A stretch of DNA of 64,000 nucleotides from Chryseobacterium balustinum (GTDB taxonomy: Bacteria > Bacteroidota > Bacteroidia > Flavobacteriales > Weeksellaceae), in assembly GCF_900168205.1 (NCBI RefSeq), contig NZ_FUZE01000018.1:1-64000 (forward strand). The letters are read 5' to 3'. The stretch's first letter is position 1. Every line of letters starts with the position of its first letter. The notes under the pieces are model-generated. The model had not been told where the DNA came from and made no database searches. It worked only from the letters and a program-made list of their open reading frames with translations. Below are positions 1-64,000 of the stretch, piece by piece. The position numbers and the translations under genes are program-made.

Positions 1-16
1 TCGTTTTTCAGTGGGG

Positions 17-43
17 CAAAAGTAGAACTTTTTAATAACACAA
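17..43 (-). promoter_or_regulatory. Candidate promoter for a leftward gene outside the window
   Basis: Read leftward, the sequence gives TTG, 16 bases, then TACTTTTG, a good fit to the Bacteroidota housekeeping promoter TTG-N(16-20)-TAnnTTTG. It would start transcription a few bases before the left edge, so the gene is not visible. Motif match only. Confidence 0.4.
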
Positions 44-50
44 TCCTAAT

Positions 51-80
51 TTAATTAAACTTAAGTTTAAGTTTAATTAA
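51..80. repeat. AT-rich inverted repeat
   Basis: Two 14-base arms (51-64 and 67-80) are exact reverse complements with two bases between them, forming a long A/T palindrome. It could be a weak bidirectional terminator or a protein site between the promoter at the left edge and the repeat region to the right. Confidence 0.5.
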
Positions 81-140
81 TATTTAAACTTAAACAACTG
101 GTTACGTGGAACAATCATTTTAAAGGATTAAATAGAAGTT

Positions 141-204
141 GTTGGAGCGTTGGAGTCTTGGAGCGTTGGTGTGTTGGTGTGTTGGTGTGTTGGTGTGTTG
201 GTGT
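141..204. repeat. 8-bp tandem repeat, eight units
   Basis: Eight consecutive 8-base units. The last five are identical (GTTGGTGT) and the first three are variants (GTTGGAGC, GTTGGAGT, CTTGGAGC). The array falls inside a short open frame that I regard as chance. Such arrays vary in copy number by slippage; no function is evident. Confidence 0.85.
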
Positions 205-809
205 CGCTCCTACGGAACTCATAATATAATCATATCATTAGGTTACAAGATGCGCTCAATTGTACGAATTACTTTTTCTGCACTGATACTACTTCATACA
301 AAGGGAAAGATATTGTTTGTGTAAAGGGTATTGAGATAATATTTAGAATAAATGAAAGGAGTATAAGAAAATAATGAATAGATCGTATCGCAACGATAGA
401 CTAAGATTTATTACAGCATAATCTTTATAAGGTAAACAAGGGGCGCTTCGCTTAACAAACACAAACAAAGGGGGATTTGATAAAGGTTATTCTGTTCTTC
501 GATAATCCTCGTTGGGCAAATATGAAATTTGAATAACACCCAAGGTTTTGATTAAACAATAAAGAGGTTTTTAGAGAAAATACTTTAATGACTATAACTG
601 AAAATTTTGATCAATACCTTCTTTATAATAGACAGGTCGCTCCTCCGGAGCTTAATCTCTTATTTTTGTTACTCCTCCTATTAACTGGTCGCCACTCTGT
701 GGCTTTTGAAAAAATTGAGTGAAAATCAGAGGTGATAAAAAAAAGCTCTAAATAGGTTCTTCTTTACATTGTGGTTAAAATTTGAACTGTAAACTCTGGT
801 ATGTTTACT
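205..809. other. Gene-poor region with small hairpin repeats
   Basis: I find no convincing coding sequence here. Related GC-richer pieces recur: GTCGCTCCTACGGAACT near 203, GGTCGCTCCTCCGGAGCTT at 635-653 and GGTCGCCACTCTGTGGCTTTT at 687-707. The last two fold into short hairpins. They look like decayed interspersed repeats in otherwise AT-rich DNA. Confidence 0.45.
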
Positions 810-916
810 TAGGAACTCTTTCCTAGCCCGGATTGAACGGTATGTTTGAGCTCTTTTTGCATAAAAGGAAAGGCAAGGCGCAAAAAAGCGAGTAGTGAAA
901 GCTGGAAATAGCTACT
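810..916. repeat. Candidate structured intergenic repeat
   Basis: This segment is richer in G and C than its surroundings. It contains CCTAGCCCGGATTGAACGG at one end and GAAAGCTGGAAATAGCT at the other, and a possible internal hairpin between GCTCTTTTTGC and GCAAAAAAGC. From memory, similar sequence occurs between genes in many flavobacterial genomes, but I cannot search to confirm. It lies just downstream of the leftward XRE gene. Confidence 0.35.
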
Positions 917-951
917 GAAGAAAAATCTATATATAAGGATAGATGAAATTG

Positions 952-1242
952 TTACAAATCTTTAGGCAAAGCGATATTATTTTGTTTCATATATTCAATA
1001 AGCTCATTGTATTTGTCTTCGTAATCATTTGTACCACATTTGTGGGAGATGCTACAGATATCAGATGGTTTTATATCTAGAATGTTTGAAACTTTTGTGA
1101 GAATTTCGAGATTGATTTTTACTTTTGAATTTTCGATATCAGAATATGCTTTTTGTGAAATCCCCATTTCAAACGCCATGTATTCCTGAGTAAGGTCACG
1201 GTCACGTCTTATTTTTCTGATATTTTGTCCACAAATTTTCAT
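952..1242 (-). CDS. XRE-family helix-turn-helix regulator
   Basis: A 96-residue DNA-binding protein. A Cro/C1-type helix-turn-helix covers roughly residues 8-60 (IRKIRRDRDLTQEYMAFEMG, then SQKAYSDIENSK, the usual recognition helix). The remaining ~35 residues are charged and have no recognisable sensor domain, so this is a minimal single-domain regulator, the size of stand-alone phage-type or antitoxin-type XRE proteins. It has no same-strand partner; its only near neighbour is the oxidase operon, transcribed divergently after a 185-base gap. Regulation of that operon is possible but not shown. The family call is secure, the target unknown. Confidence 0.8.
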   Translation of the reverse strand: MKICGQNIRKIRRDRDLTQEYMAFEMGISQKAYSDIENSKVKINLEILTKVSNILDIKPSDICSISHKCGTNDYEDKYNELIEYMKQNNIALPKDL

Positions 1243-1427
1243 TACACAATAGCTTTAGTAGTTTTCGGTATATTTTAGAAGTATATCTAATAGCCTTAGA
1301 CAAAGTTAGTAAATACCTTTGTCAAAACATTACACAAGCAGCATGATATTTATTTTCAGGCCCTCGAAAACCTTTATGTAAGGGAGGTTCTGCAAAAAAA
1401 TATTGTTCGCTGCGAGACACAAGACTT

Positions 1428-3707
1428 ATGGAGACGCAAAAATTTAATTATGACAATAATATTGTCAGAGCATTCCTGTATGCTACAATCGTATTCGGAA
1501 TTATTGGTTTTATTTTAGGATTAACCGCTGCTTTGATGCTATTTTATCCTGAATTACCTGAATTTTTATTTGGAACTGACGATACGACCATTCAGAGTTT
1601 AAGAAGTGGGAATATTCAGGGGCTAGTTAATTCGCAGGGTGCTTTAGGATTTGGAAGGATCAGAATGCTTCATACCAGTGCCGTAATTTTTGCCTTTGTT
1701 TGTAATTCTTTCTTCTGCGGTGCTTATTACAGTATGCAGAGACTTTTGAAAACAAGAATGTACAGCGATACTTTATCATGGATCCATTTCTGGACGTGGC
1801 AAATTATGATCATTGCGGTTGTCATTACTTTTTTAATGGGGATCAATACTTCAAAAGAATATGCTGAACACGAATGGCCGATCGATATTTTGATCACTTT
1901 CTCTTGGGTAATTTTCGGTATCAATATGTTTGGAACGATTGCCAAAAGAAGAGTACGTCATTTATATGTAGCCATTTGGTTTTATATTGCAACTTGGATC
2001 GCGGTTGCAATGCTTCATATCTTTAATAATTTAGAAGTTCCATTATCTTTTACAAGCTGGAAATCATATTCTGCTTATGCAGGAGTAAAAGACGCGTTGG
2101 TACAATGGTGGTACGGTCATAATGCGGTTGCATTCGTCTTGACGACACCGGTTTTAGGTTTAATGTATTACTTCATGCCTAAAGCTGCAAACCGACCAGT
2201 CTTTTCATATAAACTTTCAATTATTCACTTTTGGTCATTGATCTTCGTATATCTTTGGGCAGGACCTCACCATCTTCAATATACGGCTTTACCAGCATGG
2301 GCTCAAGCAGTAGGAACAGGTTTCTCAATCATGTTGATCGCTCCGTCTTGGGGTGGAATGCTGAACGGGTTATTAACCTTACGAGGAGCTTGGGATAAAG
2401 TAAGAGAAAATCCTATTCTAAAATTCTTTGTCGTTGCTGTAACGTGTTACGGAATGGCAACCTTCGAAGGACCACTTTTAGCAACAAAATCTTTAAATAA
2501 AATTGGACACTATACAGATTGGGTAATTGGTCACGTTCACTTAGGAGCTTTAGGCTGGAATGGTTTTATGGCATTCGGAGTTATCTATTATTTGATTCCT
2601 ATTATGTGGAAAACCGAACTTTGGTCTAAAAAATTAGCCAACTGGCATTTCTGGCTGGGAACTTTAGGAATTATTTTCTATGCCGTACCAATGTATATCG
2701 CTGGGTTTACTCAAGGTTTGATGTGGAAACAATTCAACCCGGACGGAACTTTATTGTGGAAAAACTGGCTAGATACCGTTACTGCGATTATTCCATACTT
2801 TAAAATGAGATTCTTAGGGGGATTATTTTATCTGAGTGGAGCCATTTTAATGGTTGTCAATGTTTACAAAACAATCAAAGCCGGGTCATTCCAGAAAAAT
2901 GTTCCTGCAGAAGCACCAGCTTTAGCAAATGTTGGTTCAGGCAGAAAAGAAGGCGAAGGTGTACATCTTTGGCTGGAAAGAACTCCTCACCTATTATCAA
3001 TATTAGCTTTTGTAGCAATTGCAATCGGTGGATTGGTCGAAATTGTTCCTACGCTAACTGTAAAAAGCAACCTGCCAACAATATCTGCTGTAAAACCCTA
3101 TTCACCGTTAGAACTTGAAGGTAGAGATCTCTATGTAAGAGAAGGCTGTAACTCGTGTCACTCACAAATGATAAGACCATTCCGTGATGAAGTAACAAGA
3201 TTTGACGGTAAAAACGGGCAGTATTCTAAAGCTGGGGAATTCGTTTACGACAGACCATTCCTTTGGGGATCAAAAAGAACAGGACCCGATCTTCACAGAG
3301 AAGGTGCAAGAAATCCAGATTCATGGCACTTTAAACATATGTACAACCCAAGAATTACTTCTGCAGGTTCTATTATGCCGCGTTTCCCTTGGTTGATTAC
3401 CAATAGACTGGATCGTTCTCAAATGATTGATAAAATGAAACTGATGAAAAATACTTTTGATGTTCCGTACACCAAAGCACAGATAGACTCAGCAGATCAA
3501 TGGGCAAATAATCAGTCACAAGCGATTGTAAAAAGAATTTATTCTGAAGCTACCGATGTAAAAGACCAAATGGATAAAGAAAAAATTGCCAAAGGAAACA
3601 ATTTTGTACCAATGGAGCAAAGAGAAATCATCGCAATGATTGCCTATCTGCAAAGACTGGGGACAGACATCAAAACGACAGATATCAAAACAGCAAGCGT
3701 AGATTAA
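1428..3707 (+). CDS. ccoNO: cbb3-type cytochrome c oxidase, fused subunits I and II
   Basis: Terminal oxidase of the inner membrane that reduces O2 with cytochrome c electrons and pumps protons, typically used at low oxygen. Residues 1 to about 500 are a multi-helix CcoN domain containing haem and copper ligands (for example GPHHLQYTALP and the IGHVHLGALGWNGF loop). A linker and one further membrane helix lead to a CcoO domain with a single haem c motif CNSCH at residues 574-578. At 759 residues it matches the CcoN-CcoO fusion usual in Bacteroidota. The ATG at 1428 fits the family N-terminus. ccoP follows after 18 bases in the same operon. No ccoS, ccoQ or ccoG gene is visible nearby. Confidence 0.95.
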   Translation: METQKFNYDNNIVRAFLYATIVFGIIGFILGLTAALMLFYPELPEFLFGTDDTTIQSLRSGNIQGLVNSQGALGFGRIRMLHTSAVIFAFVCNSFFCGAYYSMQRLLKTRMYSDTLSWIHFWTWQIMIIAVVITFLMGINTSKEYAEHEWPIDILITFSWVIFGINMFGTIAKRRVRHLYVAIWFYIATWIAVAMLHIFNNLEVPLSFTSWKSYSAYAGVKDALVQWWYGHNAVAFVLTTPVLGLMYYFMPKAANRPVFSYKLSIIHFWSLIFVYLWAGPHHLQYTALPAWAQAVGTGFSIMLIAPSWGGMLNGLLTLRGAWDKVRENPILKFFVVAVTCYGMATFEGPLLATKSLNKIGHYTDWVIGHVHLGALGWNGFMAFGVIYYLIPIMWKTELWSKKLANWHFWLGTLGIIFYAVPMYIAGFTQGLMWKQFNPDGTLLWKNWLDTVTAIIPYFKMRFLGGLFYLSGAILMVVNVYKTIKAGSFQKNVPAEAPALANVGSGRKEGEGVHLWLERTPHLLSILAFVAIAIGGLVEIVPTLTVKSNLPTISAVKPYSPLELEGRDLYVREGCNSCHSQMIRPFRDEVTRFDGKNGQYSKAGEFVYDRPFLWGSKRTGPDLHREGARNPDSWHFKHMYNPRITSAGSIMPRFPWLITNRLDRSQMIDKMKLMKNTFDVPYTKAQIDSADQWANNQSQAIVKRIYSEATDVKDQMDKEKIAKGNNFVPMEQREIIAMIAYLQRLGTDIKTTDIKTASVD

Positions 3708-3725
3708 TTTTAAATATCAATTAAA

Positions 3726-4604
3726 ATGAAAACGAGAACCCCCATATCTATATATATAGCAATAACGATTGGTATTACCATAATGGCGTTCGAAATGTTC
3801 GCACAAGATGCCAATTATTTTTCTACTCCTTTCTTTTGGGCATTGTTGATTATCATCACTATTTTATTGCTCATTATGAATTCTATCGGAGATTTGGTAG
3901 AAAACGAAAAATTCGCCAGACTCACCGATGAAGAAAAGCAGGAATATATCACCAACGACACAACCCCATATTTTCAGAAGCTTTGGAATTCGGCTTTTAA
4001 AAAACAATCTCAAACTGAAGAAAAAGATATTCTGATCGATCACGGTTTCGATGGAATTACCGAGCTCGACAACTCTTTACCCAAATGGTGGATTGGTCTC
4101 TTTTATTTCGGGATGATATTCTGCGCAGTTTATCTTATTGCTTTTGCCTTTACAGATTATGCTCATCCTGAAGCAGAATATGATAAAGAAGCCAAATTAC
4201 AATTGGCATCTATTGCAGAATACGAAAAAAATGCGCCACCTGTTAATTTAGAAACCGCAAAATACAGTGCAGATTTTGTAGCAGAAGGTGAGCAACTTTT
4301 TAAAACCAATTGTGTAACCTGCCATGCAGACGGAGGAAAAGGCGGCATCGGACCAAACCTTACCGATACACACTGGATCAACATCAAAGAGAAAAGTTTG
4401 TTTAAAAATGTTTTCTGGATGCTTGAAAACGGCTCCCCCAACAATCCTACAATGCGTCCTTTCATAAAAGACGGAACCATTACCGGAAGAGACGCAGAAA
4501 AAATCGCATCCTATATTTATCACATCAATCAGGAAAAATCTCCTATTACAGAAAAACAGGGTGGCGCAGCGCCACAAGGTGAACCTGTAAAATGGCAAGA
4601 ATAA
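3726..4604 (+). CDS. ccoP: cbb3-type cytochrome c oxidase subunit III (CcoP)
   Basis: Electron-entry subunit of the cbb3 oxidase. Hydrophobic helices lie near residues 7-26, 35-56 and 119-142, followed by a periplasmic cytochrome c domain with one haem motif CVTCH at residues 196-200 and an axial-ligand Met candidate further on (PTMRPF). One haem rather than two is typical of the short Bacteroidota CcoP. The gene lies 18 bases after ccoNO, surely co-transcribed. The N-terminus has an extra hydrophobic stretch that might stand in for the missing CcoQ; that is speculation. A structured RNA candidate and a terminator follow. Confidence 0.92.
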   Translation: MKTRTPISIYIAITIGITIMAFEMFAQDANYFSTPFFWALLIIITILLLIMNSIGDLVENEKFARLTDEEKQEYITNDTTPYFQKLWNSAFKKQSQTEEKDILIDHGFDGITELDNSLPKWWIGLFYFGMIFCAVYLIAFAFTDYAHPEAEYDKEAKLQLASIAEYEKNAPPVNLETAKYSADFVAEGEQLFKTNCVTCHADGGKGGIGPNLTDTHWINIKEKSLFKNVFWMLENGSPNNPTMRPFIKDGTITGRDAEKIASYIYHINQEKSPITEKQGGAAPQGEPVKWQE

Positions 4605-4649
4605 TTAACTCATCTAAATATATATAAACTATGAATTGAATCTCCATCA

Positions 4650-4772
4650 GATGTATGTCACGGTTGTAACTCAACTAACATCTGAAAACCTATTCACTTT
4701 AAATATTCCATAATATTTAATAGCAACCGAGACATACATCAACACAAAAACCTGTTCACTGAGCAGGTTTTT
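4650..4772 (+). ncRNA. Candidate structured small RNA, 6S-like
   Basis: A 17-base arm at 4650-4666 (GATGTATGTCACGGTTG) pairs with 4724-4740 (CAACCGAGACATACATC) with one mismatch, closing a domain of about 90 bases. Inside it a 9-bp hairpin (TTAAATATT-CCAT-AATATTTAA) sits opposite unpaired stretches, and an intrinsic terminator follows at once. A long closing stem, open central bubble and terminal stem is the general plan of 6S RNA, which binds RNA polymerase, and flavobacterial 6S RNAs are known to be short. I see no strong promoter match upstream, so processing from the ccoP transcript is possible. The structure is clear; the 6S identity is a guess. Confidence 0.45.
4746..4772 (+). terminator. 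Intrinsic terminator after ccoP and the RNA candidate
   Basis: Perfect 9-bp stem AAAAACCTG / CAGGTTTTT with a 9-base loop; the T run is part of the right arm. Confidence 0.8.
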
Positions 4773-4850
4773 GTATTTAAAAGATACCACATCTTTAGTA
4801 AATTTTAACAATTTTACGGTGTTGGCAAACATATTGCTCATGTTTTAAAC

Positions 4851-4874
4851 AAAGCCCTTTCAGCGGGCTTTTTT
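4851..4874 (+). terminator. Second terminator-like hairpin before tamB
   Basis: Stem AAAGCCC / GGGCTTT (4851-4857 and 4865-4871) followed by a T run. The ~80 bases between this and the previous terminator hold no frame I can support, so it may end another short transcript or act as a backup. Confidence 0.65.
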
Positions 4875-5010
4875 CAAAAAAAGTAAATCATGGTACAGCT
4901 CATCAAATTTCAAATTTTTAAAATTTAAGTTAAAATGCGTATTTTTAAACATCGATGATCAAAACACTCATCAATCAAAAAAAGTATTTATTGGCTAAAT
5001 CACAGAAATT

Positions 5011-8000
5011 TTGAAAATAAAATTTAATAAAAGAAAAATTCTCAGAGGTATTGTTATTACAATTATCTCTTTTATCGTTTTAATCATCCTGCTCATCTTA
5101 AGTTTAAGACTTCCGGCAGTTCAAAACTTTGTAAAAGATAAACTGATCGTTTACCTCGAGAAAAAAATAAAAACCAAAGTAAGCCTCGAGAAAGTATATA
5201 TTGGTTTTCCAAATAGTTTGGTGATGGAAAACCTGTATCTGAAAGGTCAAAATATTGACACATTGCTTTCTGCAAGAAAAGTAGACGTAGGTTTAGATAT
5301 GTGGCAGCTTATGAATTCTAAAGCCGATCTTACTTCGATCGATTTAGAGGGTGTTCGTGCCAATGTGGTTAGAAATCCTCAGGGAAAATTTAATTTCGAT
5401 TATATTATTGATGCGTTTGCGACTTCAGATAAAGAACAGGAACAAAAACCTTCAAAACCTTTTATTATCTCTCTTGATAAAATTAAATTAAAAGATATTG
5501 GGATCACTTTCAACGATCAGCAATCCCGAAATGATATTAAAGTATATTTCAAATCTTTTGATACCCGAGTAAAAACTTTTGACCTTCAAAACAATTCGTA
5601 TGCAGTCAACGATATTAATCTTGACGGATTAAAATTAAAACTGAAACAAGATTTGGTGAAGGAAGTTGCTGCCAATGTTGAACAAAAGGTAGATTCTCTG
5701 AATCAGAAAAAGGCGATGAAATTAGGTTTAAACAAAATAAACCTGACCAATTTTGACATTGACTACGGCGACGACAATACCAAAACTTTTGCAAAAGTTA
5801 TTTTTAAAGAATTAAGCACGAAGGTTAACAACATTGATCTTGAAAACAATGATTATAATGTTGGAAATGTTTATTTAACTGGAGCAAATATTAATGCCAA
5901 CTTATTTCTTCCGACTGAAAACGCCAATCCTAAAAATGAAGAAAAACCTGAAGTTTCAAAAAATTCTGCAAAAGAAAAAGCAATGAAAGTTCTTTTGGGG
6001 AAACTTCTTTTGGACGATGTGAAAGTTGTTTACAACAATACAGCCATTGCTCCCACAAAAAGCGGAATGGATTTTAACCATCTTAATTTTGCTACATTAA
6101 ATATTGACGTCCGAGATTTCAAAATGGAAAACAATGGTTTTGCAGGAAGTGTAAAATCAGCAGAAATACAGGAAGCAAGAGGTTTGAATATACAGAAATT
6201 CAACACCGATTTTGTGTATGCAGAAAAAGAAGCCTATCTAAAAAATCTTTATTTACAAACTCCGAAAACTATTCTGCGAGACGAAGTTATTTTAAATTAC
6301 AATTCGATTGATCAATTATCATCTAATCTTGGAGCGGTAAAAATTTCTGCCGACATCCGTGATTCTAAAATTGGTTTTGCTGACATTTTAAATATTGTTC
6401 CTACTTTAAAAAACACGGCACCGTTCAACAAATATCCGAATGCTACATTGAATGTAAATGCTTTGGTCAACGGAACAGTGAATGATTTAACAATTCAAAA
6501 TTTAAAAGTTTCTGGTTTAGACCAATTGAGGGTTTTGGCTTCAGGGAAAATCAAAAATGCGATGAATCCGGATCAGTTGTATTATGATTTAAAAGTAGCA
6601 GAACTTGCGTCTTCATCCAAAACCATTTATAATTTAGTTCCAAAAAATACAATTCCGAACAATATTACTCTGCCTTCTTCATTTACAATCCGAGGAACGG
6701 CAAAAGGTACAACGAAAGTGGTGGATACCAATTTACGTCTGACTTCCACTTTAGGAAATGCTGCCGTTATTGCTAAAGCCGATATGCGCAGAAAAAACAG
6801 AGAAACTTTTGATGTAAAAGCAAACCTGCAGAGTCTTCAAATCGGAAAACTGATTCAAAATAAAGATATAGGAAGCATTACTGCCCAGATCAACGCAAAA
6901 GGACAAGGTTTTGATCCGAAAACAATGTCTGCAAATCTTTCGGGTGATGTACAATCTGCAACTTACAACGGCTATACCTATCAGAATCTGAATCTGAAAG
7001 GGAAAATAAACCGTGGTGCTTATGATATCGATTTAAACTCAAAAGACCCGAATGCCAATCTACATCTTGCCGCTTCCGGAGTTTATGATGAGAAAAATCC
7101 TACCGTAAAAGTTAATGGAAACATCAATAAATTAGATCTTAATAAATTAGGATTCTACAGTTCACCAATGATTATTGCAGGTGGAATTGACGGAGATTTT
7201 AAAAGTCTCGATCCTGATAATTTGAACGGTTATCTTAATTTAAAAGATTTTGCCATTTCAGATGCCAAAGAAGTCTACCCTATTCAGGAAGTTAGGCTGA
7301 ATGCGGTTTCTACGGCAGACTCAACTTTAATTAAATTCAATTCGCAGATTGCAGATGTTGAACTGAACGGTAAATATAAACTTACACAGATTTTCGGAGC
7401 TTTAAGCCAGACGATCAATCAGTATTATCAGTTTCAGAAACCCGGCAAAGCGCAGAAAATAGATGCCGGACAATTTTTCACCATCAATGCAACGATTAAA
7501 AATGATGATCTGATTAGAAAATTTGTACCAGATCTGAAAAGCTTTGAAACCATCAATATCACAGGAAATTACAACGCAGATTCTCAGAAAATAGAATTGG
7601 ATGCAAAAATTCCACAGGTTTTGTATGGCGCAAATTCTTTGGAAAATACAAGCTTAAAAATCACTAACGAAAATCAGGCTTTACAATACAATCTTGATGT
7701 TGCGGCTTTGAAAAGTGAAAGTTTTGCTATAAATAAAGTGAATATCAATGGTGATGTTGCCAATAACATTATCAATTATAATATCACCACAAAAGATGAT
7801 AAAGATGCCACGCAATTCCTGATTGCAGGGAATGCCAAATCGTTGAATGATGTTACCGAAATATCGCTGAATCCTAATGGTTTAAAATTAAATTATATGG
7901 ATTGGACGGTTGCTGAAAACAATAAAATTCAGATTTTCAGTCAGGGAATTGTTGCAGATAATTTTAAACTTTCCAATTCGGGAGCAGAAATTTCTTTGCA

Positions 8001-10059
8001 GTCTGAAAGCAGCTCACCAACCAGTCCGCTGAATGTTTCTTTAAAAGATTTTAAAATAGAAACGATTACAGAGATCATCAAAAAAGATTCATTGTTGGCT
8101 AAAGGAACCATCAACGGAACAGCACAGTTGAGAGATTTAACCAAAAACATGACCTTCACTTCAGACATCAATGTTTCTGATCTGATCGTTTATGGAAGTC
8201 CGGTTGGGAATTTAGCGATAAAAGTCAATAACCAATCAGCCAATCTTCTGAACGCCGATATTGCACTTTCCGGGAATAATAATGATGTGAAAATCTTAGG
8301 AAGTTACAACACTTCTTCGAGTACGTTTGATTTAAACTTAGATATGAATCAGCTTCAGATGAAAACACTTCAGGGCTTTTCTATGAACGCGATTACAAAT
8401 ACGGAAGGGTATCTTTCGGGAGATCTTAAAATTACCGGAACGACGACTGCACCGAAAATTCTTGGTGATATAAAACTTAATAATGTCGGCTTAATGATTG
8501 CTCAAACCGGAAGCGATTTCAGAAACATCAATGATAAAATAGGATTTACCAACCGCGGAATTGAGTTTGACAACTTTAAAATTAAAGACAAAGACGGAAA
8601 TTCTTTGAATATCGACGGACAGATTTTAACGCAGACCTACAGAGATTTTGCATTTAACTTAGATTTAAAAGCTAAAGACTTCAAGGTCGTAAATTCTGAA
8701 AAATCAAATGACGCCATGATGTACGGAATTCTGGCGATCGATGCGGCATTAAAAGTTGGCGGAAATTTAGATTTACCAAAAGTTGACGGAAGGTTATCTG
8801 TTTCAGAAGCGACTGATTTTACTTTTGTGCTTCCGCAATCGAGCCCATCGTTACAGGAGAGAGACGGAATTGTGGAATTCATCGATCAGGATCAGGTTGC
8901 TTTAAATAAAACCATCAAAGCCGATTCTCTCAATGCGCAAAGCCCAATCAAAGGATTGGATGTAAGTGTGAATATAGAAGTTGATAAAGAAGCAAAAATG
9001 TCGATCATTATTGACAAAGCCAATGGAGATTTTGTGAAACTTCAGGGTGAAGCAGATTTGACAGGCGGAATTGATCCTTCGGGAAAAACTACTTTAGTAG
9101 GAGTTTATCAGGTAGAAAAAGGAAGTTACGAAATGTCTGTAAGCCTTCTGAAAAGAAAATTTGACATCCAAAAAGGAAGTACTATAACCTGGACTGGTGA
9201 ACCTACAACCGCCAAACTGGACATTACCGCTATCTACAAAACCAATGCGGCACCTATTGATCTTGTGGAACAGCAGTTTGGAGGTAATCCGGCAGATCTC
9301 AATCAGTTTAAACAGAGAATTCCGTTTAACACATTACTGATTCTGAAAGGAGAACTTTTGAAACCTGAAATATCTTTTGATATAACTACAGACGAAAAAA
9401 ACAATGCGGTATCTTCTACCGTGACAGAAACAATAGACGGAAAACTTGCCCAATTGCGACAAGATGAAAACGAAATGAACAAACAGGTTTTTGCCTTGCT
9501 TTTATTGAATCGTTTTATCGGAGAAAATCCTTTTGAAAGCAATTCCGGAGTTTCTGCTGAAACCATGGCGAGACAGAGTGTGAGCAAAATTCTTTCGCAA
9601 CAGCTTAATAATATTGCCTCGAATCTTATCAAAGGTGTAGACCTGAATTTTGACCTTGAATCTACTGAAGATTATTCTACCGGAACTCAAAATACAAGAA
9701 CCGATCTGAATATCGACATCAGCAAAAAACTACTGAATGATCGTTTGAAAGTTACTGTAGGAAGTAATTTCGGATTGGAAGGTGAAGCGAGACAAAACGA
9801 AAACACGACCAATATTGCCGGAGACGTCACCATAGATTATAGTCTTTCGAGAGATGGCAGATATATGTTGAGAGCGTACCGAAAAAATGATTACCAGGTT
9901 GCTTTGCAAGGACAGATTGTAGAAACCGGAGTTGGATTTATCATCACTTTAGATTACGATAAATTCTGTGATATCTTCCGTAAATCTAGAAATAATAGAA
10001 ACAAGGAAAACAGAGAAAATAAAAGAAAACAAGATAACCAAGTTGTAGAATTTAAATAA
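5011..10059 (+). CDS. tamB: TamB-family envelope translocation/assembly protein
   Basis: Very large (1682 residues) AsmA/TamB-type protein that spans the periplasm and works with an Omp85 partner in outer-membrane protein and lipid homeostasis. A single N-terminal membrane anchor (about residues 12-32) precedes a long beta-rich repetitive body. The C-terminal ~350 residues carry the conserved TamB (DUF490) domain, with features such as GVYQVEKGSYEMSVSLLKRK and a distal TVGSNFGLEGEARQ strand region. The frame opens with TTG; no in-frame ATG fits as well because this start gives the expected basic residues before the anchor. The stop overlaps the next ATG by one base, so tamB and tamL are one operon. 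Confidence 0.93.
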   Translation: MKIKFNKRKILRGIVITIISFIVLIILLILSLRLPAVQNFVKDKLIVYLEKKIKTKVSLEKVYIGFPNSLVMENLYLKGQNIDTLLSARKVDVGLDMWQLMNSKADLTSIDLEGVRANVVRNPQGKFNFDYIIDAFATSDKEQEQKPSKPFIISLDKIKLKDIGITFNDQQSRNDIKVYFKSFDTRVKTFDLQNNSYAVNDINLDGLKLKLKQDLVKEVAANVEQKVDSLNQKKAMKLGLNKINLTNFDIDYGDDNTKTFAKVIFKELSTKVNNIDLENNDYNVGNVYLTGANINANLFLPTENANPKNEEKPEVSKNSAKEKAMKVLLGKLLLDDVKVVYNNTAIAPTKSGMDFNHLNFATLNIDVRDFKMENNGFAGSVKSAEIQEARGLNIQKFNTDFVYAEKEAYLKNLYLQTPKTILRDEVILNYNSIDQLSSNLGAVKISADIRDSKIGFADILNIVPTLKNTAPFNKYPNATLNVNALVNGTVNDLTIQNLKVSGLDQLRVLASGKIKNAMNPDQLYYDLKVAELASSSKTIYNLVPKNTIPNNITLPSSFTIRGTAKGTTKVVDTNLRLTSTLGNAAVIAKADMRRKNRETFDVKANLQSLQIGKLIQNKDIGSITAQINAKGQGFDPKTMSANLSGDVQSATYNGYTYQNLNLKGKINRGAYDIDLNSKDPNANLHLAASGVYDEKNPTVKVNGNINKLDLNKLGFYSSPMIIAGGIDGDFKSLDPDNLNGYLNLKDFAISDAKEVYPIQEVRLNAVSTADSTLIKFNSQIADVELNGKYKLTQIFGALSQTINQYYQFQKPGKAQKIDAGQFFTINATIKNDDLIRKFVPDLKSFETINITGNYNADSQKIELDAKIPQVLYGANSLENTSLKITNENQALQYNLDVAALKSESFAINKVNINGDVANNIINYNITTKDDKDATQFLIAGNAKSLNDVTEISLNPNGLKLNYMDWTVAENNKIQIFSQGIVADNFKLSNSGAEISLQSESSSPTSPLNVSLKDFKIETITEIIKKDSLLAKGTINGTAQLRDLTKNMTFTSDINVSDLIVYGSPVGNLAIKVNNQSANLLNADIALSGNNNDVKILGSYNTSSSTFDLNLDMNQLQMKTLQGFSMNAITNTEGYLSGDLKITGTTTAPKILGDIKLNNVGLMIAQTGSDFRNINDKIGFTNRGIEFDNFKIKDKDGNSLNIDGQILTQTYRDFAFNLDLKAKDFKVVNSEKSNDAMMYGILAIDAALKVGGNLDLPKVDGRLSVSEATDFTFVLPQSSPSLQERDGIVEFIDQDQVALNKTIKADSLNAQSPIKGLDVSVNIEVDKEAKMSIIIDKANGDFVKLQGEADLTGGIDPSGKTTLVGVYQVEKGSYEMSVSLLKRKFDIQKGSTITWTGEPTTAKLDITAIYKTNAAPIDLVEQQFGGNPADLNQFKQRIPFNTLLILKGELLKPEISFDITTDEKNNAVSSTVTETIDGKLAQLRQDENEMNKQVFALLLLNRFIGENPFESNSGVSAETMARQSVSKILSQQLNNIASNLIKGVDLNFDLESTEDYSTGTQNTRTDLNIDISKKLLNDRLKVTVGSNFGLEGEARQNENTTNIAGDVTIDYSLSRDGRYMLRAYRKNDYQVALQGQIVETGVGFIITLDYDKFCDIFRKSRNNRNKENRENKRKQDNQVVEFK

Positions 10060-12407
10060 TGAAGAATAAGTTTAACATATACTGCAAATATTTTTTGGCA
10101 TCGGGAGTTACGGTGGCTGTTATTTCTTGTAGCAATACCAAATTTCTGAAAGACGGACAAATGCTCTACACCGGAGCCGAAGTGAAAATAGAAAGTGATA
10201 GTCTTACAAAAAAAGAAAAAAGCGAATTACAGTCTGCACTCGAAGAAAATCTTACCCCAAAACCTAATTCTACTTTTCTTGGCTTAAGACCCAAATTGTA
10301 TGCTTACAATACTACGAAAGAACCCAAAAAAGAAAAAGGTTTAAAATATTGGCTGAAATATAAATTTGGTGAAGAACCTGTATTACTAGGAGATGTTGAC
10401 AGAGAATTTAACAAAGATATTATTGTAAATTATTCTGAAAACAAAGGCTATTTTAATGCAAAAGCAAAATACGACACGGTTTCAAAAAATAAAAAAGCGC
10501 AGGTAATTTACACCTTAAATCCTGGAGCAAGATATTTAATCAGTAATGTCAATTTCCCACAAGATTCTACGCTTATTAATACTGAAATTCAGAATTTAAA
10601 AACGAAAACTTTACTTAAATCCGGAAATCCTTTTGATCTTGATGTCATCAAAAACGAACGACAAAGAATTGATGATGGTTTAAAAGACAAAGGTTTTTAT
10701 TATTTTAGTCCGGATAATATTATCGTACAGGCAGACAGTACAGTTACTAAAGAGCCGAAAGTAGAGCTCATTGTAAAATTGAAAGACAACACGCCGAAAT
10801 TGGCAACCGAGCAGTTTACGATCGACAAAGTTGTCGTTTTCCCTAATTACAATCTTCGTGAGGCTAAAAAAGGAAAATACAATATCCCAATGAATCCTGA
10901 TTCTTTGAAAGGATATGAGTACAACGATATTTACGTAGTTGATCCTGATAAAAAATTTAAACCTAGAATTTTTGACAGAGCTCTGTACTTTAACAAAGGA
11001 GATATTTACAACAGAAAAGACCACAATTTATCGCTTAATAGATTGATAAGTCTCGGTGTTTTTAAATTTGTGAAAAATGACTTTGTTGTATCAGATTCTT
11101 TGAATCATAAGTTTGATGCCTATTATGTATTAACTCCAAGAGAGCTTCAATCTTTACGTTTGGAGGCTTTAGGAAGAACCAATTCTGCAAATTATGCTGG
11201 AAGTGAATTAAATTTAAACTGGACACAAAGAAACTTTTTCCGTGGCGCGGAACAGTTTAAAGCTTCTGTTTATGGAGCATTTGATGTACAAATCGGAGGT
11301 CCTGAAGACGCGGAAAATATTTTCAGAGCAGGAACCAATGTACAATTATCGATTCCGAGAATTGTAGCACCTTTCCGTTTTAATTCTTCGAGTGCTTTTG
11401 TACCGAGAACCAATATTAAACTAGGCTATGAGTTTCAGAACAGAACCACTTTATACTCTTTAAATACATTTAATGCATCATTTGGATATCAATGGAAAGA
11501 AAATGTAAGAAAAGAACACGAACTTAATGTAATAGATGTTTCTTTAATTCGTCCGGCAGATATTACTGAAAAATTTGTAACTAAATCTCAAGGCAACCCT
11601 TACCTTCAAAGAATAACTGATAAGCAACTTATTTTCGGGCCAACCTATTCTTACACCTACTCCACAACAATGCTTCCGAGAAAAAATACATTCTATTATA
11701 AAGGAATGTTAGATTTGGCAGGAAATATTACGGGTCTTGTAACCGGAGCCAATAAAAAAGAAGGAAAGGAGAAAACAATTTTCGGAGTTCCTTTCAGCCA
11801 ATATGCTAAGATTGAAAATGATCTAAGATTCTATCATAAGTTTAATGAAAAAACATCATTCGCTTCACGCTTTATTGCTGGAGCTGCCATTCCGTACGGA
11901 AATTCAGAACATATTCCTTTCTCACGACAGTTTTTTGTGGGGGGAAGTAACAGTATCAGAGCATTCAGAGCAAGAACTTTAGGTCCTGGAAGTTACGATC
12001 CTAGAGGAGAAGATAATAGCAGAGCTGTTTTTGATCAGTCCGGAGATGTAAAATTAGAATTGAATGCAGAATACAGAGCTAATCTTTATAAATTCTTAAA
12101 TGTTGCCGCATTTGTTGATGCCGGAAATATCTGGTTGATTAATGATGACATCGATGATAAAGGAGTTAATACAAGACCGGGAGGGAAATTTTCTAAAGAA
12201 TTTTTAAGTGAAATTGCCGTGGGTGCAGGAGTTGGTTTACGACTTGACTTTTCAATTTTAGTGTTAAGACTTGATTTGGCAATGCCTTTGCGTGTTCCTT
12301 ATTATGAAAAAGGTGACCGATGGACTTTCGACAGAATCAATTTTGGAGATTCCAGCTGGAGAAAAGATAATCTGATTCTGAATATTGCCATTGGATATCC
12401 TTTCTAA
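10059..12407 (+). CDS. tamL: TamL, lipoprotein Omp85-family partner of TamB
   Basis: Outer-membrane barrel protein of the BamA/TamA superfamily. In Bacteroidota the TamB partner carries a lipoprotein signal, and that is seen here: hydrophobic leader, then VISC with the lipidated Cys at residue 24. POTRA-like domains fill about residues 35-370, and the C-terminal half is a 16-strand surface-antigen barrel with the usual FFVGGSNSIRAFRARTLGPG lid-lock region. At 782 residues it is of normal length. Start codon overlap with tamB (TAATG) implies coupled translation. Confidence 0.92.
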   Translation: MKNKFNIYCKYFLASGVTVAVISCSNTKFLKDGQMLYTGAEVKIESDSLTKKEKSELQSALEENLTPKPNSTFLGLRPKLYAYNTTKEPKKEKGLKYWLKYKFGEEPVLLGDVDREFNKDIIVNYSENKGYFNAKAKYDTVSKNKKAQVIYTLNPGARYLISNVNFPQDSTLINTEIQNLKTKTLLKSGNPFDLDVIKNERQRIDDGLKDKGFYYFSPDNIIVQADSTVTKEPKVELIVKLKDNTPKLATEQFTIDKVVVFPNYNLREAKKGKYNIPMNPDSLKGYEYNDIYVVDPDKKFKPRIFDRALYFNKGDIYNRKDHNLSLNRLISLGVFKFVKNDFVVSDSLNHKFDAYYVLTPRELQSLRLEALGRTNSANYAGSELNLNWTQRNFFRGAEQFKASVYGAFDVQIGGPEDAENIFRAGTNVQLSIPRIVAPFRFNSSSAFVPRTNIKLGYEFQNRTTLYSLNTFNASFGYQWKENVRKEHELNVIDVSLIRPADITEKFVTKSQGNPYLQRITDKQLIFGPTYSYTYSTTMLPRKNTFYYKGMLDLAGNITGLVTGANKKEGKEKTIFGVPFSQYAKIENDLRFYHKFNEKTSFASRFIAGAAIPYGNSEHIPFSRQFFVGGSNSIRAFRARTLGPGSYDPRGEDNSRAVFDQSGDVKLELNAEYRANLYKFLNVAAFVDAGNIWLINDDIDDKGVNTRPGGKFSKEFLSEIAVGAGVGLRLDFSILVLRLDLAMPLRVPYYEKGDRWTFDRINFGDSSWRKDNLILNIAIGYPF

Positions 12408-12481
12408 AAAGATATGGCAGTTGGCGAATAGTTAATGGCTTATTGCACAAAAAAACAACACAATATTTCAATATCAATAGG

Positions 12482-12502
12482 AACGGGCTTTAGCCCGTTT
12501 TT
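12482..12502 (+). terminator. REP-like hairpin / terminator after tamL
   Basis: AACGGGCT-TT-AGCCCGTT followed by T residues. It ends the tamB-tamL operon. The GGGCTTTAGCCC core resembles short palindromic repeats common between genes in this group, so it may be a repeat used as a terminator. Confidence 0.7.
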
Positions 12503-12593
12503 AGTTTAATACAATTCAACGGTTTTAGCCAATATACTACATTTTTAATTGAAGGAATCAGCAATTCGATTAGATTAAACTGCCATTTACCGA

Positions 12594-12728
12594 TTACCAG
12601 GCAAATTTATTTTCTTTTGTATATTGAAATTCACTTAAAGGAATAATCTTTGCGTTAAATTGTGAAACAACAATATTGTCATTTCTTGATTTCAAACTGA
12701 GGACAATATTAATATCATCAAACCACAT
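12594..12728 (-). CDS. Possible 44-residue small protein, unknown
   Basis: An ATG-initiated frame that begins MWFDDINIVLSLKSRNDNIV and ends in KENKFAW before a stop. The composition is protein-like for an AT-rich gap (several charged residues, two Trp) but matches no family I recognise. It lies between tamL and the yihY-type gene, on the opposite strand from both, and has no clear promoter. It may instead be a fragment of a lost gene. Confidence 0.25.
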   Translation of the reverse strand: MWFDDINIVLSLKSRNDNIVVSQFNAKIIPLSEFQYTKENKFAW

Positions 12729-12744
12729 CTATTAATATTCTACT

Positions 12745-13677
12745 ATGCTAAAAGAACTAAAGTTTTTCTGGGAAACCGTCAAAGAAACATTTACAGAATG
12801 GAACAACTCCTCCGCTTCCAATGATTCAGCAAGTCTGGCTTATTATGCCATTTTCTCAATCCCGGGTTTACTGATTATCATTATCTGGATTGCAGGATAT
12901 TTTTTCGGTGAAGAAGCTATCCGCGGACAAATCAGTACACAGATCAGCGGATTGATGGGACAGGATGTTGCCAAAAGTATTCAGGATATGATTGCAGGAG
13001 CGCTTATTGATAAAGAAAATATTTTCATGAAAATTGTAGGAATCGGATCATTGGTCTATGGTTCTACTACCCTATTTTTTCAGTTGCAGAAATCGTTGAA
13101 TAATCTTTGGGATGTAGAAGCAGCTCCCAAAAAAGCTTTGATCAAATTTCTTCTAGATCGTGCCAATTCTTTAGGTATGATTTTAATTTTAGGATTTCTA
13201 CTGATGATCACGATGGTTTTATCATCATTAATTGGACTTTTTAATAATTTCATCACTACTTATTTTGGGCTAGAAACTTATATCATTGTAGAAATTATTA
13301 ATTTTACTGTAGGATTTTTAGTTATTGTAGTCCTTTTTGCATTGATGTTTAAAGTACTGCCCGATGTAGAAATCAACTGGAAATCTGTTTGGAAAGGTGC
13401 TTTGTTAACCGCCGCTCTGTTTACTTTAGGTAAATTTTTGCTAAGCCTTTACTTCGGACAGTTTAAACCTACCTCAGCATTCGGAACTGCCGGAACGGTG
13501 ATTTTAATTATGATGTGGATTAATTATTCGTGTATGCTGATTTTCTTCGGCGCAGAATTTACTAAAGTGTATACCTATAAAAGAGGTTATAAAATTGAAC
13601 CTTCAAAACATGCTAAATGGAGCAGTGCAAAATTGTACAGAGACAGCCAAAATCAAAACGAATCGATTCAAGTTTAA
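12745..13677 (+). CDS. YihY/BrkB-family inner-membrane protein
   Basis: A 310-residue polytopic membrane protein of the YihY/virulence-factor BrkB family (formerly annotated as RNase BN). It shows the family signature early on (NDSASLAYYAIFSIPGLLII) and about six hydrophobic helices; the motif GTAGTVILIMMWINYSCMLI precedes the last helix and FFGAEFTKVY follows it. The biochemical role is unresolved; some members have been proposed as transporters or lipid-handling proteins. Monocistronic, convergent with argS, sharing one bidirectional terminator. Confidence 0.88.
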   Translation: MLKELKFFWETVKETFTEWNNSSASNDSASLAYYAIFSIPGLLIIIIWIAGYFFGEEAIRGQISTQISGLMGQDVAKSIQDMIAGALIDKENIFMKIVGIGSLVYGSTTLFFQLQKSLNNLWDVEAAPKKALIKFLLDRANSLGMILILGFLLMITMVLSSLIGLFNNFITTYFGLETYIIVEIINFTVGFLVIVVLFALMFKVLPDVEINWKSVWKGALLTAALFTLGKFLLSLYFGQFKPTSAFGTAGTVILIMMWINYSCMLIFFGAEFTKVYTYKRGYKIEPSKHAKWSSAKLYRDSQNQNESIQV

Positions 13678-13682
13678 AATAA

Positions 13683-13711
13683 AAATCCTCCCGAAATTTT
13701 CAGGAGGATTT
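13683..13711. terminator. Bidirectional terminator between yihY-type gene and argS
   Basis: Perfect 9-bp stem AAATCCTCC / GGAGGATTT with A and T runs on the two sides, located between two convergent stops. Confidence 0.85.
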
Positions 13712-13715
13712 GTTT

Positions 13716-15473
13716 TTACATTCTGTTTACAGTTCCTATTCCCAGTAAGCTTAATGATTTTTGTATTGTTTTGCCTGTTGCTTCAGATAAATTTAAACGG
13801 AATTGTTTTAAATCTTCATCTTCAAGTTTCAGAATCACATTGCTCTGATAAAATGAGTTGTAAGATTTCACCAAATCATATACATAATTGGCAACCAAAG
13901 CCGGGCTTAATAATTCTGCTGCTTTCTCAACAACAGTCTTATAGTTTGCTAAAAGTACAATAAGCTCTTTTTCAAATTCATTTAAAGAAACTTCGGCAAT
14001 ATCTTTGTATTCGTAATTTGCCTTCGCTATCAAAGACTGAATACGTGCATAAGTATATTGAATGAAAGGTCCTGTATTTCCGTTAAACTCAATACTTTCA
14101 GCCGGATTAAAGAGCATCTTTTTCTTTGGATCTACTTTCAGCATGAAATATTTTAACGCTCCTAAACCAACTGTTTCGTATGAAGATTCTTTTTCTTCAG
14201 GAGAAAGAGTTTCAAGCTTTCCTAATTCCTGAGACTTTGCTTTTGCAGTTTCATACATTTCCTGCATCAAATCATCCGCATCTACAACCGTACCTTCACG
14301 GGATTTCATTTTCCCTTCCGGAAGTTCAACCATTCCATAAGACAAATGATATAAATGATTTGCCCATTCATATCCTAATTTTCCTAAGATTTTAAATAAA
14401 ACCTGGAAATGATAATCCTGTTCGTTTCCTACCGTATAAATTAATTTCTGAATATTATTTTCTTTAAAACGCTCAACCGCCGTTCCCAGATCCTGAGTCA
14501 TATACACAGAAGTTCCGTCTGAACGAAGCAAAAGTTTCTCGTCTAAACCTTCATCCGTTAAATCACACCAAACTGAGCCGTCTTCTTTCTGATACAGCAC
14601 CCCTTTATCTAAACCTTCCTGAATAAGATCTTTTCCTAAAATATAAGTATTGCTTTCATACTGTACCTGATCGAAATCTACTCCCAATCTTTTATAAGTC
14701 TGATTGAAACCTTCATAAACCCAAGAGTTCATTTCAGCCCAAAGATTTCTTACTTTTTCATCGCCATTTTCCCAATCCAAAAGCATTTGTTGGGCTTCTT
14801 TCATTAAAGGAGCCTCTTTTTTAGCCTGATCTTCTGTGCTTCCATTCGCAATAAGTTCAGCTATTTCTTTTTTGTATTCCTGGTCAAATTTTACATAGTA
14901 GTTTCCTACAAATTTATCTCCTTTCGTTTCTGCATTCGGTGTTTCTCCTTTTCCAAATTTTTCCCAAGCCAACATCGATTTACAGATATGAATTCCTCTA
15001 TCGTTAATGATCTGACTTTTTATCACATCATAACCCGCTTCTTTAAGAATCTGAGCGACAGAAAAACCTAATAAGTTATTTCTGATATGACCTAAATGCA
15101 GCGGTTTGTTGGTATTTGGTGAAGAATATTCCACCATTACGGTCGCATTTTTCTTTTCTACATTTGAAAACTGTTCAGAAACCGTTCTAAACTGATCTAC
15201 GAAGAATTGGTTTTTAACTTTTACATTTAAAAATCCTTTTACCACATTAAAACTTTCAAGCAATTCAGTTTGAGTTGTTAATCCTTCTCCCAATTCCACC
15301 CCGATGCTTTCTGGGTTTTTCTTCAATTGTTTTACCAAAGGAAAGGTAACAATGGTAAAATCTCCCTCAAACTCAGTTTTATTTTCCTGGATTTCAAGTT
15401 TTATATCCTTCAACTGATAGACATTAAGGATAACCTCTGCCAGTTTTTGTTCTAATATGTCTTTAATATTCAT
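13716..15473 (-). CDS. argS: Arginyl-tRNA synthetase
   Basis: Class I aminoacyl-tRNA synthetase that charges tRNA-Arg in the cytosol. It has the N-terminal Add-1 domain, the HIGH-type motif HLGHIRNN after SSPNTNKPLH, a KMSKS-equivalent GKMKSREGTVV, and an all-helical anticodon-binding domain at the C-terminus (VSLNEFEKELIVLLANYKTV onward). I start it at MNIKDILEQK (585 residues); the frame opens 16 codons earlier, but that extension (MKLGLLLCIL...) is not part of the family and would be hydrophobic. Single gene with a convergent neighbour downstream. Confidence 0.95.
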   Translation of the reverse strand: MNIKDILEQKLAEVILNVYQLKDIKLEIQENKTEFEGDFTIVTFPLVKQLKKNPESIGVELGEGLTTQTELLESFNVVKGFLNVKVKNQFFVDQFRTVSEQFSNVEKKNATVMVEYSSPNTNKPLHLGHIRNNLLGFSVAQILKEAGYDVIKSQIINDRGIHICKSMLAWEKFGKGETPNAETKGDKFVGNYYVKFDQEYKKEIAELIANGSTEDQAKKEAPLMKEAQQMLLDWENGDEKVRNLWAEMNSWVYEGFNQTYKRLGVDFDQVQYESNTYILGKDLIQEGLDKGVLYQKEDGSVWCDLTDEGLDEKLLLRSDGTSVYMTQDLGTAVERFKENNIQKLIYTVGNEQDYHFQVLFKILGKLGYEWANHLYHLSYGMVELPEGKMKSREGTVVDADDLMQEMYETAKAKSQELGKLETLSPEEKESSYETVGLGALKYFMLKVDPKKKMLFNPAESIEFNGNTGPFIQYTYARIQSLIAKANYEYKDIAEVSLNEFEKELIVLLANYKTVVEKAAELLSPALVANYVYDLVKSYNSFYQSNVILKLEDEDLKQFRLNLSEATGKTIQKSLSLLGIGTVNRM

Positions 15474-15558
15474 GAGCTTATATTCATTTTTTAGGATACA
15501 TAGAAGTAATCCTAATTTCATATCACAATTTTCAAGTACAAATTTAGTGAAATAAAAA

Positions 15559-15578
15559 AGACTTCGTTAACGAAGCCT
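15559..15578 (-). terminator. Terminator of the double-glycine peptide gene
   Basis: Leftward AGGCTTCG-TTAA-CGAAGTCT followed by six T residues, directly after the stop of the 44-residue peptide gene. A dedicated terminator supports that gene being real. Confidence 0.75.
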
Positions 15579-15589
15579 TTTAAAAATTG

Positions 15590-15724
15590 TTAAGGATTGA
15601 GACAATTATAGTCCCAACTTCTGCATTCTCTTAATATGGGATTCCAACTTAAACAGCATGCAGGAGCTTGCCCACCTTGAATTTTTCTAAGATCTTTTTT
15701 AGAAAGCTTTTTTAAATTTTTCAT
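15590..15724 (-). CDS. Small double-glycine leader (bacteriocin-like) peptide
   Basis: Forty-four residues that begin MKNLKKLSKKDLRKIQGG. This is a classic GG-type leader (K-x-L-S-x-x-x-L-x-x-I-x-GG), cleaved and exported by C39-peptidase ABC transporters. The mature part is about 26 residues with four cysteines (QAPACC, REC, YNC), suggesting disulfides or modification. Such peptides are frequent and scattered in Chryseobacterium-type genomes and usually annotated as bacteriocin-like. No transporter or modification gene is adjacent, so export would rely on a distant system. Antimicrobial activity is inference; a signalling role is equally possible. Confidence 0.7.
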   Translation of the reverse strand: MKNLKKLSKKDLRKIQGGQAPACCLSWNPILRECRSWDYNCLNP

Positions 15725-15767
15725 AAATATTTTATTTTAAATGGTTAGTAAAAGTATCGCTGAATAT

Positions 15768-15795
15768 ATTAAAACCGCACTAAGGCGGTTTTAAT
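15768..15795 (-). terminator. Terminator of the first SusC/SusD operon
   Basis: Perfect 11-bp stem ATTAAAACCGC / GCGGTTTTAAT with a 6-base loop, 15 bases downstream of the SusD-like stop. Confidence 0.75.
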
Positions 15796-15809
15796 ATGGA
15801 TGTTAAAAA

Positions 15810-17273
15810 TTAATTAATATCCCAGAAAACTTTTGTTGTCAGTTTATCACCTCCGATTGCTGAGGCTGCTGAATTCCAATTCGCTCCATTTACAGTTTGC
15901 TCATTAATAGGGTAAGTTAATCTGGTAGGAACTTTTCCGGCAGCTGCAGCTACTGCATTAGGTGCTGTTAGCACAGGAGAATCTAATCTTCTATAGAAAT
16001 TCCAAGATTCAAAACCTCTATTATACATTGCAATCCAAGCTTGTTGACCAATTTTAAGTTTCCAATTCGCAGTAGAAAATACAACATCAGGATTTGCTAA
16101 ATAGGTAGTAATATCCGTAGCAGGTACTCCCCACTGTTCCATTGATCTTTCAATAGCTGTTTGATAATATTGAGCTGCCGAACTTCCTACAGTGTATCCT
16201 CTTGCTGCCGCTTCTGCCAAATAGAAATTAACCTCTGCTGCATCAAATAATATTCCTGTCTTATTGGCAACTAATAAATTGTTTGCAATATGAGAATTTG
16301 AACCATATCCATTAGTCAATCCGACAGTTCCGCCAACGTATCCACCTCCAGATACTTCAGTGAAATAAAATGGTCTTCTTGGATCATTCAATCCGTTCAT
16401 TGCATCTACAATACCTTCTTCCGCTACAAAGTCGTTTCTATTACTTGCAATTACTTCTGCATATAAGCGATTAAAATTGGGTGAAGTTCCATCATATTTA
16501 AACAACGAATTCTTAGGATTTGTAAGCATCACCCCCCCGTTATAGGCAGCTTCTACAGTTTGTTTAGCTAGTGTAGGATTTACATCAGCAAGATTAATTC
16601 CTATTTTAAGCTTTAAACTGTTCGCAAAAACAATCCAATCTCCAACATTTCCATTGTAAATATTATCTCCAGATTCAAAACTTGCATATCCCGAATCTAA
16701 AGTAGATAGCGCTGAGTTTATTCTCGTAATTAAATCTTCATAAATTGTTTTAGCATCATCATATTTTGGCAAAACAATAGTTTCTGGTTGTGCAGCTTCC
16801 GAATAAGGAACATTCCCAAAACTATCTACTAAAACCTGATAAGTATAAACTTCCATTAAATTGATGATTGCCAATTTATTTGCCTGCTGTTTTTCCCAAG
16901 TTGCCTGTGGCATTAAAGGCGGTTTTACTTCCGTCGCTAAAACTTTTTTTGCTTCATCAAGATTTCCGAGAACATCTGTATATAATGCAAGCCACATATT
17001 ATCAGGAACTTTTCTTGTTCCTGTAAAATTAAATCTGGCATCATTTCTATATATCGTTGTCGCTAAATAATGCTGAAAAAACCTAAATACATTGAGATTA
17101 ACACTTGGTGTTTCCATCTGATCCATCAGCTCTTTCTGAGCATTTGTAAACAGTGGTTCAGTCGGAACCTCATAAGGCTGACTTTGATTATTATTAAAAT
17201 CTTCATCTCCGTTTACACATCCTGTGAGAATTGTTAACGAGCTTATAGTAAGTATTGAAAATATCTTTTTCAT
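15810..17273 (-). CDS. SusD/RagB-like outer-membrane lipoprotein (SusD-like 2 group), pair 1
   Basis: Surface lipoprotein that caps its SusC-type transporter and binds the substrate. The lipobox LTGC puts the lipidated Cys at residue 19. The protein is 487 residues and helix-rich with TPR-like segments, for example VEAAYNGGVMLTNPKNSLFK and EVNFYLAEAAARGY, and ends in the family's conserved PTRLTYPINEQTVN region. It follows its susC-like gene after 11 bases and is co-transcribed. The substrate is unknown: there are no glycosidase, regulator or ECF sigma genes nearby, so this is not a typical polysaccharide utilisation locus. Confidence 0.9.
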   Translation of the reverse strand: MKKIFSILTISSLTILTGCVNGDEDFNNNQSQPYEVPTEPLFTNAQKELMDQMETPSVNLNVFRFFQHYLATTIYRNDARFNFTGTRKVPDNMWLALYTDVLGNLDEAKKVLATEVKPPLMPQATWEKQQANKLAIINLMEVYTYQVLVDSFGNVPYSEAAQPETIVLPKYDDAKTIYEDLITRINSALSTLDSGYASFESGDNIYNGNVGDWIVFANSLKLKIGINLADVNPTLAKQTVEAAYNGGVMLTNPKNSLFKYDGTSPNFNRLYAEVIASNRNDFVAEEGIVDAMNGLNDPRRPFYFTEVSGGGYVGGTVGLTNGYGSNSHIANNLLVANKTGILFDAAEVNFYLAEAAARGYTVGSSAAQYYQTAIERSMEQWGVPATDITTYLANPDVVFSTANWKLKIGQQAWIAMYNRGFESWNFYRRLDSPVLTAPNAVAAAAGKVPTRLTYPINEQTVNGANWNSAASAIGGDKLTTKVFWDIN

Positions 17274-17284
17274 TTTAATTCGAT

Positions 17285-20200
17285 TTAGAAGTCTAATTTA
17301 ACATTGAATGAATAAATACGCGTTGTTGGCATTACCCCTGACTGAAACCCTTGAACGTTACCTGAAGAAGTTCCTGCTTCAGGATCTGCATCTGGAAGAT
17401 TTTTATGAATAATCCATAGATTTTGTCCCATCAGACTCAAAGTCATTCCTTTAATAAAGGTATTTCTAAGTAAATCAGCAGGCAAGCTATAAGAAATTTT
17501 AGCCTCTCTTAACTTTACATATGAAGCATCGTAAACAAAAGCTTCTTGAGGTAAACCTGCGTCTGTTCCAAATGCACCACCGGCTGTAGACGCATCAATT
17601 CTAACATTATTTGGAGTGCCATCCTGTTTTACACCTGAAAGGACTATACCTCCACCGTTGTCAAGTGTATTTCTAATAGGATTTCCTAAATCATTTAGTC
17701 CTGCAGTATATTCATAGATACCTGTATATCCTCCATAAGACTGATCTAAAGAGTAAACACTACCTCCTTTTCGAACATCAATTAAGAAACCAAGAGAAAT
17801 ATTTTTGTATCTAAATGTATTATAAACACCTCCTATCCAATCTGGCTGTATATTTCCTATAACCTTATCGGTAGCAACTAAGTAATAACCATCATCATCC
17901 ACTACTTTATTACCATTTGCATCGTAAACAAATCCTGTTCCCCTAAATGTTCCGTAGGCTTCACCAACAGTAGCATTTAATGATGTTTCTTGAAAGCTTG
18001 CCAACTGCAAATTATCTCGTCCTTGATTAAGAGCTTTAACTATATTTCTATTACGCGACCAGTTCACATTAATATCCCATTGGAAATTTTCACTTTTTAA
18101 TGGAACTGCCCCTAAAGCAACTTCAATACCTTTGTTTTCTGTTTCTCCAGCATTAATAAGTGAAAAACTGTACTTAGTTGACGGAGATTGGGGTACGCTA
18201 AATAATAAATCTTCTGTATTGGTTTTATACAATGAAACATCCAAAGTTACCCTTCTTTTAAACATTGACGTTTCTAAACCAACTTCCCAGCTTTTTTGTC
18301 TTTCTGGTTTTAAACTGTTGAAATCAACGTAAGTATTACTAATATCTGCCATTGGATTATTACTTACCGTTCCTCTGTTAAAAAAGAAGCCCGGTCGTCC
18401 AAAATCCGTATCCTTACCTACCTCTGCATAACTTAATCTTACCTTTCCAAAATTTAACCAACTTGGTTTAACCAGTTCACTAAATACGAAACTAGAACCC
18501 AAAGAGTAATATGTGTAATTATTATTTACTTTTGGAAGTGCACTGGAAGTATCGTTACGAATAGTACCTTCTAAGAATAAAAATTTATTATAATCAAAAG
18601 ATGCTTGTGCATAAATTCCCGCTTTCTGCCCTCTTATATTTGTTTCAAGAGGAGGAAAATAAGCTCTCGAATTTCCTATTGTATAAAGATTAGGAATAAT
18701 CAATCCACCTGTAGTAGAATTCTCAATACTTCTCTGATGCTGATCCATAAACTGACCTCCAGCAATAAAAAGAGCATTTACCTTATCCGAAATATTCAAG
18801 TTATACCTTCCAATGATATCATAAGTCTGCCTCATGATTGTATCATCATATACCCAATATCCTGAAGTTTCATCAGCCTGAGCCAAACCAAATTCTTCAG
18901 CATGGCTTCCTACAGCCTTTCTAAGCTCTTGTTTGCTATTGGTATAATCTATAGTAGCTCTTCCTAAAATATTAAACTTATCTGTAACATCATAAGATAA
19001 TTCACCTCCGGCAATTAATCTTGTTTTATCATCAGAAGAATAATTTTTGTATCTGTCCCAATAAGGGTTATTCCAAAATGCTGCAGAAAGATCTCCTTCT
19101 AACGGTGCATTCATGTTCCATGTATAATTCTGGCCTGTTCTGAAAAACTCATCTCTTAATTCTAAAACATCTACATTTATCGGCCACCATTGTCGGAAAC
19201 CAGTCATGATATTATCTCCATAGCCTACAGAATTTCTCCCTACTGTTGTTTGATCATTAAATGTCAAAGAAGTACGAGCGGTAAGTTTATCCGAAAATTT
19301 ACGGCTGTAATTACCACTTAACATATTTTTGTTTAATCTACTGTTTGGCAGAATACCTGTTTCGTAATTATTGCTAAAGGTTAAGTTATAAGTATTGAGT
19401 TCGTCTCCTCCATTTAAATTAAAACTATTTACAAATGATAGAGATTTTTGAAAAAATTTAGAAGGATCATTTCTCGCAGCAGTCCAAGGTGTTGCTTTAC
19501 CAAAATTAGGATTTCCAGGAACAAAAGAATTCCATTGATAAACCATTAAATTAGGATCAAATGCTGCACCATAAGAAGCATCATCGCCGGTTGGTGCGAG
19601 AATATCGATAATTCCGTCACCATTTACATCTTCATTAAAAAAACTATCAGCTCCTGAGTATCCTGCTCCGTATAATTTCTGATATTTAGGAAATGTAGAC
19701 CTATCGATTTCTCCAACAGAAACCGTTGAGTTTATGGTAAGACCCAATGATTTACTTTTTTTACCTTTTTTAGTCGTAATGATTACTGCCCCATTAGAAG
19801 CAAGACTTCCATAAAGAGCAGTCGCAGCTGCACCTTTTAATACGTTGATAGACTCAATATTATTGGGATCAATATCAGACGTTGCATTACCAAAATCGAA
19901 ACCATCACGTCCTTTTGACGCATCACCAGAATTTAGATTACCACTGACAATAGGAACTCCATCTAAAACAATTAATGCTTGATTATCACCGGTTAAACTT
20001 TTAGTTCCTCTTAAGACAATGTTACTAGAACCTCCAAAATTTCCGTTGTTTTTAATCTCCATACCGGCAACTTTCCCCGATAGGTTATTAATAAAGTTAT
20101 TGGTTGGTACAGAATTGACTTTCTCTGCATCGAGAGACTGAGAAGAATATCCTAGAGCTTTTTTTTCTCTTTTAATACCGAGCGCTGTAACGACTACGGT

Positions 20201-20311
20201 TTCTATTTCTTGTGTTTTTAGGGTATCTCCCGGTTTTGTTTGTTGCGCGTGGGCAACCACAAAAGACGAGGATAGTACTAAGGATAGTACTCCTGCTGTT
20301 AACTTCTTCAT
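17285..20311 (-). CDS. SusC/RagA-like TonB-linked outer-membrane transporter, pair 1
   Basis: 1008-residue TonB-dependent transporter. A cleavable signal peptide (about residues 1-22) is followed almost at once by a TonB-box-like stretch (ETVVVTALGIKREKKALGYS), the plug domain (NNFINNLSGKVAGMEIKNNG, then VLRGTKSL and an ITTKKGKKSKS loop) and a 22-strand barrel ending in aromatic FNVKLDF. The N-terminal carboxypeptidase-regulatory-like domain common in SusC proteins is missing; pair 2 lacks it too. First gene of a leftward operon with its SusD partner. Confidence 0.92.
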   Translation of the reverse strand: MKKLTAGVLSLVLSSSFVVAHAQQTKPGDTLKTQEIETVVVTALGIKREKKALGYSSQSLDAEKVNSVPTNNFINNLSGKVAGMEIKNNGNFGGSSNIVLRGTKSLTGDNQALIVLDGVPIVSGNLNSGDASKGRDGFDFGNATSDIDPNNIESINVLKGAAATALYGSLASNGAVIITTKKGKKSKSLGLTINSTVSVGEIDRSTFPKYQKLYGAGYSGADSFFNEDVNGDGIIDILAPTGDDASYGAAFDPNLMVYQWNSFVPGNPNFGKATPWTAARNDPSKFFQKSLSFVNSFNLNGGDELNTYNLTFSNNYETGILPNSRLNKNMLSGNYSRKFSDKLTARTSLTFNDQTTVGRNSVGYGDNIMTGFRQWWPINVDVLELRDEFFRTGQNYTWNMNAPLEGDLSAAFWNNPYWDRYKNYSSDDKTRLIAGGELSYDVTDKFNILGRATIDYTNSKQELRKAVGSHAEEFGLAQADETSGYWVYDDTIMRQTYDIIGRYNLNISDKVNALFIAGGQFMDQHQRSIENSTTGGLIIPNLYTIGNSRAYFPPLETNIRGQKAGIYAQASFDYNKFLFLEGTIRNDTSSALPKVNNNYTYYSLGSSFVFSELVKPSWLNFGKVRLSYAEVGKDTDFGRPGFFFNRGTVSNNPMADISNTYVDFNSLKPERQKSWEVGLETSMFKRRVTLDVSLYKTNTEDLLFSVPQSPSTKYSFSLINAGETENKGIEVALGAVPLKSENFQWDINVNWSRNRNIVKALNQGRDNLQLASFQETSLNATVGEAYGTFRGTGFVYDANGNKVVDDDGYYLVATDKVIGNIQPDWIGGVYNTFRYKNISLGFLIDVRKGGSVYSLDQSYGGYTGIYEYTAGLNDLGNPIRNTLDNGGGIVLSGVKQDGTPNNVRIDASTAGGAFGTDAGLPQEAFVYDASYVKLREAKISYSLPADLLRNTFIKGMTLSLMGQNLWIIHKNLPDADPEAGTSSGNVQGFQSGVMPTTRIYSFNVKLDF

Positions 20312-20433
20312 ATTAATATTAATTTTGTGTTAACAAAGTTGTAAAAAGTTCTCTTATAAAACTGTTAAAATTTAAAAAAATTATTATTTTTAACATAACA
20401 TTTGAGATTTTATAGCATTTTTACAACTCTTAA

Positions 20434-21030
20434 ATGTTAAAATTTATGGATTTATTAAAGAAATGGTCAAATAATTATATCGAAGCAGGTTGCGACGAAG
20501 TAGGAAGAGGTTGTTTGTGCGGGCCTGTGGTTGCGGCAGCAGTAATTTTAGATGAAAATTTTGAGCAGAGCCTTATCAACGATTCAAAAAAACTGAATTT
20601 TAAAACGAGGATGGATTTGGATAGTTACATTAAAGATAATGTGAAAAGCTTTGCTATTGCTGAACTTCCACCCTCTTTCATTGATGAACATAATATACTG
20701 AACGCCAGCATTCACGCAATGCATCTTGCATTAGATAAGCTCTCCATAAGGCCAGAATTAATTTTGGTAGACGGAAATAAATTTCACCCTTATAATTTCA
20801 TTCCACATCAATGCATTATTAAGGGAGATTCTAAATTTTTATCAATTGCGGCAGCTTCTATTTTAGCCAAAAATTATAGAGATAAATTAATGATTGAGCT
20901 CCACGAAGAACATCCTGAGTATGGTTGGAATACTAACTTTGGTTATGCCACAAAAAAACATCAAGAAGCCCTGATAAAGCACGGCATCACAAAATATCAC
21001 CGACAATCTTTTCGTTTGAAATATGATTAG
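20434..21030 (+). CDS. rnhB: Ribonuclease HII
   Basis: Removes ribonucleotides from RNA/DNA hybrids and misincorporated sites. The CDEVGRG motif (residues 20-26, with catalytic Asp21 and Glu22), LILVDGNK and the GDSKFLSIAAASILAK segment are all present. Length 198 residues is normal. Translation could start at the first ATG or at Met5 (MDLLKKW), which differ little. It is alone on the plus strand between two leftward SusC/SusD operons. Confidence 0.94.
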   Translation: MLKFMDLLKKWSNNYIEAGCDEVGRGCLCGPVVAAAVILDENFEQSLINDSKKLNFKTRMDLDSYIKDNVKSFAIAELPPSFIDEHNILNASIHAMHLALDKLSIRPELILVDGNKFHPYNFIPHQCIIKGDSKFLSIAAASILAKNYRDKLMIELHEEHPEYGWNTNFGYATKKHQEALIKHGITKYHRQSFRLKYD

Positions 21031-21099
21031 ATATAAGTCCCTGGTGAATTATCATTAAAGAAATAAGCCACTTTTAAATTTAAATTATTTCTAAATAAA

Positions 21100-21127
21100 A
21101 AAGAGAAGCAATAAATTGCTTCTCTTT
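21100..21127. terminator. Bidirectional terminator, copy 1 of a repeated hairpin
   Basis: Perfect 12-bp stem AAAGAGAAGCAA / TTGCTTCTCTTT with loop TAAA, between rnhB and the convergent SusD-like gene. The same hairpin recurs at 26234-26261, and a variant is at 50783-50807. Confidence 0.88.
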
Positions 21128-21162
21128 CTGTTGTATTATGTTAAATATTTATTCAACTCAAA

Positions 21163-22809
21163 TTAATTCTGATTCCAGAATGGAGTTTTTGTATTTTTCG
21201 TAAATACCTCATTAGATGAAACACTTGGAACGTTTGAAGGATTTGAAGTATATTCCGTGAAAGGATATACCAATCGATAAGGTTTATTAGCTTGTTGAGC
21301 TGTTACAGCCAATGGTGTGTATGGATATCCTGTTCTAAGATATTCAATAAACATTTCTGTAGGATTTACATTGGTTAAAGCAATCCACTTTTGAGTCATA
21401 ATTGCTTCAATTTTTTGTTCGTTACTACCTGTCCATCCTAAACCTGGTCTTGTATTTGCGTTAGTAATATATGTTGCAATAGCGGTTGAAGTACCACCTA
21501 CCCAAGCATTATGGCTTGTAATAGCTGAATTGAATTTGTCCCCAGCTGAATAGTATGAAAAAACAGTAGGCCATCTCAAAGCTGCCTCTGCTTGTAATAA
21601 ATTACTTTCTGCTTTTGACATTAAAACACCTCCTCTTTGATTATTTGCATCAATAATCTGATACCAAGATGTAGTTGCAACCACACTTCCTGCAAAATTC
21701 CCTGTAGCAAGTTTAGAAGTATTAACGCTACTCACAGGAGCTCCTGGTTGACCTGGAACAGCACCTTGTCTAACACCTTTAAGGCCTGTATAAGCCGCTC
21801 CGTTAAATCTTACACCTCCAGTTACCGCAGTAAACAATCTAGTTCTTCTAGGATCTAGCAAATTATTAAACTTTGTATAATTCGAATCATTAAGATTTAA
21901 GTTTCCTTCTAATGCATTAGCCATATGCTCTGAAACCACAACTACCCCATTGTTAGAAACTAGTGTAGATGATGCATTTCTATACCAGTTTAAACCATAT
22001 GGATTCATTTGATCATCATTAGACGCTGTATATCCCGGATTTACAGTTACTTCTTCTTCAATAAATGCTGTAGTTGGGTCACTTAAAGTCTGTAGCTTAG
22101 CATCTCTGTAAGTTGCCAATTCTCCAGTAACTTTAGACATACGCACAAGCATTCTAAGTTTAATGGTATTTGAAAAAGCTTTCCATTTACCCATATTACC
22201 GCTGAAAACTATATCTGATGATGGAGCTTCAGCGTTAGGATTCTCAGCATCTATTAAAGCATTTGCCTGTTCCAAGCTAGTAATTAAATTTTTATAAATA
22301 TCGGCATCATTATCATATTTAGGTGTTAAATTATCTACACCCAAAAACGCTTCACTATAAGGAGCATCACCATATAAATCGACAATATACTGCATATAAA
22401 ATGCTTTCATAATTTTCGCTATAGCAATATAATTATCTTGCTTATGATCACCGTTTGAATATCTTTCAATCTGAGCAAAATTCGCAATTCTAGGATAAAT
22501 GTTCCAAATCCCATTATAGAATGTATTATCAACAGTAGCTAAATTAAATTCTCTTGCAAAAGCACCTCCAATACTATAACTATTCGCTCCCCAGCTATTC
22601 ATCATCAAACCACCAAATTGTACCATCGTGGTGCCTTGTGTTCTATATGCAGAACTAATAGCTCCTGGAAGAATTTGCTTTGGTGTAATAAGCTCTGCCT
22701 GAATATTATTTGGATCATCATTAATATTAAGGAAATCATTTGAACAAGAAGTCGTACTCAAACTTAATGCTGATATCAAAAAAGTGATTAAAAATTTATT
22801 ATTTTTCAT
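21163..22809 (-). CDS. SusD/RagB-like outer-membrane lipoprotein (SusD-like 2 group), pair 2
   Basis: 548-residue lipoprotein with a signal peptide ending in TTSCS (lipidated Cys about residue 22), then the family's N-terminal DFLNINDDPNN motif, helical TPR-like repeats (IYKNLITSLEQANALID, ESNLLQAEAALRWP) and a conserved C-terminal YRLVYPFTEYTSNPSNVP segment. It lies 10 bases downstream of its SusC-like partner. It shares architecture with the SusD of pair 1 but the two are clearly diverged, so this is not a recent duplication. Substrate unknown. Confidence 0.9.
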   Translation of the reverse strand: MKNNKFLITFLISALSLSTTSCSNDFLNINDDPNNIQAELITPKQILPGAISSAYRTQGTTMVQFGGLMMNSWGANSYSIGGAFAREFNLATVDNTFYNGIWNIYPRIANFAQIERYSNGDHKQDNYIAIAKIMKAFYMQYIVDLYGDAPYSEAFLGVDNLTPKYDNDADIYKNLITSLEQANALIDAENPNAEAPSSDIVFSGNMGKWKAFSNTIKLRMLVRMSKVTGELATYRDAKLQTLSDPTTAFIEEEVTVNPGYTASNDDQMNPYGLNWYRNASSTLVSNNGVVVVSEHMANALEGNLNLNDSNYTKFNNLLDPRRTRLFTAVTGGVRFNGAAYTGLKGVRQGAVPGQPGAPVSSVNTSKLATGNFAGSVVATTSWYQIIDANNQRGGVLMSKAESNLLQAEAALRWPTVFSYYSAGDKFNSAITSHNAWVGGTSTAIATYITNANTRPGLGWTGSNEQKIEAIMTQKWIALTNVNPTEMFIEYLRTGYPYTPLAVTAQQANKPYRLVYPFTEYTSNPSNVPSVSSNEVFTKNTKTPFWNQN

Positions 22810-22819
22810 TTGTTAATTA

Positions 22820-25800
22820 TTAAAAAGTTAGATTTAAATTAAATCCATAATTTCTTATAGTCGGATACTGGCCTAAAGCAGCATACCCGGCAACATTTCC
22901 ATTTGTATTTGATGTTTCAGGATCTGCAAAATTTCTGTTATCTTTTGCATAGATCACAAACGGATTTCTTGCATAAACTCCTATTGTAAGCGAATTTACA
23001 AATGTATCTTTTAATACTGATCTTGGTATATCATAACTTAATGCAATCTCTCTAACTTTTAAAGCAGTACCATCTATTACATGCTCTTCACCAATTGATT
23101 GAAAATTACCTTCTCCGAAGTAGCTATTTACTCCAAAATAAGATGGATCATCCCCTACCGTTGTGGTATTTGGTACATATTGACCATTTACAAGCTGTAC
23201 CGAATTTGGAATTACATATCCTTGAGATCTGTCGAAATCAGCAGATTTTTCAAGATTACCCGCAAAACCTAATGTACCTTTTGAAAGGGCAATAAAACTA
23301 TTTCCTGTTCTATAATCAGCAACCGCACTTAATGTAATTCCTTTAAATTTAATAGAAGTACTGAAACCTAATATATAATCTGGATTCACTTTTCCTAATA
23401 CTTCTGGCGTAGATGTTGCTAATGGATTACCATTTTCATTAACTATGATATTTCCATTAGGATCTCTTTGATACTTAGTTCCTTTTATTAATGGAAAATG
23501 ATCGCCTACAGCAGCATATATACCAACCGAAGGTCTTGTAGTGGTTGTAAGTGCAGTTTCTAGTGATCCATCAGCAAGAGAAAGTATTTTTGTTTCATAA
23601 GTTGAATAAGATCCTCTTACTTTCCATTCGAAGTTTTTACTTTTAAATGGTGTAAACCCTAAGTCTAATTCAAAACCTTGATTTCTACTTGATCCAATAT
23701 TACCTAAAGTAGAGGTAATACCTGAAGCGGCAGATCTTGCAACCGAAGAAATAAGATTATCTGTATCATTTCTAAAAACCGATCCCTCAAAAGTGATTCT
23801 GTCTTTAAAGAAACCTAATTGTAAAGTAGCTTCTTTTGAATTTAGAAATTCTGGTTCAATATTTTGGTCATAAAAAGATGTAGCTGGTAAATAAGATGCT
23901 AAGCTACCAAAAGGATACCCTGTAGGTATAATTCCTGTTCTATCTAGGCCAAATACAGGAATTGTCTGTACATTACCAACTCTACTATATGAAGCACTAA
24001 TCTTTGCATAATTTAGCACATTTCCCTTCAAACCTTCAAATGCTTTTGTAGGAACAAATGATCCTCCAAATGAATAATATGCAAATCCTTTATTACTAAA
24101 CGGTAAAGCATTTCCTTGAAAATCTACTGGGTTAACACTAATTAATGAACTTTTTTCGTATCTAAAAGTAGAATTAAAAAATAAATAGTCTTTGTAAGAC
24201 AAATCCATATTTGCAAACCAAGCATAAGATCTTATACGTGTATCTCCCGTGCCAAGTGTTGAAGGTTGATCAGGCTGTAATACGTTTTTGATATGATACC
24301 AACCTGGAATTTCAAGGTTTTCACCTCCTACTTGTACAGTTGAGCTTGAGTTGTCTTGAATATTATGACCTACATTTAGCTTAAAATTGATATCATCAGT
24401 AAAATTATAATCAAAATTAGCCATTAAATCACCATAATATCTAAAAGTAGAATTTACAGATTTATAATAATTAGATACAATAGCTTCTCTTGCAAAAACA
24501 CCATCGCTTGGAAAGTGCCCATCTAGGTAAGTTCCTGTACCTCCATATACCCTGTCATAAGCAAATGCATCAAGATGGCTTTCTGAAATAGCCGAACCTG
24601 ATGTAGCTGAACCAGCATAAGTGAATGAAATATTATCATTAAGCTTATAAGCTAAATTCACCAATCCAGTAAAGGTTCTACTTTTATCATCAAATCTATT
24701 GTGATCAATTAGCCAATAAGGATTAGTGATATATATAGAATGTGATGCATCAGGCAAAGAATTTCTGAATTTTCGAATATCTACGTTTGTAGGCGTTTGT
24801 AACAATTGTCCATAAAGTCCCGCAGAAGTTTGAGAAGTACGAAGATCTAAATAATTAACGTTTCCATCAATTCTAAATTTCCCAAGTTCCTTACCTGCTT
24901 TTAAAATAAAATTATTTCTTTTTAAATTATCTTTTTCAACAACAAAATCATTTTCTGCTCTATTTACAGATAAAAAAACGTACGAATCAGCCCCTCCAGC
25001 ATTTACAGACACTCCATTTTGCATTAAAACTCCTGTTTTAAAAAAGTTTGCTATATGATTATCTTTTGGTGAAAAAGTATCTCTAAACCAGGTATTGTCA
25101 GCTTGGGGCAAACCAACTAATAAATTTTGGCCACCTAACACCGATGAATATGCAGGTCCCCACGCAGAATTTTCATATGGAGTCCAGTTGGTTCCATTAT
25201 AATCGGTTGTATCAAAAGCATCACCAGGCCAACCTTGCCCATATTGTTTTTGAAATATCGGCAACTTATAAACCGATGAAAAATCGACTGAATTCGTTAA
25301 AGTAAATTGCAGCCTTTCAGATTTTGAACCTCTTTTTGTTGTAACCACAATTACACCATTACTACCTTTCTCACCATATAGTGCAGCACCCTGCATCCCT
25401 TTAATAACATTCATGTTATCAATAATTTCAGGTGGTAAATTTTGTAAAATTCCTAATGTAGAAATAACGCCATCAATTACAACTAATGCTTGATTATTTC
25501 CAGAAATGGATCTGGGACCTCTTAGTACTACCCTTGTGGTAGAGTTAACAGAGTTATTTGTTGTATTGATCTGTAAACCAGAAACCTTTCCGGTCAACGC
25601 TTGAATAGCATTTGGATTATTTGCCTGAGTGATCTCCGCATTATTTACGACTTGGTTAGCTGAAGTAACGGCATCTTGTCTTTTCTTAAGACCTAATGCT
25701 CCTGTTACCACCACTTCACGGATATCTTGTGTTCTCAAAGAATCTCCTTGTGTCTCCTGAGCACTTACCATTGCAAAAGATGAGGTAAGAACCACAGCAA

Positions 25801-25825
25801 GAATACTTGTAGTTAATTTATTCAT
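22820..25825 (-). CDS. SusC/RagA-like TonB-linked outer-membrane transporter, pair 2
   Basis: 1001-residue TonB-dependent transporter. Signal peptide residues 1-22, then a TonB-box-like EVVVTGALGLKKRQDA, plug (IQALTGKVSGLQINTTNNSV, VVLRGPRSISGNNQALVVID) and barrel ending in YGFNLNLTF. As in pair 1 there is no N-terminal regulatory-like domain. The leaders before the two susC-like starts are alike: both carry ACAAAATTAATA about 10 bases before the ATG and a similar stretch (ACAACTTTG versus ACAACTTTA) upstream. This suggests shared promoter architecture. Confidence 0.92.
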   Translation of the reverse strand: MNKLTTSILAVVLTSSFAMVSAQETQGDSLRTQDIREVVVTGALGLKKRQDAVTSANQVVNNAEITQANNPNAIQALTGKVSGLQINTTNNSVNSTTRVVLRGPRSISGNNQALVVIDGVISTLGILQNLPPEIIDNMNVIKGMQGAALYGEKGSNGVIVVTTKRGSKSERLQFTLTNSVDFSSVYKLPIFQKQYGQGWPGDAFDTTDYNGTNWTPYENSAWGPAYSSVLGGQNLLVGLPQADNTWFRDTFSPKDNHIANFFKTGVLMQNGVSVNAGGADSYVFLSVNRAENDFVVEKDNLKRNNFILKAGKELGKFRIDGNVNYLDLRTSQTSAGLYGQLLQTPTNVDIRKFRNSLPDASHSIYITNPYWLIDHNRFDDKSRTFTGLVNLAYKLNDNISFTYAGSATSGSAISESHLDAFAYDRVYGGTGTYLDGHFPSDGVFAREAIVSNYYKSVNSTFRYYGDLMANFDYNFTDDINFKLNVGHNIQDNSSSTVQVGGENLEIPGWYHIKNVLQPDQPSTLGTGDTRIRSYAWFANMDLSYKDYLFFNSTFRYEKSSLISVNPVDFQGNALPFSNKGFAYYSFGGSFVPTKAFEGLKGNVLNYAKISASYSRVGNVQTIPVFGLDRTGIIPTGYPFGSLASYLPATSFYDQNIEPEFLNSKEATLQLGFFKDRITFEGSVFRNDTDNLISSVARSAASGITSTLGNIGSSRNQGFELDLGFTPFKSKNFEWKVRGSYSTYETKILSLADGSLETALTTTTRPSVGIYAAVGDHFPLIKGTKYQRDPNGNIIVNENGNPLATSTPEVLGKVNPDYILGFSTSIKFKGITLSAVADYRTGNSFIALSKGTLGFAGNLEKSADFDRSQGYVIPNSVQLVNGQYVPNTTTVGDDPSYFGVNSYFGEGNFQSIGEEHVIDGTALKVREIALSYDIPRSVLKDTFVNSLTIGVYARNPFVIYAKDNRNFADPETSNTNGNVAGYAALGQYPTIRNYGFNLNLTF

Positions 25826-26233
25826 TTAGTAGTATTAATTTTGTGGTCGTAAAGTTGTGAAACTTTTCGTTAATAAACTCTTAAAAATTGAAAAAAAATT
25901 AATATTTTTTTAACAATTTCATTATTCGTAATTTATTATCGAATTTTATGCTTTTTTTTATTAATTCATTAAATAATCAATAAAAAAGCACATAAATCAA
26001 AAAACACTTCAAAAAAAACCAATCCTAACTAACTAACGTAATTTAATCACAATTTAAAAAAATAACAAATTAACATAAAATTATGCAAAACAACAACCAA
26101 AACAAACATCTGAAACTAATTTCATAAGTGATAGAAAGATCATCAAAAACCAATCAATATTTGATGGTAAAAACATATCTTTTTTTTTGTAGCTCAGTAT
26201 ATTTAAAAATAATATTAATGATTTTTTACAAAA
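25826..26233. other. AT-rich intergenic region upstream of susC pair 2
   Basis: About 400 bases of very A/T-rich DNA without a supportable gene. The left end holds the promoter and leader of the leftward susC-like gene. Nothing else stands out except poly-A/T tracts. Confidence 0.6.
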
Positions 26234-26261
26234 AAAGAGAAGCAATAAATTGCTTCTCTTT
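26234..26261 (-). terminator. Terminator of yidC, copy 2 of the repeated hairpin
   Basis: Identical 12-bp stem and TAAA loop to the hairpin at 21100-21127; even the flanking TCTGTT is shared. It lies 13 bases after the yidC stop. Confidence 0.88.
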
Positions 26262-26274
26262 CTGTTATAATAAG

Positions 26275-28098
26275 TTACTTTTTCTTGCCTTTCGTCTGCT
26301 CCTGCGCTTTCTGGGCGTCCTGAGCCTTTTCCATCATTTCTCTCATTCGTTTTTGGAACTTTCCTTCCGCTTTAGGCTTTTCTTTGTTGGCCTGAATTTG
26401 AGCGTGAATTTTCTTTTCATCCAGAATTATGTACTTAATCACAAGGATAATCAAAATATTAATCGCATTCGATACAAAATAATACCAAGATAAACCAGAT
26501 GCTGAAGTATTCAAGAAGAACAAGAATGTGATAGGGAAAATATACATAATCACTTTCATATTTGGCATCCCTTCTTGTTGTGGTTGCTGCATATTTCCTG
26601 AAGTCATTACAGTATAAATTAAAATTACAATCGTACAAGCAATCGCAAAAACACTTAAATGATCTCCTAAGAAAGGAACGTTAAATGGTAATTTAATCAA
26701 ATCATCATATGCCGTAAGATCTTTTGCAAACCAGAATCCTTGTCCTCTCAAATCGATAAAGTTCGGAAAGAATCTGAATAAGGCATAGAAAATAGGAATC
26801 TGTACCAGCGCCGGAAGACATCCCGCCATTTGATTCACCCCTGCTTTTCTGTAAATTTCCATGGTTGCCTGTTGCTTTTTCATAGGATCTGCATCCTTGA
26901 ATTTTGCATTAGCTTCATCAATTTCAGGACGAATTACTTTCATCATCGCACTCAATTTATGCTGCTTATACATAATTGGCGACAAGATCAATTTCACAAT
27001 AATTGTCATTAAGAAAATTACCCAACCTGCAGATATTCCCCATCCAGCTATAACACTGTATAACCACATGAAGAAATAACGGTTCATTCCTCCTATGAAA
27101 GACCAACCTAATGGTAAAATTTCGTCAAAGTTTTTGTCGTAAGATTTTAATAAAGGTAAATCCAATGGCATAAAATACCATGTAAAATCCTGATTAAATT
27201 CTCCTCCGTTCATAGCAACAAAGCCTTCGAAGTTTAATTTTTTTAAATATTCACCTTCTTCTATAGACTCTTGGTTTCCTTTGCTGTTTGTGAAACCTGT
27301 TTTAGATTCGATTACAGAAGAGAAAAACTGCTGTTTTACACCAATCCAGTTCAGCGTTTCTTTTTCCTCATTCATATCTGTTCTGCCGTCATAATCATAA
27401 TCTTTATAATTATTAAACGCATAAGCAAATTCTGAATGTGTTTGTTCTTGAGCTCTACCCTTTTCCAGGTTTCTCACACGATAATCCCAAATAAAATCTG
27501 CTTTGTTATCAGAAGTTACTTTCGCTAAGCCTTGAGTTCTAACTTTAAAATCTAAAGTATATTGATCTTTAAGCTCTGCTTTAGGATTATTATTTAAAGT
27601 ATAAACAAATTGAATTGCTGCACCGCTGTAGTTTGCCGTTAAAGTAACAGAATTACCGTTAACAACCGGTGTAAACACTAAATCTTTGGTATTAACAGTT
27701 TTTCCTGATTTATCTTTGAACTGAAAACCGTAGCTCGAGTTATTTTTAGTAATCAGATTAAGCGGAAGATCGGCTTTGTCGGTTTTTTGATCGTAGGCTT
27801 TGTACTTTAAAAGCTCAACTTTTGAAACCTGACCTCCTAAACTTGAAAACTCAAGCTTCAGCTCGTTGTTTGCCAAATTGGAAACCTGAATTGCGTTCGG
27901 GGTTACATTGGGATTGATATCGGCTGCCGGAGTTGGTTTTACGGGATTTTTTGCTTGTTCTGTTTTCTGCTGCTCAGCTTTCAGCTTTTCTTCTTCCTGT
28001 TGATTATTCTGAAAATAAAACATGAATCCGAAAAGGACCAAACATAAAACCGCAAAACTAATAATCTGACTTTTATCGAGTCCTTTGTTCTCTTGCAT
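26275..28098 (-). CDS. yidC: Membrane protein insertase YidC
   Basis: Inserts and folds inner-membrane proteins, with or without SecYEG. 607 residues: first membrane helix about residues 12-29, a large periplasmic beta-super-sandwich domain (about 70-350), then five C-terminal helices with the conserved LSPIMYKQHKLSAMMKVIRP region and the FFLNTSASGLSWYYFVSNAIN segment. A basic tail (EQTKGKKK) is typical. In Bacteroidota yidC commonly lies next to pyrG, as here (464 bases apart, same strand). Confidence 0.95.
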   Translation of the reverse strand: MQENKGLDKSQIISFAVLCLVLFGFMFYFQNNQQEEEKLKAEQQKTEQAKNPVKPTPAADINPNVTPNAIQVSNLANNELKLEFSSLGGQVSKVELLKYKAYDQKTDKADLPLNLITKNNSSYGFQFKDKSGKTVNTKDLVFTPVVNGNSVTLTANYSGAAIQFVYTLNNNPKAELKDQYTLDFKVRTQGLAKVTSDNKADFIWDYRVRNLEKGRAQEQTHSEFAYAFNNYKDYDYDGRTDMNEEKETLNWIGVKQQFFSSVIESKTGFTNSKGNQESIEEGEYLKKLNFEGFVAMNGGEFNQDFTWYFMPLDLPLLKSYDKNFDEILPLGWSFIGGMNRYFFMWLYSVIAGWGISAGWVIFLMTIIVKLILSPIMYKQHKLSAMMKVIRPEIDEANAKFKDADPMKKQQATMEIYRKAGVNQMAGCLPALVQIPIFYALFRFFPNFIDLRGQGFWFAKDLTAYDDLIKLPFNVPFLGDHLSVFAIACTIVILIYTVMTSGNMQQPQQEGMPNMKVIMYIFPITFLFFLNTSASGLSWYYFVSNAINILIILVIKYIILDEKKIHAQIQANKEKPKAEGKFQKRMREMMEKAQDAQKAQEQTKGKKK

Positions 28099-28562
28099 TT
28101 TATTTTTATTAAAATTTTTTAAATATTTTCTACTTTAAATTAACCACAAAAGATTTATTTAATACTTAAGTGTTTTTTTAAGATTATAATAAGACCGCTT
28201 AAGTTTTTGAAAATCTTTGATTTTCTTCTTTTGCGAGCTTTTCTTTTCTAAACTATTAAACTTAAAGCAATTAATCTAAATGTTTTAAGTTTAAAGTTTT
28301 TGTTTCTTTTATGGCTAGAATCTTTTTTCATTTAAAATGTATATCAAAATGCTATACATTTTAGAGTCGACAAAAATACTGTTTTTTTATCAAAACTCTA
28401 CAGTATAATGTGTTACTATATAATAAACTCAGACTGATTATTCTCAGTCTGAGTTTATATATAACGTTTATAATTTGATAATTACTTTAGATTCAAACCT
28501 TATCGGTTTTAAAAACCTGTAAGTCATCACCATCCAAAAAGTTTTATAAATTAAATTCTTTA
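28099..28562. other. Intergenic region between pyrG and yidC
   Basis: 464 bases without a convincing gene. It contains the pyrG terminator (28425-28456) and AT-rich DNA that must include the yidC promoter. I see no other structure worth naming. Confidence 0.55.
28425..28456 (-). terminator. Intrinsic terminator downstream of pyrG
   Basis: Perfect 13-bp stem AAACTCAGACTGA / TCAGTCTGAGTTT with a 6-base loop, about 105 bases beyond the pyrG stop. Confidence 0.8.
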
Positions 28563-30170
28563 TTAATTTTTCTCGCAAGCCTTGATAAAAGCTTTGAATA
28601 AAGGATGCGGAGTTGCCACCGTACTCTTGTACTCTGGGTGATATTGTACTCCCACGTAGAAAGGATGATCTGTCATTTCAAGCGCTTCAACCAGTCCTGT
28701 TTCAGGGTTTGTACCGGTAGCTAAGAAACCATTCTTTTCGAATTCCTGAAGATAATCACTGTTGAATTCATAACGGTGACGGTGTCTTTCAGAAATATTT
28801 TTAGCTCCGTAGATTTCATATAACTTAGATGCATTTTTCAATGAACATTTCCAAGCACCAAGACGCATTGTGCCTCCTTTATCTACAACATTTTTCTGCT
28901 CTTCCATAATTGAAATTACAGGATCCGGTGTAGAGGTATCAAATTCCATTGAGTTGGCTTTTGAATGCCCTAAAACATTTCTCGCAAATTCAATCGTCAT
29001 GATCTGCATTCCTAAACAAATTCCTAACATCGGAACTTTATTTTCTCTTGCATACTGAGCAGTAAGAACTTTACCTTCAATTCCTCTGTCACCAAAACCT
29101 GGGGCAACAAGAATTCCATCAACACCTTGTAAAGTTTCTTTAATATTTTCAGCAGTAATATCTCCACTGTATACCCATCTTACTTTTACTTCAGTTTCAA
29201 GGCTTGCACCTGCATGCTTGAAGGCTTCAGCAATGGAAATATAAGAGTCTTGTAGAGAAACATATTTACCTACTAAAGCAATTTCTATTGTTCTTTTAGG
29301 ATTTTTGAATTTTTTAAGGAAAGTTTTCCAATCTTTAAGATCAGCTTCTTTATCATTCTTCAGATCTAATTCTTTTAGAACGACATCATCAAAATTTTGT
29401 TTTTGAAGGTACATCGGAACTTCATAGATTGTTTCCAGATCTTTACATTCAATTACATTATCTAAAGAAACATTACAGAATTGAGCCAATTTTGCTCTCT
29501 GATCTTTTGGAATGGTGTGTTCTGTTCTACATACTAAAACATCTGCCATAATTCCGCTTTCCATCAATTGACGAACAGAATGTTGAGAAGGTTTTGTTTT
29601 TAACTCTCCACTTGAAGCCAAATATGGCAACAAAGTAAGGTGAATCACCATAGAATTTTTCTCTCCCAATTCCCACTTCAACTGACGTACAGTTTCAATG
29701 TATGGTAAAGACTCAATATCTCCTACAGTTCCACCAATCTCAGTAATGATGATATCGTAGTTCTGCTTAGATAGCATTTTAATTCTACGCTTAATTTCGT
29801 TGGTGATATGAGGAATTACCTGTACTGTTTTCCCAAGGAAATCTCCTTTTCTTTCTTTATCAATTACAGTTTGGTAGATTTTCCCAGTGGTAACGTTATT
29901 GTTTTGAGAAGTAGGAGCATCAAGATAACGCTCATAGTGCCCTAAATCCAAATCCGTCTCTGCGCCATCTTCGGTTACATAGCATTCTCCGTGTTCATAA
30001 GGGTTTAATGTTCCTGGGTCGATGTTAATATAAGGATCCAGTTTTTGGATGGTTACATTAAAGCCGCGTGATTTTAGTAGAAGTCCCAGAGAAGCAGAAA
30101 CGATTCCCTTTCCCAAAGATGAAGTTACACCTCCTGTCACAAAGATGTACTTTGTATTCTTTTTACTCAT
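28563..30170 (-). CDS. pyrG: CTP synthase
   Basis: Makes CTP from UTP, ATP and glutamine. The N-terminal synthetase domain has the P-loop GGVTSSLGKG at residues 13-22 and the metal and UTP site around KLDPYINIDPGTLNPYEHGE. The C-terminal class I glutaminase has GICLGMQ with the nucleophile Cys and the VQYHPE catalytic His/Glu. I start at MSKKNTKYIF (535 residues); an upstream in-frame ATG would add six residues not seen in the family. Monocistronic, leftward. Confidence 0.96.
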   Translation of the reverse strand: MSKKNTKYIFVTGGVTSSLGKGIVSASLGLLLKSRGFNVTIQKLDPYINIDPGTLNPYEHGECYVTEDGAETDLDLGHYERYLDAPTSQNNNVTTGKIYQTVIDKERKGDFLGKTVQVIPHITNEIKRRIKMLSKQNYDIIITEIGGTVGDIESLPYIETVRQLKWELGEKNSMVIHLTLLPYLASSGELKTKPSQHSVRQLMESGIMADVLVCRTEHTIPKDQRAKLAQFCNVSLDNVIECKDLETIYEVPMYLQKQNFDDVVLKELDLKNDKEADLKDWKTFLKKFKNPKRTIEIALVGKYVSLQDSYISIAEAFKHAGASLETEVKVRWVYSGDITAENIKETLQGVDGILVAPGFGDRGIEGKVLTAQYARENKVPMLGICLGMQIMTIEFARNVLGHSKANSMEFDTSTPDPVISIMEEQKNVVDKGGTMRLGAWKCSLKNASKLYEIYGAKNISERHRHRYEFNSDYLQEFEKNGFLATGTNPETGLVEALEMTDHPFYVGVQYHPEYKSTVATPHPLFKAFIKACEKN

Positions 30171-30313
30171 TAGATTAGGTTTGTGCAAAGTTAGGGGAAA
30201 AAGAAAAGCAAAGCAATTTTGTTTACCTTTTAAATTTTAAAATATTGATTTCATTTACCAAAAACACTATTCCAGACAATAAAAACTAGTATTAAAATTT
30301 CTGTTAAAAATAA

Positions 30314-30346
30314 AAAGGTTTCTCAAAAATAATCTGAGAAACCTTT
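30314..30346 (-). terminator. Terminator of the YceI gene
   Basis: Perfect 12-bp stem AAAGGTTTCTCA / TGAGAAACCTTT downstream of the leftward stop, with flanking A/T runs. Confidence 0.85.
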
Positions 30347-30374
30347 CACCTAAATCAAATTATATATAAAAATA

Positions 30375-30941
30375 TTATTTCACTAATTCGAAAAATAGAC
30401 TTACTTCAACATCTTTCGCAACACCTGCTCCTGTTGGGTCATATTTAATATTATAATCTAATCGATTAATTGTAAACTTTGCTTGTAAACCTACAACCTC
30501 TTTGCCTTGTTGGTTTTTAGCAATACCACCAAAAGTTACAGGAATACTTATCTCTTTTGCAACATCTTTGATTGTTAATTTACCTTTAAGTGTGTAATTT
30601 TTATCTTTTCCTTGTGAAAGAGTTGCTCCTTGAAATGTCATTTCTGGAAATTTTTCTGCGTCAAAAAAATCTGCACTCTTCAAATGTTTATCTCTAGCCT
30701 CCACTCCTGTATTGATTGTTTCTGGATAAGCAGTAAAATCAAACCTAGCATTATCTAAATTAGCCCCTGAAGTTTCTACTTTACCTATAAATTTATCAAA
30801 TCTTCCTTGCACAAAACTAATTCCCATGTGCTTGATGTTGAAATTAATAGATGAATGTGCCGGATCAACCGTCCAAGTAGTTTGGGCAAAAGTAAACATG
30901 CTTACCAAAGCAAAAGCAAAGCTTAATAGTATTTTTTTCAT
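30375..30941 (-). CDS. YceI-family periplasmic lipid-binding protein
   Basis: 188 residues with a signal peptide (about 1-19, ending FAQ) and a YceI lipocalin-like barrel: TTWTVDPAHSSINFNIKHMG at the start, TSGANLDNARFDFTAYPETI and the RDKHLKSADFFDAEKFPEM core. Family members bind isoprenoid or other lipids in the periplasm; the native ligand here is unknown. Monocistronic, between pyrG and radA. Confidence 0.92.
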   Translation of the reverse strand: MKKILLSFAFALVSMFTFAQTTWTVDPAHSSINFNIKHMGISFVQGRFDKFIGKVETSGANLDNARFDFTAYPETINTGVEARDKHLKSADFFDAEKFPEMTFQGATLSQGKDKNYTLKGKLTIKDVAKEISIPVTFGGIAKNQQGKEVVGLQAKFTINRLDYNIKYDPTGAGVAKDVEVSLFFELVK

Positions 30942-31041
30942 TTTTTTAAATTTATAATGACAAATATAGTCAGTATATTTATATTGAGTATTGACCTATG
31001 ATAAGATAAAAAATTAAAGCATATTTTCATAATTTTACGGC

Positions 31042-32394
31042 ATGGCAAAACTTAAAACAGCATACTTCTGTCAAAACTGTGGTTCGCAATACCCACAATG
31101 GACTGGGCAATGTAAAAACTGTCTGGAATGGAATACTTTAGTAGAAGAAGTGGTAGAAAAAACCTCATCAAAAACACCTCCTTTTTCAAAATCAAAACAA
31201 AGCGTCATCAATATTATTGAAGTTGAAGCCATTGAAGAACCCAGAATAAAAACACCTTCCGATGAGCTAAACCGTGTTTTAGGTGGCGGAATTGTCTTAG
31301 GATCTGTCACCTTAATAGGCGGCGAACCCGGAATTGGTAAATCTACTCTGCTTCTTCAGCTTGCTTTAAAAATGAAAAAGAAAATCTTTTATGTTTCAGG
31401 GGAAGAAAGTGCTTCGCAGATTAAAATGAGAGCCGACCGTTTAGCCGATGTCAAAAATCCTAATTGTTTTTTATATACCGAAACTTCTTTAGAAAAAATT
31501 CTTCATGAAGCTAAAAAACTGGAACCCGATTTCGTTATTATTGATTCGATTCAAACGCTTCAATCTCAATTGATCGAAAGTTCGCCCGGAACTGTTTCTC
31601 AGATCCGTGAATGTTCAAATGAAATTATTAAATATGCCAAAGAAAACAACGTTCCCGTATTTTTGGTAGGGCACATCACAAAAGATGGACAAATTGCAGG
31701 ACCGAAAGTTTTGGAACACATGGTCGATGTTGTTCTGAATTTCGATGGGGATAGAAACCATCTTTTCAGATTGTTGAGAGCCAATAAAAACCGTTTCGGA
31801 TCTACCGCAGAAATTGGAATTTACGAAATGGTTTCACAAGGTTTAAAAGAAATAAAAAACCCTTCTGAAATTTTAATCACCAAAAAGTTTGAAGAGCTTT
31901 CCGGAAATTCAGTAGCAGTAACTTTGGAAGGAAACCGACCAATGCTTTTGGAAATTCAGGCATTGGTAAGTACCGCAGTTTATGGAACTCCGCAAAGAAG
32001 CTGCACAGGTTTTGATTCTAAAAGATTAAATATGCTTTTGGCTGTTCTTGAAAAAAGAGCAGGTTTTCAGTTAGGTGCAAAGGATGTTTTCCTAAATATT
32101 ACTGGGGGAATTAAGACTGATGACCCTGCTTTAGATTTAGCTGTTGTCGCTTCAATTCTTTCCTCGAATGAAGATATTGCCATTTCTGAACATTTTTGTT
32201 TTGCTGGAGAAATTGGGTTAAGCGGAGAAATTCGTCCAATTGCACAAGCAGAACAAAGAATTACGGAAGCCGAAAAATTGGGTTATGAGACCATTTTTAT
32301 TTCTAATCTTAATAAACTTCCAAAGAAAAAGTTCGGAATTAAGATTGAAGAAGTGAGTAAAGTTGAGGATTTTCATGAGCGATTGTTTTCATGA
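31042..32394 (+). CDS. radA: DNA repair protein RadA
   Basis: RecA-like ATPase that promotes branch migration in recombination. N-terminal zinc finger (Cys10, Cys13, Cys24, Cys27), Walker A GEPGIGKST at residues 94-102, the RadA-specific KNRFG motif, and a C-terminal Lon-protease-like domain (LAVVASILSSNEDIAISEHF, FAGEIGLSGEIRPI) without protease activity. 450 residues is standard. It is followed 33 bases later by the AcpH-like gene, probably in one transcript. Confidence 0.95.
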   Translation: MAKLKTAYFCQNCGSQYPQWTGQCKNCLEWNTLVEEVVEKTSSKTPPFSKSKQSVINIIEVEAIEEPRIKTPSDELNRVLGGGIVLGSVTLIGGEPGIGKSTLLLQLALKMKKKIFYVSGEESASQIKMRADRLADVKNPNCFLYTETSLEKILHEAKKLEPDFVIIDSIQTLQSQLIESSPGTVSQIRECSNEIIKYAKENNVPVFLVGHITKDGQIAGPKVLEHMVDVVLNFDGDRNHLFRLLRANKNRFGSTAEIGIYEMVSQGLKEIKNPSEILITKKFEELSGNSVAVTLEGNRPMLLEIQALVSTAVYGTPQRSCTGFDSKRLNMLLAVLEKRAGFQLGAKDVFLNITGGIKTDDPALDLAVVASILSSNEDIAISEHFCFAGEIGLSGEIRPIAQAEQRITEAEKLGYETIFISNLNKLPKKKFGIKIEEVSKVEDFHERLFS

Positions 32395-32427
32395 CAGATG
32401 TTTACTTAAAAATTTCTATATTCGTTT

Positions 32428-33021
32428 ATGAACTTTCTCGCCCACTCTTTTCTCACTTTCAATGACGGACAAATTGTCGGGCAGTTTCTCGAAGATTTTA
32501 TCCGTAACAAAGACCGCTATTCATTTCCGAAAGATATTCAGGATGGAATTACTTTACATCGTTCGATTGATACATTTACAGATTCTCATCCCGCCATTCA
32601 CGAGGCAAAAAAAGTTTTTAGTCCGCTTGTAAGGCTTTACGCGGGAGCTTTTGTAGATGTTTCGATGGATTATTTTCTGGCGAAAGATCTTAGTTTACAT
32701 TCGTTGAAAGGTTGGAAAGAACATTCATTGAGGGTTTATAGAGTGTTGAATGAAAATGAGCAATTTCTTTCTGAAAATTTCAAAAAAATGCTTGCAAAAA
32801 TGGAGCACGATGATTGGTTGTACAATTACCGGGAAGATTGGGGCATCAAATTCAGCATTCAGAATGTTTTGAATAAAGCGAAATATTTGGATAAAGACAT
32901 TCCGGTTTTTCAGGCTTTCTTAGACAATAAAGAAGCTTTGCAGAAATGCTACGATGATTTTTTTCCTGACCTTTTAGCTCATGCAAAAGCTGAAAATGCT
33001 CTTTTACAACTTCAAAAATAA
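32428..33021 (+). CDS. AcpH-like acyl carrier protein phosphodiesterase
   Basis: 197-residue protein of the AcpH (DUF479) family, whose characterised member removes the phosphopantetheine arm from acyl carrier protein. Family features visible: MNFLAHSFLT at the start, QFLEDFIRN, the LHRSIDTFTDSHP metal-binding-type motif and the FVDVSMDYFLAKD helix. No signal peptide; cytosolic. Closely follows radA on the same strand and converges with the DUF6702 gene 6 bases later. Confidence 0.85.
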   Translation: MNFLAHSFLTFNDGQIVGQFLEDFIRNKDRYSFPKDIQDGITLHRSIDTFTDSHPAIHEAKKVFSPLVRLYAGAFVDVSMDYFLAKDLSLHSLKGWKEHSLRVYRVLNENEQFLSENFKKMLAKMEHDDWLYNYREDWGIKFSIQNVLNKAKYLDKDIPVFQAFLDNKEALQKCYDDFFPDLLAHAKAENALLQLQK

Positions 33022-33027
33022 TTTCAA

Positions 33028-33528
33028 TTAAAACTGCTGAAATAAATATCGATTCGGATACGTCAGTTTTTCACTTTTACGATTTCCATTAACGATAATA
33101 TGAACTAAGTTGATTTGGTCATCAAATAAATTATACAGAAAACTCACTGCTGCTTCCACTTTTTTGGGATTTTCTACTTTTTCAGATTCCAGATAAACAT
33201 TTACCGATTCGCTGTCTTCTTCGTAGCCGATGTAATTGATTTTTAAAAACTGATTATCTGTTTTGAGTTTAAAATATTCAGCGCTGTAATTTTTTAAAGC
33301 TTCATTAATTTGAACTTTATATTTTGTGTCATTAAAATGAAAAGGTTTTCCGTATTTTTTAGCAAGTCCATTTTCTAAATCATCTAAGAAAAATCTTCCG
33401 GTCACCTCAAAAGTTTTTGATTTTGAATTGTAATTGACTTCTACCGAACCGACGTGATAAGGATGTTTTTTTTCTGTAAAAGAATAAAGAATAAACAAAA
33501 TAGAGAAAAAGAAAAGTGTTTTTTTCAT
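33028..33528 (-). CDS. DUF6702-family secreted protein
   Basis: 166 residues, N-terminal hydrophobic leader (MKKTLFFFSILFILYSFTEK), then a region typical of a Bacteroidota-specific family of unknown function (KKHPYHVGSVEVNYNSKSKT, RFFLDDLENGLAKKYGK). Its start codon overlaps the stop of the frameshifted toxin gene upstream (33525-33527), so it could be transcribed with the toxin-antitoxin pair. Function unknown. Confidence 0.75.
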   Translation of the reverse strand: MKKTLFFFSILFILYSFTEKKHPYHVGSVEVNYNSKSKTFEVTGRFFLDDLENGLAKKYGKPFHFNDTKYKVQINEALKNYSAEYFKLKTDNQFLKINYIGYEEDSESVNVYLESEKVENPKKVEAAVSFLYNLFDDQINLVHIIVNGNRKSEKLTYPNRYLFQQF

Positions 33529-33826
33529 TTTAGTAAATCGAGAATTTTTTGTGGATCATGTCTCATATCAAAGAATAGTAAGATAATAATTTTAGTTTCT
33601 TTTTCTTTTCTGAAAAATATTCTTACATGCTTTTTGCCTATTAAGGCACTTCTTGTATTTTTTATTGATTTTGAAACTGTTGATACTTTTCATGTTCTAA
33701 ATCATTTACAATCTTTTTTACATCTTCAAGAAAAATTACAATTTCACGATTTATCCAAACCTTTTTGAGAAATTCTACATTTTCAATTAAAGTTTGTTCT
33801 GCTATTTTTGAGAATTCAACTTGCAT
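33525..33826 (-). pseudogene. RelE/ParE-type toxin gene with a single-base frameshift
   Basis: From ATG (MQVEFSKIAEQTLIENVEFL) the frame stops early after about 54 codons. Moving by one base at the A4 run at 33687-33690 restores a continuous product: the first 47 residues join KVSTVSKSIKNTRSALIGKK and end in FFDMRHDPQKILDLLK, about 100 residues in all, the size and C-terminal pattern of RelE/ParE toxins (the HVRIFFRKEKETKIIILLFF strands are typical). The span of 302 bases is one short of a multiple of three. It overlaps the antitoxin gene by 25 bases. A sequencing error, a real inactivation or transcriptional slippage are all possible. Confidence 0.8.
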
Positions 33827-34044
33827 ATTTCCTCATCAATCAGGTTAAAGAAATCTTTTTTTGAAATTAAATCTTCTTCTTTTAAAGATTCACCATATTT
33901 TTCAACCTCTTCAAAAACGTGAGCTGGTAGACCTTCAATAGTTTCGTACTCGTTTTGTACGATTTTCACACCTTTTAATCTTTCTAAAAGTTCTTTTATA
34001 AAAGGATAGTCTTCTTTATTTTCTATTTCTATTGTAAGGTGCAT
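33802..34044 (-). CDS. Antitoxin of a RelE/ParE-type toxin-antitoxin pair
   Basis: Small acidic protein directly before the toxin and overlapping it by 25 bases, the standard type II layout. I start it at MHLTIEIENKEDYPFIKELL (80 residues); the longer frame adds 17 residues of unlikely sequence across the promoter. There is no clear DNA-binding motif in the N-terminal part. The C-terminus (SLKEEDLISKKDFFNLIDEE) is the charged tail expected to wrap the toxin. If the toxin is truly broken, this antitoxin is an orphan. Confidence 0.7.
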   Translation of the reverse strand: MHLTIEIENKEDYPFIKELLERLKGVKIVQNEYETIEGLPAHVFEEVEKYGESLKEEDLISKKDFFNLIDEEICKLNSQK

Positions 34045-34059
34045 CACTTCAATTTTATA

Positions 34060-34067
34060 CAAAGTTA
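34060..34067 (-). promoter_or_regulatory. -7 element of the toxin-antitoxin operon
   Basis: Reads TAACTTTG leftward, matching TAnnTTTG, 16 bases before the chosen antitoxin ATG. No TTG element at the right spacing is seen. Confidence 0.35.
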
Positions 34068-34109
34068 AAATAAATTTTGTATCATCGCATTTCAAAAAAA
34101 AATCGGAAA

Positions 34110-34688
34110 ATGCAGGACTTTTTATTTTATTTAAAACTCGGTTGGGAACACATTATTTCATTAGATGCGCTTGATCATCAGCTTTTTGTTTTGGCTTTAA
34201 TTGCTGTTTACACCTTCAAAGAATGGAAAAAAATTCTGATCTTGGTAACCGCATTTACCATCGGACATTCTATAACATTGGCTTTAAGTATTCTCGATGT
34301 TGTAAGACTTCCTTCAGATTGGGTTGAATTTTTGATTCCTTTGACGATTGTTTTAACCGCTGCCGGAAATATTATAATGAAAAATAAAAAACAGGCGCAG
34401 AATAAAACCAATTATTATTTAGCACTCTTTTTCGGACTCATTCACGGGTTAGGATTTGCCAATACCGCAAGAGTGATGATCGCTAAAAGCCAGAGCATTG
34501 CCGTTCCGCTTTTAGGTTTTAATATTGGTTTGGAAGCTGGCCAAATTGTTATTGTTTTTGCTATTTTGATTTTGCTTTTTATTCTTTTAAATCTATTCAA
34601 AGTAAACAAAAAAGACTGGATTTTGTTTGTATCGTCAGGAGTTTTCGCTTTAGCTTTAAAAATGACCTTAGAGAGAATTCCTTTTTAA
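34110..34688 (+). CDS. HupE/UreJ-like membrane protein
   Basis: 192 residues from MQDFLFYLKL (the frame opens 11 codons earlier but that part is polar and unlikely). It contains the family signature: GWEHIISLDALDHQLFVLAL, FTIGHSITLALS, FFGLIHGLGFAN and FNIGLEAGQIVIV, with six predicted helices. HupE/UreJ proteins are nickel or cobalt transporters near hydrogenase or urease genes. The short Bacteroidota homologues have no such neighbours, and none are seen here, so metal transport is inferred only from the His-rich helices. Convergent with and overlapping the MFS gene by 21 bases. Confidence 0.8.
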   Translation: MQDFLFYLKLGWEHIISLDALDHQLFVLALIAVYTFKEWKKILILVTAFTIGHSITLALSILDVVRLPSDWVEFLIPLTIVLTAAGNIIMKNKKQAQNKTNYYLALFFGLIHGLGFANTARVMIAKSQSIAVPLLGFNIGLEAGQIVIVFAILILLFILLNLFKVNKKDWILFVSSGVFALALKMTLERIPF

Positions 34689-36053
34689 TCTAAAAAAGGA
34701 AATTAAAAATATACTTATCGTAATCAATAATAAAAAAATCATTATGCAGGTTGCCATAAAGTATCCATCATCAAAACTAAAGTAGACCCTGCCCACCAAA
34801 CTTACCCCAAATCCTATAGAAATTTGTTGTATAGTCAAATAAACTCCGGATGCAAGAGAAGTAATTGAAACAGGTAATTTTCTCATTGCATTGGTAAACA
34901 TAGATGGCAAAACGATTCCGCATCCTATTCCGTAAAAGAATAATACAGCGCAAATAATTGGTAAGTTAACTGTTGAGGTACTAACGGCGTAAATATGTCC
35001 TACAAGTCCTAAAACCATGATTAGTAAACCGAAAACAATAAATTTCTCCTGATATTTATTTAAAAACCTAACGGATAATAAAGATGCTAAAACATAACCA
35101 ATTCCTTGGCAAGCAAACAATAATCCTGTTTTTGTAGAGCTCAAATGATGATGTTCTTCAAAAAAATTGGCATTGATAAAAAAATAAGAATCCTGAACCA
35201 GATAATAAGTTATGGCTGCTAAAAGTGCTATTTTAAAACTTGGATATAAAAAAGGTTTCATATTGATTAAAACCTCTTTTCCCTTTTTAAATTTCCTTTT
35301 TTGATTTAAAATGAAAAGAATCAAACCGGTTAAAGATGAAAGCAGTAACAGAATATTGTTTGTCCTCCAACCTTCTTCACCACTGATGACAATTGCATAC
35401 ATCAAAACAATCAGGAGAATAATCAATGTTATTTGTGGAAAGATTTGTATGGATTCTTTTGTATTAATTTCAACTTCTTTAAGATATTTATTAGCCAAAA
35501 TAATGACCAAAAGTGCAATTGGAATATTAATAAAGAAAACAAGTCGCCATGCATCAAAACTCAAATGAAGATCGGGGATTATTCCGCCTAAAACCTGTCC
35601 TATAACCGAAGCAATTCCTGCAATCGCACCGTAAATACCTAAAGCTTTTACCCTTTCTTCTTCAATTGTAAAAACATTGGATATTAAAGCAACGCCCTGC
35701 GGAACCATAAAAGCAGCCGAAATACCTTGAAAAAGTCTGCTTACATTCAATGCTGTTGCAGAAGTAGAATTTCCACAAAAAAATGAAAACACCATAAAGC
35801 TGAACATGGAAACAATAAAGGTTTTCCTATGCCCATATTTGTTCCCTATTTTACTTCCCGTAATCAGAAAAGCACCGTAGCCGATAATATAAAAGACGAT
35901 TATAAACTGTGTTTCGGCAGTACTTGCGTTGATAGAATTTTTGATGGATGGTATTGCAATATTGACAATGAAAAGATCCAGAACACATAAAAAAATCGAC
36001 ATCGAAATGACAATTAAACTCAGCCATTTGTTAAACTCTTGAAAATTTCTCAT
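34668..36053 (-). CDS. MFS multidrug exporter, DHA2 (EmrB/QacA) type
   Basis: 461-residue secondary transporter with the DHA2 signature of about 14 helices: helix 1 region LSLIVISMSIFLCVLDLFIV with an acidic residue, motif A-like ITGSKIGNKYGHRKTF, and motif C-like AIAGIASVIGQVLGGII. Likely a proton-coupled drug or metabolite exporter. It is divergent from an HxlR regulator across an 86-base gap with a good promoter, a layout that commonly means the regulator controls the pump. Substrate unknown. Confidence 0.88.
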   Translation of the reverse strand: MRNFQEFNKWLSLIVISMSIFLCVLDLFIVNIAIPSIKNSINASTAETQFIIVFYIIGYGAFLITGSKIGNKYGHRKTFIVSMFSFMVFSFFCGNSTSATALNVSRLFQGISAAFMVPQGVALISNVFTIEEERVKALGIYGAIAGIASVIGQVLGGIIPDLHLSFDAWRLVFFINIPIALLVIILANKYLKEVEINTKESIQIFPQITLIILLIVLMYAIVISGEEGWRTNNILLLLSSLTGLILFILNQKRKFKKGKEVLINMKPFLYPSFKIALLAAITYYLVQDSYFFINANFFEEHHHLSSTKTGLLFACQGIGYVLASLLSVRFLNKYQEKFIVFGLLIMVLGLVGHIYAVSTSTVNLPIICAVLFFYGIGCGIVLPSMFTNAMRKLPVSITSLASGVYLTIQQISIGFGVSLVGRVYFSFDDGYFMATCIMIFLLLITISIFLISFFRLKRNSL

Positions 36054-36084
36054 TTTTATTGATAATATTTTAACTTTACGGCAT

Positions 36085-36115
36085 CAAAAGTAAGAACCTC
36101 AAATCCTGCTGTCAA
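36085..36115 (-). promoter_or_regulatory. Promoter of the MFS exporter gene
   Basis: Leftward TTG, 20 bases, TACTTTTG: a good match to the Bacteroidota promoter, 31 bases before the MFS start. Confidence 0.55.
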
Positions 36116-36129
36116 GTAGGTGAAAAAAA

Positions 36130-36142
36130 CATACTCAGTATG
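36130..36142. promoter_or_regulatory. Palindrome over the hxlR-type start codon, candidate operator
   Basis: CATACTCAGTATG, a perfect 6-bp inverted repeat around one central base; its last three bases are the regulator's ATG. TACT/AGTA half-sites resemble operators reported for HxlR-family proteins such as YodB. Autorepression is inferred. Confidence 0.4.
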
Positions 36143-36511
36143 AATTTTAATACTAATTCTGATAATGAAACCGTTAGCTGTACAGAAAATTTTCTTTTTC
36201 TGGCAAATAATTGCTACGCAGAGCACGCTTTGAAGATGATTAATGGAAAATGGAAGATTTCTCTGATAAAAATTATTGCTAATGAATGCCCAAAAAGATT
36301 CGGAGTTCTGAAGCGGGAATTAGATAATTTAGCACAGGGAACATTAACCACGATTTTAAAAGAATTGGAAAATGACGGTCTTATTTTGAGAATTGCTTAT
36401 GCTGAAATTCCTCCGAGAGTAGAATATAAATTAACAGAAAAAGGGATTGCCTTTTTGCCTATTATAAAATCAATGGAAGACTGGTGGTTAGCTTTTCCTG
36501 AAAACAATTAA
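36140..36511 (+). CDS. HxlR-family winged-helix regulator
   Basis: 123 residues. The HxlR domain runs from the conserved CYAEHALKMINGKWKISLIK through RFGVLKRELDNLAQGTLTTI (recognition helix) to the wing IPPRVEYKLTEKG. Members sense quinones, aldehydes or thiol stress, often through a Cys near the N-terminus; Cys14 and Cys23 are candidates. The divergent MFS exporter is the likely target, and a palindrome covers its own start codon. The M1 peptidase gene follows after 11 bases and may be read with it. Confidence 0.9.
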   Translation: MNFNTNSDNETVSCTENFLFLANNCYAEHALKMINGKWKISLIKIIANECPKRFGVLKRELDNLAQGTLTTILKELENDGLILRIAYAEIPPRVEYKLTEKGIAFLPIIKSMEDWWLAFPENN

Positions 36512-36522
36512 AAATATTAGCT

Positions 36523-38901
36523 ATGAAATTTAAAGTTGCTGCACTTTCAGTTCTATTTTATACCGGCGCTTTTGCTCAGAATATTCAAAATAATCCGGGT
36601 AGCAACCACGGAAACAGATTTGAACAGTTGGGAACTATTCTTCCTACACCAAACGTTTACAGAACAGCTTCAGGAGCTCCGGGACAGGCATACTGGCAAA
36701 ACAGGGCAGATTACGACATCACTGCATATTTGGATGAAGATAAAAGAAATCTGAAAGGTTCTGAAACGGTTACGTATCACAACAATTCATCCGATGATTT
36801 AGATTATATTTGGCTTCAGCTAGATGAAAACCAACAATCAACGTTAAATAAAGCAGATTATCAGTTCTCTTCTACCCTCCCAAAATCTTTAAATGACCAG
36901 CAATTAAAGACGACTGATCTTCCCGCAAAAGATAATGGACACGGCGTAAATCTGGAAAAAGTAACTGATGCTTCAGGAAATCCGTTGAAATATACCGTCA
37001 ACAAAACCATGATGCGTATTGATTTGCCTAAAGTGTTGAAAAAAGGCGAAAAATTCATCTTTAAAATCGATTGGAATTACAATATTCCGAACCGTATAAA
37101 AATGGGCGGTCGTGGTGGTTACGAAAATTTCGCAGAAGACGGAAATGATTTGTACACCATTACACAATGGTTTCCTAGAATGTGCGTTTACAGTGATTTT
37201 CAGGGATGGCAGAATCATCAGTTCACAGGAAGAGGCGAATTTGCTTTAGTTTTTGGAAATTATAAAGTTTCGATGAACGTTCCGGCGGATCATATTATTG
37301 GCGGAACCGGAGAATGTAAAAATTATGAACAGGTTCTTTCATCAGAACAATTATCAAGGTACAAAAAGTCTCAAACCTCAGCTGAGCCTGTAGAAATTGT
37401 GACTTTGGATGAAGCTAAAAAAGCAGAAAAAAATCATTCAAAGCAAAGAAAAACTTGGGTTTTTGAAGCGAAAGACGTGAGAGATTTTGCCTGGACCTCT
37501 TCAAGAAAATTTGTTTGGGATGCCATGGGCGTTACCATTCCTGAAAACAACAATAAAGTAATGGCGATGAGTTTCTACCCAAAAGAAGCTTATGGTTTGT
37601 ATAGAAAATATTCAACAAAAGCTATTGCTCATACAATTAAAACGTATTCAGAATTTACAATTCCGTATCCTTATCCGGTAGCTCAATCTGTGGAAGCTTC
37701 CAACGGAATGGAATATCCGATGATCTGTTTCAACTTTGGAAGAACAGAAAAAGACGGAACCTATTCTGAAGGTACAAAAAACGGAATGATTGGTGTGATT
37801 ATTCATGAAGTTGGACACAACTTTTTCCCGATGATCATCAATTCAGACGAAAGACAATGGAGCTGGATGGATGAAGGTTTAAATACCTTTACAGAATATT
37901 TAACCGAAGAAAAATGGGATAATAAATTCCCGTCAAAACGTGGTCCGGCTTGGACGATTGTTGATTACATGAAACTTCCGAAAGATCAATTGGAGCCAAT
38001 TATGAGTAATTCCGAAAACATTATTCAGTTTGGTCCGAATGCTTATTCAAAACCAGCAACAGGACTGAATATTCTTCGTGAAACGATTATGGGAAGAGAG
38101 CTTTTCGACAAAGCTTTTAAAACCTATTCTAAAAGATGGGCTTTCAAACATCCTGAGCCTGCAGATTTTTTCAGAACAATGGAAGATGCCAGCGGCGAAG
38201 ACTTAGATTGGTTCTGGAGAGGATGGTTTTACGGAACAGATCCTGTAGACATTGCTATTGATAAAGTGACCATGGCAAGTCCGGATTTCAGCACTGTAAA
38301 AGAAGCTAATGAAACTAAATACAAAGTAGAAGAACCTTTACAAAATCCTTTTGAAGATATTTCAAAAATCCGAAATAAAGAAGATAAAACGATTGCATTT
38401 GAAGTAGATAAAGATAAAGATTTACAAGATTTTTATTACCGCTATGACCGTGGTCAGGAAAAAGTAGATATCAATAAAGAATACACTTTAAAAACAGAAG
38501 GAAATATAGCTTTAGACAAAAAAGAACAGGAAAAGCTTAAAAACATCAATGCTTATCAAATTGACTTTGTAAATAAAGGAGGTTTGGTAATGCCGGTTAT
38601 TCTTGAATTTACATTTGAAGATGGCTCAAAATTAAGAGATAAGTCTTCGGCTCAAATCTGGAGACACAATGAAAAGAAAATTTCAAAAACGTTTTATTTT
38701 GACAAAAAATTAAAATCTATTCAGCTTGATCCGATGCGAGAAACAGCAGATATTGACACTTCAAATAACTTTTGGAGCAATGACGGAACAAGTTCTGAAA
38801 CTTCAAAATTCCAGGTTTTCAAAGAAAAGCAAAACGGAACAGTAAGAGGTGGCGCCAATGGAAAAGTAAACCCAATGCAGGCTGCAGGAAAGAAAAACTA
38901 A
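36523..38901 (+). CDS. Secreted M1-family metallopeptidase
   Basis: 792 residues with a signal peptide (about 1-18, ending AFAQ). The gluzincin zinc site is complete: HEVGH at residues 428-432, then Glu451 18 residues on (within WMDEGLNTFTEY). The aminopeptidase exopeptidase motif appears as GMEYPMICF rather than the classic GAMEN, as in the Bacteroidota outer-envelope group. It probably acts in the periplasm or at the surface on peptides. The C-terminal ~200 residues are beta-rich. Follows the hxlR-type gene closely; terminated by a strong hairpin. Confidence 0.92.
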   Translation: MKFKVAALSVLFYTGAFAQNIQNNPGSNHGNRFEQLGTILPTPNVYRTASGAPGQAYWQNRADYDITAYLDEDKRNLKGSETVTYHNNSSDDLDYIWLQLDENQQSTLNKADYQFSSTLPKSLNDQQLKTTDLPAKDNGHGVNLEKVTDASGNPLKYTVNKTMMRIDLPKVLKKGEKFIFKIDWNYNIPNRIKMGGRGGYENFAEDGNDLYTITQWFPRMCVYSDFQGWQNHQFTGRGEFALVFGNYKVSMNVPADHIIGGTGECKNYEQVLSSEQLSRYKKSQTSAEPVEIVTLDEAKKAEKNHSKQRKTWVFEAKDVRDFAWTSSRKFVWDAMGVTIPENNNKVMAMSFYPKEAYGLYRKYSTKAIAHTIKTYSEFTIPYPYPVAQSVEASNGMEYPMICFNFGRTEKDGTYSEGTKNGMIGVIIHEVGHNFFPMIINSDERQWSWMDEGLNTFTEYLTEEKWDNKFPSKRGPAWTIVDYMKLPKDQLEPIMSNSENIIQFGPNAYSKPATGLNILRETIMGRELFDKAFKTYSKRWAFKHPEPADFFRTMEDASGEDLDWFWRGWFYGTDPVDIAIDKVTMASPDFSTVKEANETKYKVEEPLQNPFEDISKIRNKEDKTIAFEVDKDKDLQDFYYRYDRGQEKVDINKEYTLKTEGNIALDKKEQEKLKNINAYQIDFVNKGGLVMPVILEFTFEDGSKLRDKSSAQIWRHNEKKISKTFYFDKKLKSIQLDPMRETADIDTSNNFWSNDGTSSETSKFQVFKEKQNGTVRGGANGKVNPMQAAGKKN

Positions 38902-38910
38902 AATTTAGTA

Positions 38911-38941
38911 AAAAAGTTCACTTATAACAAGTGAACTTTTT
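38911..38941 (+). terminator. Terminator of the M1 peptidase gene
   Basis: 13-bp stem AAAAAGTTCACTT / AAGTGAACTTTTT with loop ATAAC and a following T run. Confidence 0.9.
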
Positions 38942-38942
38942 T

Positions 38943-39015
38943 TCTGCCAAAATTTCACATCTTCAAAAAAAATCTGCCAAAAATCTACTTCCAGCCTATT
39001 GGCACGCATTTAGAG
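38943..39015 (+). promoter_or_regulatory. Candidate sigma-54-like groESL promoter with direct repeats
   Basis: TTGGCACG at 38999-39006 matches the -24 half of a sigma-54 promoter; the -12 half would fall in TAGAGAAT, a poor match. Two TCTGCCAAAA copies begin exactly 30 bases apart (38943 and 38973) upstream. No CIRCE-type inverted repeat is present. Confidence 0.35.
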
Positions 39016-39053
39016 AATTACAACACAGAAATAATTAAAAAATAAAATATATT

Positions 39054-39332
39054 ATGTCAGTAAACTTTAAACCCTTAGCAGACAGAGTTTTGATAGAGCC
39101 AATCGCTGCAGAAACTAAAACAGCTTCAGGTATTATTATTCCAGACACCGCAAAAGAAAAACCTCAAGAAGGTACTGTAGTAGCGGTAGGTCCTGGTAAA
39201 AAAGATGAGCCTACAACTGTACAGGTAGGTGACAAAGTTCTTTATGGAAAATATTCAGGTTCTGAATTAAAATTAGACGGAAAAGATTTCTTAATCGTTA
39301 AGGAAGCTGATCTACTAGGAATAATTGGCTAA
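39054..39332 (+). CDS. groES: GroES co-chaperonin
   Basis: 92-residue lid protein of the GroEL chamber. Family features: [20 protein letters not shown], mobile loop [20 protein letters not shown] with the IIIP contact, and C-terminal [20 protein letters not shown]. Normally groEL follows directly; here an S23-type gene and flanking repeats occupy the gap. A possible sigma-54-type promoter lies upstream. Confidence 0.97.
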
Positions 39333-39333
39333 T

Positions 39334-39361
39334 GGCTTTTTGCTTCTAGCTTTTTGCAATT
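39334..39361. repeat. Left flanking repeat of the S23-type insertion
   Basis: GGCTTTTTGCTTCTAGCTTTTTGCAATT starts one base after the groES stop. Its reverse complement aligns, with a small gap, to the repeats ahead of groEL (39790-39834), so the S23-type gene sits inside an imperfect inverted repeat. Confidence 0.55.
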
Positions 39362-39378
39362 AAGTTCAAGCTAATACT

Positions 39379-39732
39379 ATGAGAGATTTTAAGAAATTTG
39401 AAGTTTGGCAATTGAGCCATCAATTAACTTTAAAAATTTATAATTCAACCAAGAGTTTTCCTAAAGAAGAGATTTTTGGATTGACCTCTCAAATCAGAAG
39501 ATCATTTGCCTCAATCGGATATAATATTTCGGAAGGAAGCGGAAGAAATTCAGATAAAGAATTTGCTAATTTCATCAATATTGCACTAGGCTCGTCAAAT
39601 GAAGCTGAAAACCAATTAATACTTTCTAAAGATTTAAATTACATCAACGAAATTGATTATCAAAATCTTTCAGAAGAACTTATAATATTAAAAAAGAAGC
39701 TTGTAACACTTTGGAACAGGCTCAATGGAAAA

Positions 39733-39735
<3 letters not shown>
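39379..39735 (+). CDS. Four-helix-bundle protein (S23 / intervening-sequence type)
   Basis: 118 residues of the family first found in 23S rRNA intervening sequences: RDFKKFEVWQLSHQLTLKIY, the basic GLTSQIRRSFASIGYNISEG segment that starts helix 2, and NFINIALGSSNEAENQLILS. It forms small oligomers; the function is unproven. Chromosomal copies often occur as stand-alone insertions, and this one interrupts the groES-groEL operon in the same direction, bounded by repeats. Its expression would follow the heat-shock operon. Confidence 0.9.
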
Positions 39736-41464
<1,729 letters not shown>

Positions 41465-41492
41465 CGGTCATCGACCGAGGCAATATAAATTT

Positions 41493-41520
41493 AAACCGTT
41501 CAGATTTTTCTGAGCGGTTT
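41493..41520 (+). terminator. groEL terminator
   Basis: AAACCGTTCAG / CTGAGCGGTTT, 11 bp with one G-U pair, followed by a T run. It separates groESL from the CBASS operon. Confidence 0.85.
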
Positions 41521-41682
41521 TTTATTTTCAAATAACTAAAATACGGTTTTCCGTAATGAGAAATTATTTTAATATTTTAAATTAGTCCAAAATATATTTT
41601 ATCAATACAATTACAACAATAATATAACAATTAATCACAGTAACTTTTCTCAAAATATCTCATTATCATTACAGATTCTGTG

Positions 41683-41690
41683 TATATTTG
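41683..41690 (+). promoter_or_regulatory. -7 element of the CBASS operon
   Basis: TATATTTG, an exact TAnnTTTG match, 28 bases before the CD-NTase ATG. No TTG at the expected spacing, so it may be weak or need activation. Confidence 0.45.
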
Positions 41691-41718
41691 AGATATATCA
41701 TCAATATTTACACAAATT

Positions 41719-42702
41719 ATGGCAAAAACAGTAGATAAAGCATTTAGTGAATTTAATACAGAAACCGTGAATTTAAACCCAGATAGAACATCAAAAGCCA
41801 AGTCGAGTCGTGATTGGTTATGGGGTCAATTAAATGCATTGGATTCTAAAGAAGGTTTAGAGTTTCCTTTCAAAAATCATTATAAACATATAAAATTTGG
41901 ATCTTTCGCAAGGAAAACAAAAATTCGAGAACTTGATGATATTGATATAATGTTTTGTTTTACTGCAAATGATGCAACTTACTCACAATCTGGTAATACA
42001 TATTATATACAGACTATAAATGCTGGTGAAAGACTAAAAAAATTATCAGATAATAACATTTTAAATTCAAAAAAGGTTGTAAATAAAGTAAAAAATTCTC
42101 TTTCAGAAATTGAACATTACAAATCTGCAGAAATTCACTCAAGAGGTGAAGCCGCTACACTAAGCCTTCAAAGTTATGAGTGGGTTTTCGATATTGTTCC
42201 TTGTTTTTATACAGACACTAATCTTTATCTTATTCCAGATGGTAATGGAAATTGGAAGTCTACTGATCCTCGAATTGATCAAGATTTAATCACATCTACA
42301 AATCAGAATTATGATGGCAAATTATTACAACTAATTAGAACTTTAAAATATTGGAATAAACATAATTCTTCTTATATTATTGGATCATATCTTTTTGAAC
42401 AGTTTGTAATTAATTTTGCAAAAACAAAAGCAGAATTATCTAAATGGATAGATTTTGATATTAGAGATTTTTTTTATTATCTAAAAAATCATATTTATAA
42501 TAATGTTAACGATCCAAAAGGTATTCAAGGAAACTTGAATAATCTTACCTTTGAACAAAAATATTCAATATCAAACAAAGCTAATTGGGCTTATGATAAA
42601 GCTGTAGAGGCTATAAATGCAGAAACAAAGGATTCACATCAAGAAAAAGCTATAAATAAGTGGCGTGAAATATTTGGAACTAAATTTCCAATTTATGAAT
42701 AA
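41719..42702 (+). CDS. CD-NTase (cGAS/DncV-like cyclic-nucleotide synthase), CBASS
   Basis: 327-residue nucleotidyltransferase of the SMODS/CD-NTase type that in CBASS makes a cyclic di- or tri-nucleotide alarm when phage infects. The polymerase-beta core is intact: GS at residues 61-62 (HIKFGSFARKTKIRELDDID), metal-binding Asp74 and Asp76 (DDIDIMF), third acidic residue Asp158 (EWVFDIVPCF). A C-terminal helical domain follows (KLLQLIRTLKYWNKHNSSYI). Its stop overlaps the start of a four-helix membrane protein by 8 bases, a tight effector coupling. No HORMA, Trip13, Cap2 or Cap3 genes, so this is a minimal two-gene (type I-like) system. The nucleotide product is not predictable by eye. Confidence 0.85.
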   Translation: MAKTVDKAFSEFNTETVNLNPDRTSKAKSSRDWLWGQLNALDSKEGLEFPFKNHYKHIKFGSFARKTKIRELDDIDIMFCFTANDATYSQSGNTYYIQTINAGERLKKLSDNNILNSKKVVNKVKNSLSEIEHYKSAEIHSRGEAATLSLQSYEWVFDIVPCFYTDTNLYLIPDGNGNWKSTDPRIDQDLITSTNQNYDGKLLQLIRTLKYWNKHNSSYIIGSYLFEQFVINFAKTKAELSKWIDFDIRDFFYYLKNHIYNNVNDPKGIQGNLNNLTFEQKYSISNKANWAYDKAVEAINAETKDSHQEKAINKWREIFGTKFPIYE

Positions 42703-43600
42703 AGGAAAAGATATATTCAATAGACAAAATTTAGCTATAAACATTGATAAACTTCTTGCTCAAAGAAGATTATACTCTAATGCAAAAAAGGTAAATTACT
42801 TTCTTATTTGTCTCACGGTGATTATACCCATAATTATTTCATTAATAACTAATCTTACAATAATTGAAATTAATGACAAACATTGGATTTATGTTTTATT
42901 CACTGTCTTTGCAATTATTTTAGAAAAAATTTTTGAAATTTATATAGATAGATGCAAAAAAACGGCCGCTTCAATTCAAGAAGATTTTGATACAACAATT
43001 TTTCCACTTCCTGAAAATGAATTGCTAAATACTACATATGTTGATGCAGATATAATTAGATATTACTCAAAGAAAGATAAAAACAACAATAAAAAGGTTG
43101 AAAAGGTAACCAGTTGGTATTCGAAAGAAATTAAAAATATTGATACAAACATTGCTATATTATTTTGTCAAAGAATGAATATTTGCTATGATCAAAATAT
43201 TAAAAAGAAATACAATATACTTCTTATCATACTGTCAATTTTGACATTTCTTATTTTATTAAGTTTTTCACTATCAAATAATTTTTCTTTAATGAAGTTT
43301 ATGATAGAAGTAGTTTTACCTTCAATTCCAATATTTAATTTCACATATAAAGAATTTAACACCAACTTAGAATCAGTTGATAATCTTCAAAAACTCAGAG
43401 AAATTATTGAAGAAAATTTGAACTCAATTTCTCTGAACGACTCTATTAGTACTGAAGAACTTCGTAGAATACAAGATAGAATTTATCAAAATAGAATATT
43501 AAGTCCTTTAATTCCTGACTTCATTTATAGTTTTTTATGGAGCAAATTAGAAGATCAAATGAATTATTCTGTTAAAACTAAAATAGAAGAAATTAGCTAA
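42695..43600 (+). CDS. S-4TM-type putative pore-forming CBASS effector
   Basis: 301 residues from MNKGKDIFNRQN (ATG inside the CD-NTase stop region; the longer frame copies the cyclase's 3' end). Two pairs of membrane helices are clear: about 35-57 and 64-84, then 173-194 and 199-218, with soluble parts between and after (SWYSKEIKNIDTNIAILFCQ; C-terminal helical tail). This matches the predicted SMODS-associated 4TM effector family, thought to breach the inner membrane when the cyclic nucleotide binds and so kill the infected cell. Assignment rests on architecture and partner gene; nucleotide sensing is inferred. Confidence 0.75.
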   Translation: MNKGKDIFNRQNLAINIDKLLAQRRLYSNAKKVNYFLICLTVIIPIIISLITNLTIIEINDKHWIYVLFTVFAIILEKIFEIYIDRCKKTAASIQEDFDTTIFPLPENELLNTTYVDADIIRYYSKKDKNNNKKVEKVTSWYSKEIKNIDTNIAILFCQRMNICYDQNIKKKYNILLIILSILTFLILLSFSLSNNFSLMKFMIEVVLPSIPIFNFTYKEFNTNLESVDNLQKLREIIEENLNSISLNDSISTEELRRIQDRIYQNRILSPLIPDFIYSFLWSKLEDQMNYSVKTKIEEIS

Positions 43601-43614
43601 ATAACCTCCCAACT

Positions 43615-43638
43615 GCGCAAAGTCTCATGACTTTGTGC
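43615..43638. repeat. Hairpin repeat, AAAGTC-loop-GACTTT family
   Basis: GCGCAAAGTC-TCAT-GACTTTGTGC, nearly perfect. Related pieces recur at about 43760-43785 (CGCAAAGTCTCCCGACTTTG) and, degraded, near 45285-45305. These look like a dispersed small palindromic repeat. Confidence 0.55.
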
Positions 43639-43652
43639 AATAATGATAAAAC

Positions 43653-43678
43653 AAAACCGCTCCCATCTGAGCGGTTTT
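43653..43678 (+). terminator. Terminator of the CBASS operon
   Basis: 10-bp stem AAAACCGCTC / GAGCGGTTTT with loop CCATCT and further T residues. Confidence 0.85.
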
Positions 43679-43742
43679 TCCATATCAAAACGAATTCAAG
43701 ATCTCATATTTCCAATCCTCCATTTTTTCCTATCTTTAAAAC
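43677..43742. repeat. Segment duplicated at 44191-44250
   Basis: TTCCATATCAAAACGAATTC and the following ~45 bases (…CTCATATTTCCAATCC, …CCTATCTTTAAAACC) align closely with 44191-44250 (TTCCATTTCAAAACAAAGTC …CCTATATTTAAAAC). Both follow hairpin or terminator material and precede gaps. Probably remnants of a duplicated leader region. Confidence 0.5.
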
Positions 43743-43813
43743 CAAATCCCCCTCGCTCCGCAAAGTCTCCCGACTTTGAGGCAGTAAAACAAATTCCAAA
43801 ACATGATCAAATA

Positions 43814-43850
43814 CCCGATGTCGCGGATTTGGAATCTGTGACTTTCCCAA
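43814..43850. repeat. Hairpin repeat, GCGGATT-AATCTGTG family
   Basis: CGATGTCGCGGATTTGGAATCTGTGACTTT folds as a short stem (GCGGATT / AATCTGT). A second copy is at 45802-45838 (CGCTGTCGCAGATTTGCAATCCGTGACTTTT). The compensating changes (CGGATT..AATCTG versus CAGATT..AATCCG) preserve pairing. Confidence 0.55.
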
Positions 43851-43887
43851 TGCTGGTGTAAACGTCTCGCTCATACTCAAAAACACA

Positions 43888-43912
43888 AAAACCGCTCCAT
43901 CCGAGCGGTTTT
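43888..43912. terminator. Terminator-like hairpin in the repeat region
   Basis: AAAACCGCTC-CATCC-GAGCGGTTTT, almost the same hairpin as 43653-43678, about 235 bases further on. No gene is visible between them, so it is either a duplicated terminator or the relic of a lost gene. Confidence 0.65.
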
Positions 43913-43937
43913 CACTTTTCAATATAATCTATAAATA

Positions 43938-44119
43938 GAAAACTACACTTTTTGCCTGGAATTCCAGCCTAATTGCTTGATCGTCGAACCTTTTAGGTTA
44001 GAAGTTCACCCTTTTTGCTCGGAATTTCAGCCTAATTGCCTGGTCGTTGAACCTTTTAGACTGGAAAACTACCCTTTTAGGTTCAAATTCCACCCTTTTT
44101 GCATGGAATTCCAATCATA
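43938..44119. repeat. 63-bp imperfect tandem repeat
   Basis: Units at 43938-44000 and 44001-44063 have the same length, 63 bases, and differ mainly at scattered sites; a third, longer and decayed unit starts at 44064. The core is CCTTTTTGC…GGAATTCCAGCCTAATTGC…GAACCTTTTAG. In the plus frame starting at 43938 all units are open and read E-F-Q-P-N-C-L-x-V-E-P-F-R-L, with most differences synonymous, yet there is no start codon and a stop follows at about 44119. Confidence 0.7.
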
Positions 44120-44301
44120 TTGATTCGTCATTGAACGATTTTGACTGATTAATAAGATTACATTAAAGAAATTATATTTGTAGAATGGTTTTTCCATTTC
44201 AAAACAAAGTCGATATCTCACACTTCCAATCCACCACTTTTCCCTATATTTAAAACATATTTTCCTACACAGAGAATCAATTAGACCAAACCTCAACGCC
44301 C

Positions 44302-45228
44302 TTGAAAACAAAATCATTTCTCCTTTCACTTTTCGGTTTATGCTTAGTCAATGCACAAACCCTAAATTTTAAACATCTCGCGGATATGTCTATGAAAAGA
44401 GGAGCGATAAGCAGTACCATTGCAGATGACAATATCTATGTGAGCAATGGCTATAAAGATACGGATGGTAATGCCACTATTATTGAAAAATACAGTATTA
44501 AAGATAACCGTTGGAGTGTAATCAATTCTAGTCTGGTTCCTAAAAGATTCGCCAATTCGGAGACTTACAATAATAAAATCTATATTTTTAACGGTTGGGG
44601 AAACAGCAATCTTGAAATTATAGACCTTGAAACGCATAAAAAGACAAAGGGAGCAGTTAATCATGCCTACACAGGAAATGCAGGTTCTGCCATTCATAAC
44701 GGAAAAATATATACGTTCGGAGGAAGTGGGCTAAACAATGCCGCCACCACCGTATTTTCTGATAGATTCCAATATTATGACATTGCTTCAGACACATGGC
44801 ATCGTTTACCGGATATGCCAACAGCCAGAGAAGCAAGGGGCAAAATTGTGAATGATAAGCTTTATGTTATTGGTGGCTTTAACGGAACCTCATCCCGTCT
44901 GGTGAATGTTTACGATATCAACAAAAATATGTGGACAGAGCAATATACGATGCCTGCTGCGATATCCGGTCATTCATTAGCGGTGTCCGGTAATAAGATC
45001 TTTATTGCAGGCGGTTATAATAATCAAAATTTTCTGGCCTATTTTGATACAGAAACCAATAAATTACATAAGTTATCATCCAATATGATTCCCAGACGAC
45101 ACGCTGCTGCAGAAATATATAATAATAAATTATACATCATGGGTGGAAGTACAGCATCTTCAACCAAATCATCTATTAAAAGCATTCAGGTTGCAGATAT
45201 TAGCGAAGGAGCACTTTCCGCTAAATAA
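44302..45228 (+). CDS. Secreted Kelch-repeat protein
   Basis: 308 residues with a signal peptide (KTKSFLLSLFGLCLVNAQ). About six Kelch blades are visible through their hydrophobic-GG motifs: KIYTFGGSGL, KLYVIGGFNG, KIFIAGGYNN, KLYIMGGSTA, with YDIASDTWHRLPDMP and YDINKNMWTEQYTMP partners. This predicts one beta-propeller, periplasmic or exported. There is no T9SS sorting tail. The frame opens with TTG (no ATG upstream), consistent with the signal peptide position. Binding partner unknown; it lies alone between repeat-rich gaps. Confidence 0.85.
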   Translation: MKTKSFLLSLFGLCLVNAQTLNFKHLADMSMKRGAISSTIADDNIYVSNGYKDTDGNATIIEKYSIKDNRWSVINSSLVPKRFANSETYNNKIYIFNGWGNSNLEIIDLETHKKTKGAVNHAYTGNAGSAIHNGKIYTFGGSGLNNAATTVFSDRFQYYDIASDTWHRLPDMPTAREARGKIVNDKLYVIGGFNGTSSRLVNVYDINKNMWTEQYTMPAAISGHSLAVSGNKIFIAGGYNNQNFLAYFDTETNKLHKLSSNMIPRRHAAAEIYNNKLYIMGGSTASSTKSSIKSIQVADISEGALSAK

Positions 45229-45241
45229 ATATTCCACCGCT

Positions 45242-45305
45242 GCCACACAGATCCCCTCGTGTGGCTTTGTGAAAATTATTCCGTTAAGTCTCCCTACTTT
45301 GTCGA
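45242..45305. repeat. Hairpin GCCACAC/GTGTGGC with decayed AAGTC repeat
   Basis: GCCACAC (45242-45248) pairs with GTGTGGC (45259-45265). Then AAGTCTCCCTACTTTG resembles a mutated copy of the AAAGTC-GACTTT hairpin at 43615. The Kelch gene ends just upstream, so it may also end that transcript. Confidence 0.5.
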
Positions 45306-45329
45306 TGTGTTAAAAACAAATTCCATCTA

Positions 45330-45785
45330 ATGATCAAACAAATTCTTTCAACTTTAATTTTATCTCTCTTCCTCATCAACTGTAAAACCCCAGAAACCAT
45401 AAAATACGTCGTCGGTCAGGAGTGGAATTACAAAACCCGCACAGGTGAGGAAAAATCCACGCTGAAAATTTTAAAAATAGAAGATTATCCAAAACACGGA
45501 AAGGTGATTCACATCTCAATTGGTGGATTGAAGGTGGGAGATCCTGATGTAGAAAAAGGTTTTGCAAAGGAATTCACACACATTCCAATTACTGAGGAAG
45601 CATTAGATAAAAGTGTTACTAAATTAAAAAACGAAAAAGTAAAACTTCCCAGTAAAATAGACGGCTACGATTATTGGAAAGAAGAATTTGACCAAGGAAT
45701 CGCTGGAGTATTTTCAATCCCAGTCTCTGAAATTGTAGATTTAATGGAAGAATCAATCATCACCGGAAATGGCGTTGTGGAATAG
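45330..45785 (+). CDS. Small lipoprotein, unknown function
   Basis: 151 residues. A lipoprotein signal ends in LINC (lipidated Cys about residue 18), followed by KTPETIKYVVGQEWNYKTRT, which reads like a beta-strand-rich domain of periplasmic or outer-membrane lipoproteins. I do not recognise a named family. It lies alone between two repeat-containing gaps. Confidence 0.65.
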   Translation: MIKQILSTLILSLFLINCKTPETIKYVVGQEWNYKTRTGEEKSTLKILKIEDYPKHGKVIHISIGGLKVGDPDVEKGFAKEFTHIPITEEALDKSVTKLKNEKVKLPSKIDGYDYWKEEFDQGIAGVFSIPVSEIVDLMEESIITGNGVVE

Positions 45786-45801
45786 ATCACATTATTTTAA
45801 T

Positions 45802-45838
45802 GTCCTCGCTGTCGCAGATTTGCAATCCGTGACTTTTA
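45802..45838. repeat. Hairpin repeat, GCGGATT-AATCTGTG family, copy 2
   Basis: CGCTGTCGCAGATTTGCAATCCGTGACTTTT, the partner of 43814-43850; the stem is kept by paired changes. Confidence 0.55.
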
Positions 45839-45937
45839 ATATAGAGCATAAATTATAAATCCACACTATCCAAAATATTATAAACCTTTCCCATTTCCAG
45901 AACGGTTTTTTGTTAATTTTACAGTCAACAATAAATT

Positions 45938-46528
45938 ATGAGTTATATAGAAACGAAAATTGATGAAGCATTCATTACGACTTTCCTGCTTCCGAGAGAA
46001 AAGGTAGTGACCGATTTTTTAGTGGATGTGTTGAGTTCTCAATATCAATTTAGAGAAGATGACAGAAAAATCGAAGTAATTAGTTTGTATTATTATGCTG
46101 CCAATCCTTTGGCTTTTCTATTTGCTTTGCCCAATTATGAATATTACGCTCCAGATAAAACCACGCAGATCGCAGAATTGCATTTGAAAAATCATTCTTT
46201 GGAAGACTACTCCTATTTTGATGTTCAGGAATTGTGTAAAACAGTTTTGAATGAAAATAATATCGATTATTCAGCCTATCTCAATGATGAAAATCACTTG
46301 GATTTTGCCAATTATTGGGAAAATCAAAACGGTTTGGAAATTGACTTCATTAAAAACTGCTGGAAAAAAGCAAAAGAAAATACCCGCTCAAAAATGATTG
46401 GATTTTTAGAATCATCAGACAATTCAGCAGGAATATTTGATTTGGATAATGGTTTTGAACTTCCATTTGAAATAGAAATTGATGAATATTTACAATCCAG
46501 AGGTTTTCTAATTAATAAAGAAATTTAA
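45938..46528 (+). CDS. Hypothetical cytosolic protein
   Basis: 196 residues, acidic, aromatic-rich, no signal peptide or membrane segment. The start ATG (MSYIETKIDEAFITTFLLPR) follows a short AT-rich leader. I recognise no family. It is part of a run of unrelated single genes (Kelch, lipoprotein, this, arr, GNAT) separated by repeats, all on the plus strand. Confidence 0.65.
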   Translation: MSYIETKIDEAFITTFLLPREKVVTDFLVDVLSSQYQFREDDRKIEVISLYYYAANPLAFLFALPNYEYYAPDKTTQIAELHLKNHSLEDYSYFDVQELCKTVLNENNIDYSAYLNDENHLDFANYWENQNGLEIDFIKNCWKKAKENTRSKMIGFLESSDNSAGIFDLDNGFELPFEIEIDEYLQSRGFLINKEI

Positions 46529-46695
46529 ATTTGATAAAGTGAAAACAATCACGAAAGAGACTCTCCCACTTCCGTACAATTGCATCCTGCAGCTTATCTA
46601 AAAAATCAAAACCGCTCAATTCCCAGAGTGTTTTTTTCATTTCAAAACAAATTCTTAAGTTTACAGGTTCTGCAAACCTAAAAAATCCTTTCGTA

Positions 46696-47121
46696 ATGGA
46701 AAACAAAAAAGATGAACAAATTCTGGATAACGGTCCGTTCTACCACGGTACAAAAGCCGATTTACAAATTGGTGATCTGCTCAATCCCGGATTCGAGTCG
46801 AATTACTATCCCGAGATCATTATGAATCACATCTATTTTACGGCATTACAAAACGGCGCCGGATTAGCTGCTGCGCTCGCAAAAGGTGATGGCTGTGAAA
46901 GAATTTATATCGTAGAACCAACAGGAACATTTGAAAATGACCCCAACGTAACCGATAAAAAATTTCCGGGAAACCCTACCCGCTCTTATCGAAGTACAGA
47001 ACCTTTAAAGATTATTGGCGAGGTCACCGAATGGATTAAACTAACAGATGAAGAACTTCAAAACTGGAAGGAAAGAATTGCAAAACTTCGGGAAAATCCT
47101 GATGCTGAGATTATTAATTAA
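46696..47121 (+). CDS. arr: NAD(+)-rifampin ADP-ribosyltransferase (Arr type)
   Basis: 141 residues, the usual Arr length. Arr enzymes inactivate rifamycins by ADP-ribosylation of a hydroxyl on the ansa chain. Recognisable features are the N-terminal FYHGTKADLQIGDLL segment for NAD binding, the IYFTALQNGAGLAAALAKGD middle and the PTRSYRSTEPLKIIGEVTEW C-terminal block. No signal peptide. It is flanked by ordinary genes and no transposase is adjacent on this side, so it may be an intrinsic resistance gene. Activity is inferred from family. Confidence 0.9.
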   Translation: MENKKDEQILDNGPFYHGTKADLQIGDLLNPGFESNYYPEIIMNHIYFTALQNGAGLAAALAKGDGCERIYIVEPTGTFENDPNVTDKKFPGNPTRSYRSTEPLKIIGEVTEWIKLTDEELQNWKERIAKLRENPDAEIIN

Positions 47122-47277
47122 AACATAAATCTATTTATAAATAAAGAAATTACAATGAATGTTATATTGGCGAAAATCGGAGTTAAACATCAAGTTAAAA
47201 CTCTCATTAATTACCATCTGTGCCAATAGTAACAATCAATATTTCTGAGTAAAAAATCACCAAATCATAAAAATAAA

Positions 47278-47778
47278 ATGAACCTTCCACCATACAATAA
47301 ATTTCCGGAAATTGATTCCGAAACCATTATTTTGAGAGAAATTAAAGATGATGATATCAAAGATGTTGTTGAAATATCTTTCTATGATGCAATGCCTGCT
47401 TCTACTGTTGAAAATGCAAAAGAAATGCAGAATAGAATCAATCAGGATTACCAAAACGGCACATCAATTCATTGGGGAATAGCCAATAAACAAACCAATC
47501 AAATTATGGGTACCTTAGGCTATTATCGTGGTTTTGATAATGGAATTGGAGAATTGGGTTGTGTATTAAAACCTGAATTTTATGGAAAAGGTTTTATGAC
47601 AACAGCGATGAAACTGGCTGCCGAATTTGGACTTAATCATATGGGTCTTACAAAAGTAATTGCGATTACAGACAAAAATAATAACAGCGCAATAAAACTT
47701 TTCAACAGAGTTGGCTTTGTTAAAACGGCAGATCTTGAAGAAAATGAAATTGAATATCAATTTGTAAATAAATTTTAA
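47278..47778 (+). CDS. GNAT-family N-acetyltransferase
   Basis: 166 residues. Acetyl-CoA fold features: TIILREIKDDDIKDVVEISF at the start, the motif A-like LKPEFYGKGFMTTAMKLAAE and the motif B-like VIAITDKNNNSAIKLFNRVG ending in FVKTADLEENE, typical of the RimJ/RimL branch. It could modify a ribosomal protein, an antibiotic or a small metabolite; nothing here settles which. Confidence 0.88.
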   Translation: MNLPPYNKFPEIDSETIILREIKDDDIKDVVEISFYDAMPASTVENAKEMQNRINQDYQNGTSIHWGIANKQTNQIMGTLGYYRGFDNGIGELGCVLKPEFYGKGFMTTAMKLAAEFGLNHMGLTKVIAITDKNNNSAIKLFNRVGFVKTADLEENEIEYQFVNKF

Positions 47779-47935
47779 CCGCGAAGTTCACGTAAAAGCA
47801 CAATTTGTTTTAATTAAAAAAAACATTATTAACGACGCACTTCCCTATCCTATCTAATGAAAATTTAACTCCACCTCGAAGGATTTTTCTTGTTCTATTA
47901 AACCAATGTATGTATTATTGTAAAAAAAAATAATC

Positions 47936-49993
47936 ATGCTCATTCAGGTTTCCCAGGATTTTAAGAAAAAGACCAAGGCGGCAGTTTCTTCTATCATCAT
48001 ATTTGTTTTTGTTTATATTCTTATTTTTCTTTTCACGATTGTTTTAGCTTTAGCCTGTATTGGTGGCGGAATTTGGCTCATCATTGCAAAACCTATGTTT
48101 CTTACCCTTATGGTTGGTGCAGGTTTAGCAGGAACAGGAATTTTTGTATTCTTTTTTATCATCAAATTTTTATTTAAAAAACACATCAACGATAGAAGTT
48201 ATCTCACCGAAATCAAAAGATTAGACGAGCCAGAACTCTTTAAAATGATTGACGAAATCGTAAAAGAAGCAGAGACTAACTTTCCGAAAAAGGTCTATTT
48301 ATCTTATGATGTGAATGCAAGTGTATTCTACGATTCCAGTTTTTGGAGTATGTTTTTTCCTATTCAGAAAAATCTTACGATTGGAGTCGGACTTATCAAT
48401 ACCACCACAAAGCAAGAACTTAAAGCAATCCTATCTCACGAATTTGGACATTTCTCACAACGCTCAATGAAGGTTGGAAGTTATGTTTATAATGTAAATC
48501 AGATTATTTTTAATTTGGTGAATGACGATGCATCTTACCGGAATTCTATAGAAAAGTTTGCCAGTTTCAGCGGTTATTTTTCAATTTTTGCATCACTTGC
48601 TATTTTTTTCACTTCAAAAATACAATGGGTTCTTGCCAAGATGTATTCTTACGTCAACATCCGTCATATGGCACTTTCCAGAGAAATGGAATTTCATGCA
48701 GATGAAATTGCGGCCAATATTTCGGGTTCTATTTCTTTAGAAGAATCACTTTTGAGATTAGAGCTTGCCAGTAATTCTTACAATAATGTGATTAATTTTT
48801 ATGAAGCGAGAATTTCTAAAAATCAGTCGAGTAAAAACATTTACAGAGAACAGTTTTTTGTTATGAATTTTCTTGCAGAGCAAAGCGAGCTGGAAACGAA
48901 ATACAATCTTCCTTATGTGAAACTTACAGAATCTGGCTTGTTTAATAAATCAAAATTGAATATAGAAAACCAGTGGGCATCACATCCTTCCACCGAAGAC
49001 CGAGTTGCAAAACTCAGACAGCTCAATATCGTAAAGGAAACCGACAATCAACCGGCAAAAGAATTATTTAGAGATTTTGAGAAAACCGAAGAAAAACTGA
49101 CCGCAAAACTTTTCTCAAACGTAAAATACAAACATGGCAGAACGGATTTAGAGTTTGAAAATTTTAAATCTGAATTTGAAGCACAATATCAAAACGATTC
49201 TTTCGATAAAATTTTTAATAATTATTACGATAACAAAAACCCAAATTCTGAAGCTAAAGAAAATGCTTTATCAGAAAACATTCAGTTCGAAAATCTTTAC
49301 GACAACGAAAAAGTAGAACTTGTCTACACATTAATCGCTTTGGAAAATGATAAAAAAACCATCGAAGCTATTGCCAATAAAGAATTTATTTTAAAAACAT
49401 TCGACTACGACGGAAGAAAATACAAAGCCACGGAAGCTAAGAAGCTCATCCCGGCAATTGACAAATCTATCGTGGAAAATAAAAATCTGATTGCTAAAAA
49501 TGATTCCGACATTTACAATTATTTCCTAAAAGTTGCAGAAAACCAGAATAGAAAATCAGGATTTATAAGCCTTTATCAGGCTTTTGTAGATTATGATAAG
49601 CAATACGAAGATCAATATAAACTGTATATAGATCTTGTAAATGCTACTGCTTTTATCAGTACAAGAACACCGTTCGAGCAAATAAAAAATAATTTTATTA
49701 CTCTTAAAACTCTTGAAGAAAAATTAAAATATGAAATAAGGTTTCATCTTCAGAATTCACTTTTAACTAAAGATTTGAGCGAACAAGAAGTGAAAGATTT
49801 AGAATACTATATAGAAAAAGAACATATATATTTCAATAATGAAGAGTATTTTGATCATAATTTACAAATACTCATGAATGCAATCAATACTTTGCCGTAC
49901 TTCCTTCATCGAAAGTATTTTTTAAAGAAAAAAGATTTGCTTACTCTAATGAAAGAGCTGGAAGAAAGTCAGCATGTAGAAAAAGTTTCTTAA
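47936..49993 (+). CDS. M48-family membrane metallopeptidase
   Basis: 685 residues. Two N-terminal helices (about 20-50 and 55-80) precede a gluzincin domain with HEFGH at residues 168-172 and a downstream EMEFHADEIA segment giving the third zinc ligand. A long C-terminal soluble region without recognised domains follows. Similar to HtpX/Ste24-type M48 enzymes but with the large C-terminal extension common in Bacteroidota. Likely quality control of membrane proteins. Confidence 0.88.
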   Translation: MLIQVSQDFKKKTKAAVSSIIIFVFVYILIFLFTIVLALACIGGGIWLIIAKPMFLTLMVGAGLAGTGIFVFFFIIKFLFKKHINDRSYLTEIKRLDEPELFKMIDEIVKEAETNFPKKVYLSYDVNASVFYDSSFWSMFFPIQKNLTIGVGLINTTTKQELKAILSHEFGHFSQRSMKVGSYVYNVNQIIFNLVNDDASYRNSIEKFASFSGYFSIFASLAIFFTSKIQWVLAKMYSYVNIRHMALSREMEFHADEIAANISGSISLEESLLRLELASNSYNNVINFYEARISKNQSSKNIYREQFFVMNFLAEQSELETKYNLPYVKLTESGLFNKSKLNIENQWASHPSTEDRVAKLRQLNIVKETDNQPAKELFRDFEKTEEKLTAKLFSNVKYKHGRTDLEFENFKSEFEAQYQNDSFDKIFNNYYDNKNPNSEAKENALSENIQFENLYDNEKVELVYTLIALENDKKTIEAIANKEFILKTFDYDGRKYKATEAKKLIPAIDKSIVENKNLIAKNDSDIYNYFLKVAENQNRKSGFISLYQAFVDYDKQYEDQYKLYIDLVNATAFISTRTPFEQIKNNFITLKTLEEKLKYEIRFHLQNSLLTKDLSEQEVKDLEYYIEKEHIYFNNEEYFDHNLQILMNAINTLPYFLHRKYFLKKKDLLTLMKELEESQHVEKVS

Positions 49994-50003
49994 GAATTTT
50001 TAT

Positions 50004-50030
50004 AAGCCGTTCAGATTTCTGGGCGGTTTT
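50004..50030 (+). terminator. Terminator after the M48 peptidase gene
   Basis: AAGCCGTTCAGA / TCTGGGCGGTTT with several G-U pairs, followed by seven T residues. Confidence 0.75.
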
Positions 50031-50080
50031 TTTGTAATTTAATGCCTAACAGTTGCCCCAACCTATTAAACCAACTCATT

Positions 50081-50740
50081 ATGAAAGCCAGAGAAGAAAA
50101 ATTAAAATCAATCATTAATTGGTCAGAAAACAACGAAGATGTAAAAGTAGTTTTGCTTACAAGCTCACTCGCAAATCCTTTAGCCCCTGTTGATGAATTT
50201 AGCGATTTAGATATTGAACTTATTTTTGAAAATAATACCCAGTATATTTCAGACAAGAATTGGACGCATTACTTTGGAAATCCAATTGCCATGATTGAAG
50301 AAGATGAAAATAGCTTTGATGGAAAACATGCAATGAAAATGATTTTGTATGATGATCATGTAAAAGTTGATTTCAAACTATTCAGCAAAGACAAGTTTTT
50401 GGAAGAGGTAAGATTAAAAGAATTACCTAAAGATTGGGATATTGGCTATAAAATTCTGATCGACAAAGAAGGTATTACACAGGAAATGCAAAAACCTAGT
50501 TTTCAGGTTTCCATCATCAAAAGACCATCAAAAGAAGAGTTCCAGCTTATTCTCAATGACTTTTGGTGGGATACAACGTACGTCGCAAAATCTCTTGCGA
50601 GAGATGAGATATTCTATGCGAAATTTATGTCGGAAACCAATATCCGAACCGAATATTTAATTCCTCTCATTGAATGGTATATCGCAAGTGAACACAACTG
50701 GAAGATAACAACCAATAAATACGGACGGCTATTTAAAAAA
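50081..50740 (+). pseudogene. ANT(6)/AadS-type aminoglycoside 6-adenylyltransferase, 5' part
   Basis: Residues 1-220 of an aminoglycoside adenylyltransferase (MKAREEKLKSIINWSENNED, nucleotidyltransferase core LLTSSLANPLAPVDEFSDLD with D-x-D, then LIEWYIASEHNWKITTNKYG). An upstream in-frame ATG at 50042 is less likely. The reading frame is broken after YGRLFKK by the 3188-bp insertion and ends inside it at 50755 as GTNI-stop. With the 3' part at 53937 the full gene is 286 codons, the normal length. The truncated product lacks the C-terminal helical domain and is probably inactive. Confidence 0.93.
50733..50740. repeat. Target-site duplication, left copy (8 bp)
   Basis: TTAAAAAA immediately before the left terminal repeat, identical to 53929-53936. 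Eight bases is the duplication length typical of IS1595-family elements. Confidence 0.95.
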
Positions 50741-50763
50741 GGCACTAACATATAATGTTACAC
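50741..50763 (+). repeat. Left terminal inverted repeat of the IS
   Basis: GGCACTAACATATAATGTTA plus CAC; compare the right end read outward-in, GGCACTGATATACTACTTTA plus CAC. Confidence 0.9.
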
Positions 50764-50782
50764 CGGTTTTAGTTAATAAAAA

Positions 50783-50807
50783 AGAGAGCAATAAATTATT
50801 GCTCTCT
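50783..50807. terminator. Terminator-like hairpin inside the IS left end
   Basis: AGAGAGCAATA / TATTGCTCTCT. It resembles the AGAGAAGCAA hairpins at 21100 and 26234. At this place it would shield the cargo from host read-through. Confidence 0.7.
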
Positions 50808-50841
50808 AATTTTGTGTAATTAGTTAAAATTTCCCAAAAGT

Positions 50842-50872
50842 TTGGTCACGTTCGGGATATTTCGTATATTTG
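50842..50872 (+). promoter_or_regulatory. Promoter of the 24-residue peptide transcript
   Basis: TTG, 20 bases, TATATTTG: a good match to the Bacteroidota promoter. The transcript would begin near 50880, about 105 bases before the peptide ATG. Confidence 0.6.
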
Positions 50873-50921
50873 CATCGAAAAATATCTAATCAGAATCGAG
50901 CTCTGAAAAGATAAATACTCC

Positions 50922-50967
50922 ACAGGTAAAAGGTATGTCCGTGGACTAAGTAGTAGTCATACCTGTA
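50922..50967 (+). other. Folded leader of the peptide gene with competing stems
   Basis: ACAGGTA (50922-50928) and AGGTATG (50931-50937) can each pair with the single complement CATACCTGTA at 50958-50967 (TACCTGT or CATACCT), so two alternative hairpins share one arm. GTCCGTGGAC lies between. This may control translation of the peptide or be part of a processed RNA. Confidence 0.5.
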
Positions 50968-50985
50968 ACCCAAATACTAATAAGC

Positions 50986-51060
50986 ATGGCAACAACAATG
51001 TTAATCATTGCGATACTAGGATTAGCACTTAACGTATATAATACGTGGGCTAAGAAATAG
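50986..51060 (+). CDS. 24-residue hydrophobic peptide, IS cargo
   Basis: Begins MATTMLIIAILGLALNVYNT and ends in a short Trp-containing basic tail (WAKK). One predicted membrane helix of about 15 residues and a positive C-terminus. It has its own promoter, a folded leader, and a terminator 70 bases after its stop, so the unit looks like a dedicated small transcript. Small hydrophobic peptides of this form include type I toxins and small membrane regulators; I recognise neither. No antisense RNA promoter was identified by eye. Confidence 0.6.
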   Translation: MATTMLIIAILGLALNVYNTWAKK

Positions 51061-51127
51061 TACATTACTACATCACGTAGTTATTTAGACTGGATGAAGC
51101 TTCATTTGCACGAACATCTTCATTACT

Positions 51128-51162
51128 GACCTGATAAGTTTTCCCCTTATCGGGTCATTTTC
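51128..51162 (+). terminator. Terminator of the peptide transcript
   Basis: GACCTGATAAG / CTTATCGGGTC (11 bp with one G-T pair) followed by a T-rich stretch. Confidence 0.85.
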
Positions 51163-51236
51163 TTTTGCAAAGATACAACATATATATCTTATATACCAAT
51201 TACACAATAATGTATTTCAGTAGTTAATGTCTATAC

Positions 51237-51344
51237 TTATCTATTGGTTTTATCAATGACAGCTTTAATACCTTTATCAATAGCGTTATTAGCACCTCTA
51301 TCTCTAACTTTACTACTAATATAAGAAACATATCTCTTTTCTTT
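51237..51344 (-). pseudogene. Relic: 3' end of a lost gene
   Basis: Leftward open stretch reading KEKRYVSYISSKVRDRGANN then AIDKGIKAVIDKTNR-stop, 35 residues with normal protein composition but no start codon in frame and a stop just before it. It looks like the C-terminal remnant of a deleted passenger gene. No family recognised. Confidence 0.4.
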
Positions 51345-51345
51345 T

Positions 51346-51353
51346 TATATTTG
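51346..51353 (+). promoter_or_regulatory. -7 element before the structured RNA
   Basis: TATATTTG, exact TAnnTTTG match. The transcript would start near 51360, giving a leader of about 230 bases before the secreted-protein ATG. Confidence 0.5.
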
Positions 51354-51400
51354 TAGTTCAAATTTTAACGACAAAACAAAGCGTTTGCTTTTTATACTAC

Positions 51401-51570
51401 CTTACAGGAATCTGGTAAATTCAAAAATTAGGAGTAGATAAATAAGCGAAATGCTCATGCCATAGGGCGTGGGCTTTCCTGTTTATTTCCTAATGGCTTA
51501 CCAGAGCCTCTGTAAGAATAGATAGTGCAAAGTCCCACGCTTTTCTATTTAATAATCTCACTTTGGGACT
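51401..51570 (+). ncRNA. Rod-shaped structured RNA with mutually exclusive stems
   Basis: Nested perfect stems: CTTACAG/CTGTAAG (51401-51407, 51510-51516), CTGGTAA/TTACCAG (51412-51418, 51498-51504), ATTAGGA/TCCTAAT (51427-51433, 51488-51494), and an apical 9-bp hairpin 51453-51474 (GCTCATGCC-ATAG-GGCGTGGGC). The apical arm GCGTGGG (51467-51473) can instead pair with CCCACGC at 51534-51540. That segment (AGTCCCA, 51531-51537) can also pair with TGGGACT at 51564-51570, just before the gene start at 51591. A switch-like leader or an independent RNA are both possible. Confidence 0.65.
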
Positions 51571-51590
51571 GAGTGATTAAAAATTCACTT

Positions 51591-52055
51591 ATGAAAAAGT
51601 TTATCATTATTGCAACGCTTTTAACAGGAGTCTTTTGTTTTTCCCAAACCGCAACTAAAAAGTACAATTCAATCTACAAGCGATATGAATATTTTGATTC
51701 TAGCGGAAATATGACTGGTTATGAAAAGTATAACAGCTTCTCAAAACAATGGGAATATTATAGTACAAATAATTCTCAGTCTCGACAACCTACACAATAT
51801 AGTTCACCTCAACAATTAGATATTTCTGGATTGGGTAATGCGATGACAACAAAGCAAAACAGATATAATAAAGCTCAAGCTACGATTGATGATATTACAT
51901 CTCAAATAAAATCTATGAATATATCAAATGAGCGTAAAACCAAAATATTAAATGCTTTTAATAAAACAGTTGAAATGAATATTAGAAGAATTTCTAATGG
52001 TGATGTTAATTGGCTTTATGAAGTTACAAATCTAATTATCGAGAGTGACGATTAA
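51591..52055 (+). CDS. Small secreted protein, IS cargo
   Basis: 154 residues from MKKFIIIATLLTGVFCFSQ (signal peptide about 1-19; an upstream GTG in frame is less likely). The mature part starts with two related blocks, YNSIYKRYEYFDSSGNMTGY and EKYNSFSKQWEYYSTN, aromatic-rich and probably beta-forming, then a Gln/Ser linker and a helical C-terminus (QATIDDITSQIKSMNI). I do not recognise a named family. It is preceded by a ~230-base leader that contains the rod-shaped RNA. Confidence 0.75.
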   Translation: MKKFIIIATLLTGVFCFSQTATKKYNSIYKRYEYFDSSGNMTGYEKYNSFSKQWEYYSTNNSQSRQPTQYSSPQQLDISGLGNAMTTKQNRYNKAQATIDDITSQIKSMNISNERKTKILNAFNKTVEMNIRRISNGDVNWLYEVTNLIIESDD

Positions 52056-52083
52056 TTTGTATATTTAGAAAAACTTTTAATTT

Positions 52084-52347
52084 ATGAATCCAAAAAAAGC
52101 TACACAAGCACAATTAGAAAAACTTAAAGAATTAAGAACTCAATTAATATCGCCATCAATAGATATTAGGATTGGAATACTTGTACATATTGACCAAATT
52201 CTGAAAGATATTGATTTTATCAGCAGTTTTCACTCAAATCTGTCAACTGATTTAGTTATATACAAAATGCAAAGAGAAAAGTTTAATTTTGACTCTATAG
52301 TGCAAACTGTAAATCATGCAATTAATTACTACGAAGAACTGAAATAA
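52084..52347 (+). CDS. 87-residue hypothetical protein, IS cargo
   Basis: All-helical by composition (ATQAQLEKLKELRTQLISPS; IRIGILVHIDQILKDIDFIS), no signal peptide. It begins 28 bases after the secreted-protein gene and is probably co-transcribed. No family recognised. Its 3' end overlaps a 54-residue minus-strand frame by 26 bases. Confidence 0.55.
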   Translation: MNPKKATQAQLEKLKELRTQLISPSIDIRIGILVHIDQILKDIDFISSFHSNLSTDLVIYKMQREKFNFDSIVQTVNHAINYYEELK

Positions 52348-52486
52348 TCTCTTTAAAATTACTTTTTAAAGATTCAAAATCACTACTGAATTTAGATATA
52401 GTTTCTAAAATTCGTATTCTTTGTTCAGTAACCTGAAAAGAATGTTTTCGATTTTGTTTTTCTATTTTTAATTTTAATTTTTCCAT
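52322..52486 (-). CDS. 54-residue helical small protein, IS cargo
   Basis: ATG-initiated frame that begins MEKLKLKIEKQNRKHSFQVT and continues EQRIRILETISKFSSDFESL, consistent with a short coiled coil. It lies downstream of the transposase and 128-residue genes on the same strand, beyond a terminator hairpin. No recognised family. It may be real because codons look ordinary and no stop occurs in 55 codons of AT-rich DNA. Confidence 0.4.
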   Translation of the reverse strand: MEKLKLKIEKQNRKHSFQVTEQRIRILETISKFSSDFESLKSNFKEIISVLRSN

Positions 52487-52502
52487 AATATTATTAAATA
52501 TT

Positions 52503-52523
52503 AAAGCCCCTAATTGGGGCTTT
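52503..52523. terminator. Terminator after the transposase operon
   Basis: AAAGCCCC-TAATT-GGGGCTTT with T or A runs on both sides. The stop codon of the 128-residue gene lies inside it. Confidence 0.85.
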
Positions 52524-52896
52524 TTGGTTGTATTTTAATCAATTGTTGGATGAGCCTCTCAAACTCGATATCTACTATTGATTCTTTGTCTTTTTTTATT
52601 TTTTTGTTCAATTTTTTAAACTCTATGTAGTCTTTAGATAATTCAAGTAATGCACAAATTCGTATAGTTCTAAGTAGAATAGATTCGTTTTCAAGATAAT
52701 CTAAAGGTTTAATTTTTTCTAAGTCTCTACCATTCTTATTTAGTTCTTGAAGTATATCACTATCTTTAATTGTGTCAAGTACATACGTTTTAAAGAATTC
52801 ATTCAAAAGACTATTGTCTTTAAATTTCTTGTCATATTGCTTTTTGAATTCTTGAAATACTCTTTCTTTCATGTCTTCGCTGTTAACGATTGCCAA
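52510..52896 (-). CDS. 128-residue helical protein overlapping the transposase gene, IS cargo
   Basis: Begins MAIVNSEDMKERVFQEFKKQ; charged and helical (SILLRTIRICALLELSKDYI, LNKKIKKDKESIVDIEFERL). The start lies 28 bases inside the 3' end of the transposase gene, so the two are translated from one message. Candidates are a transposition accessory or regulator, or an unrelated passenger. No DNA-binding motif is obvious to me. Confidence 0.65.
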   Translation of the reverse strand: MAIVNSEDMKERVFQEFKKQYDKKFKDNSLLNEFFKTYVLDTIKDSDILQELNKNGRDLEKIKPLDYLENESILLRTIRICALLELSKDYIEFKKLNKKIKKDKESIVDIEFERLIQQLIKIQPKSPN

Positions 52897-53795
52897 GTTA
52901 ATCTTTTTTGTTGAGTTTTTTCTAAGTACATTTCAAATCTTTTATCAGTAAGCAGTTCTTTTGTGTTGTATCTAAACGTCATTTCATTAAGATATAACTG
53001 TAAATGTCTCTTACTCGTTTTGTAATAAACTCCAATAATTGAACGCTTCAAATGTGACCAAAAGCATTCTATTGCATTAGTTGTTGTTCCTTCATCTGCA
53101 TATTGTTTCTTTGCATGGTCAACATATGTATGAGTGTGGAAATAGTTTCCTATGTTTTTGTAAGCATGCCATTCATCAGTCATTACATGAGAATCTCGAT
53201 TGATATGTTGATACAATAAAGGTTTAATTGTTCTTCCTTTTGTATCTGAAACAACTATTGCTTTTACCCATCCTGTTGATTCTTCTATTGCTCCGAATAC
53301 AGGAACTTTATCCTTGAAACTTCTACCTTGTGACTGAGGAACCTTTTTGTCTTTGTGGCGGTTTTTGTTTTTACCACCGACAAAAGTTTCATCACATTGT
53401 ACAACCCCTTCGAATTCTTTCTGAAATGATTCATGTTCAGTTGCGTATCTTAATCTCTGTAATATAAACCATGCCGTTTTTTGAGTCACTGCTAAATCAC
53501 GGGCTAATTGATAACTACTAATACCTCGCTTATGAGAAGTATACAGATATATACCAATAAACCAATTTTGTAATGATATTTTAGAGCCTTCAAAAATAGT
53601 ATTTGTCCTTGCATTAAAATACTTTCCTGTATTTTTACATTTGTATCTGTTATCCTTACATACATAAACTTTTGAAGTAGTATCAAATGGGCTTACAACT
53701 CCATTTTTCCAGCGAAGTTGTGTAAGATAATCAATACAAGACTGTTCATTAGGAAAAGCCCTAATTAGGTCTAAAATACTCGAAAATTTAAGCAT
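52869..53795 (-). CDS. IS1595-family (ISXO2-like) transposase
   Basis: 308-residue DDE-type transposase. A degenerate N-terminal zinc ribbon (Cys46, Cys53, YVCKDNRYKCKNTGKYF) precedes a helix-turn-helix, then the ISXO2 catalytic core: Asp135 in VVQCDETFVGGKNKNRH, Asp207 in VMTDEWHAY, and Asn240/Glu243 in TTTNAIECFWSHLKR. All key residues are present and the frame is unbroken, so it may be active. The gene reads leftward from near the right end of the element. Confidence 0.93.
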   Translation of the reverse strand: MLKFSSILDLIRAFPNEQSCIDYLTQLRWKNGVVSPFDTTSKVYVCKDNRYKCKNTGKYFNARTNTIFEGSKISLQNWFIGIYLYTSHKRGISSYQLARDLAVTQKTAWFILQRLRYATEHESFQKEFEGVVQCDETFVGGKNKNRHKDKKVPQSQGRSFKDKVPVFGAIEESTGWVKAIVVSDTKGRTIKPLLYQHINRDSHVMTDEWHAYKNIGNYFHTHTYVDHAKKQYADEGTTTNAIECFWSHLKRSIIGVYYKTSKRHLQLYLNEMTFRYNTKELLTDKRFEMYLEKTQQKRLTWQSLTAKT

Positions 53796-53905
53796 TGGGA
53801 TTTGTTAGTAAGAGATATAAATTTACGAAAAAATTACGATATATGCAAGTTTTGTTGAGTGATAAATGAATATTTAACAATATTACGTATCGATTTTAAC
53901 ATTTA

Positions 53906-53928
53906 GTGTAAAGTAGTATATCAGTGCC
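53906..53928 (-). repeat. Right terminal inverted repeat of the IS
   Basis: Plus strand ends in TATATCAGTGCC; inverted it matches the left end at 17 of 23 positions. It lies ~110 bases before the transposase start. Confidence 0.9.
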
Positions 53929-53936
53929 TTAAAAAA
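53929..53936. repeat. Target-site duplication, right copy (8 bp)
   Basis: TTAAAAAA, identical to 50733-50740. Confidence 0.95.
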
Positions 53937-54137
53937 TATCTAACCCCTGAAATGTGGATAAAAACCGAGCAAACATTTTCAGGAAGCAATATAAAAGATA
54001 ATTGGACAGCTTTATTGGCAATGGCTGATTTAGTTTCAGAAATCGGAACTGAATTAGCAGAAAAATTAGATTATGAATATCCTTTTAAATTAGAAAAAGA
54101 TATCCGAAAGTATTTATATGAGCTTCAAATAAAGTAG
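53937..54137 (+). pseudogene. ANT(6)/AadS-type aminoglycoside 6-adenylyltransferase, 3' part
   Basis: Continues the interrupted gene: after the duplication the frame reads YLTPEMWIKTEQTFSGSNIK, then DNWTALLAMADLVSEIGTEL and an ending FKLEKDIRKYLYELQIK-stop. This is the C-terminal helical domain characteristic of ANT(6) enzymes (the TFSGSNI-x-DNW-x-AL motif). An internal ATG at 53952 opens a 61-residue frame, but it would not be a functional enzyme alone. Resistance to streptomycin-type drugs by this locus is therefore probably lost. Confidence 0.92.
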
Positions 54138-54316
54138 AATTATTTTAAATTTAATAAGTAAGCTGAACTCCACGACTTTTTTCTAAACAATATTTTCCTA
54201 TCAGGCATTTTGTTTAATTTAGTTCGATTGAAAAAACATTGGCTCAGATTGAGAATTAAAACTACAATCGTAAAAACACAAGCTTATAACTATAATTCAT
54301 AAACTGACTACACAAA

Positions 54317-55078
54317 ATGAAATTTAGATTATTACTTTTAATTGTACTCGTTTCTCAAATTTGTTTTTCTCAAATTGAAAAAATTGATGCCCATAAAGTA
54401 GCTAACATCAACTATGTTATTGATTTATTTAAACAGAAAAATATTGAAGACATTTCACAAAACGTAAATTATCCTCTAAGAAGAGAATATCCGATTCCTG
54501 AAATTAAAAATAGAGAACAATTTAAACAACGTTTCACTGAAGTTTTTGATGAAGTACTTATTAACAATATTGCTAATTCAAAACTCAAACAATGGTCAGA
54601 AATGGGTTGGAGAGGAATTATGCTGGACAACGGAACTATATGGATAGACAGTGATGAAGGAAAAATAATTGCAGTAAACTATCAAAGTGATTTTGAAAAA
54701 AAGCTAAAAGAAAATTTAATAAATAAGGAAAAAGAAAATGTACACGTTTCGTTAAAAACTTTCGAAAGCCCTACGTATAAAATAAAAACTAAAAATTATC
54801 TGATTAGAATTGACGAATTAGAAAACAAAAAATACAGATATGCTTCCTGGAAAATAAGCAAAAAAGAATCTTCAAAACCCGACCTCATTCTTAATAATGG
54901 AGAATTGGATTTTCAGGGAAGCGGCGGAAATCACGTTATTATTTTCACCAATGGAAATTACATCTATAAGGTCTATAGAAATATTATTGGAGAAGAAAGT
55001 ACACCCGACATCACCCTTGAAATCGAAGAAAATGGAAAAATAATTTTACATCAAAACGGAATATTAATAAGAGAGTAA
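54317..55078 (+). CDS. Secreted hypothetical protein
   Basis: 253 residues with signal peptide MKFRLLLLIVLVSQICFSQ. The first half resembles an NTF2-like or nuclear-transport-type fold only loosely (YVIDLFKQKNIEDISQNVNY; WRGIMLDNGTIWIDSDEGKI); the second half is beta-rich (LILNNGELDFQGSGGNHVII). I recognise no named family. It begins a tight plus-strand cluster with DUF2200 and DUF1801 genes (5 bases to the next). Confidence 0.65.
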   Translation: MKFRLLLLIVLVSQICFSQIEKIDAHKVANINYVIDLFKQKNIEDISQNVNYPLRREYPIPEIKNREQFKQRFTEVFDEVLINNIANSKLKQWSEMGWRGIMLDNGTIWIDSDEGKIIAVNYQSDFEKKLKENLINKEKENVHVSLKTFESPTYKIKTKNYLIRIDELENKKYRYASWKISKKESSKPDLILNNGELDFQGSGGNHVIIFTNGNYIYKVYRNIIGEESTPDITLEIEENGKIILHQNGILIRE

Positions 55079-55083
55079 AAAAT

Positions 55084-55446
55084 ATGAAAACCACACCTGA
55101 ACATAATGAGAGAATTGCAAAAATGACCTTTTCATCCGTCTATCCACACTATCTTACAAAAGTAGAAAGCAAAGGCAGAACCATTGAAGAATTACATCAG
55201 GTGATAGAATGGTTAACAGGTTTTGATGCTCAAAAACTGCAGGAACTCATTGACGAAAAAGCAACATTCGAAACATTTTTTAAGAACGCAAAACTAAATC
55301 CTAATGCTCATCTTATAACAGGAGTAATCTGTGGCTATCGAATTGAAGAAATTGAAAATCCGTTGACAAAACAGGCAAGATATTTAGATAAATTAGTAGA
55401 CGAATTGGCAAAAGGAAGAAAGATGGAAAAGATTTTAAGACAGTAA
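55084..55446 (+). CDS. DUF2200-family protein
   Basis: 120 residues that match the compact DUF2200 pattern throughout: RIAKMTFSSVYPHYLTKVES, ELHQVIEWLTGFDAQKLQEL, LNPNAHLITGVICGYRIEEI, then a helical tail. Cytosolic, function unknown. It follows the secreted protein by 5 bases and precedes the DUF1801 gene by 14, so one operon is likely. Confidence 0.88.
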   Translation: MKTTPEHNERIAKMTFSSVYPHYLTKVESKGRTIEELHQVIEWLTGFDAQKLQELIDEKATFETFFKNAKLNPNAHLITGVICGYRIEEIENPLTKQARYLDKLVDELAKGRKMEKILRQ

Positions 55447-55460
55447 TCTCAAACGAAATT

Positions 55461-55898
55461 ATGGCAAAAACAAAGACAACGTACACCGAAATAGACGTAA
55501 AATATTTTTTAGATTCTTATGTTGACAATGAGCATAAAAGAACCGACAGTTTGCAATTGATAGAATTGATGAAGGAATGGTCTGATTCTGAACCAAAAAT
55601 GTGGGGACCTTCGATTATAGGATTTGGAAATTATCATTATAAATATGCAAGCGGACACGAAGGCGATGCACCGGTTATTGGGTTTTCACCAAGAAAAGCC
55701 GCATTTTCACTCTACGTTTATTCCGACACGGAAAAAAGTAAATTATTATTGCCAGATCTTGGAAAATTTAAAATGAGCAAAGCCTGTATCTATATAAAAA
55801 AACTTTCTGATATTAACATTCCTATTTTGAAGGAACTCTGTATGGAATCAATTCAATACATCAGCGAGCATCATGAATGTTCTTGCAGAGCCAAATAA
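55461..55898 (+). CDS. DUF1801-family protein
   Basis: 145 residues. DUF1801 features: LQLIELMKEWSDSEPKMWGP, then IIGFGNYHYKYASG, IGFSPRKAAFSLYVY and CIYIKKLSDINIPILKELC. The fold is related to iron-sulfur-scaffold-like or Frataxin-like small proteins, but the function is not established. Same cluster as DUF2200. Confidence 0.85.
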   Translation: MAKTKTTYTEIDVKYFLDSYVDNEHKRTDSLQLIELMKEWSDSEPKMWGPSIIGFGNYHYKYASGHEGDAPVIGFSPRKAAFSLYVYSDTEKSKLLLPDLGKFKMSKACIYIKKLSDINIPILKELCMESIQYISEHHECSCRAK

Positions 55899-55965
55899 TA
55901 GGATTAAAAATAATTTGTAAATTAGAATTTCACAAAAACTTCAAATTAAATTTTCACTTTTCACA

Positions 55966-56379
55966 ATGACCGTTCAAGAGCAAATAGAAGAATACATCAC
56001 AAGTCACAAAGAACCAAAACGCAGTGATTTAGAAAGTCTACATCAGATTATTCTTGAGCTTATGCCAAAATGTAAATTATGGTTTTTAGACGGCAAAAAT
56101 GATGAAAACAAAACCATTTCCAATCCAAATATAGGATATGGACTTCATATCATGAAATATGCTGATGGAAAAACCAGAGACTTTTACAAAATCGGATTGA
56201 GCGCCAATACAACCAGAATTTCTGTTTATATCATGGGAGTTGAAGATAAAAAATATTTAGCCCATATATTTGGAGAAAAAATAGGCAAAGCCAGCGTGAC
56301 GAGCTATTGCATAAAATTCAAAAAACTGGATGATATTAATATTGAAGTTTTGAAAGAAGCAATACAAGCTGCGCTTTAA
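55966..56379 (+). CDS. DUF1801-family protein (second, diverged copy)
   Basis: 137 residues. Shares DUF1801 order with its neighbour (SDLESLHQIILELMPKCKLW; NPNIGYGLHIMKYADGKTRD; RISVYIMGVEDKKYLAHIFG; SYCIKFKKLDDINIEVLKEA), but identity is low, so a tandem duplication would be old. Cytosolic, unknown role. Confidence 0.82.
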   Translation: MTVQEQIEEYITSHKEPKRSDLESLHQIILELMPKCKLWFLDGKNDENKTISNPNIGYGLHIMKYADGKTRDFYKIGLSANTTRISVYIMGVEDKKYLAHIFGEKIGKASVTSYCIKFKKLDDINIEVLKEAIQAAL

Positions 56380-56523
56380 AATTCAATTTCTAAAAACGAA
56401 ATATTCTTATTAAAACCTCTTCTCTATTTCAAAAAACTTCCCGAAATTTACAGTCTGTGCGTTAAACAAAAAAATTAATGAATTAAAGAACAATTAAAAC
56501 AAACATACAGTAAAACTTAGCAT

Positions 56524-56655
56524 AAGTTTTCTTCGGGGCAGGGTGCAATTCCCTACCGGCGGTTATAGTCCGCGACTCCTTTTTTACGAAAGGACTGATT
56601 TGGTGAAATTCCAAAACCGACAGTTACAGTCTGGATGAGAGAAGAAAATGAAACA
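56524..56655 (+). promoter_or_regulatory. FMN riboswitch (RFN element)
   Basis: The canonical conserved blocks are present in order: CTTCGGGGCAGGGTGCAATT, CCCTACCGGCGGTTATAGTC, CGCGACTC, GACTGATTTGGTGAAATTCC, AAAACCGACAGTTACAGTC and TGGATGAGAGAAG. The variable hairpin is CGCGACTCC…AAAGGACTG. It precedes ribB, so binding of flavin mononucleotide should repress the gene. Confidence 0.96.
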
Positions 56656-56740
56656 ATCAATAAGACTATTTTGATAGACTTATTGTGTTGTATTTCATTT
56701 CCATGTACCGAAGTGTATTTTAACTTAAAATTAAAATAAC

Positions 56741-57388
56741 ATGGAAAAATTATTAGAAAAATTCGGAGCTACTTCGAGAGAACGTGTAGAAAATGCACTT
56801 CTAAAATTACAACAAGGAAAAGGCATCCTTTTAGTAGATGATGAAAACCGCGAAAACGAAGGCGATATCATCTTTCCCGCCTCCACCATTACAGAAAAAG
56901 ACATGGCACTTTTAATTCGCGAATGCAGCGGAATCGTTTGTCTGTGCATTTCAGAAGAGAAAAGTAAACATCTTAATCTTCGTCCGATGGTGGAAGCCAA
57001 CAATTCAAAAAATCAAACAGCATTTACCATTTCTATTGAAGCTAAAGAAGGGGTTGAATCTGGTGTGTCTGCGAAAGACCGAGTTACAACGATCAGAACA
57101 GCTATTGACGAAAATGCTTTGGCAGAACACATCGCAAGTCCGGGACATGTTTTCCCTTTAATTGCCAGAAAAAATGGGGTTTTCGAAAGAAGAGGTCATA
57201 CAGAAGGAAGTGTAGATTTAGTAAAAATGGCAAATCTTGGCGATGATGCCGTTCTTTGTGAATTGACCAACGAAGACGGAAGCATGGCAAGGCTTCCCGA
57301 AATTGTAGATTTTGCAGAAAAAAGAAATATGACCGTAGTGACTATAGAAGATATTTACGCTTATCGTAAAATGATTTTGAGTAACTAA
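56741..57388 (+). CDS. ribB: 3,4-dihydroxy-2-butanone-4-phosphate synthase
   Basis: Makes the four-carbon precursor of riboflavin from ribulose 5-phosphate. DHBP-synthase motifs: [20 protein letters not shown] (acidic metal site), [20 protein letters not shown] and [14 protein letters not shown]. At 215 residues it is RibB alone, without a GTP cyclohydrolase II domain. Controlled by the FMN riboswitch ~85 bases upstream. Followed by a strong terminator; monocistronic. Confidence 0.96.
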
Positions 57389-57410
57389 AAACATAGGTTT
57401 AACGCACATC

Positions 57411-57444
57411 AACAGTCCACTTAAGATTACTTAAGTGGACTGTT
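57411..57444 (+). terminator. ribB terminator
   Basis: Perfect 15-bp stem AACAGTCCACTTAAG / CTTAAGTGGACTGTT with loop ATTA and a following T. Confidence 0.85.
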
Positions 57445-57509
57445 TCATTCAGAATCAAATAATTATGTAAAATATTTCACAAATAATATATCTTTATTAA
57501 AAATAAAAA

Positions 57510-58484
57510 ATGAAAAAAACTCTACTTATTTTAATTTCTTCAACAGGTTTCTTATCTGCTCAAACTACAATTACAAAAGCATTTAATGACCCTATTATCG
57601 GTGAAACAATCAACAATGTTAATATCAACGGAACGGTTGATAATTCTTCAACAGGTAATAATGTGACCTTTACCAATACAAGCTTAACAGCTGGTTCGGC
57701 ATCTTCAGCAAATTATTCTGCACCAAGTTCAACTGAAATTTCTACTTTTCCTGGATCGACTATTAAAATGACAGGGGGCGGAAGTACTGCTTACTACAAA
57801 CAGACCGCAACGAAACTTGAGATCACAGGATTGGTAACTCCTGATGCTACGTTGAATTTTTCTACCAACAACGGAACTTTCATTGGTTATCCAGCAGCTT
57901 TTGGTTATTCGGATAGTGATACAGCAGCCGGAACATTTAGTGCAACCGCAGGATCGGGGAATTTTTCGGGAACAATCAATATTTCAGCAGATGCTTATGG
58001 AACTCTTCTCATCGGAACTAAAACATACCCTAATGTTTTAAGAATAAAATCAATACAGAATTTCACATTGACTGTATTTAGTTTTCCGGTAGGAACCATT
58101 GTCAATACAACCTATGCTTATTATGACAATTTACATAAAGCACCATTATTAAGTACTACTAATGCTGTAATTACCGTTCAGGGAACTCCACAAAACACCA
58201 ATATAGCGCAAGCTTTAAATGAGACTTTCCTGGCTGTTTCAGATTTAAAATTAAGAGAAAAACTAAGCATTTACCCTAATCCGGCGCAGAATTTTATTCA
58301 ATTAAAAGGGAATGTTTCAAAAGATTCTAAAATTAAAATCTATAGTTTGGATGGAAAATTAATTAAAACTACAGATTTAAAATCAGAAAAAATTGAAATT
58401 TCAGAATTATCTCCAAGTTCCTATTTTATTGAAGTTTCAGACTCAAAAAACCTTAAAGAAACTACTAAATTCATAAAGAAATAA
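57510..58484 (+). CDS. T9SS-exported protein with type A sorting domain
   Basis: 324 residues. Signal peptide about 1-18 (ending FLSAQ), a Thr/Ser/Asn-rich beta region (about 20-240), and a type IX C-terminal sorting domain: KLSIYPNPAQNFIQLKG, then KIKIYSLDGKLIKT, ISELSPSSYFIEVS and a KFIKK end. It is carried to the surface or medium by the type IX system, whose genes are outside the window. Cargo function unknown. Confidence 0.9.
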   Translation: MKKTLLILISSTGFLSAQTTITKAFNDPIIGETINNVNINGTVDNSSTGNNVTFTNTSLTAGSASSANYSAPSSTEISTFPGSTIKMTGGGSTAYYKQTATKLEITGLVTPDATLNFSTNNGTFIGYPAAFGYSDSDTAAGTFSATAGSGNFSGTINISADAYGTLLIGTKTYPNVLRIKSIQNFTLTVFSFPVGTIVNTTYAYYDNLHKAPLLSTTNAVITVQGTPQNTNIAQALNETFLAVSDLKLREKLSIYPNPAQNFIQLKGNVSKDSKIKIYSLDGKLIKTTDLKSEKIEISELSPSSYFIEVSDSKNLKETTKFIKK

Positions 58485-58505
58485 AATTATTTTTATAAAA
58501 CTTTC

Positions 58506-58531
58506 AACCGTTCTAAGATTTTAGAACGGTT
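58506..58531 (+). terminator. Terminator of the T9SS cargo gene
   Basis: Perfect 11-bp stem AACCGTTCTAA / TTAGAACGGTT, loop GATT, then T residues. Confidence 0.88.
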
Positions 58532-58620
58532 TTTGATTTAACGTTTTTATAAACTTTTGTTCTTTCATTCGTGAACTTACCCAGATGCTTTTCTCTTATT
58601 TTAATTAAAATTGTAAAGCC

Positions 58621-59382
58621 ATGAAAAAACTACTTCTTATTATCCCCTACTTCATTATTTCTGAAGCAACGGCACAGGGAATTATGAATAACGAACCATC
58701 GCTTCCGGAAGATAAAATGAATATTATTAAAACCAATGTTACAGGTTACGCTTTCAGAAATATCAATTTATCATACGAAAGATCAATTAACCGCTGGTTT
58801 GCCGTAAATGTAGGCTTTGGAACCGTTGCAGAAGGCAAAGTTCCTTTTATGAATGCTTTTCTGGATGAAGAGGATGAGAAAAAATTTCAAAATATTAAAA
58901 TCAAAGCAACCAATTTTACCATAGAGCCTAGATTTTACATTGGTGAAGGCTATGGCAAAGGATTTTATTTTGCACCTTATTACCGATATTCAAAAGTCTC
59001 TACCAATACTTTTGATTTTACTTTCGATTACAATGCTTTTGAAACCACATATCCTGTTCCGCTAAAAGGTTTGGGTGATGCCAATGGTAACAGTGGCGGA
59101 TTGATGATAGGTGCACAGTTTTTTCTGAATACGCAACACAGTTTTGTCTTAGATTTCTGGATTGCCGGTGCACACTACGGTTCAGGAAAAGGAGACTTCA
59201 CGCTGACAAGTGATGTAATTCTAACTCCTGAAATGCAGGCACAGCTGAAAAAAGAAATTCAAAATCTGGATGTTCCCTTTGTAGATTACACCGTAGAAAC
59301 TAATGCAAACGGAGCTCGTATTAAAGTAGATGGTCCTTGGGCAGGATTTAGAAGCGGTTTTTCGCTAGGGTATAGATTCTAA
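58621..59382 (+). CDS. DUF3575-type outer-membrane beta-barrel protein
   Basis: 253 residues. Signal peptide about 1-19 (ATAQ), then alternating amphipathic strands (KTNVTGYAFRNINLSYERSI, FTIEPRFYIGEGYGKGFYFA) ending with an aromatic C-terminus FSLGYRF, as expected for an outer-membrane barrel. The DUF3575 call rests on the N-terminal pattern and size. Structural or minor porin role is inferred. Confidence 0.75.
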   Translation: MKKLLLIIPYFIISEATAQGIMNNEPSLPEDKMNIIKTNVTGYAFRNINLSYERSINRWFAVNVGFGTVAEGKVPFMNAFLDEEDEKKFQNIKIKATNFTIEPRFYIGEGYGKGFYFAPYYRYSKVSTNTFDFTFDYNAFETTYPVPLKGLGDANGNSGGLMIGAQFFLNTQHSFVLDFWIAGAHYGSGKGDFTLTSDVILTPEMQAQLKKEIQNLDVPFVDYTVETNANGARIKVDGPWAGFRSGFSLGYRF

Positions 59383-59390
59383 TAATATAA

Positions 59391-59424
59391 AAATGCGCCT
59401 TAGAAAGTTTTCTGAGGCGCATTT
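59391..59424. terminator. Bidirectional terminator
   Basis: AAATGCGCCTTAGAA / TTCTGAGGCGCATTT, 15 bp with one G-T pair, between the barrel gene and the convergent 70-residue gene. Confidence 0.88.
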
Positions 59425-59430
59425 AATATT

Positions 59431-59643
59431 TTAACTGTAACATTCTTTAAATCTAGAAATCAAGTTATCCATCGTATGTCTCTGTACATAAACTGTTTTT
59501 ACATCTTCATATCTTGGAGATTTGTAAAACACTTCATGGAAATCCATACTACCATTACCTACTTTTACAATTTTTTGAACATCAATGTTCAATTTTTTCA
59601 ATTCATCTTTTAAGACCTGAAATTCGTCTTGAATATTATTCAT
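59431..59643 (-). CDS. 70-residue hypothetical protein
   Basis: Begins MNNIQDEFQVLKDELKKLNI, helical N-terminus, then a mixed region (FHEVFYKSPRYEDVKTVYVQ). No signal peptide. It shares a bidirectional terminator with the barrel gene, which supports its being transcribed. Not recognised. Confidence 0.6.
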   Translation of the reverse strand: MNNIQDEFQVLKDELKKLNIDVQKIVKVGNGSMDFHEVFYKSPRYEDVKTVYVQRHTMDNLISRFKECYS

Positions 59644-60020
59644 CTTTACATTTTGTTTTAAGTTATAAAATCATCATTTGTTTCACTATTTACCCCTATA
59701 AAAATCAACATAAGGTTAAATTTTTAATAAATTTAGCAAATATATTTAACTCAGCAAAGGGGTTGGGTCAATTTTTAATGATTTATATTAATTGCAAAAA
59801 CTATACCTAACTGAATAGTTATTAATGAAAGATGAATTTAACATGAACCAAATGTTAACAAATACGGATTTGATCGGACTTTTCATAATTGATTCTTAGT
59901 GAATCATTTAGTAAAATAAGGTTTAAAATAAATTTCATTAACTAATAAAATTTTAATGAAAAATGAAAAAAAAATTTAACCTTAAGCAATTTCAAACATC
60001 AAAAAGGGAAATATATCACC
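59644..60020. other. AT-rich intergenic region between divergent small genes
   Basis: About 375 bases without a supportable gene. A short hairpin TGATTC…GAATCA occurs near 59890-59906, otherwise only A/T-rich sequence that must hold the two divergent promoters. Confidence 0.5.
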
Positions 60021-60371
60021 ATGAATATCTTCACAACTGTTTCTCTTATTGTTTTTACTGCAACTTCAGTATGCATTTCTGCACAAAAATATGAGCCCGT
60101 AATTTTAGAAGCTAAAAAAGGAAATGAAAAGCAAAATGCCTCGGCTAAAAAAGAAGAGATAAAGCATTTTCTACAGTTCGGAATGATGTCACGAAACCAC
60201 GACAGTTTTAAACAAAAATATGGAGTACATGTACTTTACGAAAACTGCGTTATCACTCCATTTATGTCTGAGAAGGCAAAAAAGAATAATCAGGAAGTTG
60301 CCCAATATTTAAACAAAAAATATGGTGAAAGCTGGAAAAAAGATTTAGAAATCATTCCTTACGGTTTATAA
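60021..60371 (+). CDS. Small exported protein, FEKKY-like C-terminus
   Basis: 116 residues with a signal peptide ending ISAQ (about residue 21), then a helical, lysine-rich mature part. The C-terminal AQYLNKKYGESWKKDLEIIP followed by YGL resembles the short KYG-x-x-W-x-x-D…P-x-GL motif seen in small Bacteroidota exported proteins; a family name is tentative. Its last 6 bases overlap the convergent ABC-transporter gene. Confidence 0.6.
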   Translation: MNIFTTVSLIVFTATSVCISAQKYEPVILEAKKGNEKQNASAKKEEIKHFLQFGMMSRNHDSFKQKYGVHVLYENCVITPFMSEKAKKNNQEVAQYLNKKYGESWKKDLEIIPYGL

Positions 60372-62123
60372 ACTCTGCTTTTCTTCTACTTCAACTTCGT
60401 GTCTCAACTGTGCTTTATATAATGTAGAGTAATATCCGTTTTTATCTAAAAGTTCCAGATGTTTACCTTCTTCAACGATTTTACCATGCTCCATCACAAT
60501 AATTTTGTCGGCTTTCTCAATAGTTGAAAGTCTGTGTGCAATGATAATTGATGTTCTGTTTTGGGTAATTTTCTCTGTCGCTCTTTGGATCAATTTTTCA
60601 CTTTCGTGGTCAATTGACGAAGTCGCCTCATCTAAAATTAAGATTTTAGGATCTGACAAATATGCTCTTAAGAAAGAAAGCAACTGTCTCTGTCCTAATG
60701 AAATAGACGAACCTCTTTCGCTCACCACAAATTCGTAACCACCAGGAAGACTTTCAATAAAGTCATCAACTTCAATTTCTCTTGCACCGGCTTTTATTTT
60801 CTCTAAAGTTACCTCATCGTCACCAAATGCAAGGTTTTCGTAAATACTTCCGTGGAACAGGAATACATCCTGCAAAACTACACCAATATGACTTCTCAGG
60901 TTATACAGTTCATAATCTTTAAGTTCAACATCATCAATATAAATTTCACCCGAGTTGATATCATACAATCTCGTAATTAAGCTGATAATTGTAGATTTTC
61001 CAGCTCCGGTTGCACCAACAATAGCCACAGTTTCTCCAGGATTTACTTTAAAATCAATTCCTTTTAAAACTTCCTGTTTCTCATCATACGCAAAACGAAC
61101 GTCTTTGAATTCTATCTTTCCGTCGAAATGATCTTTCTTTACGGTCCCTGTATTTGGCATCGCGTAATCTTCATCCATCACACCCAAAACTCTTTCTGCA
61201 CCTACAATTCCACGCTGAATATTGTTGAAACGATCTGCAATCTGTCGTAAAGGACGAATCAACATTGAAATAAACTGAATAAACGCAATCACCACACCCG
61301 CACTAATGGTAATATAACCTCCGTAGAAAAGAACGAAACCAATAAAAAGTGAAGAGATTAATTCAACAACAGGGAAAAACAAGGAGAAGATAAAAACTGT
61401 TCTCAGCAAGGCGCTTTTTAAAGTGATATTAATGTCATCAAACTTTTTAAATTCCGCCTTTTGTCTGTTAAACACCTGAATAATCGGCATTCCCGCCAAT
61501 CTTTCCTGCACAAAAGAGTTTTGATTGGAAGTCCAGGTTCTTTCATCACCAAAAGCTTTCTTCAGTCTTTTCTGGAAAAATCTTGTAATCACAACCATTA
61601 AAGGTAAAATAGCAAGCGAAATGTAACTCAAATGCACATCAACCTGAAACATCATAAATAAAACAAAGACAATTCTCAAAACGTCTCCGAAAACCATTAG
61701 AAAACCGTCTGTATAAACCGTTGCAATGGTTTCTACATCACCAACTGCTCTTGTCACCAATTGCCCCAATGGAGTTTTATCGAAAAAAGCAGTTCTGAAA
61801 TAAATCAGTTTATTATAAAGTCTTTCACGAATATCTCTGATAACATTCTGCGAAATATAATTTGAAAAATAAACTAAAAAGAAATTTAACATTGTTTCGG
61901 CAAATACCAACCCAACCAAAACATAAATATGCTTCATCATGAGCGCTTTATCTTTCAGCTTCGTGATGTCATTATCTACAATCTGCATTGTAAGATAAGG
62001 CCTGTACGTAGAAACAACCGATAATATGATGGAAATAATCAGGGTAAAAATAAACCAAGAACGAAACTTCATACCGATGAAGAAAAGCCTTTTTACAATT
62101 GCCCAGGTATCTTGTTTTTTCAT
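60366..62123 (-). CDS. ABC exporter, fused permease and ATPase (MsbA-like)
   Basis: 585-residue half-transporter that works as a homodimer or with a partner. Six helices in about residues 18-305, then a nucleotide-binding domain with Walker A GATGAGKST, signature SLGQRQ (variant of LSGGQ), Walker B ILILDEATSSID and the H-loop IIAHRLST. The family covers lipid A flippase MsbA and multidrug exporters; substrate cannot be told from sequence. No second half-transporter gene is adjacent. Confidence 0.92.
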   Translation of the reverse strand: MKKQDTWAIVKRLFFIGMKFRSWFIFTLIISIILSVVSTYRPYLTMQIVDNDITKLKDKALMMKHIYVLVGLVFAETMLNFFLVYFSNYISQNVIRDIRERLYNKLIYFRTAFFDKTPLGQLVTRAVGDVETIATVYTDGFLMVFGDVLRIVFVLFMMFQVDVHLSYISLAILPLMVVITRFFQKRLKKAFGDERTWTSNQNSFVQERLAGMPIIQVFNRQKAEFKKFDDINITLKSALLRTVFIFSLFFPVVELISSLFIGFVLFYGGYITISAGVVIAFIQFISMLIRPLRQIADRFNNIQRGIVGAERVLGVMDEDYAMPNTGTVKKDHFDGKIEFKDVRFAYDEKQEVLKGIDFKVNPGETVAIVGATGAGKSTIISLITRLYDINSGEIYIDDVELKDYELYNLRSHIGVVLQDVFLFHGSIYENLAFGDDEVTLEKIKAGAREIEVDDFIESLPGGYEFVVSERGSSISLGQRQLLSFLRAYLSDPKILILDEATSSIDHESEKLIQRATEKITQNRTSIIIAHRLSTIEKADKIIVMEHGKIVEEGKHLELLDKNGYYSTLYKAQLRHEVEVEEKQSL

Positions 62124-62246
62124 TATAGAAATTGACGTAAAGAATTAATTTAAAAAAATTCTCTGCAAAAATACGGCTTTAAAATTTTACAGCTCGAAGA
62201 ACTTAGATAGAAAATTAAAGATATCTGTTATTTACTAAATGTATAT

Positions 62247-62600
62247 TTAATGAAGATCTTTTGTATGCTCGGTTCCGATTTCTTCAATCTCCCAAACCGG
62301 ACTTTGAATATTTTCTTTTTTAAATCTGTTCTCAAGAATTGTGTAAACTCCATAAACAGCACCAATTGCAAAAAGCCAACTGATAATATTAATACCGGAA
62401 AAACCTGCATAATTATTATCATTCAAAGAATTTGGATCTGTAAAAGCAACGTACATTCCATAAGAAAACAAGAATAATAATTGAAATCCTAAATAAATCC
62501 CAATTGCCAAAAGCCCGAAATGCCATTTTGTTTTGCCAAATCGCTCAGCTAAACCGGCATAGTATCGATAAGCACCTACAAGAATAATAATAGACATCAT
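62247..62600 (-). CDS. Small membrane protein, tandem paralogue 1
   Basis: 117 residues: three or four hydrophobic helices (MMSIIILVGAYRYYAGLAER; FGLLAIGIYLGFQLLFLFSY; INIISWLFAIGAVYGVYTIL) and a charged tail. It shares pattern and length with the next gene (RYYxxLAxRxGKxxWxxGLLxxGIxLGxQ), so the two are tandem duplicates. Function unknown. Confidence 0.75.
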   Translation of the reverse strand: MMSIIILVGAYRYYAGLAERFGKTKWHFGLLAIGIYLGFQLLFLFSYGMYVAFTDPNSLNDNNYAGFSGINIISWLFAIGAVYGVYTILENRFKKENIQSPVWEIEEIGTEHTKDLH

Positions 62601-62625
62601 AGTTTTTAGTTTTATTGAATCAAAT

Positions 62626-62967
62626 TTAGTTCTTTTTTCCGATTCCGTCTATTTCAGATTCATGTGTTGAAACAGCATCTTTTCTCCATGATTTCTCAAG
62701 ATGTCGATGCACAAACCAAACGACAAAAATTGAACTCACCCATCCTAAAACAGTAGCAAGAGTCGCCGAAAACAAATCTAATTCCTGAGAAAAAGTGTTC
62801 GGATTTAACAGTAATCCGATAAATCCATAAATCAGCCAAACCAAAAACTGAACTCCCAAACAAATTCCCATTCCCAGCAAGCCATATTTCCAGTGAACTT
62901 TCCCGTTTCTTACAGCCAATTTTTGATAGTATCTAAAAACACCAATGGCAATTATAATTGAAATCAT
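62626..62967 (-). CDS. Small membrane protein, tandem paralogue 2
   Basis: 113 residues (MISIIIAIGVFRYYQKLAVR; YGLLGMGICLGVQFLVWLIY), the paralogue of the gene 25 bases downstream and 10 bases from truA. Order truA, paralogue 2, paralogue 1 is probably one operon. Function unknown. Confidence 0.75.
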   Translation of the reverse strand: MISIIIAIGVFRYYQKLAVRNGKVHWKYGLLGMGICLGVQFLVWLIYGFIGLLLNPNTFSQELDLFSATLATVLGWVSSIFVVWFVHRHLEKSWRKDAVSTHESEIDGIGKKN

Positions 62968-62977
62968 TTTCTTTTAT

Positions 62978-63715
62978 TTAAAATTCATACCCAACATCGA
63001 CCAAAAACAATGCATGAGCCGGTGCAGAAGTTCCTGCAGAATTTCGGTTTTTATTTTCTATTACTTTTCGGATATCTTCCGGCTGTATCTTACCGGAGCC
63101 TACTTCTACCATTGTCCCTACAATTGCTCTTACCATATTTCTCAGAAAACGGTTGGCTGAAACGGTGAATTTCAATTCGGTTCCGTTTTGCTCCCATTCT
63201 GCTTTATACATTTTGCAGAGATTGGTTTTGTTGTCGGTATGCAGTTTTGCAAAGCTTGTAAAATCTTCGTATTCAAATAAAATCTTACAGGCTTCATTCA
63301 TTTTATTGATATCTAAAGGTTTTCTCCAATGTTGCCAAGCCGAATCCTGCGTAAACGGATTTTTTTCCAAAGAAATATAATATTCATACGTCCTGAAAGT
63401 TGCATCAAAACGGGCATGAAAATCATCTTTCACTTCAAAAATTCTTTTGATTGAAATATCAGCAGGTAAAAAACTATTCAGTCTATGAGTAAGCTGATTG
63501 TTTAACACCTGATCCGTCTCAAAATGGGCAAACATTTTCTTGGCGTGAACACCAGTATCTGTTCTCCCCGCTCCAGTTGTTTTAATTTTTTCTTGTAAAA
63601 TTGTAGAAAGCGCTCGTTCCAGTTCTTCCTGTACAGAAATATCTTTCGGCTGAATCTGGTAACCAAAATAATTTTTACCGTTGTATGAAAATTCTATAAA
63701 ATATCTCAAAATCAA
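62978..63715 (-). CDS. truA: tRNA pseudouridine(38-40) synthase
   Basis: 245 residues. Catalytic Asp53 is in GAGRTDTGVHA, with the N-terminal RYFIEFSYNGKNYFGYQIQP and the C-terminal NRFLRNMVRAIVGTMVEVGS motif. It modifies the anticodon stem-loop of many tRNAs. Leads a leftward operon with two small membrane proteins. Confidence 0.95.
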   Translation of the reverse strand: MILRYFIEFSYNGKNYFGYQIQPKDISVQEELERALSTILQEKIKTTGAGRTDTGVHAKKMFAHFETDQVLNNQLTHRLNSFLPADISIKRIFEVKDDFHARFDATFRTYEYYISLEKNPFTQDSAWQHWRKPLDINKMNEACKILFEYEDFTSFAKLHTDNKTNLCKMYKAEWEQNGTELKFTVSANRFLRNMVRAIVGTMVEVGSGKIQPEDIRKVIENKNRNSAGTSAPAHALFLVDVGYEF

Positions 63716-63892
63716 TCAATATTAAATTTTAGAAATAAAATATGAAATAAATTCCCATCAAAATGATAAAATATTGTCATTCTTTTTACTTCTTAAACGT
63801 TCCTGCAAAAATACTTTAATTTGATGGCAAAAAAAATTGTTAATTTATTTCGAAAACTGATTAAAAACATCAATTAACGGTTTTAAAATTCT

Positions 63893-63900
63893 TATTTTTG
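63893..63900 (+). promoter_or_regulatory. -7 element close to the lpxK start
   Basis: TATTTTTG, an exact TAnnTTTG match that ends 6 bases before the ATG. The transcript would be nearly leaderless. No TTG partner at the right spacing. Confidence 0.45.
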
Positions 63901-63906
63901 CAGCGT

Positions 63907-64000
63907 ATGAAAAGATGGTACCTCTACCCTTTTTCTTTAGGTTATCACATGGTTACGGGCATCCGAAACACAATGTATGATCTGGGAATTTTTAAGTCTA
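63907..64000 (+). CDS. lpxK: Tetraacyldisaccharide 4'-kinase, 5' end only
   Basis: Reads MKRWYLYPFSLGYHMVTGIR then NTMYDLGIFKS and runs off the window. This N-terminus, with its short hydrophobic entry and the Y-D-x-G-I-x-K-S phosphate-site approach, is characteristic of LpxK, which phosphorylates the lipid A precursor. Only about 31 residues are visible, so catalytic motifs cannot be checked. Confidence 0.75.
   Translation, partial: MKRWYLYPFSLGYHMVTGIRNTMYDLGIFKS

What the first reader, a model, noticed from the sequence alone, without database searches (positions are those of the whole stretch)
15559..15724. Overlooked double-glycine leader peptide gene
A 44-residue frame with an ideal GG leader, four cysteines in the mature part and its own terminator lies downstream of argS. 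It is a candidate bacteriocin or signalling peptide that size cut-offs miss.
Basis: partly seen in the sequence, partly recalled or inferred. Interest (0 to 1): 0.5.

Follow-up and report, generated by a model that had tools for sequence, protein, structure and literature searches.

The report
Secreted cysteine-rich peptide gene in Chryseobacterium
A tiny gene beside a housekeeping gene encodes a peptide that the bacterium very probably cuts, disulfide-bonds and exports; it is one of a dozen or more such peptides in this genome, most likely small weapons or signals, of a family that databases already name but that no paper seen here describes.

Summary
The 44-codon gene is real (window 15590-15724, minus strand). 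Its leader passes NCBI's "leader_Chryseo / bacteriocin-like protein" model, its four cysteines are invariant in ten orthologues, its core is under purifying selection and its terminator is conserved. One error: the gene lies 5' (upstream) of argS, not downstream.

One C39 exporter is clustered with a VKOR-thioredoxin oxidase, a HlyD adaptor and seven full-length GG peptides. In 128 Chryseobacterium genomes all 8 without that oxidase lack the leaders and 118 of the other 120 have them, up to 48 each. Mature parts nearly always carry an even number of cysteines (18 of 19 here, 57 of 59 in three other genomes).

Most likely this is a stand-alone precursor, exported in trans, cut after GG and locked by two disulfides (0.85). 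A bacteroidetocin-like antagonistic role is my best guess (about 0.5), signalling the main rival; neutral charge and no recognised immunity gene count against a classic bacteriocin. New member of a known kind, with an interesting genus-wide system behind it.

The parts
15590..15724 (-). precursor gene, 44 codons plus stop
   Evidence: NF047798 31.9 bits; ten orthologues
15671..15724 (-). double-glycine leader, 18 residues, ends in GG
15593..15670 (-). predicted mature peptide, 26 residues, four Cys (positions 23, 24, 34, 41 of the precursor)
   Evidence: four Cys, two Trp and Pro21/Pro29 invariant in 10 of 10 orthologues; dN/dS about 0.07 in 9 of them
15556..15581 (-). intrinsic terminator of the peptide gene
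   Evidence: stem in 10 of 10 orthologue loci
15760..15805 (-). hairpin between the SusD-like gene and the peptide gene, probably the terminator of the former
   Evidence: -15.4 kcal/mol, z -6.8; not listed by the pattern scan
13716..15473 (-). argS, 3' neighbour; not part of the system, marks the conserved site
   Evidence: name from the sequence

Best explanation
The gene is a stand-alone precursor of a secreted 26-residue peptide. The leader docks on the C39 domain of the ABC exporter encoded on contig C62; the exporter cuts after Gly-Gly and moves the core across the inner membrane; the VKOR-thioredoxin protein of that cluster drives oxidation of the four cysteines to two disulfides; the HlyD adaptor passes the peptide outward. 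I put export plus disulfides at 0.85. Outside the cell it most likely acts as one of many narrow antagonistic peptides against related Bacteroidota, as bacteroidetocins do (about 0.5). Shown here: the gene, its conservation, the exporter module, the co-occurrence and the cysteine parity. Inferred: cleavage, oxidation, export in trans, activity.
For: Leader over the NF047798 cut-off. Ten full-length orthologues, 64-98% identical to ours, at the same argS-side site. Four Cys invariant in 10 of 10. Core dN/dS about 0.07 over 9 of the 10. C62 cluster of VKOR-thioredoxin, C39 ABC exporter, HlyD and seven full-length GG peptides, six of them over cut-off. In 128 genomes, leaders in 0 of 8 without and 118 of 120 with the oxidase orthologue; that gene lies within 10 kb of a listed C39 match in 107 of 120. 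Even cysteine number in 18 of 19 own cores and 57 of 59 in G049, G265 and G327, against 5 of 12 window ORFs with 3 or more Cys. A similar core beside a VKOR protein in another family. Bacteroidetocins show that such a GG peptide, C39 exporter and thiol oxidoreductase can make an antibacterial peptide (PMC6671954, passages).
Against: No expression, mass or activity data. The exporter is on another contig, so the pairing is inferred, and a second C39 protein exists (C68). Net charge 0, and -1 to +1 in the ten orthologues. No immunity gene recognised. The slow core evolution fits a signal or a fixed target as well as a toxin. G029 and G089 have the oxidase and a C39 protein but no leader over cut-off. 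The co-occurrence p-value ignores relatedness. In G161 lanthipeptide enzymes share the locus, so the modification there is uncertain.
Confidence: 0.5

Rival explanations
1. Exported signalling peptide of the ComC/BlpC kind, sensed by a kinase encoded elsewhere, controlling group behaviour.
For: Strong conservation of the core; weak similarity of the leader region to ComC and EntF induction-factor models, far below their cut-offs; GG peptides are used as signals in other bacteria (established knowledge).
Against: No kinase or regulator recognised next to the gene or in the 15 kb around the C62 cluster (read by eye, not scanned gene by gene); dozens of different cores per genome are hard to square with one signal each; disulfide-locked cores are unlike linear Gram-positive pheromones (recalled).
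Confidence: 0.25
2. Exported disulfide peptide with another job: protease inhibitor, effector toward a eukaryotic host or grazer, or envelope component.
For: Small Cys-rich cores of many kinds, mostly neutral to acidic, suit binding proteins; AlphaFold2 suggests a hairpin at 24-28 and 33-37 at modest confidence (pLDDT 71.7, pTM 0.38).
Against: No fold or sequence match in the PDB; nothing positive points to a particular target.
Confidence: 0.15
3. Leader peptide that attenuates argS, not a secreted product.
For: The ten orthologues all lie 5' of argS, with a terminator between.
Against: Only three scattered Arg codons; a TAAATTTG box, like the Bacteroidota -7 element (recalled), follows the terminator in 10 of 10 loci, so argS seems to have its own promoter; 97 of 127 genomes show no such hit 5' of argS, and in 12 of the 30 with hits a peptide lies on the opposite strand; siblings and a similar core lie elsewhere.
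Confidence: 0.04
4. Chance ORF or decayed gene without product.
For: Short; no expression data; four of ten orthologues have an exact TATATTTG box 5' of the gene but the window's own copy does not.
Against: Purifying selection, invariant Cys and Trp, conserved terminator.
Confidence: 0.03

Closest known systems
NCBIfam NF047798 leader_Chryseo, 'bacteriocin-like protein'
   Same: The leader is a member: 31.9 bits against a cut-off of 23.5.
   Different: The model covers only the 18-residue leader and says nothing of core, export or function.
Bacteroidetocins (PMC6671954, passages read; PMC8546649, abstract read)
   Same: Bacteroidota GG-leader peptide with four Cys; C39 exporter and thiol oxidoreductase in the system; no immunity gene recognised.
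   Different: Leader 18 instead of 15-16 residues, core 26 instead of 42, net charge 0 instead of +2 and +6; gene unlinked to exporter and oxidase; no five-TM partner recognised; many precursors per genome.
Class IIa and other GG-leader bacteriocins of Gram-positive bacteria
   Same: GG leader and C39 exporter logic.
   Different: No YGNGV motif in the core; no adjacent exporter or recognised immunity gene; not cationic.
ComC/BlpC-type double-glycine pheromones
   Same: GG leader and C39 export.
   Different: No adjacent sensor kinase recognised; Cys-rich core; dozens of siblings.
Graspetides of Chryseobacterium such as chryseoviridin (PMC8939145, passages read)
   Same: Same genus; peptide precursors, GG motifs in part of them.
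   Different: Those are cyclised by ATP-grasp enzymes; none was recognised next to this gene, and the paired-Cys core with an oxidase points to disulfides.

Membership tests
NF047798 leader_Chryseo | leader score over the curated cut-off | tested here: met
   31.9 bits vs 23.5
GG-leader peptide exported by a C39 ABC protein | C39 exporter in the genome | tested here: met
   two Peptidase_C39 matches, 125.7 and 107.3 bits; C62 one is a full ABC exporter
GG-leader peptide exported by a C39 ABC protein | cleavage after GG and export | not testable with these tools
   needs mass spectrometry
Bacteroidetocin (proposed class IIf) | leader of 15-16 residues, similar-sized core (42 in the two first described) | tested here: not met
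   18 and 26 residues (PMC6671954 passages)
[quoted passage not shown]
   neighbours are argS and SusC/SusD-like genes; exporter and oxidase are on contig C62
Bacteroidetocin (proposed class IIf) | kills Bacteroidales | not testable with these tools
   no activity data
Class IIa bacteriocin | YGNGV motif in the core | tested here: not met
   sequence
Class II bacteriocin, general | cationic core | tested here: not met
   net charge 0; -1 to +1 in ten orthologues
Class II bacteriocin, general | cognate immunity gene | tested here: inconclusive
   none recognised next to the gene, but no dedicated search was made and bacteroidetocins lack one too
ComC/BlpC-type pheromone | adjacent sensor kinase and regulator | tested here: not met
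   none recognised by eye among the window ORFs around the gene
Attenuator leader peptide of argS | run of cognate codons and strict linkage to argS | tested here: not met
   three scattered Arg; 97 of 127 genomes without a hit 5' of argS

The most novel reading that the evidence does not exclude
Chryseobacterium and some relatives run a genome-wide peptide arsenal: up to dozens of mostly unlinked GG precursors per genome, nearly all with an even number of cysteines, served in trans by one VKOR-coupled C39 exporter. The argS side is one of its old homes, and its core has been carried on different leader types across families.
Probability: 0.4. Interest if true: 0.6.

Novelty: new member of a known kind. 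Interest (0 to 1): 0.42.

Why it matters
If the reading holds, a common environmental genus keeps a large, apparently unstudied stock of small disulfide-locked peptides with one shared maturation and export route. Deleting one exporter or one oxidase would then show at once what the whole stock does, and the peptides would be candidates for narrow antimicrobials against Bacteroidota.

Tried and rejected
Rejected: the argS attenuator reading; the chance-ORF reading; a plasmid or virus origin (no match in 72,556 plasmid records at E 1; 600 pattern matches in viral contigs, none confirmed). The PDB sequence search gave three hits, all at E 0.7 or worse. AlphaFold2 gave pLDDT 71.7 and pTM 0.38 and Foldseek against the PDB nothing at E 10; no weight is put on the model. 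The C68 exporter was considered and set aside as partner: it sits with a SPASM-type radical SAM protein and a different precursor, but this is not proof. A core search in 395 genomes of the order found matches at E 0.01 in 10; apart from the own core and that of G161, both of which were in the query alignment, the other eight are weak (E 7e-4 to 0.009).

Dropped rows and limits: dN/dS leaves out L012, one residue shorter, so 9 of 10. G053, whose only oxidase hit is distant (4.5e-39), was counted as lacking it. The C39 listing was cut by the tool, so for 13 of 120 genomes adjacency was not shown: 6 without a listed C39 match and 7 with listed matches farther away or on other contigs. Own-genome parity uses 19 of the 25 matches: all 16 over cut-off and 3 below; left out are L052 (no clean start), L053 (21 residues) and the four weakest, L054-L057. 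G049 gave 30 of its 34 matches. Core borders were set by a pattern.

Full report
What is there. On the minus strand at 15724-15590 lies a 44-codon ORF, MKNLKKLSKKDLRKIQGG|QAPACCLSWNPILRECRSWDYNCLNP. In the direction of transcription the order is a SusD-like gene (17273-15810), the peptide gene, a terminator (15581-15556), argS (from 15473). The finding's 'downstream of argS' is therefore reversed. A second strong hairpin (15760-15805, -15.4 kcal/mol, z -6.8) lies between the SusD-like gene and the peptide gene, although the pattern scan did not list it. With it the gene looks like a single-gene unit. The names argS and SusD are mine from the sequences.

Is it more than chance. The leader passes NF047798 (31.9 bits, cut-off 23.5) and just passes TIGR01847 (15.8, cut-off 15.7). 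Among 197 related genomes nine besides our own carry a match of 42 or more residues at 64-98% identity. All ten loci have argS 3' of the peptide and a SusD-family match on the other side within the stretch fetched. In these ten, all four cysteines, both tryptophans and two prolines of the core are invariant. Over 9 of the 10, dN/dS is 0.07 in the core and 0.19 in the leader; synonymous sites in the core are near saturation (pS 0.67), so the ratio is rough. The terminator stem and, after it, a TAAATTTG box are in all ten loci; the box fits the Bacteroidota -7 element (recalled) and would be the promoter of argS. A TATATTTG box 5' of the peptide gene is in 4 of 10, not in the window's own copy.

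The export machinery. The genome (4.86 Mb, 72 contigs) has two Peptidase_C39 proteins, 16 leaders over the NF047798 cut-off and nine weaker matches. On contig C62, 163413-171156, lie a VKOR-thioredoxin protein, a C39 ABC exporter, a HlyD protein and seven full-length GG peptides (six over cut-off), plus a 21-residue one. The second C39 protein, on C68, sits with a SPASM-type radical SAM protein and a different precursor. The C62 exporter is the likelier partner of our peptide; that link is inferred.

Genus-wide test. The genus is Chryseobacterium: the nearest named record, Chryseobacterium sp. BGARF1, carries a 98% identical peptide. In 128 genomes of the genus, leaders over cut-off occur in 118, up to 48 in one genome; many genomes reached the limit of 64 scored candidates, so high counts are lower bounds. 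A C39 domain occurs in 125. The VKOR-thioredoxin protein has no match in 7 and only a distant one in G053. All 8 lack leaders; 118 of the other 120 have them (Fisher 3e-11). For C39 presence the same test gives 118 of 125 against 0 of 3 (p 4e-4). Relatedness is not corrected, so the p-values overstate the case. The two exceptions are G029, whose oxidase-exporter-HlyD cluster holds no GG peptide that my pattern recognised, and G089, whose contig ends at the cluster. The oxidase lies within 10 kb of a listed C39 match in 107 of 120 genomes, median gap 362 bases. In the family, 33 of 148 genomes have leaders (E 0.001), 14 of them outside the genus.

Cysteine parity. Of 19 own-genome cores examined, all have 4-8 Cys and 18 an even number. 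In G049 (same genus, 30 of its 34 matches), G265 (22 of 22) and G327 (7 of 7) 57 of 59 are even; the two others have 5 and 1 Cys. Among 37 window ORFs of 150 aa or more, 12 have at least 3 Cys and 5 of these are even. Homologous peptides are not independent, but the cores are diverse. With the VKOR link this argues for disulfide bonding as the trait the family shares.

The argS side. I read 1 kb 5' of argS in 127 of the 128 genomes (G202 had no argS match): 117 regions and the ten orthologue loci, placed. A tblastn search with eight peptide or leader queries at E 0.01 hits 30: the ten orthologues and 20 of 117 others. Of the 20, 12 have an opposite-strand form (NAPCCEPWG...) and 9 a same-strand one (G054 has both); G094 is a fragment, G062 has a damaged start and a second hit in G038 is cut by the region's edge. 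At the leader densities about one hit would be expected by chance (my estimate). So this intergenic region is an old home of such peptides, several with a similar AP..C..W pattern; in 97 of 127 genomes nothing was found there.

The core travels. In G161, of another family of the order, a core 46% identical (RVPLCCLQWKPTTQYCSKWDYSCLGN) follows a different leader type, which there carries an in-frame stop, among sibling GG peptides beside a 518-aa VKOR protein (50.7 bits). Lanthipeptide dehydratase and cyclase genes lie in the same stretch, so another modification cannot be excluded in that genome. C. edaphi has a similar core (MVPSCCITWNPRTRVCSSWDYSCLG) at a place without an argS match. G007 and G085 hold tandem arrays of 5 and 6 related precursors. 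So the core is kept on different leaders and at different sites.

Function. The closest studied system I found is the bacteroidetocins: GG leader, four Cys, C39 exporter and thiol oxidoreductase, no obvious immunity protein (PMC6671954, passages), killing by way of BamA (PMC8546649, abstract). Ours resembles them in maturation but misses their size, linkage and charge, so I do not file it there. I commit to an exported disulfide peptide (0.85), most likely antagonistic (about 0.5), with signalling at 0.25. No tool here can decide between these.

Literature. Searches for bacteroidetocins, the leader family and its accession, and Chryseobacterium or Flavobacteriaceae with GG-peptide terms listed no paper that I recognised as describing this family; I saw the listings (20 of 92, 20 of 21, all rows in the others). 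The library lacks most subscription journals, so this is weak evidence of absence.

Noticed in passing
window 41719-43600: CBASS-like pair: SMODS oligonucleotide cyclase (PADLOC Cyclase 451 bits, Pfam SMODS) followed by an S-4TM effector (PADLOC Effector 4TM 511 bits, Pfam S_4TM).
   Followed up: partly
window 52869-53795: IS1595-type transposase (Pfam DDE_Tnp_IS1595, 152.5 bits).
   Followed up: partly
L010 (G034) and L011 (G105), argS: ArgS carries an in-frame insertion of roughly 120 residues near residue 205-215; nine genomes show argS-start open frames of 695 codons or more, not checked.
   Followed up: partly
L183 (G161, 2256894-2264223): GG peptides of a second leader type (MLKxILxLEG...LSxxEQKxIxGG) beside a VKOR protein, with lanthipeptide dehydratase and LanC-like genes nearby; one copy has an in-frame stop in its leader.
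   Followed up: partly
L059 (G000 contig C68, 10490-15274): Separate peptide locus: C39 ABC protein, SPASM-type radical SAM protein (no full-length RiPP maturase model over cut-off) and a 59-aa precursor-like ORF with GG.
   Followed up: partly
L186 (G007) and L187 (G085): Tandem arrays of 5 and 6 GG precursors with P.GC..WD/WN...CC..W cores, between the same two flanking genes.
   Followed up: no
L184 (G029): Complete VKOR, C39 and HlyD cluster without a recognised GG peptide; either another leader type or an orphan exporter.
   Followed up: no
L040 (own genome) and L291 (G049): The odd-Cys exceptions are homologues of each other: a five-Cys core ending in CSDDFKCP(D/N)xSI kept in two genomes.
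   Followed up: no
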